This document shows positions 1 through 22,594 of a DNA stretch of 22,594 nt, in pieces. Made by a program: the position numbers and the translations under genes. The notes under the pieces are model-generated. The model searched no databases, was not told the DNA's origin, and saw only the letters and a program-made list of their open reading frames with translations. The first letter of the stretch is position 1. Each line of letters starts with the position of its first letter. The stretch is taken from the IMG/VR virus record IMGVR_UViG_3300027704_000178, positions 1 through 22,594 of that record; one strand, written 5' to 3'. The DNA is from a virus.

Positions 1-244
1 GCGGAATTTCTAAAGATGAGCCATACTGTCCTTCAGTAGCCACGTCTTCCGTATTATCTACTTTATAGCTGTGTATAAACTCTCTGCCAGCCTTTCTGCG
101 CATACCAAATTCAGTATACTGCACACCATCAACAGTCTCCCAAAATGGGATCTTACGGTCAAATCTTTCTGGATATACGCCAGTCTTTAGAAGCTCGGAA
201 GCATCTATTTTAAAACCACCGCTTTTATCAGTTTCAAACGGCAT
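1..244 (-). CDS. Unknown virion-associated protein, N-terminal part (cut by window edge)
   Basis: An open frame starts at ATG 244-242 and runs off the left edge after 81 codons. The start follows an AGGAGG site, and the upstream tail-fibre stop (TAA 247-245) is immediately adjacent, so the gene belongs to the late operon. The visible protein begins MPFETDKSGGFKIDASELLK and contains a Gly-Met-Arg-Arg-Lys stretch near residue 50. This is loosely like the start of large phage structural (beta-propeller or tail) proteins that describe their surroundings with VQYTEFG-type strands, but I cannot name a family. Its place after adaptor and fibre genes suggests a tail or connector component. That role is inference from position only. 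Confidence 0.6.
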   Translation of the reverse strand, partial: MPFETDKSGGFKIDASELLKTGVYPERFDRKIPFWETVDGVQYTEFGMRRKAGREFIHSYKVDNTEDVATEGQYGSSLEIP

Positions 245-1144
245 TTAGCCTCCTATGCAAATCCAATAAATAGTTGCTGCGAAGTTATTTGTATCAACTT
301 GAAAGCTGGTTGTTGTGCGACTACCAGCAACCACTCCGACTATACTTTGGGGGTCTAAAGCTTCCCTTTGAGTAATTGCAACAGAACAAAAGTTTGGAAA
401 TGGTTCGTCAAAAGTAACTGTCTGAGTTGTGCCACTAGGTATATCAAACTCGCCCCATTTTACAACAACACCAGCAATCTCTATTGATCCCTGGTCTCCA
501 GTAGCTGCAACTTGACCATTGCTTACAGCGACTCTAAGAAGATTGGCAGCCGTTAGCGCCCTAGTTGCATCTATTCCAGCTATAACCTCTGAATTTGTAG
601 CAAGCTCAATAATTCCTGATACCGTAGCACTTGCATCTGGTGTTGCGTCTTGAACAAAAGCAGTTGTAGCTAGCTGTGTAGTGTCTGTGCCTGCTGTTGC
701 AGTAGGCGCTGTAGGGACACCAGTAAAATCTGGAGAATTCAGTGAAGAGTTTAATCGTGCTGCATTTAACATTAACCAGTAATTATTTCCAGAATTATAT
801 ACAAACTCATAGTAACCAGCAGCAACCAAATCTCCAATAGCTAGATCTGTGTTGTCATTTTTCTTTATTGGCACAGCTCCAGAACCATTTACATTGAGAG
901 TTGGAGTCTCAGTTGTATTTGCAACGCCAATCTGAAGCAATACTCTTACGCCATCAACTAATGCAAACGTAGGTACATTTAAAAATGAAGCAGACAGCGC
1001 AACAGTTCCTGCTGTAACTTGCTTGTCAGTAGTGGCTCGTAGCAGTCGGTTAATCTCGTCAGCCGCCGCACCAAAGTTATCTCTAACGCTAGAGGTTGTG
1101 GCTGTACCTGCTGTGGGGTTTGTTCTTACTATTGATGAAGTCAT
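245..1144 (-). CDS. Tail fibre protein with gp53-like C-terminal domain
   Basis: This 299-residue protein looks like a short receptor-binding fibre. Residues 1-40 are a polar N-terminal attachment region. A central beta-rich section has repeated strands. At about 135-165 there is the typical phage fibre repeat (SPDFTGVPTAPTATAGTDTTQLATTAFVQ-like), followed by a segment of the kind SGIIELATNSEV...TRALTAANL. The last 80 residues (VVKWGEF...TVTFDEPFPNFCSVAIT...IYWICIGG) match the gp53-like fibre tip fold, ending in the usual aromatic/Gly-Gly tail. These fibres form trimers at the tail and bind host surface sugars or proteins. The gene starts within the stop of the adaptor gene (TAATG overlap), with a GGAGG about 11 bases upstream. 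Confidence 0.85.
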   Translation of the reverse strand: MTSSIVRTNPTAGTATTSSVRDNFGAAADEINRLLRATTDKQVTAGTVALSASFLNVPTFALVDGVRVLLQIGVANTTETPTLNVNGSGAVPIKKNDNTDLAIGDLVAAGYYEFVYNSGNNYWLMLNAARLNSSLNSPDFTGVPTAPTATAGTDTTQLATTAFVQDATPDASATVSGIIELATNSEVIAGIDATRALTAANLLRVAVSNGQVAATGDQGSIEIAGVVVKWGEFDIPSGTTQTVTFDEPFPNFCSVAITQREALDPQSIVGVVAGSRTTTSFQVDTNNFAATIYWICIGG

Positions 1145-2139
1145 TAGACTAACGGGCCTCCATTGGCTGCTATACTTTCGTCTTTAATTCTACCTAATCC
1201 TAAATTACCAGAGTCTTTGCGGTTAATATCCTGTATTGCATCAAGAAACTTTTGCTGAAAAAATGTGACCCTTGCGTCATCTTTTAAGTAAATGTAGGCA
1301 AACATTAAAGATCCCATTAAAATTGCTTCTGGGTAAGTTAATGTTTCTTTATCTAATCTTATACTTGCATTTAAAACTGCATCTGATGGTGCGGCAGGCG
1401 CACCAAGACCAACAAAATACTCTAAAACTCCTGAAGTATTTATACCTTCTGGAAAACTTAAAAAATAATAAGTGCTAGATTCTAAACGCGAGATTGAAAC
1501 AATGTCCCAAACTCCATTAGGGTTTACTTCGCTATAGTTTGTTATACCTTTAATTTGGATTCTATCGCCAACAGTATTAAGAGCATCAGAGGGTAAATTT
1601 TGCACGTTAAGATATATAACTGGAGTTATAACGCTATCAATTACTAGGTTGTTTTTTGAAAACATCCAAATAATATTTGTCTCTGGGGACGCTAATACTC
1701 CTTGATCTGAGTATACAGAGAAAGTATTTCTTATTCTATCGTTTGCTCCATCATCATACTGTATGGAAAACGAATCTCCAGAAGATGGGTTTGGCCCAAT
1801 GTATATGCTTTCTCCAGAAACGGCATAAACTGCTGAAGCCCCACTCGTTGATGATATGTTTCTGTATTCACTATAAGATACTGGAGATAAAGCTCTTCCT
1901 TTTGAGTCTGTGATTGACACTATAGAGTAAGCCCTTAATGGAGACTTAATGCTTTTTGCAATAGCGTCCGAATCTGACACAATGTACTGTAAAACTGTAT
2001 CTTGGATTTTTCCAGTTAATTTTCTTTGCATTTCATTAACAGCTAAATCTACAAAGCTTGGAATCTGTGAAGACAGATCAGATCTATTTAACCAATCCGC
2101 TATTCTATCGAATAAATTATTTGAGTTTGTTACAGACAT
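1144..2139 (-). CDS. Head-tail adaptor protein (SU10 adaptor-like) with a large internal insertion
   Basis: The first 100 residues (LFDRIADWLNRSDL, then an IPSFVDLAVNEMQRKL helix) and the last 75 (YPEAILMGSLMFAYIYLKDDARVTFFQQKFLDAI) match the helical head-tail adaptor family known from phage SU10 and relatives. Those proteins form a ring under the portal and join it to the tail. Family members are usually about 200-250 residues. This one has 331 because roughly residues 141-260, between the GPNPSSGDSFSIQY strand and the final helices, form an extra beta-rich segment. The gene overlaps its neighbours by one base on both sides (TAATG), so translation is probably coupled. The N- and C-terminal match is good; the role of the insertion is unknown. 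Confidence 0.75.
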   Translation of the reverse strand: MSVTNSNNLFDRIADWLNRSDLSSQIPSFVDLAVNEMQRKLTGKIQDTVLQYIVSDSDAIAKSIKSPLRAYSIVSITDSKGRALSPVSYSEYRNISSTSGASAVYAVSGESIYIGPNPSSGDSFSIQYDDGANDRIRNTFSVYSDQGVLASPETNIIWMFSKNNLVIDSVITPVIYLNVQNLPSDALNTVGDRIQIKGITNYSEVNPNGVWDIVSISRLESSTYYFLSFPEGINTSGVLEYFVGLGAPAAPSDAVLNASIRLDKETLTYPEAILMGSLMFAYIYLKDDARVTFFQQKFLDAIQDINRKDSGNLGLGRIKDESIAANGGPLV

Positions 2140-2468
2140 TACAATTTCGCCGTGGTGGTTTTCATGTATGGGTAGTGTGTTTCAATGAGCTTGAAAAAAT
2201 ACTTATAGTCCACATTCTCACCGAGTAGATCTATTCCATGCTCTTTCTTTATTCTCATTACATCAGTCATAGATAAGTCTAAAACTTGATGGTAGTTTTG
2301 TTTTGGGTCAAATTTAACCCAGTCGCTAGTAGCGTTTCTTTTGTTCTTGTTATCTTCTAAAAGCTGAGTAATGTCCTGCTTAAATTCAGAGTAAACTCCA
2401 CCATCATTTGTAAAGTAAGTGTCTTGGTGTACTCCGTTCTGTGTCTCTCTCTCAACAAATGTACTCAT
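2139..2468 (-). CDS. Small phage head-region protein of unknown function
   Basis: The 109-residue product lies between capsid and adaptor genes, in the late operon. It begins with a polar segment rich in Asp, Asn and Gly, then has a helix (SEFKQDITQLLEDNKNKRN) and a C-terminal KLIETHYPYMKTTTAKL. Small proteins of about 100 residues with a similar ending (a short aromatic followed by K/R-T-T) are common next to capsid genes in phages and are usually unannotated. No catalytic motif is visible. It starts at ATG 2468, 7 bases after the stop of the 27-residue gene, with only a weak GAGAG site. A minor head or completion protein is plausible from position only. Confidence 0.7.
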   Translation of the reverse strand: MSTFVERETQNGVHQDTYFTNDGGVYSEFKQDITQLLEDNKNKRNATSDWVKFDPKQNYHQVLDLSMTDVMRIKKEHGIDLLGENVDYKYFFKLIETHYPYMKTTTAKL

Positions 2469-2475
2469 TATTCTC

Positions 2476-2559
2476 TCACTTCTTTTTTGGCTTTCTAACT
2501 TTCTTAACTTTCTTAGGTCGTCCTACTTTACTTCCGTATGTACCTTTACCTGATGGCAT
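2476..2559 (-). CDS. 27-residue highly basic peptide (MPSGKGTYGSKVGRPKK...)
   Basis: A tiny gene starts at ATG 2559 after a GGAG site (TTGGAGAAAATTATG) and ends at TGA 2478-2476, just before the next gene. The peptide starts MPSGKGTYGSKVGRPKK and ends in a run of Lys/Arg/Val, with a net charge above +10. Very similar Gly/Lys-rich micro-proteins sit beside capsid genes in many marine podoviruses and myoviruses, but their job is unknown. A DNA-binding or capsid-interior role would fit the charge. The good ribosome site, clean fit between neighbours and recognisable composition make it a real gene. Confidence 0.75.
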   Translation of the reverse strand: MPSGKGTYGSKVGRPKKVKKVRKPKKK

Positions 2560-2583
2560 AATTTTCTCCAATAGTTAAATACA

Positions 2584-2605
2584 GGAAAAGGGAACCGAAG
2601 CTCCC
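2584..2605 (-). terminator. Intrinsic terminator downstream of the major capsid gene
   Basis: Read on the minus strand, GGGAGC-UUCG-GUUCCC forms a 6-bp stem closed as C(UUCG)G and followed by UUUUCC. One pair is G-U only on the minus strand, which supports that orientation. It sits 19 bases after the capsid stop. A partial terminator here would raise capsid transcripts over the downstream tail genes. Confidence 0.75.
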
Positions 2606-2624
2606 CATCCATTTAACACTTATA

Positions 2625-3614
2625 CTATGCGTTAATTGCGTAGTAAGCAGCGTTAGCTTCTTCAGAACGAGCCTCTAAAGTGTAGTAGCACTCTAAAAGT
2701 TTTTGCTCAGCAGATGCTAGAGTAGCAATGTCAGTAGTATGAATTTTCTTACCACCAGCAAAGGCCAAGCCCCAAGTGCTATAGTCTAAAACGTATAGAG
2801 TATCAGCAGGCATATGCTTGTTAGGAACAACAGCAATAGGGCCAAACTGAGAAACGTATACAGCAACTCGGTTGATGATTTCGCCATTAGCAGCGTTAGT
2901 AGTTACATCAGTTGAGATGCCCTTGCTAACATCAGCATTGTTACGAAGAGTGCTGATAGTGCCAGCAGAACCCATGATTTTAGAAGAACTAAAGTCACCA
3001 GAGTTATCCCATACACCATCTAACAAATCATCAAGGTTTGCTTGAGTCATTGCTTCTGAAGTACCAGGAGTAGGCTTAGTTAAACCAGTTGATGCAGTAT
3101 TAAGAACACCACCAGTTCCAGATACTTTTTGGTTTGCAAGAATCCAAGAAGAAACTGTTGCGCTAACACCAGCAGCAGCATTAGTAGGCTGAACTTTGAT
3201 TTGATTAGAGAGAACTTGCTTCTCTACATCCATCTGAAGCTCTTTACCTTTCTTCATTAACTGATAAGCCATTTCCTTACCAGGAACGCCAGCTCGGTCA
3301 AACATTTCAGCTTTCTTAGTAACTGTAACAGTTTTGCTTGCGATTTGAACGTAGTTACCCTTACGAGTACGCTCTGATCCTTCAGCAGAACCAATAACTT
3401 CAGCTTCAATAGCAGCATTGCTACTAACAGAATCTGCGTAAGTGTCAGTCAACCACTCGTGATTATCAGCAGAAGCTTTAGCTTGTGCAATACCAGAAGT
3501 GAAGGGAGTCATAAATGGAGTTACGTTAAAGATTACGTTACCTAAATCTTCACGAATGTTTTTTGCGTTTTGTGGGCCTAACTCGTAAGCCGATGTTGAT
3601 GTAATTGTAGCCAT
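2625..3614 (-). CDS. Major capsid protein, SU10 type (HK97 fold)
   Basis: The 329-residue protein matches the SU10-type major capsid family (formerly DUF5309). It opens with SAYELGPQNAKNIREDLGNVIFNVTPFMTPF, followed by HEWLTD, then RTRKGNYVQIASKTVTVTKKAEMFDRAGVPGKEMAYQLMKKGKELQMDVEKQVLSN at about 83-140. This is the long spine helix region of the HK97 fold. The C-terminal half has the P-domain-like strands (YVSQFGPIAVVPNKHMP, LYVLDYSTWGLAFAGGKKI). The length is normal for the family, and no N-terminal delta domain is seen, consistent with the separate scaffold gene just upstream. It self-assembles into the icosahedral head. The start is ATG 3614. A terminator follows the gene. Confidence 0.93.
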   Translation of the reverse strand: MATITSTSAYELGPQNAKNIREDLGNVIFNVTPFMTPFTSGIAQAKASADNHEWLTDTYADSVSSNAAIEAEVIGSAEGSERTRKGNYVQIASKTVTVTKKAEMFDRAGVPGKEMAYQLMKKGKELQMDVEKQVLSNQIKVQPTNAAAGVSATVSSWILANQKVSGTGGVLNTASTGLTKPTPGTSEAMTQANLDDLLDGVWDNSGDFSSSKIMGSAGTISTLRNNADVSKGISTDVTTNAANGEIINRVAVYVSQFGPIAVVPNKHMPADTLYVLDYSTWGLAFAGGKKIHTTDIATLASAEQKLLECYYTLEARSEEANAAYYAINA

Positions 3615-3628
3615 GTTAATTTACCTAA

Positions 3629-4675
3629 TTATTTAAAAGAATCGAGAATTAAATCTACCGCAGAATCTCTTGAGAAAGAGCCATCACTTTGTGTGGCATT
3701 CTTAAACTTCTTAGATTTTGCAGCAGCCTGTTTTTGTGCTCGACTCGCTGACGCGCCTTTTCTTAGAACAGTCTTAGAAGCTTTTTTCTTAGGAGCCTTT
3801 TTAGTTGCTGCTACTTGCTTCTTAGTGCTACTAGCCATCGCAGCATCGTGCAATACTTTAAGTACAATAGCATCTGTGACAGTAGACAGCATTTCTGCGC
3901 TACCACCAATGCTTTCAAAGTATTCGGTCATAACTTCTACTTTCTGTGAAGCTACTTTCTGATCACTAAAGCTTGGCTCTAACTGAATTAATAACTCAGC
4001 CTGTTTGGCTGACTCAGCTTGCAAGTTTTGTAATCGTTGACCTTCGTATTGCTCATTTACTTGAGCGGCTACAGCATTGATCTCTTGTTCTTTTTGTTCG
4101 TAAAGAACTCGATTCTCTAATGCCTGTTCATAAGCGTAAGGATCTGATTGTTTTAAAGCTATTAACTCTTGAGTGGTGTGAGTGGGTTTTTGCCCGTAAA
4201 CCATAGCTTGTGCATACTCTAACAGCTTTGCTGTTTCTTCAAGAGATGCTCCTCGCTCTGTCTCAAAAGTGTTTCGCTCTTCAGATAACGCCTGAGTCTT
4301 GCGTGTATAATCACCTTGCATCAAAACGCCGCTTTTAATCTTCTCAATGTCATCAAGACCATTTTCAACAAGAAATTCGCGTGCATTGACTAGATATTCA
4401 TATTCACCGTCTTCAAGCTCGATGTCACCAGATAATTCTTCATCTGCATATTCATCACTATCTTCGGTTTCAACTTCTTCTAGTTGATCCAAGTTTTCAT
4501 CCACTTCTTCTTCAGAATATTCTTCTTCAGATTCCGCTTCAGCTACAGGTTCATTTTCAACTTCTCCTAAATTATCTTTAGGATTGATCATGCCCAAAAT
4601 TGCTTCTAATCCAGCATCCTGTGTAATGGGTTCGTTACTAGAGAATTCCGAAGAGTTGTTCTCATTGTCTGACAT
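3629..4675 (-). CDS. Capsid scaffolding protein
   Basis: The protein is 348 residues from ATG 4675, chosen because GAGGAGA lies 6 bases upstream. A longer in-frame start at 4714 lacks such a site. Residues 1-100 are extremely acidic (runs of Glu/Asp). About 100-220 is a helical coiled coil beginning MQGDYTRKTQALSEERNTFE, and the last 60 are Lys/Ala-rich and basic (KKAPKKKASKTVLRKG...), ending in a short hydrophobic helix VDLILDSFK. An acidic head, coiled coil and basic C-terminal tail is the standard build of a scaffold, and the gene sits directly upstream of the capsid gene. The basic end would bind the capsid protein's inner face during assembly. Confidence 0.85.
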   Translation of the reverse strand: MSDNENNSSEFSSNEPITQDAGLEAILGMINPKDNLGEVENEPVAEAESEEEYSEEEVDENLDQLEEVETEDSDEYADEELSGDIELEDGEYEYLVNAREFLVENGLDDIEKIKSGVLMQGDYTRKTQALSEERNTFETERGASLEETAKLLEYAQAMVYGQKPTHTTQELIALKQSDPYAYEQALENRVLYEQKEQEINAVAAQVNEQYEGQRLQNLQAESAKQAELLIQLEPSFSDQKVASQKVEVMTEYFESIGGSAEMLSTVTDAIVLKVLHDAAMASSTKKQVAATKKAPKKKASKTVLRKGASASRAQKQAAAKSKKFKNATQSDGSFSRDSAVDLILDSFK

Positions 4676-4717
4676 TTGTATCTCCTCAAAGGGTCGGTTT
4701 CCCGTTGTCCTCAATTG

Positions 4718-4933
4718 TTAAGTAATAATCTTTGGTTTTTGTTCGTCTTTCATATCCAGATACTGCTGAATAGTCGGGCAAGCCCATAACTCATCAACCT
4801 TACCCTCGACATCCTGCATAGTAAGCTTTGTAAAAGCTACACCTCGCATCCAGTTAATTAAATCGCTAGACACGATAAAATATTCTTTATCTTCCTCGCC
4901 CTTTTTTGGCGAGAGTTTCTCGTTGGTTTGCAT
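4718..4933 (-). CDS. Unknown 71-residue late protein
   Basis: The product starts MQTNEKLSPKKGEEDKEYFI and has a predicted helical centre (SSDLINWMRGVAFTKLTMQDVEGKVDEL) and an amphipathic tail. No family is recognised. Its ATG overlaps the end of the upstream 95-residue gene by 47 bases and has a good GGAG site 5 bases upstream. It ends 42 bases before the scaffold start. Being between portal and scaffold, it may be a head-assembly helper, but nothing in the sequence shows this. Confidence 0.65.
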   Translation of the reverse strand: MQTNEKLSPKKGEEDKEYFIVSSDLINWMRGVAFTKLTMQDVEGKVDELWACPTIQQYLDMKDEQKPKIIT

Positions 4934-5174
4934 ACCACTCCAAGTTTTCTTTTAAAGCCTTAATTACTTTAACCTCTCTCCAGATCGCTTCACCTTGTTC
5001 AGGTGTTGGTACGCTAGAAAAAGCCCTGTACAAATTATCTTCCATCTCTTGAAAAATAAACTGTATTGCTTCGTCTCCTATGAGCCTATGGGCAGCATTT
5101 GCCACCCTTAGCTTTGTTTCTGTATCAGCCTGATCACTAGGTAGACTAGTTACCAATCTTGACTGGTCTCTCAC
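4887..5174 (-). CDS. Unknown 95-residue late protein (GTG start)
   Basis: The gene starts at GTG 5174, chosen for the GGAGG 6 bases upstream. It overlaps the end of the portal gene by 29 bases. The protein is mostly helical, with a segment LRVANAAHRLIGDEAIQFIFQEMEDNLYRAFSSVPTPEQGEAIWREVKVIKALKENLEWY and a basic end (KKGRGR). Small helical proteins of this kind follow the portal in several podovirus-like genomes and have no assigned role. A virion or packaging accessory function is only an inference from gene order. Confidence 0.7.
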   Translation of the reverse strand: MRDQSRLVTSLPSDQADTETKLRVANAAHRLIGDEAIQFIFQEMEDNLYRAFSSVPTPEQGEAIWREVKVIKALKENLEWYANQRETLAKKGRGR

Positions 5175-7110
5175 TGCGTGCCTCCAGGTTTATTTCAGCC
5201 ACTTTAAATTCGTTTTCATCTTCATGCTTCTTAACTTCAAGCATAAATTCTTGCTCTTTAAGCTCAAGCTCTGCTTTATCAAGCTCAACCTTAGCTTTCT
5301 CAATTTCAACTTGAGCCATAACAGCTTCCATTTGAACTTGCTGCGCTTGCATAGCCGCTTGCTGCTCTGGTGACGGGCCTTCTGGCTGACCAGTAAACTC
5401 TGGGCCAGGATCTGTAAAGTATCGCCCGTATGCTGCCTTATCATACAGCCTGACCATATCTTCTTGCAACTGTACAATCTGCTGCGGCATTACTGTAACA
5501 CCTAAGCCGCCAGCCTGAACCATCATTTGCTGTGCTTGCATAGTTTGCTGCATATGGAACAATTGCTCAGTTTTAGAGCCATTACCCAAACCAACCAGGA
5601 CTGTAACGTCTTTTCGAGCATTCCATGTGCGAGGATCAACCTCTACGAACTTATTGTTTAATCTAAAGATAGACTTGTCATCTGCGTGAGCAATCTCTAG
5701 CTCATAGACACCCATAAAGACTTTACGCAAGAACTCACCGTACTCGCGAGCAATCAAGCGTATACGTGCTTGGCGTTTAGATAACACCTGACTTACGGCG
5801 CCAGCCGCCGTGTTTCCGTTAAGGATGTCTGGGCTAATAGCGTTATCTGTAGAACCTACATCCTTTTCTAACATCTGATCAGCCATACCCATCATATTAT
5901 TGGTATGAGCGCCAAACGAAGGCTGCCCTGGAAACGAAATAGCACTAGGATGCTTAACTAGATAAGGCGCTCCAGGCTTGCTCGCCATTACTGAGTCTAG
6001 GTCTACTTGCCCCTCTACTACCACAGGACGACCGTTATTTAAGTTGTACTGATTGTCTAACTGGTTACGCCAAAGCGTGCTTTTCATCTTCTGTATAGGT
6101 GCTGCGGCATCCGCTGGGCAAAGACCTGTAAGCTTGTGCGGCATACGGATAGGAGTCCAAATTTCAAAAGGAATCTCATCGACTTCTTCAACGTCTAACA
6201 CTGTGTTACCAATCCTGCAAACTTTAAGCAACTCATCAAATCCGTCTTCGTTTCGATCTAAGCGAATGTAGACTTCATGCAAGTCATAGGTGTTTGCAAT
6301 TTGGTTCTCATCACCATCGTAATCATCTGTATCAAAATTACGAGCAATACGCTCAGGAGCGTCATATTCGTTATAGCCAGAAGAAGTTGACGCTTTGTCA
6401 ATCTTAGACTCGCTAAAGCCCATTTCTAATAAGTCGCTTTTAGACTTTTGACTGCGCTGGCGAACAAATCGAGCTTCCTGCACTGTAGTGGCATTTCGAT
6501 CAATGCCAAACTCTTCAGGTGGAACAACTTCTACACGAGTAGAGCTTTTAGTTACTGTATGTAGCATTTTCCCAGAGTAAGTTATCTCTCCAGTGATCTC
6601 ATCTAAGTATTCCTCGAACTCAGTGATTTCAACTTCTGGATCAGCATCAAGTAGCATGTATGACTCTTCAGATATGTCATCAAAGTCGTGAGTGGTTGTA
6701 GACTCTTCCATAGCTCGCCAGCGCTTAATAATACCTTGACGCTGTAGTAAACCATCGATAAGACTATCCATGATATTGCTGAAGCCATCGTTTTGGCGAT
6801 AAAATACATAGCGAATGTAGTCAGTAGCTTGCTGTGCTGCTTCAACATCCTCTTGACCTTCTGGTTCAAATCGTACAGTCTCATCATCAGCTACAAATAA
6901 CTCCGCTATATCTGCTTTAATATTTTCAACGGTCTGGTAGACTTCTCGTGTAACAATACTTGAGTAGCCATCCCTTTCGTTGCCGTAAGACTCACCAAGA
7001 TAGTAATCGAGTAGATCAGCACGAGTTTGCGCTGCATCGCTATCCATGTGATCAGAAACATTATCTTCATATGAATTAATGGTACTCAGTAAATCTTTGT
7101 TGTTGATCAT
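5146..7110 (-). CDS. Portal protein (P22/SU10-like)
   Basis: The 654-residue protein forms the dodecameric portal ring at one capsid vertex, through which DNA is packaged and ejected. The N-terminal 130 residues (LLDYYLGESYGNERDGYSSIVTREVYQTVENI...DYIRYVFYRQNDGF) and the central VVPPEEFGIDRNATTVQEARFVRQRS and PYLVKHPSAISFPG regions match large portals of podovirus-like phages. A long Met/Gln-rich helix lies near 495-540. The C-terminal 80 residues (QAAMQAQQVQMEAVMAQVEIEKAKVELDKAELELKEQEF) are a continuous charged coiled coil, like the portal barrel of P22. It starts within the terminase stop (TAATG) without its own strong ribosome site, so coupling is likely. Position between large terminase and scaffold fits. 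Confidence 0.9.
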   Translation of the reverse strand: MINNKDLLSTINSYEDNVSDHMDSDAAQTRADLLDYYLGESYGNERDGYSSIVTREVYQTVENIKADIAELFVADDETVRFEPEGQEDVEAAQQATDYIRYVFYRQNDGFSNIMDSLIDGLLQRQGIIKRWRAMEESTTTHDFDDISEESYMLLDADPEVEITEFEEYLDEITGEITYSGKMLHTVTKSSTRVEVVPPEEFGIDRNATTVQEARFVRQRSQKSKSDLLEMGFSESKIDKASTSSGYNEYDAPERIARNFDTDDYDGDENQIANTYDLHEVYIRLDRNEDGFDELLKVCRIGNTVLDVEEVDEIPFEIWTPIRMPHKLTGLCPADAAAPIQKMKSTLWRNQLDNQYNLNNGRPVVVEGQVDLDSVMASKPGAPYLVKHPSAISFPGQPSFGAHTNNMMGMADQMLEKDVGSTDNAISPDILNGNTAAGAVSQVLSKRQARIRLIAREYGEFLRKVFMGVYELEIAHADDKSIFRLNNKFVEVDPRTWNARKDVTVLVGLGNGSKTEQLFHMQQTMQAQQMMVQAGGLGVTVMPQQIVQLQEDMVRLYDKAAYGRYFTDPGPEFTGQPEGPSPEQQAAMQAQQVQMEAVMAQVEIEKAKVELDKAELELKEQEFMLEVKKHEDENEFKVAEINLEARSERPVKIGN

Positions 7111-8576
7111 TATGTGACCCAGTTATAATTGCTTTTAGATTCCTTAGACTCCCAAGGACGCTGTCTTTTTGATTTATCTTTGCTTGGCTCTGACCATCGC
7201 TGGCTTTGAAATGCATATCTAGTTGCTGACATTAAATCATCTGCTTTATCAACAATCTTACCGTTTTCGCCAAAGTGATATGCGCCATACTCTTGCTGCC
7301 AATACTGACAACTTTGAAATACTTTAAATAACCCTTTTTCCATTGCTTGTGAGATGGCGGTAATGCCTGGGGCTATCTTTATGTCACCTTTAGATTGTGA
7401 CAAGTCTGGTGGATTAGTGAAATGTTCAGGCAAGAAGTTTACACCTTCCTGTCTGTACTGCACCGCCATTGAATCACCACCGTCAAATGTTCTGTTGCCA
7501 TCGTGCGGCCAAGCTATAGGTGGCTGAACTGATCTAGCCTTAATCGCTATAGCGTGTTGCGTTGCTGTTTGACGAGATTCTCTGTACTCGTCTACTATGT
7601 AAAAGCAGCCGTTCTCTGGGTTTATTGCGCCCCAGACAATAGCTGTAGGGTGATCAAACCCAAAATCTATGCCACAGATTCTATTCCAGTGAGCGGGTAT
7701 TGTAAAATCTTCGACCACAAGTTTATCGAGAGAGTAAGGGAATACCATACCTCTACCAAATACCGGCTGGCCTTTAGTTCTCATCTCCCGCTCATTAGGG
7801 AGGTACTGCGCTAGGATCTGCTCTTTTGCATCTTCATCTAAGTGAGGAGCCTCATCCCAACCAGCTTGTACTAGAAACTGACCTTTTTTCCTATCATTCA
7901 TAAACTGCTGAATAACAGGAGTCATACCGCTTTCAGGTGTGAACGTCATCATAACGAACCCACGCTTATCAAGTGTTCGAGTCAAACACTGAGTGTAGAT
8001 GTTCTGTGCTGGCTGCTCATCTAGCCAGATCCAATCAAGAGAAGAACCCATGAACTTTTCTTCACCCATCTCGTATGACTTAAACGAGATTACTGACTCA
8101 CCTATATGCACGCCAAAAGCATTGTGGAACTTAACTACAATACTTTCTACCGCATTAGGTATCTGTGGCTTTCTAACCACATCAACTACGCAATCTTTAG
8201 GTATTGCCCCAGAGCCACGCATTAATAGATTCACAGGATCGCCTAGTAATTCTCTTTGCAAGATGTCCCGTGTGGTTACTGTACTAGCACCCGCAGCCCA
8301 TGCGTTAATAGGCTTGGTAAATCGTTTACCTTTCCACCAGTCTGGGTACTTACCCGTCAAGTGACAAGCGGTAATTCTAGCTCCGGTATAAGTCTTACCG
8401 ACCCTGTTGCCCGCCATTGCCAAACACTGATTGTTCTCCTCTGTGGCATTAGACAGTTGTTCCTGCCAGCCATAGGGAGTCCATTGTCCTATTTGATTAA
8501 ATAGAATCCTCTCTTCTCTCTCCTTCATTAATCGAAGGAGTTTCTCTTTTTCAGCCTTGCTTAAGTTGTTTGACAT
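7110..8576 (-). CDS. Terminase large subunit (ATPase and nuclease)
   Basis: The packaging motor protein is 488 residues from ATG 8576. A TTG start 15 bases earlier is possible but has no clear ribosome site. The ATPase domain has Walker A AGNRVGKT at residues 55-62, with an adenine-contact-like WTPYGWQEQL before it, and Walker B LDWIWLDE near 180, including the catalytic Glu. The C-terminal RNase H-like nuclease shows CGIDFGFDHPTAIVWG near 300 and a late acidic KADDLMSATRYAF near 455, which fit the metal-binding acids. It pumps DNA into the head through the portal and cuts concatemers. It overlaps the small terminase gene by 26 bases and abuts the portal gene. Confidence 0.93.
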   Translation of the reverse strand: MSNNLSKAEKEKLLRLMKEREERILFNQIGQWTPYGWQEQLSNATEENNQCLAMAGNRVGKTYTGARITACHLTGKYPDWWKGKRFTKPINAWAAGASTVTTRDILQRELLGDPVNLLMRGSGAIPKDCVVDVVRKPQIPNAVESIVVKFHNAFGVHIGESVISFKSYEMGEEKFMGSSLDWIWLDEQPAQNIYTQCLTRTLDKRGFVMMTFTPESGMTPVIQQFMNDRKKGQFLVQAGWDEAPHLDEDAKEQILAQYLPNEREMRTKGQPVFGRGMVFPYSLDKLVVEDFTIPAHWNRICGIDFGFDHPTAIVWGAINPENGCFYIVDEYRESRQTATQHAIAIKARSVQPPIAWPHDGNRTFDGGDSMAVQYRQEGVNFLPEHFTNPPDLSQSKGDIKIAPGITAISQAMEKGLFKVFQSCQYWQQEYGAYHFGENGKIVDKADDLMSATRYAFQSQRWSEPSKDKSKRQRPWESKESKSNYNWVT

Positions 8577-9006
8577 TGGCAGATGATTCAATCAGTTCCG
8601 ATAGTTGTTCATCAAGTTCTGCATCAGAAAGGTCTGATACGGTTTGTGTAACATTTAGTTCTTTAGGCTTATCATGGCCTGTTCTGTGCAGAATATCTTG
8701 AGCCGCTTTTAATCTAATAGCCGCTCCATTTTCAGGATCACACATAATGTCTTCGATTATCTGAGTTGCCAAACTGGCAACCTGATTTTCTTCAATAAGA
8801 TCATCACGGCGATCTTTAATAAGATCTTTTAGATCCTTGTACAAGCGGTACGCATTACCGTTATCCGGTGCGTAACCCGCTAGTGCAAAGGCATCCATAA
8901 CAGTCATTTTTGTAGGATCTCGGCCTTCGTGATAACCACGCGCCATTAACCCTACAAACTTTTCCTGTTGTTTTGTTAGCGTTCTTTTCTTTTGCTTTTT
9001 AATCAT
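8551..9006 (-). CDS. Terminase small subunit
   Basis: The 151-residue protein has the build of a small terminase. A Lys-rich start is followed by a helix-turn-helix region LTKQQEKFVGLMARGYHEGRDPTKMTVMDAFALAGYAPDNGNAYRLYKDL, then a helical oligomerisation segment (AAIRLKAAQDILHRTGHDKPKELNV). The C-terminus is acidic (DLSDAELDEQLSELI), of the type that contacts the large subunit. It recognises the packaging site on phage DNA. The gene is immediately upstream of the large subunit and starts in a TAATG overlap with the gene before it. Confidence 0.87.
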   Translation of the reverse strand: MIKKQKKRTLTKQQEKFVGLMARGYHEGRDPTKMTVMDAFALAGYAPDNGNAYRLYKDLKDLIKDRRDDLIEENQVASLATQIIEDIMCDPENGAAIRLKAAQDILHRTGHDKPKELNVTQTVSDLSDAELDEQLSELIESSANVKQLKQG

Positions 9007-9722
9007 TAAGATATTACGTCATGAGCTATAGTTGGTCTGATTACAGGGCCAAAGCTTGTAGCAAAAGGGTTTCTCTGTGTAGATAAAGTAACCAGTATTT
9101 CAGACGTTTCTTCGATAGACATAGTGTAGGCTATGGTCTTTTCGTTTATAGAGCCTTCTGAAGTTTGTTTTGCTCCAAAAACACCAAACTTAGCAGCTCC
9201 TTGCTCACCCTTAAATATTAATGTTCCTGTGGTTATAGTTAAGTCATCTATATCTATATCCACTGACCCCATTAAAACAAATATGTTGTTTTCATAATTA
9301 GGTGAGAAAATTGTGTTTTGGCCTGCTGTTCCAGATCGGTCGTTAGTAGTCGCCCAACTTTCAACAAACCCAGTAGAGCAAACTATCCCTAGCTTTGAAT
9401 CTGCTGTAGCCGAAGTATTTAGTGATGCAACAACATCAGCAGTCATTGCGCCAGCTTCAGAGACATCAAAGATTGCTGCCGCTGTAGCTTGTAACGGTGA
9501 ATTAGATGAAACATCTATGAACTGAGTCTTTATAGCTGCTGCATTGCCAAAAGCTATATCTGTCCATTCAAAAGTTCCAGATGGGGAGCCAAGGCCGACC
9601 AGCATAATAACAGTGTTGGCTTCAGCGGGAATAACTACATCCTCATAAGTTCTAGATGTGCTAGAGTCAGATACAGCCGAGTACGATATAGATTGAGCAT
9701 TAATTATTGTTGGCTTTGTCAT
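9006..9722 (-). CDS. Unknown beta-rich late protein (probable virion component)
   Basis: The 238-residue product is rich in Ser, Thr, Ala and Gly with alternating hydrophobic residues (for example TVIMLVGLGSPSGTFEWTDIAFGNAA and KTIAYTMSIEETSEILVTLSTQRNPF), which implies beta-sandwich domains and a secreted or virion-surface type protein. No enzyme motif is seen. It is translated from ATG 9722 after a GGAG site, one gene upstream of the terminase and two downstream of the tailspike. A tail or head decoration protein is likely, but no family is recognised. Confidence 0.7.
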   Translation of the reverse strand: MTKPTIINAQSISYSAVSDSSTSRTYEDVVIPAEANTVIMLVGLGSPSGTFEWTDIAFGNAAAIKTQFIDVSSNSPLQATAAAIFDVSEAGAMTADVVASLNTSATADSKLGIVCSTGFVESWATTNDRSGTAGQNTIFSPNYENNIFVLMGSVDIDIDDLTITTGTLIFKGEQGAAKFGVFGAKQTSEGSINEKTIAYTMSIEETSEILVTLSTQRNPFATSFGPVIRPTIAHDVIS

Positions 9723-9731
9723 AACTACTCC

Positions 9732-10022
9732 TTAATCAAAGTATACAGGCTTTGCTACGCTAACGGCTGATCTTATTACTCTAAACGTGCTCGATCCTGC
9801 ACCAGTTGCTGTAACTGTACCAGTTTGCTCTCCGACATTAGCAAGAGTCCCCACTGAAGTGTAAGTGCTGGCTACTGAGTTTTTAATTTGTAGCTGTAAC
9901 GATTCGTTAGCACCTAAAGATGGCTTGCAGTAAAATAGGCGAGAAGATCCTGCTGTTAATGTAAAGTCTGCACCTTCTACTTGTCCGGCCCCTGCTGATG
10001 CTGCTATATATTCTGTTGACAT
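9732..10022 (-). CDS. Small beta-sandwich late protein (probable virion component)
   Basis: The 96-residue protein begins MSTEYIAASAGAGQVEGADF. It continues with short beta strands separated by Gly/Ser turns (FTLTAGSSRLFYCKPSLGANESLQLQIKNS, TSVGTLANVGEQTGTVTATGAGSSTFRVIRSA) and ends VAKPVYFD. This looks like a small Ig-like or carbohydrate-binding-like fold of the kind used for capsid decoration or tail accessory proteins. It has an AAGGA site before ATG 10022, sits 34 bases after the tailspike and 9 bases before the next gene. The role is inferred from position and fold type only. Confidence 0.68.
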   Translation of the reverse strand: MSTEYIAASAGAGQVEGADFTLTAGSSRLFYCKPSLGANESLQLQIKNSVASTYTSVGTLANVGEQTGTVTATGAGSSTFRVIRSAVSVAKPVYFD

Positions 10023-10056
10023 GAGTTTTCCTTATTTGCTTTTTAATTATATTTAT

Positions 10057-11886
10057 TTATGAACTAAGATTGGCTATTGTAAAGTTTGCTATTGTTCCAG
10101 TCCCATCATCATTAAAAGCATTAGATAAACCTGCTGTTTTTGATTTTAAGTTATTGCCGACAACAAGTGTATCAGTAGATCCGGTTAAAATCTCTATGCC
10201 ATATTGGTTACTATTTGATCCTGATAAGTCAATTTGATTCCCGCTAATTACAGAATTATTACTTGTGCCTAGAAGTAGGATCCCTGGTGTGGTATCAGCT
10301 CCGCCAAGATCATTCCATGCAATTGTGTTGTTGCATATTTTAGCAGGAGTATTGCCTGGTGGTCTTATTCCGCCAGCAAGGTTGCAATTAGTTACTTCTG
10401 AAACGGAGAATACACAATTTTCTGGGAGGGTAGCGGAGGATCTAGGGCCAACGGTTGTACTATCAAGACTAGCAACGCCTTTAACGGATGCGGAAGTAGT
10501 GTTTGAGTTTTTAATTAACAAGCCACTAACTATTGTAGTTGTACTTGTAGTCGTGTCTTCAACCTCTTCAAGGTTAGTGCCACCGCATCCATCAAACGTG
10601 CTTGATGAAATATTTATGTTTAGCCCGTGGGTGATATGTATTCCTCTAGTACAATTATTATAAGTATTGGATGATACTGTAGCTGTTTCAATGTTAAGAA
10701 GAGCTGCTGTATCGACATCTGTAATAGTATTTCCTGATATTGTTGTGTTTTTCACTTGAGCTGGGGTGGTACTTGAGAACTTAATACCGTAAGAAACTGT
10801 ATCGCTTGCTCCTGCTGTAGCAGACATATTTGTTATAACATTTCCGACAATAGAGGTATCTTTTATATTGTTTACACCAGTTTGAATAACACCATATTGG
10901 CAATTAGTGAAATTATTTGAGCTAGCAACAACATTGCGGTGAGATCCAGTAGTGTTTGAACCTATCTTAAATGCAGCTCCACCGAAATCGCTAACATTGT
11001 TATTTGATACTGTTATATTTTTAGAGTCAAAGTTACCGGACGAAGATGTGTGCTCTAAATGAATACCATGCCCACCAGGAATTGTTGACTTCGTCCCAGG
11101 AGTGTTTGACCCTCTAACCTGGCAACCCTCTACCGTAACGTTTGATGATCCATGCTGCACAGTTATAGCTCCACCACCCGAGCCCACAGATGGGACGTTT
11201 GTACACTTCAACTTAGACATTATTCCATTATCTACAAATGTAAAGTTAAATGCCTCATCTCCTATATCTGTAGCATCGCAATTTACGATCCCAGCATTAA
11301 TAACATATTGCATAGATATAGCGTGACTCTCTTCTGAACTGGCGTGAAGCACTGGGTCGTCATCAAAAAAGCCAATATCTCTAAAATAAATATCTTGCAC
11401 ATACTTTGTGTAATCGTTAGCAGGAGAAGGAATGGTCGATGGAATAACTTTAAACGCAATATACTGGGTACTTACTAATTCTCCGTCTCCATTAAATATA
11501 ATTTTAGTTATATTAGGACCCTGGCCTTTAATCATTAAGCCTTTGTGAGTCTGTGCTGGCTTGATTTCAATTCCGCCAGAAATCCCAAATTTACCTGGGC
11601 CAAACTCAACAATTGCTGGCAAGTTTGCAAGAGCAGTAGTCAAAGCTCCAAGAATAATGGATCTATCATCAGCAGCACCATCTGCTGTAGCTTGAACTAA
11701 GCTCAACAGACCGTCAGAAGTGCTTACAGATATTTGGCCCCACTTTAATGATGGAGCAGAACCCATATAAACCCTTAAAGATGAGCTTGTTACGCTTTTA
11801 TTTGTATTAGCGTGATCAACAGCAATGACTTCAGTGCCATCTAGTGTTGTATGGTTAGGCCATGTGGTTACTCTTGAAGTGGTCAT
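10057..11886 (-). CDS. Tailspike with right-handed beta-helix (pectate-lyase-like)
   Basis: The 609-residue protein has an N-terminal particle-binding segment (1-60), then a linker WGQISVSTSDGLLSLVQATADGAADDRSIILGALTTA and PAIVEFGPGKFGISGGIEI, the classic entry of phage beta-helix spikes. From about 130 to 590 there are repeated coils of the type ITVSNNNVSDFGGAAFKIGSN, VVASSNNFTNCQYGVIQTG and TTISGNTITDVD, with the N-ladder and short strands of a parallel beta-helix. Such trimers bind, and often cleave, host capsule or O-antigen. I cannot pick out catalytic residues, so enzymatic activity is not shown. It lies just downstream of the lysis genes and starts in a TAATG overlap. Confidence 0.88.
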   Translation of the reverse strand: MTTSRVTTWPNHTTLDGTEVIAVDHANTNKSVTSSSLRVYMGSAPSLKWGQISVSTSDGLLSLVQATADGAADDRSIILGALTTALANLPAIVEFGPGKFGISGGIEIKPAQTHKGLMIKGQGPNITKIIFNGDGELVSTQYIAFKVIPSTIPSPANDYTKYVQDIYFRDIGFFDDDPVLHASSEESHAISMQYVINAGIVNCDATDIGDEAFNFTFVDNGIMSKLKCTNVPSVGSGGGAITVQHGSSNVTVEGCQVRGSNTPGTKSTIPGGHGIHLEHTSSSGNFDSKNITVSNNNVSDFGGAAFKIGSNTTGSHRNVVASSNNFTNCQYGVIQTGVNNIKDTSIVGNVITNMSATAGASDTVSYGIKFSSTTPAQVKNTTISGNTITDVDTAALLNIETATVSSNTYNNCTRGIHITHGLNINISSSTFDGCGGTNLEEVEDTTTSTTTIVSGLLIKNSNTTSASVKGVASLDSTTVGPRSSATLPENCVFSVSEVTNCNLAGGIRPPGNTPAKICNNTIAWNDLGGADTTPGILLLGTSNNSVISGNQIDLSGSNSNQYGIEILTGSTDTLVVGNNLKSKTAGLSNAFNDDGTGTIANFTIANLSS

Positions 11887-12170
11887 TACTTATTCCTTAA
11901 GATGTTTAGTATTTGTTTTTGATTGTCTTTAATCTCTGCCCGCTCTTTTTGAGAGTGCTCAACCGATAATGTAACCACAGCCATTGCAATTTTTAATGCA
12001 GCAAGATCTTCTTTCATTTGTTCTGTATGGGTTTGCGTTTCTTCAATAGCCGTCTTATTGTAATCCACCTGACTTCTTACGTTGCTCCAGGCTCCAAGAC
12101 CTACCGCTAGGGTAAGGAATACTGTAATTACATTGGCCATTGAGAATTCAGGGTTAATTTGCAAATCCAT
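11886..12170 (-). CDS. Small membrane protein with coiled coil (spanin- or holin-accessory-like)
   Basis: From ATG 12170 (preferred because AAGGAA lies upstream; a longer frame exists) the protein has 94 residues. Residues 12-30 (ANVITVFLTLAVGLGAW) form one membrane segment. Residues 34-94 are a charged helix rich in Lys, Glu and Gln (KTAIEETQTHTEQMKEDLAALK...KERAEIKDNQKQILNIL), predicted to be a coiled coil. One N-terminal TM followed by a periplasmic coiled coil is the build of inner-membrane spanins and of small accessory proteins beside holins. No overlapping lipoprotein gene is visible, so the spanin call is tentative. It lies directly after the holin gene, one base past its stop. Confidence 0.75.
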   Translation of the reverse strand: MDLQINPEFSMANVITVFLTLAVGLGAWSNVRSQVDYNKTAIEETQTHTEQMKEDLAALKIAMAVVTLSVEHSQKERAEIKDNQKQILNILRNK

Positions 12171-12171
12171 T

Positions 12172-12567
12172 TTATTTCCTTTCCACTCCCTTAGACTTCT
12201 CGAAGCTACGCATACCGCCAAGTCCCAGCATTCCTAAAAGGACTGGTAACATTGTTTCTAGCTCGATAAGGGGGATTGATATTTCAGATGAAGCCAACGC
12301 TAAAGCAAAGTTAGTCATTGGGATTAGTAAGAAGTTAGCCGCCATACCTAGGCAGCAAGTCCAGCCGACAGCAGGTCGCCATCCGCTAACAAAAAGGCTG
12401 TGGTGTTTAGCCTCAGTGTTGTTAATTTCAAGTTGTGCTTTAATTTGCTCGTGCGCGTTCTTTTCCGCCATCGTAGCGATTTCGTGCGTAAGCTTTCTAC
12501 GCAAGTCAGAGTTGGGGATAGCCTTCTCTAGTAACGATGATATAGGGCCAATTAGAGCTTGAAGCAT
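12172..12567 (-). CDS. Holin, 3-TM family (GTA-type)
   Basis: The 131-residue protein matches the three-TM holin family of gene transfer agents and proteobacterial phages. A helical, charged N-terminal half (LLEKAIPNSDLRRKLTHEIATMAEKNAHEQIKAQLEINNTEAKHHS) precedes the conserved SGWRPAVGWTCCLGMAANFLLIPM at about 61-84. A second hydrophobic stretch and LLGMLGLGGMRSFEKSKGVERK at the end contain the family's closing Gly-rich turn and EK-GV motif. It would form the inner-membrane lesion that times lysis. No lysin gene is next to it in this window. The gene starts in the stop of the preceding gene. Confidence 0.88.
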   Translation of the reverse strand: MLQALIGPISSLLEKAIPNSDLRRKLTHEIATMAEKNAHEQIKAQLEINNTEAKHHSLFVSGWRPAVGWTCCLGMAANFLLIPMTNFALALASSEISIPLIELETMLPVLLGMLGLGGMRSFEKSKGVERK

Positions 12568-12893
12568 TAAAAGTCTCTTTTATACTTTAGGCTAACATCG
12601 CCAGATTTATTAATTCGTGCTTTCACCTTAGACTTTTTAGATGGCTTGAATTGACCTGTTATTCCTGACCCGCCAATCTTAATCTTTCCGGTTTTACCTA
12701 CATCTTTAGATAACCCTCTTTCTTTAAGGATTTCAGCAAGGAGGCCAGTGTCTTGCATGGGCATATTCTGGGCTATCATACCTTGATTCCCTGGCATCTG
12801 ACTGCTCTGAGTAAGGCGCAGTAGCGTTCCGATCTGCTCTTCTGAAAGGCCAGCAAAAGGAGATGAGGATGCTGCCATTTTTGTAAAATCCAT
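12567..12893 (-). CDS. Unknown 108-residue protein, first gene of the late operon
   Basis: The protein begins MDFTKMAASSSPFAGLSEEQ, has Met/Gln-rich low-complexity sequence to about residue 50, and ends with a Lys-rich Gly/Ser segment. Its end reads KSKVKARINKSGDVSLKYKR then Asp-Phe: two alternating strands closing on a C-terminal Phe. It has no signal peptide. The start ATG 12893 has an AGGA site (GATAGGAACATGTATG). It is the first gene after the late promoter and leader. No family recognised. It could be a virion or lysis accessory protein. Confidence 0.65.
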   Translation of the reverse strand: MDFTKMAASSSPFAGLSEEQIGTLLRLTQSSQMPGNQGMIAQNMPMQDTGLLAEILKERGLSKDVGKTGKIKIGGSGITGQFKPSKKSKVKARINKSGDVSLKYKRDF

Positions 12894-12951
12894 ACATGTT
12901 CCTATCTGCGAGCGAATGCGAGCAGCGCGCCGGTTTTTTTAATGCCTCCCC

Positions 12952-13000
12952 CTAGCGAACGCTAGAGAGAAGCAGTCGGCCTGAGAGAGGGGTAGCCGAC
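12952..13000 (-). promoter_or_regulatory. Structured 5' leader of the late operon
   Basis: The predicted late transcript starts near 13000. Its first bases form the hairpin GTCGGC(13000-12995)/GCCGAC(12980-12975) with a 14-base loop, followed by the 14-base inverted repeat CTAGCG-TT-CGCTAG (12965-12952). The loop holds CCCC (12992-12989) that can pair with GGGG (12951-12948), so a pseudoknot is possible. A 5'-terminal stem commonly protects mRNA from decay. Regulation is not shown. Confidence 0.5.
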
Positions 13001-13006
13001 CCGAAC

Positions 13007-13035
13007 AGTATAGGGGCTTGAATGCTTGCTGTAAA
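13007..13035 (-). promoter_or_regulatory. Probable sigma70-like promoter of the late operon
   Basis: On the minus strand TTTACA (13035-13030) and TATACT (13012-13007) are separated by exactly 17 bases. Each differs from the sigma70 consensus at one position. Transcription would start near 13000, 107 bases before the first late gene. No other gene lies between. This is the best promoter in the window by sequence. Confidence 0.75.
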
Positions 13036-13096
13036 ATAAACATGAAAAAAAGTTAATAAAGCCACGTTTTCACTACAACATAACAATTTGGTAATG

Positions 13097-13102
13097 TATA
13101 AT
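13097..13102 (+). promoter_or_regulatory. Perfect -10 box upstream of the structured RNA
   Basis: TATAAT on the plus strand, with a start expected near 13109. The -35 position at 17-base spacing is TACAAC, a poor match, so activity might need an activator or the phage's own factor. Confidence 0.4.
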
Positions 13103-13104
13103 TG

Positions 13105-13366
13105 ATTCTTGATCAAAGTGATCTCGGTCTTGAAGGATATGTCCGGCGAAAGCCTCCCTCACCGCACAAGACTTAAAGCGCAAAAAGATACCCCACGGCG
13201 CATCTGAGTTCTAAAGACTGAACAGGGGGTGGACTACACGCTAGTAGAAGGCAGTCGAGTTTGCATGAAGCGTTAATTGCAGACTATCCAAAGTCCTAAA
13301 TGCGACTAAGGGTAAAAGGAACCAAGTTTAGATCTGTTATAGGTCTTTACTGGGGTTCTTTTATCC
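13105..13366 (+). ncRNA. Candidate structured noncoding RNA, plus strand
   Basis: No gene fits here, but a series of stems does. GGTCTTG 13126-13132 pairs with CAAGACT 13167-13173 and encloses a GGC-GAAA-GCC hairpin (13145-13154). TACCCC 13189-13194 pairs with GGGGTG 13226-13231, enclosing a GTTC/GAAC hairpin (13208-13223). CTAC/GTAG (13234-13247) has CGCT in its loop, able to pair with AGCG 13177-13180. AGTTTGCA 13258-13265 pairs with TGCAGACT 13278-13285. A 20-bp rod with bulges spans 13311-13366. Four pairs are G-U on the plus strand and would be C-A mismatches on the minus strand, so the RNA is plus-sense. I do not recognise the class. It lies between the late promoter and the ACCWGGT cluster. 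Confidence 0.5.
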
Positions 13367-13864
13367 TTCAGAACCTAATACTACCTTGCACTTCTGCACC
13401 TAGTTACGTCTATTCCCTTCTAAATCAGCTACTTACCTACAAATTCCTACATACCTAGTCCCAAATCTGGTACTGCTAAGACCTAAATTCGCATACAACT
13501 ATATGATATTGCTGGCTTTTTAGCTGATCAGGTTCCAAAAATGGCTCCGGTATATGGGTTGGATATCCTAGTACAACCAGTGGCCCGAAGTTGGGGGTGG
13601 GGGGTGCTGCCTTTCTGGCTGGCTATGCGGTCCTATGCCTGGTTAAATAATTTGGTGGGGTGATGTGTATGTAGCTAGGGATATCCATTACCAGGTTATC
13701 CATACCCTTCTCAGTAGTCATCAATATCAGTCGATACCAGGTGCAGTAAAGGTTTAAAGACTATGCCCTTATCTGTCATAAGTATCACCAGGTGAGGCCA
13801 TCCAGGTTAACCAGGTGAGTTGATCCAGGTCCAGGCATCCAGGCACAACACAAAATCCAAACAT
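13367..13864. other. Gene-free stretch with motif cluster
   Basis: No gene is supported here. It contains the 20-base match to the replication gene (13458-13477), a G-run GGGGGTGGGGGG at 13593-13604, two GGATATCC palindromes (13561-13568, 13679-13686) and most of the dense ACCWGGT/CCWGG cluster. This would be a natural place for a replication origin, but that is inference. Confidence 0.6.
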
Positions 13865-13889
13865 AAAAAAAGGGACCGATTAAAGTCCC
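13865..13889 (-). terminator. Intrinsic terminator of the four-gene cassette
   Basis: Read on the minus strand, GGGAC (13889-13885), an 8-base loop and GTCCC (13876-13872) are followed by seven Ts (13871-13865). It lies 26 bases after the last gene of the cassette and would separate it from the gene-free region and the late promoter. Confidence 0.75.
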
Positions 13890-13914
13890 AAGGTTAACGC
13901 CAGTTGCAACCTGG

Positions 13915-14061
13915 TTAAGAGTTTAGCCATTCATCAAAAGTTTTGACGTACTCGCCAGTACCTGCCAGGCAATCACAATAAATTGTATACCTGGTCCAGA
14001 GATCGCCGCGTTGGTTTTGGTCGTTCCAGTCACTGTATAAAGCTGAGTCTAATTCAGTCAT
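13915..14061 (-). CDS. Unknown 48-residue protein
   Basis: The gene starts at ATG 14061, which overlaps the preceding gene's TGA by one base (TGATG), and ends at TAA 13917-13915, 26 bases before the terminator. The protein begins MTELDSALYSDWNDQNQRGD and continues with LWTRYTIYCDCLAGTGEYVKTF to a DEWLNS end. It is acidic and rich in Trp, Tyr and Asp, including a Cys-Asp-Cys. No family is recognised. Tight coupling and its fit before the terminator support it as the last gene of the cassette. A small acidic early phage protein could be a host-takeover factor or inhibitor, which is only a guess. Confidence 0.65.
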   Translation of the reverse strand: MTELDSALYSDWNDQNQRGDLWTRYTIYCDCLAGTGEYVKTFDEWLNS

Positions 14062-14258
14062 CACTTACACTCCAGGTCGCAGTCAATGTTCATTTTAAAT
14101 AGTTTTAATAACTCATCTGAGCTGGTCAAGGTACTAGGGAAAAAAGTTATTGATCCGTGCTCAGCTGAATCAGTTTCGAACTCGATAGTCACCCAGTCCG
14201 CTTCAGTACTTGAAGTGGTTAACTTTGTAACGTGGTGAATGAGGGTTGTTGTTGTCAT
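14061..14258 (-). CDS. Unknown 65-residue protein
   Basis: The start is ATG 14258, overlapping the upstream stop (TAATG) and preceded by AAGGA. A longer in-frame start inside the previous gene is less likely. The protein starts MTTTTLIHHVTKLTTSSTEA, then has a strand-rich core (DWVTIEFETDSAEHGSITFFP) and a C-terminal helix ending NIDCDLECK. It is acidic overall. No homologous family is recognised. It is translated as the third of four coupled genes. Confidence 0.65.
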   Translation of the reverse strand: MTTTTLIHHVTKLTTSSTEADWVTIEFETDSAEHGSITFFPSTLTSSDELLKLFKMNIDCDLECK

Positions 14259-14452
14259 TAGATGCTTTCCTTTTGAGTTTCGATAACCTGGTGACAAGTG
14301 TTAAGTGTAAAAATCATAGTGGCCATAGCCGCGTGCAATTGCTCGGGACTACCTCCGTAAGTGTCGACCAGGAATGCCGATAGTTCACTGAAGCTTTCTT
14401 GAGTAACAAAAAAGCCTTGTTTTGGAACAGGGTTCTCCTTCAATGTAATCAC
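14258..14452 (-). CDS. Unknown 64-residue protein (GTG start)
   Basis: Translation begins at GTG 14452, overlapping the preceding TGA by 3 bases (GTGA arrangement), with an AGGAG about 11 bases upstream. The protein begins MITLKENPVPKQGFFVTQES and is mostly helical after residue 20 (FSELSAFLVDTYGGSPEQLHAAMATMIFTLNTCHQVIETQ). It has no membrane segment or known motif. It is the second gene of the minus cassette. Confidence 0.6.
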   Translation of the reverse strand: MITLKENPVPKQGFFVTQESFSELSAFLVDTYGGSPEQLHAAMATMIFTLNTCHQVIETQKESI

Positions 14453-14739
14453 TTAATAGTTACTCCTAAGCGAGTTAATAGAAGCTGCTCAGCTTTAATG
14501 GCCTGGTCCAGGTCATCCTTTAATATAGTCGCTATATGGTTAATGTAGTCCTGATAATGATAATAATTTCGATGCACTGGCTCCATCTCAATCAAATAGT
14601 TAAGACTTGGATGATAACGGCTGTCAGCTAGCATACCCTCCTCATAATCAGTTAATGCCTTTAACCAGGTAGCCAATACCTTCGGTTTGTTGGCGTTCTT
14701 GCTATCCAGGTCGTACTGTATCTCTCTCACTATACTCAT
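14449..14739 (-). CDS. Unknown 96-residue protein, first gene of minus cassette
   Basis: The gene has a good GAGGAA site before ATG 14739 and is the first after a promoter with a perfect -10 (14780-14785). The protein begins MSIVREIQYDLDSKNANKPK and is helical throughout, with LATWLKALTDYEEGMLADSRYHPSLNYLIEM and a C-terminal IATILKDDLDQAIKAEQLLLTRLGV. It contains several Tyr and His residues (HRNYYHYQDY). No family is recognised. ACCWGGT motifs occur inside the gene. Confidence 0.7.
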   Translation of the reverse strand: MSIVREIQYDLDSKNANKPKVLATWLKALTDYEEGMLADSRYHPSLNYLIEMEPVHRNYYHYQDYINHIATILKDDLDQAIKAEQLLLTRLGVTIK

Positions 14740-14779
14740 GGTAATTCCTCATGGCGCGGCCAGAAGTAGCCGCACGGCC

Positions 14780-14809
14780 ATTATAACCAGGTTGAAAGCT
14801 AGCTTGCAA
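14780..14809 (-). promoter_or_regulatory. Promoter of the minus cassette, sharing its -35 with the opposite promoter
   Basis: On the minus strand TTGCAA (14809-14804) and a perfect TATAAT (14785-14780) are 18 bases apart. An ACCAGGT copy (14786-14792) and part of the palindrome AAGCTAGCTT (14796-14805) lie in the spacer, which are possible operator positions. Confidence 0.6.
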
Positions 14810-14832
14810 TAGTTATTTAATAGCTATATAGT
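14804..14832 (+). promoter_or_regulatory. Divergent promoter for the plus operon
   Basis: TTGCAA (14804-14809) and TATAGT (14827-14832) are 17 bases apart on the plus strand. TTGCAA is its own reverse complement, so the same hexamer serves both directions. The expected start is near 14839, at the tandem repeat. Confidence 0.55.
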
Positions 14833-14838
14833 CGCGGT

Positions 14839-14858
14839 TGTCATAACTTGTCATAACT
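14839..14858 (+). repeat. Tandem TGTCATAACT repeat at the predicted start site
   Basis: Two perfect head-to-tail copies of TGTCATAACT (14839-14848, 14849-14858) follow the plus promoter directly. Direct repeats of one helical turn at a start site are typical of regulator binding, but no regulator is identified. Confidence 0.6.
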
Positions 14859-14883
14859 TGAAATAGCCAGAGAGGGCCACAAA

Positions 14884-15555
14884 ATGAATTATTCTATCCA
14901 CAACCCAAGCGAAGGGAACAAAGTTAACGTTTATAAAACTTACAGTAATAAGAATACCTGCCCTAAGTCATGCCCCCTGGCGGGCAATGGATGCTATGCC
15001 GATAACTTCCACGTTAACCTGCACTGGTCCAAGGTATCCAGTGGCGAGCGCGGAACCGATTGGCAAGGTTTACTCGATAGCGTTAAAGCTTTACCTACTG
15101 GCGCACTATGGCGACACAATATAGCAGGCGATTTACGTGGAAAAGGCGAATACATCGACAATAAATCATTGCAACAGTTGACCCAGGCGAGCAAGTACAG
15201 AAAAAAGCAGGGTTTCACCTATACCCACTACAAACCTAACGCCAAAAACATCCAGGCACTAAAAAAAGCTAATGATAGCGGCTTTACTGTTAACTTAAGC
15301 TCCAACAATATAGCCCAAGCGGTAGAATACAAGAAACTAGGCTTGCCAGTCGTTACAGTTTTACCGATGGATGCACCTAACGTGCAAATTGTGGATGGTG
15401 TTAAAATTGTCGCTTGCCCAAGTGAAAAGAGCGACCGGGTAAAATGCGGAAACTGTGCGCATTCATTTTGCGCAGACTCAAAACGAGATTTTGTTGTGGG
15501 CTTTCGCGCGCATGGCACTAAGAAAAAGCAAGCTGACATAATAGCGAGAGGATAG
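14884..15555 (+). CDS. Cysteine-motif phage/plasmid protein (DUF7227-like)
   Basis: The 223-residue protein belongs to a widespread but uncharacterised phage and plasmid family. I recall it as DUF7227, but am not certain of the number. Seen in the sequence: N-terminal IHNPSEGNKVNVYKTYSNKN then C26-P-x2-C30-P-L-x4-C37-Y-A; a central LPTGALWRHNIAGDLRG and GFTYTHYKPN; NLSSNNIAQAVEY; LPVVTVLPMDAP; IVACPSE; and a second cysteine group C178, C188-x2-C191-x4-C196 followed by VVGFRAHGTKKKQADI. The two clusters suggest metal or Fe-S binding, and the strand pattern suggests a TIM-barrel-like fold. The function is unknown. It is the first gene after the divergent promoter. Confidence 0.8.
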   Translation: MNYSIHNPSEGNKVNVYKTYSNKNTCPKSCPLAGNGCYADNFHVNLHWSKVSSGERGTDWQGLLDSVKALPTGALWRHNIAGDLRGKGEYIDNKSLQQLTQASKYRKKQGFTYTHYKPNAKNIQALKKANDSGFTVNLSSNNIAQAVEYKKLGLPVVTVLPMDAPNVQIVDGVKIVACPSEKSDRVKCGNCAHSFCADSKRDFVVGFRAHGTKKKQADIIARG

Positions 15556-15559
15556 AAAA

Positions 15560-15874
15560 ATGCATCATTATGGAATTTTTGAATTAAGACACGAAGACGG
15601 CCAGGTATTTGAGACAATAGCGGCAAACTTTTTATCACGCGGCATAAAACACGCCTACAAAATAGCCGATACTTATGCAAGCGCCAAAACTGAGCAGCAT
15701 AAAGATCTAAATTTACACGGTTGCTGGCATATATACCACAATCACACAAACGAAGCGTTTAAGCCTAACCAACTGCGCGTTTATCGTGGAAGAATTGCCG
15801 GTACAGTTTCGCGCCAGGTGGTAACCAGGGAACAACTAACAGGAATTAAACCAGGAGGAACGAATGTTAAATAA
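15560..15874 (+). CDS. Unknown 104-residue protein
   Basis: The gene follows the cysteine-motif gene by 4 bases, with a GAGAGGA site before ATG 15560. The protein starts MHHYGIFELRHEDGQVFETI, includes a helix (NFLSRGIKHAYKIADTYASAKTEQHKD), a His-rich HGCWHIYHNHTNEAF and a basic C-terminus (RVYRGRIAGTVSRQVVTREQL). No family is recognised. The operon position suggests an accessory early role together with the gene before it. Confidence 0.68.
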   Translation: MHHYGIFELRHEDGQVFETIAANFLSRGIKHAYKIADTYASAKTEQHKDLNLHGCWHIYHNHTNEAFKPNQLRVYRGRIAGTVSRQVVTREQLTGIKPGGTNVK

Positions 15875-15938
15875 AGAAGACGTTTTTATGTTGATAGTGC
15901 TTTTGAGCTTGTTTTTAATCTTAGATAAGCTCATGTAA
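15864..15938 (+). CDS. 24-residue single-membrane-segment peptide
   Basis: ATG 15864 has an AGGAGG site 5 bases upstream and overlaps the end of the preceding gene by 11 bases. It ends at TAA 15936-15938, which overlaps the next start. The peptide begins MLNKEDVFMLIVLLSLFLIL and ends DKLM: a short charged head and a hydrophobic helix long enough to span the inner membrane. The ribosome site is among the best in the window, so translation is likely. Function unknown; small phage membrane peptides can block superinfection or modulate lysis. Confidence 0.65.
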   Translation: MLNKEDVFMLIVLLSLFLILDKLM

Positions 15939-16099
15939 TGGGCCAATTACTTTTTAGCCTGGTATTGATGCCGATAGTTTGGGGTTTAGTGTTTAAATAT
16001 TTAAGGAATCATAAAAAATGGCTTTTGTTTAAAGATATACTTTTAATCGGTTTAGCTTTAATAATATATGACTCATTAGACAAATTTTTTAACTTATAA
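15938..16099 (+). CDS. 53-residue protein with two membrane segments
   Basis: The start ATG 15938 overlaps the TAA of the 24-residue gene (TAATG) and the stop lies inside the following terminator. The sequence has a first membrane helix (LLFSLVLMPIVWGLVF, residues 4-19), a basic loop (KYLRNHKKW) and a second helix (ILLIGLALIIY), then DSLDKFFNL. The topology would place the basic loop in the cytoplasm. No family recognised. It is coupled to the peptide upstream, so the two may act as a pair in the inner membrane. Confidence 0.65.
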   Translation: MGQLLFSLVLMPIVWGLVFKYLRNHKKWLLFKDILLIGLALIIYDSLDKFFNL

Positions 16100-16121
16100 G
16101 GCCCTTAAATGGGCCTTTTTT
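16098..16121 (+). terminator. Intrinsic terminator of the plus operon
   Basis: AAGGCCC (16098-16104), loop TTAAAT and GGGCCTT (16111-16117) form a 7-bp stem running into six Ts (16116-16121). It overlaps the stop codon of the 53-residue gene. Confidence 0.85.
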
Positions 16122-16148
16122 ATGCCCTAGCACTTTGCCCAGGTTTAC

Positions 16149-16157
16149 TGATAGAAT
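16149..16157 (+). promoter_or_regulatory. Possible extended -10 promoter for the 76-residue gene
   Basis: TGATAGAAT is an extended -10 (TGN plus TAGAAT) 31 bases before the gene and just after the terminator. No good -35 is present, which extended -10 promoters tolerate. Confidence 0.35.
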
Positions 16158-16187
16158 CGAATACAGACAATTACAGGAGCCAATACA

Positions 16188-16418
16188 ATGTCTATAGAAG
16201 CAATAAACTGGCAAGACCTAAGCCATCGCGCAAGATCACTAATCTCGACAGATTGCGAACCTAATTATATCAGATCAATATTAGACCTTGCAGTATTGAC
16301 GTTTAGCGAAGATCAGATTGAGCAGATTGAAACTGCCCTGCATGCGGGCAATTCCGAAACTGTTAAAGGTGTTATTTATGATCAATTCATAGATTGCTTG
16401 TTTAATGACGTAGATTAG
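16188..16418 (+). CDS. Unknown 76-residue acidic protein
   Basis: The gene stands alone between a terminator and the convergent phosphoesterase gene. It starts at ATG 16188, 8 bases after AGGAG. The protein begins MSIEAINWQDLSHRARSLIS and is helical and acidic (LDLAVLTFSEDQIEQIETALHAGNSETVKGVIYDQFIDCLFNDVD). No family recognised. Its acidic helical build resembles small phage inhibitors or DNA-mimic type proteins, but this is not evidence of that function. Confidence 0.65.
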   Translation: MSIEAINWQDLSHRARSLISTDCEPNYIRSILDLAVLTFSEDQIEQIETALHAGNSETVKGVIYDQFIDCLFNDVD

Positions 16419-16419
16419 C

Positions 16420-16444
16420 AGCTACAATCGCTCAGTGGATCGCC
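16420..16444. repeat. 25-bp direct repeat, copy 1 (noncoding)
   Basis: Identical to 16500-16524 except at one base (C at 16431, T at 16511). It begins two bases after the stop of the plus gene. Read on the minus strand it reproduces the last codons of the phosphoesterase, the single difference being a synonymous Glu codon. Confidence 0.85.
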
Positions 16445-16473
16445 CGTATAGTTTTATATACACACAACTACAC

Positions 16474-16490
16474 ACAAAGTTCAGCTTTGT
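16474..16490. other. Small hairpin between convergent genes
   Basis: ACAAAG-TTCAG-CTTTGT forms a 6-bp stem in the 83 bases between the convergent genes. There is no T-run on either side, so it is a poor terminator, but it is the only candidate for ending the minus replication operon here. Confidence 0.35.
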
Positions 16491-16499
16491 ATATACATT

Positions 16500-16524
16500 A
16501 GCTACAATCGTTCAGTGGATCGCC
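16500..16524. repeat. 25-bp direct repeat, copy 2 (end of phosphoesterase gene)
   Basis: This copy overlaps the phosphoesterase stop codon (16502-16504) and encodes its last seven residues, RSTERL with the preceding Arg. Confidence 0.85.
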
Positions 16525-17659
16525 TAACCTCACCTTTTTCCTTATCTAAGACAATCAAGCACATGGATTGCCCACTTGTGTACCCTTGTTCATTGTGCCA
16601 TTTGTCTGAACTTGGCAAACCCGCGAACGACTCAGTAATACACCCGCCATAAGTCTCCATTGTCGTATTTTTGCTATGGATATGGCCGTGGTAGCAGTAT
16701 CGGTGCTTAGTTCGGCCCCAGATTTCAGGGTATTTGGCTGTAAAATACTCAGCCAGCTTGTTTGGTTTGGGTGCGTGACCATGCGATACAAGAAAAGCAG
16801 TTTTACCCCACTCAAACACCCAACAAGGTGCATCGCTCATCTCAATTTTAACTCGCTTGTTATTGCGCCAGTAAGCTTGCTGGTGAGCTTTTATCGCCAT
16901 GCTAAGCACTGAGTCATGATTTCCTTTAACGTGCCTTACAATTACGTTTTTGTACCTTTTTAGCGCTTCTTCAGTGATAAAAGACAACACTTCTAGCCCA
17001 ACAGCAAAGATTTCCTCTAAATGACCATCGGTATCAACCCTGGTGCCTTTTGTAGTAGTGGATTCAAAGTTATCTGAGTGAAAAAAATCACCTAACTGGT
17101 TAATTACTATCGTTTCACAGTCTGGCGCATTATTCATAAGGCGCATAAACACGTCTTTATGGCGCTGGGAAGCGATCTTAAGGTTATAATCATCACCGCT
17201 TATGCTCTCACTTGCCAGCATTCCGAAATGTGAGTCACCAATGTTGACTACGGCCAGCTCATTACCCTTAATTTTCTTTTGCGGCTTAGGTACAAACGGT
17301 GATTTACCTTTTTGGTACTCAATAAACGTGTCAAGTGCGCGCTTTACTGCCTCTAACTGGTCCTCATGCGCCAGATTACTCTTAACCCATTGGATTTTGA
17401 CCTGTCCATCATCACCGTATAGCGTAGAAACACCTTTAGCGACAAAACCATCGGGAACTGTGCGAGTCATATCGTGCTCAGGCGACCAACCACGTCTAGC
17501 GGCATTCTTTTTGACGTTAGCAAGGTTAACTTGCAGGTTTCTAAGGCTAATACCTATCAAATCGGCTGCTTGTTGTGCCGTTTTAGTGTCAAGCCTAGCC
17601 TGGACTGCTCTACGCTGTGGTTCGGACTCACAAAATTCTAGTAAACTCTCACTGATCAT
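16502..17659 (-). CDS. Calcineurin-like metallophosphoesterase with N-terminal HTH
   Basis: The 385-residue protein has two parts. Residues 1-65 contain a helix-turn-helix-like segment (TKTAQQAADLIGISLRNLQVNLANVKKNAARRGW). From about 130, all the metallophosphoesterase motifs are present: GDSH 141-144, GDFFH 190-194, GNHD 246-249, SHGH 292-295 and HGHIH 324-328. These bind two metals and hydrolyse phosphoester bonds. Phage relatives are often compared with SbcD/Mre11 nucleases or other MPEs, and the true substrate is unknown. The start ATG 17659 has GGAG upstream and overlaps the previous gene by 11 bases. It is the last gene of the replication operon, so a DNA or nucleotide role is likely. 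Confidence 0.88.
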   Translation of the reverse strand: MISESLLEFCESEPQRRAVQARLDTKTAQQAADLIGISLRNLQVNLANVKKNAARRGWSPEHDMTRTVPDGFVAKGVSTLYGDDGQVKIQWVKSNLAHEDQLEAVKRALDTFIEYQKGKSPFVPKPQKKIKGNELAVVNIGDSHFGMLASESISGDDYNLKIASQRHKDVFMRLMNNAPDCETIVINQLGDFFHSDNFESTTTKGTRVDTDGHLEEIFAVGLEVLSFITEEALKRYKNVIVRHVKGNHDSVLSMAIKAHQQAYWRNNKRVKIEMSDAPCWVFEWGKTAFLVSHGHAPKPNKLAEYFTAKYPEIWGRTKHRYCYHGHIHSKNTTMETYGGCITESFAGLPSSDKWHNEQGYTSGQSMCLIVLDKEKGEVRRSTERL

Positions 17660-17927
17660 CGCCTAACTCCTCCATGTGTAAATTATTTGCGTGTGTTATA
17701 AGTGTTGTTAAATACCCAGTGGCAGTCATCATACTTTCATCGTGTGGATCAAAACTGTAAACAAGCGTAGTTTGCTCATGTTCTGTCGGTGAAACTGCTA
17801 GCAATACAAATTGGATGGGATCAAAATCGACTGATTGTGAATCTTTTATCGCTTGCAGCAAGACTGCTTCAAACTTACTTAATCCATCAAGATCAATATG
17901 ATCTTTAAAGTTAATTACGTTAGACAT
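17649..17927 (-). CDS. Unknown 92-residue protein
   Basis: The protein begins MSNVINFKDHIDLDGLSKFE and has a helix (AVLLQAIKDSQSVDFDPIQFVLLAVSP), a strand pair (TTLVYSFDPHDESMMTATGYL) and a C-terminal helix (TTLITHANNLHMEEL). It is acidic. No family recognised. A GGAG lies about 9 bases before ATG 17927, and it overlaps the phosphoesterase gene by 11 bases, so the two are co-translated. Confidence 0.68.
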   Translation of the reverse strand: MSNVINFKDHIDLDGLSKFEAVLLQAIKDSQSVDFDPIQFVLLAVSPTEHEQTTLVYSFDPHDESMMTATGYLTTLITHANNLHMEELGDDQ

Positions 17928-17928
17928 T

Positions 17929-18360
17929 TTACTTTACTCCCGCATTATAGCGATTAGGCCAAGCTGGACAAGGCCAGCCAAGGCTAGATAGCCACTTGTG
18001 CAATATGTTGTACACATTATTGTACTCATCCACTGGTAAATCCTTAGCAAATGCTTTTCTTATCACCGCAGCCTGGATTGGATTCCAAAGATTCTCATGA
18101 ATTGTTACTTCTCGCCAGGGGATCTCAAAACCATCTTTCATTGCGGCAAGTACGACACGCTGATCAAGACCTGCATCATTTAATTGTTCAGCTAATAATC
18201 CGCACCATAATTGGAAAACATCTTTCTTAGATTTGGCTTGTTGCTTCTTAGATTCATCAATAGGCGTTATCGTCACCATGTAACCATCTTTGCAATATGC
18301 AATATTTGCATTTAGTATTGCTGCGTGCAACTGACATTTCTCTGCAACCTTAAATTCCAT
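17929..18360 (-). CDS. Unknown replication-region protein
   Basis: From ATG 18360 (preferred over an upstream in-frame start because GAGG precedes it and it fits an 11-base overlap with the previous gene) the protein has 143 residues. It begins MEFKVAEKCQLHAAILNANI, with the core segment SKKDVFQLWCGLLAEQLNDAGLDQRVVLAAMKDGFEIPWREVTIHENLWNPIQAAVIRKAF and a C-terminal VYNILHKWLSSLGWPCPAWPN. Helical phage proteins with a W-x3-I/L-A-x-Q, K-x-x-(F/G)-x-I-P and terminal helix-plus-Gly-x-x pattern occur in replication/recombination modules, in the size range of NinB, but the sequence is not clearly NinB. Function unknown. Confidence 0.7.
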   Translation of the reverse strand: MEFKVAEKCQLHAAILNANIAYCKDGYMVTITPIDESKKQQAKSKKDVFQLWCGLLAEQLNDAGLDQRVVLAAMKDGFEIPWREVTIHENLWNPIQAAVIRKAFAKDLPVDEYNNVYNILHKWLSSLGWPCPAWPNRYNAGVK

Positions 18361-18574
18361 CGTTACCACCTCGCAAGTAAGACATAAATCCATTGGTAGT
18401 CTGAGTGCAGGCCAATTCCTCGTCACATAATGATACCGGCTCATTCCTCCGACGCTTAAACCTTTCTATATCTTGTCGGTTAACACCTACAGCTTCAGCT
18501 ATCTCGGTGTTTGTCATACCAGTATGATCCAGTAGCTTACGCACCTTCTTTTCCATGCCATCGTTAAAATTCAT
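18350..18574 (-). CDS. Small helix-turn-helix protein
   Basis: The 74-residue protein carries a helix-turn-helix at about 12-42 (VRKLLDHTGMTNTEIAEAVGVNRQDIERFKRRR), with the usual Ala/Gly-Val turn and a basic recognition helix, and a short tail. It may regulate transcription of this operon or serve as a DNA-binding accessory. The start ATG 18574 has a strong AAGGAGG site, overlaps the preceding stop by four bases (ATGA), and the gene overlaps the next by 11 bases. Confidence 0.78.
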   Translation of the reverse strand: MNFNDGMEKKVRKLLDHTGMTNTEIAEAVGVNRQDIERFKRRRNEPVSLCDEELACTQTTNGFMSYLRGGNDGI

Positions 18575-18933
18575 AGCCCTTCCTCCTTAATAACTCTTTT
18601 AACGTAATCAGAATCAACTCCGCAGATTTCAGCGTGCCATAACTCACCTTTTAGGTAGCCTTTAGCGTTGTTAATCAGGTTCCGCTCTTCCTGCGATGGT
18701 TGACGCATCATTACCTGGTCCCAATTGTGCTTATCAATTAAAGCTAATTCAATAACCGACAGCATCAACTTTTTTTCTGGCGATGCCCAACATTCAGAGC
18801 TGTGATCGTAGCCAAACATAGGCGCTAATCGTTTAACCACAGAGTGAATTTTAATGAAGTTATTTCTCCACTCTAAATTTTTAGTCTTCCCTGCTCGGCT
18901 GCTAGTAGTCACAGTTTTAAATTTCGATTCCAT
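18571..18933 (-). CDS. Unknown 120-residue helical protein
   Basis: The protein begins MESKFKTVTTSSRAGKTKNL and has SPEKKLMLSVIELALIDKHNWD in the middle. The C-terminal half (NLINNAKGYLKGELWHAEICGVDSDYVKRVIKEEGL) has the pattern of a phage family in which an Asn/Asp-Ala-x2-(W/Y)-Leu helix is followed by a short Cys-x2-(A/G)-(L/V)-D and a basic helix. That pattern is helix-turn-helix-like. The family has no assigned role. The gene has no clear ribosome site and overlaps the previous gene by 25 bases, so coupling is probable. Confidence 0.68.
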   Translation of the reverse strand: MESKFKTVTTSSRAGKTKNLEWRNNFIKIHSVVKRLAPMFGYDHSSECWASPEKKLMLSVIELALIDKHNWDQVMMRQPSQEERNLINNAKGYLKGELWHAEICGVDSDYVKRVIKEEGL

Positions 18934-19211
18934 AGTTGCGTTACGATCTTAGTTTTTTGTGCATCCATATCCAGCGTGTTGATATGCCACCCATGCACAT
19001 TAGTGTTTTTAGGCAGCGGTGCGCTGTAAACTAACCCACCATTTTCCATTGATCTTAGCGCCCTATTAATATCACTTGGACGCTTATCCATAACTTCAGC
19101 ATACTGTTTTGCAGTCTGACCAGAAGTTTTTTTAACTAATTTATAAAGAACAACTCGGATTGGATCGCTCTTAACTGCATCGTATCTTTTTTTATGTAGA
19201 TTAGTAATCAA
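18909..19211 (-). CDS. Winged-helix DNA-binding protein (TTG start)
   Basis: The protein has 100 residues from TTG 19211, which has GAGGGG 7 bases upstream and overlaps the helicase stop by 11 bases. There is no alternative ATG before residue 42. Residues 18-65 form a winged helix-turn-helix (IRVVLYKLVKKTSGQTAKQYAEVMDKRPSDINRALRSMENGGLVYSAP), with the wing near residue 65. It would bind DNA in replication control or as an operon regulator. The placement between helicase and other small DNA-binding genes fits. Confidence 0.75.
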   Translation of the reverse strand: MITNLHKKRYDAVKSDPIRVVLYKLVKKTSGQTAKQYAEVMDKRPSDINRALRSMENGGLVYSAPLPKNTNVHGWHINTLDMDAQKTKIVTQLWNRNLKL

Positions 19212-20142
19212 TTACATTCCCCTCTAAAGGCATCGCCTTACCCTCTCTGCTTGTAAACTGCATACTGTCTTTGTGAAAGTATAACCCAAAATCCAACTCA
19301 GTCCCATCTTGCCGGTTTTTAACAAGTTTTAGTAAAACGTCTGGCTGAGTTAACCACTTTTCATCAAAAGGATAATTGTTATTCGGATCATTTCTTATCG
19401 CTATTGCTTTTTCTCTAGCCTTATTTCTGAACACTACAAAAACCTTATCCGCTAAATCAGATATTTCACCAGCGCCTCTAATACTAAACTTACCGACCTG
19501 CTCATTCTCGTCTGCACCTTTACGCATGTGGCACACTAGATGGATGTGCATGTTGTACATTTTAGCGGCAGCTCTCAACTGATTAACAAACTCACCTTGA
19601 GCTGTGTAGTCCTCACGACCAACGCCGCACATAGTTAAACTATCTATCGCTAAGTGGTTGATGTCAAGCTCTTGTCCAGCATAGTGTACAAGGCCTAGTA
19701 TACGCTCTTGAGGAACTTTATCTAAACAGTCATAGATATGCCCTACTTCCTTCATCCTCTCAAGCCATCCTAACGCAAAATCTCTCGATGGTGAACAACC
19801 TGCTGCTTGCGAACACATCCATTGCAGCGTTTCTTCTGGCTTCATTTCCATTGACGCTACCAGGCACCTGCGACCTCTGGCCATTAAGTAAGTAAAAACA
19901 TTACTCAGCAAAAGCGTCTTGCCGTGACCATTGATACCTGACCATATCGAAAGCTGGCCCTGACCTAACCTAACAGCGCTATGTGTCTTTGACCAAGGCA
20001 GTTTATCGCCAACCAAACCAGTACCACCCTCCAATTGCTTCAGCAACCTATCGCTGTAAGAATTAAATGTGCCAATTTCTTGACTCTCTTGTTTCCCAAT
20101 AAAACCTAATAAATCCTTATCCGTAATATCAATTTTTTGCAT
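19201..20142 (-). CDS. DnaB-like replicative helicase (RecA-fold domain only)
   Basis: The 313-residue protein is the hexameric helicase that unwinds DNA at the phage fork. The RecA-like core shows Walker A SGINGHGKT at 68-76, SMEM with the likely catalytic Glu near 99, Walker B LAIDSLT near 167, VCHMRK near 205 and RGAGEISDLADKVFVV at 222-237 with the family's Gln/Ser sensor region and Arg finger area. It lacks the DnaB N-terminal domain and starts with only 50 extra residues, like the short T7/Twinkle-like or phage-type helicases. The ATG 20142 has an AGGAGAG site. It is two genes downstream of the primase-type zinc domain. Confidence 0.88.
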   Translation of the reverse strand: MQKIDITDKDLLGFIGKQESQEIGTFNSYSDRLLKQLEGGTGLVGDKLPWSKTHSAVRLGQGQLSIWSGINGHGKTLLLSNVFTYLMARGRRCLVASMEMKPEETLQWMCSQAAGCSPSRDFALGWLERMKEVGHIYDCLDKVPQERILGLVHYAGQELDINHLAIDSLTMCGVGREDYTAQGEFVNQLRAAAKMYNMHIHLVCHMRKGADENEQVGKFSIRGAGEISDLADKVFVVFRNKAREKAIAIRNDPNNNYPFDEKWLTQPDVLLKLVKNRQDGTELDFGLYFHKDSMQFTSREGKAMPLEGNVIDY

Positions 20143-20225
20143 TTCTCTCTCCTGTTATTCCTAACACAACTTACCGCTAAAAAAGAGCCATTTAAGGGAA
20201 AACTTTACACCCCTTATCTGTACCT

Positions 20226-20864
20226 TTAAACCCATATTTGTGGTTCTTGCTCTCTGCAATCGCCTTTCTTGATGGTTAATACATCCCACTTATCCCTTAA
20301 TTTTTTTGGACTCAGGATATTTGACTTCCAAAAATCATCGCTATTGGCAAACCTGAATAAAATTAGTATCTCGCTATGAGAATAGTTATCTTGCTCTCTC
20401 ATCAACCTGATCTCATTAGCCCAGGATTCCATAGCTGGTTTTCGATGCCTTGGATTCAAACTTAAGATCAAATTGTAGATCGTTTCTGCTGTTTCAAGAT
20501 CGCTATTTTCGTAGTGTAGGTTCTTTTTAGGTTTACTTATAGGTTTGTGTCCCAAATTTGGTACTGCTTTTGAGGAAATATGGGTCTGCCCCAGTACCGT
20601 TAATGGGCTACCCCCTATAGCTAGAAAATACTGATTACTGGAACCCTCAACTTTGATCCTGTTGAGTAATTCTTTTTCATCTAAAAGCCGTAAAGCTTTC
20701 AATACAGTTTTTCTATCTAGCGATGTCTTCTTAGCGATGTAATTCACACTAGGATTACACTGACCTGTATCACCATTGTGACAATCTGATAGGCATAAAA
20801 GCACTAACTTCTCAGAGGAAGGCACTTGTATACCCCAAGCCCAGAATGTCGCCTGCGCGCTCAT
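20226..20864 (-). CDS. Phage replication protein, helix-turn-helix type (O / helicase-loader-like)
   Basis: The 212-residue protein starts MSAQATFWAWGIQVPSSEKL and then has a helix-turn-helix at 16-70 (VLLCLSDCHNGDTGQCNPSVNYIAKKTSLDRKTVLKALRLLDEKELL), typical of phage replication initiators. After a linker rich in Ser/Pro/Lys (90-120), the C-terminal 90 residues include NPRHRKPAMESWANEIRLMREQDNYSHSEILILFRFANSDDFWKSNILSPKKLRDKW, the helicase-loader-like end seen in many phages. It would bind the origin and deliver the helicase. The linker coding DNA contains the palindrome CCAAATTTGG within the 20-base match to the noncoding region. It overlaps the zinc-domain gene by 4 bases (ATGA). Confidence 0.83.
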   Translation of the reverse strand: MSAQATFWAWGIQVPSSEKLVLLCLSDCHNGDTGQCNPSVNYIAKKTSLDRKTVLKALRLLDEKELLNRIKVEGSSNQYFLAIGGSPLTVLGQTHISSKAVPNLGHKPISKPKKNLHYENSDLETAETIYNLILSLNPRHRKPAMESWANEIRLMREQDNYSHSEILILFRFANSDDFWKSNILSPKKLRDKWDVLTIKKGDCREQEPQIWV

Positions 20865-21253
20865 ACAGAGCCTCTCAGCGCCATAAACGATGCTAGTTCA
20901 TCGTTCTTATCTTCTTTTGTCTGCTTCAAACCTTTTTCTCTCCTGCTTTGCGATATATCTAAATACAATTCGTGATAGCCAACGGGTTTTATCCTGCGTT
21001 TAATGTGACATTCGTACCCATCATCAGGAAATAACTCGTGATACTTCATCCCAACGCTATCAATAACTTCTTTGGCACCGCATCCAGACCAACACTTGAT
21101 TAAGATTTTGCCATTGTCTGCCTCATCGATACAAAGTGAGGGGCTTTTGTCATCGTGTGCTGGGCATAATGCCACCCAACTTCTAGTGTGACCTTTTCTA
21201 GCCTTTACTTCCTTGGCGTGATTAAGCTTTGACACTAGCTTGTCTGCTGACAT
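20861..21253 (-). CDS. Stand-alone primase-type zinc-ribbon protein
   Basis: The 130-residue protein matches only the CHC2 zinc-binding domain of DnaG/VapE-like primases: SWVALC30-P-A-H33-DDKSPSLCIDEADNGKILIKC54-W-S-G-C58-G-A. The rest (GMKYHELFPDDGYE...) is the standard extension, and the C-terminal 40 residues are charged. There is no TOPRIM or polymerase domain in it or next to it. It may give the initiation complex template recognition while using another primase, for example the host's. ATG 21253 has GGAG upstream and overlaps the Cro-like gene by 19 bases. Confidence 0.8.
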   Translation of the reverse strand: MSADKLVSKLNHAKEVKARKGHTRSWVALCPAHDDKSPSLCIDEADNGKILIKCWSGCGAKEVIDSVGMKYHELFPDDGYECHIKRRIKPVGYHELYLDISQSRREKGLKQTKEDKNDELASFMALRGSV

Positions 21254-21414
21254 ACTGCACTCCTTAGCTCCTTAACTAATTTAAATTCTCTAGCCCTAGT
21301 GTCAGGAACATCTTCTTTCCACTGATAGACAGCCTGGACTTTACAGTTAAAGTATTCAGCCACTTCCATAGGTGAACCAAAGAACTCCACTAACTCTTCG
21401 TAACTTACTTTCAT
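21235..21414 (-). CDS. Cro-like transcriptional regulator
   Basis: The protein has 59 residues from ATG 21414, which has GGAGG 5 bases upstream. The longer frame starts at a TTG inside that ribosome site. Residues 1-45 (MKVSYEELVEFFGSPMEVAEYFNCKVQAVYQWKEDVPDTRAREFKLV) form a Cro-type helix-turn-helix, with the GS-x-x-x-(V/A)-A-x-x-(F/L) first helix and the QAVYQW recognition helix. It is the first gene of the minus replication operon, facing a divergent operon, so it likely binds the control region at 21415-21555 to switch early transcription. Dimer-type Cro fold expected. Confidence 0.85.
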   Translation of the reverse strand: MKVSYEELVEFFGSPMEVAEYFNCKVQAVYQWKEDVPDTRAREFKLVKELRSAVCQQTS

Positions 21415-21442
21415 ACATACCTCCAATTGATGTGAGCAGTGA

Positions 21443-21460
21443 ATGTAATGTAGCTTACAT
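21443..21460. promoter_or_regulatory. Inverted-repeat operator candidate ATGTAA-N6-TTACAT
   Basis: Perfect 6-base half sites separated by TGTAGC, 29 bases upstream of the Cro-like gene. On the minus strand a weak promoter (TTGCTA, 17 bases, TACATT) overlaps it, so binding would shut off the replication operon. No second full copy was seen. Confidence 0.55.
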
Positions 21461-21496
21461 AAAATAGCAAGCGTTTTATTTATTACAAATCGTTAA

Positions 21497-21525
21497 TTGT
21501 TTTTTTAAATAAATTAAACTATAGT
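21497..21525 (+). promoter_or_regulatory. Promoter for the divergent plus operon
   Basis: TTGTTT (21497-21502) and TATAGT (21520-21525) are 17 bases apart, within an AT-rich stretch. The first plus gene starts 30 bases after the -10 with a strong AGGAGG. The -35 is weak beyond TTG. Confidence 0.55.
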
Positions 21526-21555
21526 TCGTACTAAGTTCTGAGGAGGACAAATCAC

Positions 21556-21834
21556 ATGAATAACATTCCAGACAACCCCGCACGAGTAGCATCGCCTACA
21601 CCACCATCTAAAATAAACACTAAAGAAATTAAGTTTAATCTTATCCAGGCTTACTTAGATTCTGACGTTGACGATGGCGCATTCCACGAAGAGCTAGAAA
21701 ATTATATTATTGAAAACGGATTGATACATCATTGGATGCGTCAACTGTACACTCGTGAAGCTGACCAGGTGCAGCTTGATATGCAAGATTTGCTTAACTC
21801 AGTTGCATTAAATTATGTGGAGCGAATGCTATGA
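21556..21834 (+). CDS. Unknown 92-residue protein
   Basis: First gene of the plus operon, with GAGGAGG 9 bases before ATG 21556. The protein starts MNNIPDNPARVASPTPPSKI, a disordered Pro-rich head, then is helical and acidic (EIKFNLIQAYLDSDVDDGAFHEELENYIIENGLIHHWMRQLYTREADQVQLDMQDLLNSVALNYVERML). No family recognised. It overlaps the next gene by four bases. The position upstream of an annealing protein suggests a recombination or replication accessory. Confidence 0.7.
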   Translation: MNNIPDNPARVASPTPPSKINTKEIKFNLIQAYLDSDVDDGAFHEELENYIIENGLIHHWMRQLYTREADQVQLDMQDLLNSVALNYVERML

Positions 21835-22079
21835 AGGTTAAAAACTTAGCAGAGAATGGTCTTACTGGTTCTGACATTGGTGACGCTATGTCTGCTCAGG
21901 CGCAGGAAGGCTGGCTTGAGTGTGAGTTAATGGCCACTATGAATAACTACATGAAGTCTAATGATTTTATTAATGGTTATGCGTTTGCAAAGCATGTAGA
22001 AAGTTTAGCTTTAGAGTTGTGGCGAACAGAGCAGAAAGCTATAGCAGAGCGTAACGCTGATAAAGAGTTACCATTCTAA
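21831..22079 (+). CDS. Unknown 82-residue protein
   Basis: ATG 21831 overlaps the preceding TGA (ATGA), so translation is coupled. The protein starts MKVKNLAENGLTGSDIGDAM and is helical (SAQAQEGWLECELMATMNNYMKSNDFINGYAFAKHVESLALELWRTEQKAIAERNADKELPF). The C-terminal ELPF after a long charged helix is reminiscent of short partner-binding tails such as SSB-type DIPF, but I would not claim that. No family recognised. It precedes the ERF annealing gene by 21 bases. Confidence 0.7.
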   Translation: MKVKNLAENGLTGSDIGDAMSAQAQEGWLECELMATMNNYMKSNDFINGYAFAKHVESLALELWRTEQKAIAERNADKELPF

Positions 22080-22100
22080 TTAATGAAGAAGGAGAAGAAA

Positions 22101-22594
22101 ATGAATAAGTCAGAAAGTATAGATAAGTTAGCAGCAGCACTATGTAAAGCACAGGCAGAAATGGGTGGGGCAGTCAAAGACGCAAAGAATCCTTTCTTCA
22201 AGTCATCTTACGCTGATCTTACTAGCGTTATAAAAGCGATTAAAGAACCGTTCGCTAATAATGGATTGTCTTACTCTCAGTTGCCAGTTACATCAGAGGG
22301 TGGTGGTGGAGTAGGTGTTACTACAATCTTAATGCACTCATCTGGTCAATGGTTAGAGTCAGAGTTTTACTTGCCGCTTGCTAAAAAAGATCCACAGGGC
22401 GGTGGTAGTGCGATAACTTACGCTAGACGTTATGCGTTACAAGCCATTGCAGGAATTCCTACAGCGGATGATGATGCTGAGGCTGCGATGATGCGGGGAA
22501 AGCCAGTTGAGAAGTCTATAGAGGAGCTGTGCGCTGAGGCAGTAGAAGCTCACATTGATTCTCTACAGTATATCCGCAAAGTTCTCTGTGACCC
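22101..22594 (+). CDS. erf: ERF-family single-strand annealing protein, N-terminal part
   Basis: The frame starts at ATG 22101 (GGAG 7 bases upstream; an in-frame ATG at 22083 is less likely) and runs off the right edge after 164 codons. It has the ERF family signature: LAAALCKAQAEMGGAVKDAKNPFFKSSYADLTSVIKAIKEPFANNGLSYSQ, then VTTILMHSSGQWLESEFYLPLAKKDPQGGGSAITYARRYALQAIAGIPTADDDAEAA. The KNPFFKSSYADL, QGGGSAITYARRYAL and DDDAE motifs are diagnostic. ERF anneals complementary single strands and drives phage recombination and genome circularisation. Its oligomer ring is formed from this region. The C-terminal end is not in the window. Confidence 0.93.
   Translation, partial: MNKSESIDKLAAALCKAQAEMGGAVKDAKNPFFKSSYADLTSVIKAIKEPFANNGLSYSQLPVTSEGGGGVGVTTILMHSSGQWLESEFYLPLAKKDPQGGGSAITYARRYALQAIAGIPTADDDAEAAMMRGKPVEKSIEELCAEAVEAHIDSLQYIRKVLCD

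Follow-up and report, generated by a model that had tools for sequence, protein, structure and literature searches.

Phages are known for the loss of restriction palindromes, and for CCWGG sites of the Dcm/EcoRII type avoidance is the rule. Dense clusters of a methylation-site palindrome are present in the pac site of phage P1 and in oriC of Escherichia coli, where copies of GATC lie within about 0.2 kb of noncoding DNA and are read by a methylation-sensing protein. A short site in many dispersed copies is also known from mycobacteriophages of the L5 type, the stoperators of which are asymmetric 13-mers found in intergenic DNA throughout the genome. In cyanobacteria, the palindrome HIP1 (GCGATCGC) is present far above expectation in coding as well as noncoding DNA; it is spread by substitution and maintained by selection, and in some strains alternate HIPs are accompanied by a matching methyltransferase (PMC4390886; PMC6604393).

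The DNA analysed here, a virus record of 22.6 kb (the window), is strongly and locally enriched in CCWGG. As with HIP1, a palindrome is strongly over-represented with respect to composition, in coding and noncoding DNA and independent of codon use, and its copies arise by substitution and not by insertion of a repeat unit. Unlike HIP1, it takes up 2.5 kb of a phage of roughly 40 kb and not a whole genome, the motif is CCWGG and is centred on a cassette that encodes a DUF7227 protein, and a methyltransferase was not found in the phage. The P1 pac and oriC clusters share the crowding of methylation-site palindromes in a short noncoding segment; they consist of GATC, are about 0.2 kb long and have a known function, whereas CCWGG in the window is spread through genes. 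The recognition sequence is that of Dcm/EcoRII-type enzymes, which close relatives of the window phage avoid fully, so that the array is the reverse of the rule, a local excess. Many dispersed copies of a short site are also what the stoperators offer, but those of the window are palindromic, local and present inside genes. Literature searches did not turn up any phage described as having a local excess of CCWGG.

The window contains 57 CCWGG, whereas 24.75 were expected from dinucleotide shuffles (maximum of 100 shuffles, 38). A first-pass annotation had noted a twelvefold enrichment of the heptamer ACCWGGT at 13637-14792. Its counts for this segment were reproduced (20 CCWGG, nine ACCWGGT and five TCCAGGT/ACCTGGA, the last with a single copy in the rest of the window), but 37 and not approximately 27 CCWGG were found elsewhere. 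The heptamer, present 11 times in the window where 1.6 copies were expected, has 9 of its 11 copies in the segment; its enrichment was real, but its density there is about 70- to 80-fold that elsewhere, and it is the pentamer that is denser by a factor of about 10. Nor does the enrichment stop at 14792, since nine further CCWGG follow at 14976-16139 and give the zone a natural extent of 13637-16143 (29 sites in about 2.5 kb). Its densest part is a noncoding head of 0.42 kb (13637-14060) with 12 CCWGG, compared with a Markov-1 mean of 1.28 (maximum of 5 in 200). From this head the density drops from 28 per kb to 9.7, 6.9 and finally 1.6 per kb. The tightest sub-cluster (13787-13844, plus strand) has six CCAGG starting at 13788-13839 and includes a 21-bp imperfect direct repeat; the five copies reported at 6-14 base spacing were confirmed at 13802-13843. 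Over the array as a whole the spacing is irregular (6-349 bp), with R = 0.02-0.09 at periods 21 and 22, and helical phasing is absent. The flanks of CCAGG within 13637-14792 are asymmetric, with W before and Y after the pentamer.

The late genes of the window are oriented leftward and include those for the large terminase, a phrog_1216 portal protein and a holin. They are followed by a noncoding stretch, a small early-gene block and a leftward replication block that encodes an exonuclease, a DnaB-like helicase and an O-like initiator, the gene of the latter being 4-7 kb from the array. In many relatives DNA similarity ends at 13603 and returns near 16444, which delimits a mosaic early-gene cassette of 2.84 kb (13604-16444); one relative, G004, has 4.2 kb of different DNA in its place. 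The cassette holds 29 CCWGG versus 3.8 expected from its own dinucleotides, about eight times chance, whereas the remaining 19.75 kb of the window holds 28 versus 21.1 expected. The distribution is thus non-uniform and the over-representation not window-wide. No match to the cassette DNA was found in the phage and plasmid collections queried. Outside 13604-16444, CCSGG, CTGCAG and CAGCTG are all absent (7.4, 6.6 and 6.6 expected), so in this part of the window other restriction-type palindromes are avoided and CCWGG is not.

About half of the CCWGG sites of the cassette are noncoding. On the minus strand, two small ORFs without Pfam or PHROG match (14061-14297, with sites at 14072 and 14287, and 14258-14452, with sites at 14287 and 14368) are accompanied by a 96-aa ORF (14449-14739) that is conserved in the relatives G002 and L005 and has four sites compared with 1.34 in codon shuffles. 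They are followed by a promoter-like TTGCAA-18-TATAAT on the minus strand (14809-14780), in the spacer of which, adjoining the -10 box, an ACCAGGT is located at 14786-14792, as the first-pass annotation had observed; this CCAGG is retained in L005 and reads CCAGT in G002. On the plus strand lie the gene for the DUF7227 protein (PF23872, phrog_2554; 14884-15555, profile match E 1e-76), with three sites, and a 104-aa ORF (15560-15874), with four sites compared with 1.4 in codon shuffles. The final two sites, at 15958 and 16139 (15958-16143), are both retained in L005. In all, the coding DNA of the cassette contains 14 CCWGG versus 3.67 in shuffles that preserve protein and codon use (maximum of 9 in 2000). 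This rules out codon use as the cause of the excess, as had been argued from the presence of sites in both coding and noncoding DNA. Coding DNA outside the cassette is unremarkable, with 26 CCWGG compared with 20 in codon shuffles.

To the left of the cassette, a noncoding block (13121-13390, plus strand) is near-invariant across relatives whose genes differ by 10-25%. It has a fold z-score of -1.8 on the plus strand and a 13-bp hairpin at its end, gave no match in an Rfam search, and is probably a structured RNA or DNA element. The contig of G002 ends near 13.9-14.05 kb and many other contigs stop near 13.0-13.8 kb, which might reflect genome ends at the array but might also stem from assembly breaks that the highly conserved block at 13.1-13.4 kb can provoke.

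The close cassette family is represented by three available members, the window, L005 and G002, which in a three-way alignment are nearly equidistant (0.869, 0.843 and 0.860). Conservation of the motif in relatives was borne out in one of them and failed in the other. L005, 87-89% identical, shares 14556-16444 at 88.8% and has kept 12 of 12 aligned CCWGG. The G/C positions of ten sites are conserved in 40 of 40 cases between the window and L005, and those at third codon positions in 16 of 16, versus 93 of 156 in the background (p = 6e-4). In G002, the cassette of which is about 84-87% identical, 1 of 26 aligned CCWGG is kept, whereas most other NNWNN palindromes with useful counts are kept at about 40-100%. 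Every site of the three-way alignment is altered in G002. Most window sites align without gaps with near-match pentamers, of which seven are the single inner-base variants CTWGG/CCWAG and about ten differ at an outer base. Over its 38.9 kb, G002 has 41 CCWGG, about as many as expected, but the 8.6 kb that align with the cassette and right arm contain only 3. Since divergence in the cassette is similar to that elsewhere in the genome (11-13% between window and L005), the CCWGG excess has been retained in place, and recent import of the cassette is disfavoured.

The remark in the first-pass annotation that restriction would select against the motif holds for the relatives: G002 has lost 25 of the 26 sites and many more distant relatives have zero CCWGG in 10-20 kb. 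Among phages that share only the holin, most of the loci L026-L088 likewise have zero CCWGG in 8-20 kb, where 8-34 were expected, and avoidance is complete across several lineages. Retention in L005, loss in G002 and the CCWGG-free relatives therefore indicate pressure of either sign on the motif in this phage group. That selection acts both for and against a single methylation-type motif suggests that the pressure is host dependent.

Independent loci were gathered by searching with the DUF7227 protein. The family was picked on account of the window and many motifs were tested, and the strongest parts of this survey are the paired palindrome test and the independent result for L263. The latter, a phage-like contig from the genome bin of a marine bacterium, has the same gene order, a DUF7227 protein 41% identical and a helicase 33% identical to those of the window. 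In the same place as in the window it has 37 CCWGG versus 5.1 expected. The noncoding head accounts for 16 of them, compared with an expected mean of 1.8, and the DUF7227 block for 21, compared with 3.3; elsewhere the density is 2.3-2.9 per kb. As L263 does not contain a single ACCWGGT, the enriched unit is the pentamer CCWGG, and the heptamer, proposed as the unit in the first-pass annotation, was dropped. Other DUF7227 loci have palindromes of their own. In the L257 group, GGSCC and CAGCTG are crowded at DUF7227 (CAGCTG 11 times versus 0 in the other 11.8 kb). L181 has GCCGGC at nine coding sites versus 1.3 in codon shuffles and none in the other 4.5 kb, and local palindromes were also seen as GTTAAC (L204), CTATAG (L246) and CGCGCG (L217). 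At 10380-10860, downstream of the genes for DUF7227 and for an early protein of 361 aa, L257 has a dense noncoding array of GGCC/CAGCTG palindromes (CCCAGCTGGCC, GTGGGCCGTGGGCC). Two candidates, L184 (CAWTG) and L249 (CTAG), were discarded as short tandem repeats at contig ends, and clusters such as GCGC in L207 because they do not exceed the local dinucleotide expectation.

Over 33 dereplicated loci, the ratio of observed to expected six-base palindromes peaks at 0.78 at DUF7227 and is about 0.5 beyond 3 kb; such palindromes were less avoided near DUF7227 than far from it at 25 of 29 dereplicated loci (p = 1.2e-5). Loci in bacterial genomes showed a weaker trend (near above far in 16 of 24, p = 0.06), and iterated palindromes are scarce or absent in most cultured DUF7227 phages checked. 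DUF7227 is encoded by the first annotated gene of the podovirus P-SSP7, a cultured phage, and by an early-block gene of S-SRP01 located between those for terminase and RNA polymerase. Because of these positions, it may be the early region close to the terminus, and not the protein itself, to which palindrome crowding is tied. The DUF7227 protein of the window is predicted to form a barrel (model pLDDT 93.3), with C26, C30 and C37 near the N-terminus invariant and a second cysteine group present. The best fold matches of the model were radical-SAM enzymes (viperin, Z 6.9; EpeE, Z 6.8), and Foldseek alone returned no significant match. This likeness is a lead, as Z values below 8 may reflect the common barrel only.

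DNA-level selection on the CCWGG sites is well supported by these data, and the recurrence of the same motif in the distant L263, together with other palindromes at DUF7227 loci, suggests a DNA-level signal. Our tentative preference is for a local, phage-borne, highly iterated palindrome that is selected at the DNA level, most likely through a CCWGG-specific host enzyme. The zone would have come to fill the early DUF7227 cassette by base substitutions and not by repeat duplication, and would be kept by selection independent of codon use. The driver would likely be a host Dcm-type methyltransferase, or a matching restriction system, that recognizes CCWGG. In hosts of the window lineage many early-region sites would be advantageous by forming a dense methylation mark or an enzyme sink; in other hosts CCWGG would be selected away. 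The modification signal suggested in the first-pass annotation is thus a possibility. Both the host enzyme as reader of the sites and the benefit to the phage are what we infer. A host enzyme is the best guess because close relatives are under pressure of opposite sign and because the other motifs found enriched are likewise palindromes of the restriction/methylation type. A search of the window, G002, G004 and the other phage records covered revealed no methyltransferase of PF00145 (cytosine) or PF01555 (N6/N4), so any enzyme acting on CCWGG would have to be that of the host. Against a host enzyme, the pile-up in one cassette only is not explained by it, most of the cultured DUF7227 phages checked show little or none of the pattern, and the asymmetric W/Y flanks are a hint that a protein reads a longer site.

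That hint leads to the main rival, in which the sites are a binding array for a phage or host DNA-binding protein (repressor, partition, packaging or replication) that recognizes approximately WCCAGGY, with the highest density in the noncoding head and an overflow into neighbouring genes. The W-CCAGG-Y preference within 13637-14792, the peak density in noncoding DNA, the copy inside the promoter-like spacer and the retention of every aligned site in L005 would all fit. However, phasing and fixed spacing are both lacking, G002 has nearly identical genes but no array, L263 has the pentamer and not the flanks, and the motif differs among other DUF7227 phages, and we regard a binding array as possible but rather improbable. 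Weaker is the proposal that a horizontally circulating early cassette retains the CCWGG-rich signature of its donor pool as a compositional relic without present function. The array is coextensive with the mosaic cassette, palindromes are generally less avoided around DUF7227, and three temperate-looking phages (L108, L109 and L110) are enriched in CCWGG 3-4 fold over most of the genome. They are also enriched in GATC over 2-fold, apart from a tail-gene block of about 5 kb (3500-8000 in L110) with almost none. Yet the cassettes of the window and L005 differ by 11-13% like the rest of their genomes and have kept all aligned sites and their third-position bases, and the density of sites is above that of every CCWGG-rich phage in this analysis, which makes a relic unlikely.

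A local mutation or repair bias was judged a little more doubtful still. Here, near-matches in a cassette prone to recombination would be ratcheted into CCWGG, either by methylation-directed mismatch repair or when recombination heteroduplexes undergo Vsr-like very-short-patch repair. In favour are the nature of the cassette as a mosaic exchange point, the seven CTWGG/CCWAG counterparts in G002 and the spread of HIP1 by substitution, for which a ratchet of this kind has been put forward (PMC4390886; PMC6604393). But Vsr alters the inner T only, whereas the outer positions are equally conserved and about ten G002 sites are changed there. A Vsr/VSP footprint, confined to the inner C:G pair and with CTWGG depleted, was not seen, CTWGG being present 4 times in the cassette compared with 4.4 expected. 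As outer and inner bases are both conserved, a Vsr-type process alone cannot explain the conservation. An iteron-type replication origin, as suggested in the first-pass annotation, is very improbable: the cluster of six copies at 13788-13843 with its 21-bp repeat and the O-like initiator encoded by the phage speak for it, but the spacing is unphased and without a regular repeat of about 20-22 bp, sites run 2 kb into genes, the initiator gene is distant, GC skew shows no clear switch at the array and G002 lacks the sites.

In a broader reading, which we consider unlikely, early DUF7227 regions of phages would be selected restriction-site-rich islands, each phage having its own palindrome and fewer palindromes elsewhere in its genome, and would serve as a sink or mark for host restriction-modification enzymes. 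If true, this would be a new counter-defence or epigenetic element built of DNA sites and not of protein. Apart from this reading, a phage region that gains and keeps palindromes, as the window does with a motif shared by the distant L263 and replaced by others in further phages, runs counter to the textbook rule, and the DUF7227 loci provide a short list for testing the purpose of highly iterated palindromes, a question that has stood since the description of HIP1 in 1995.
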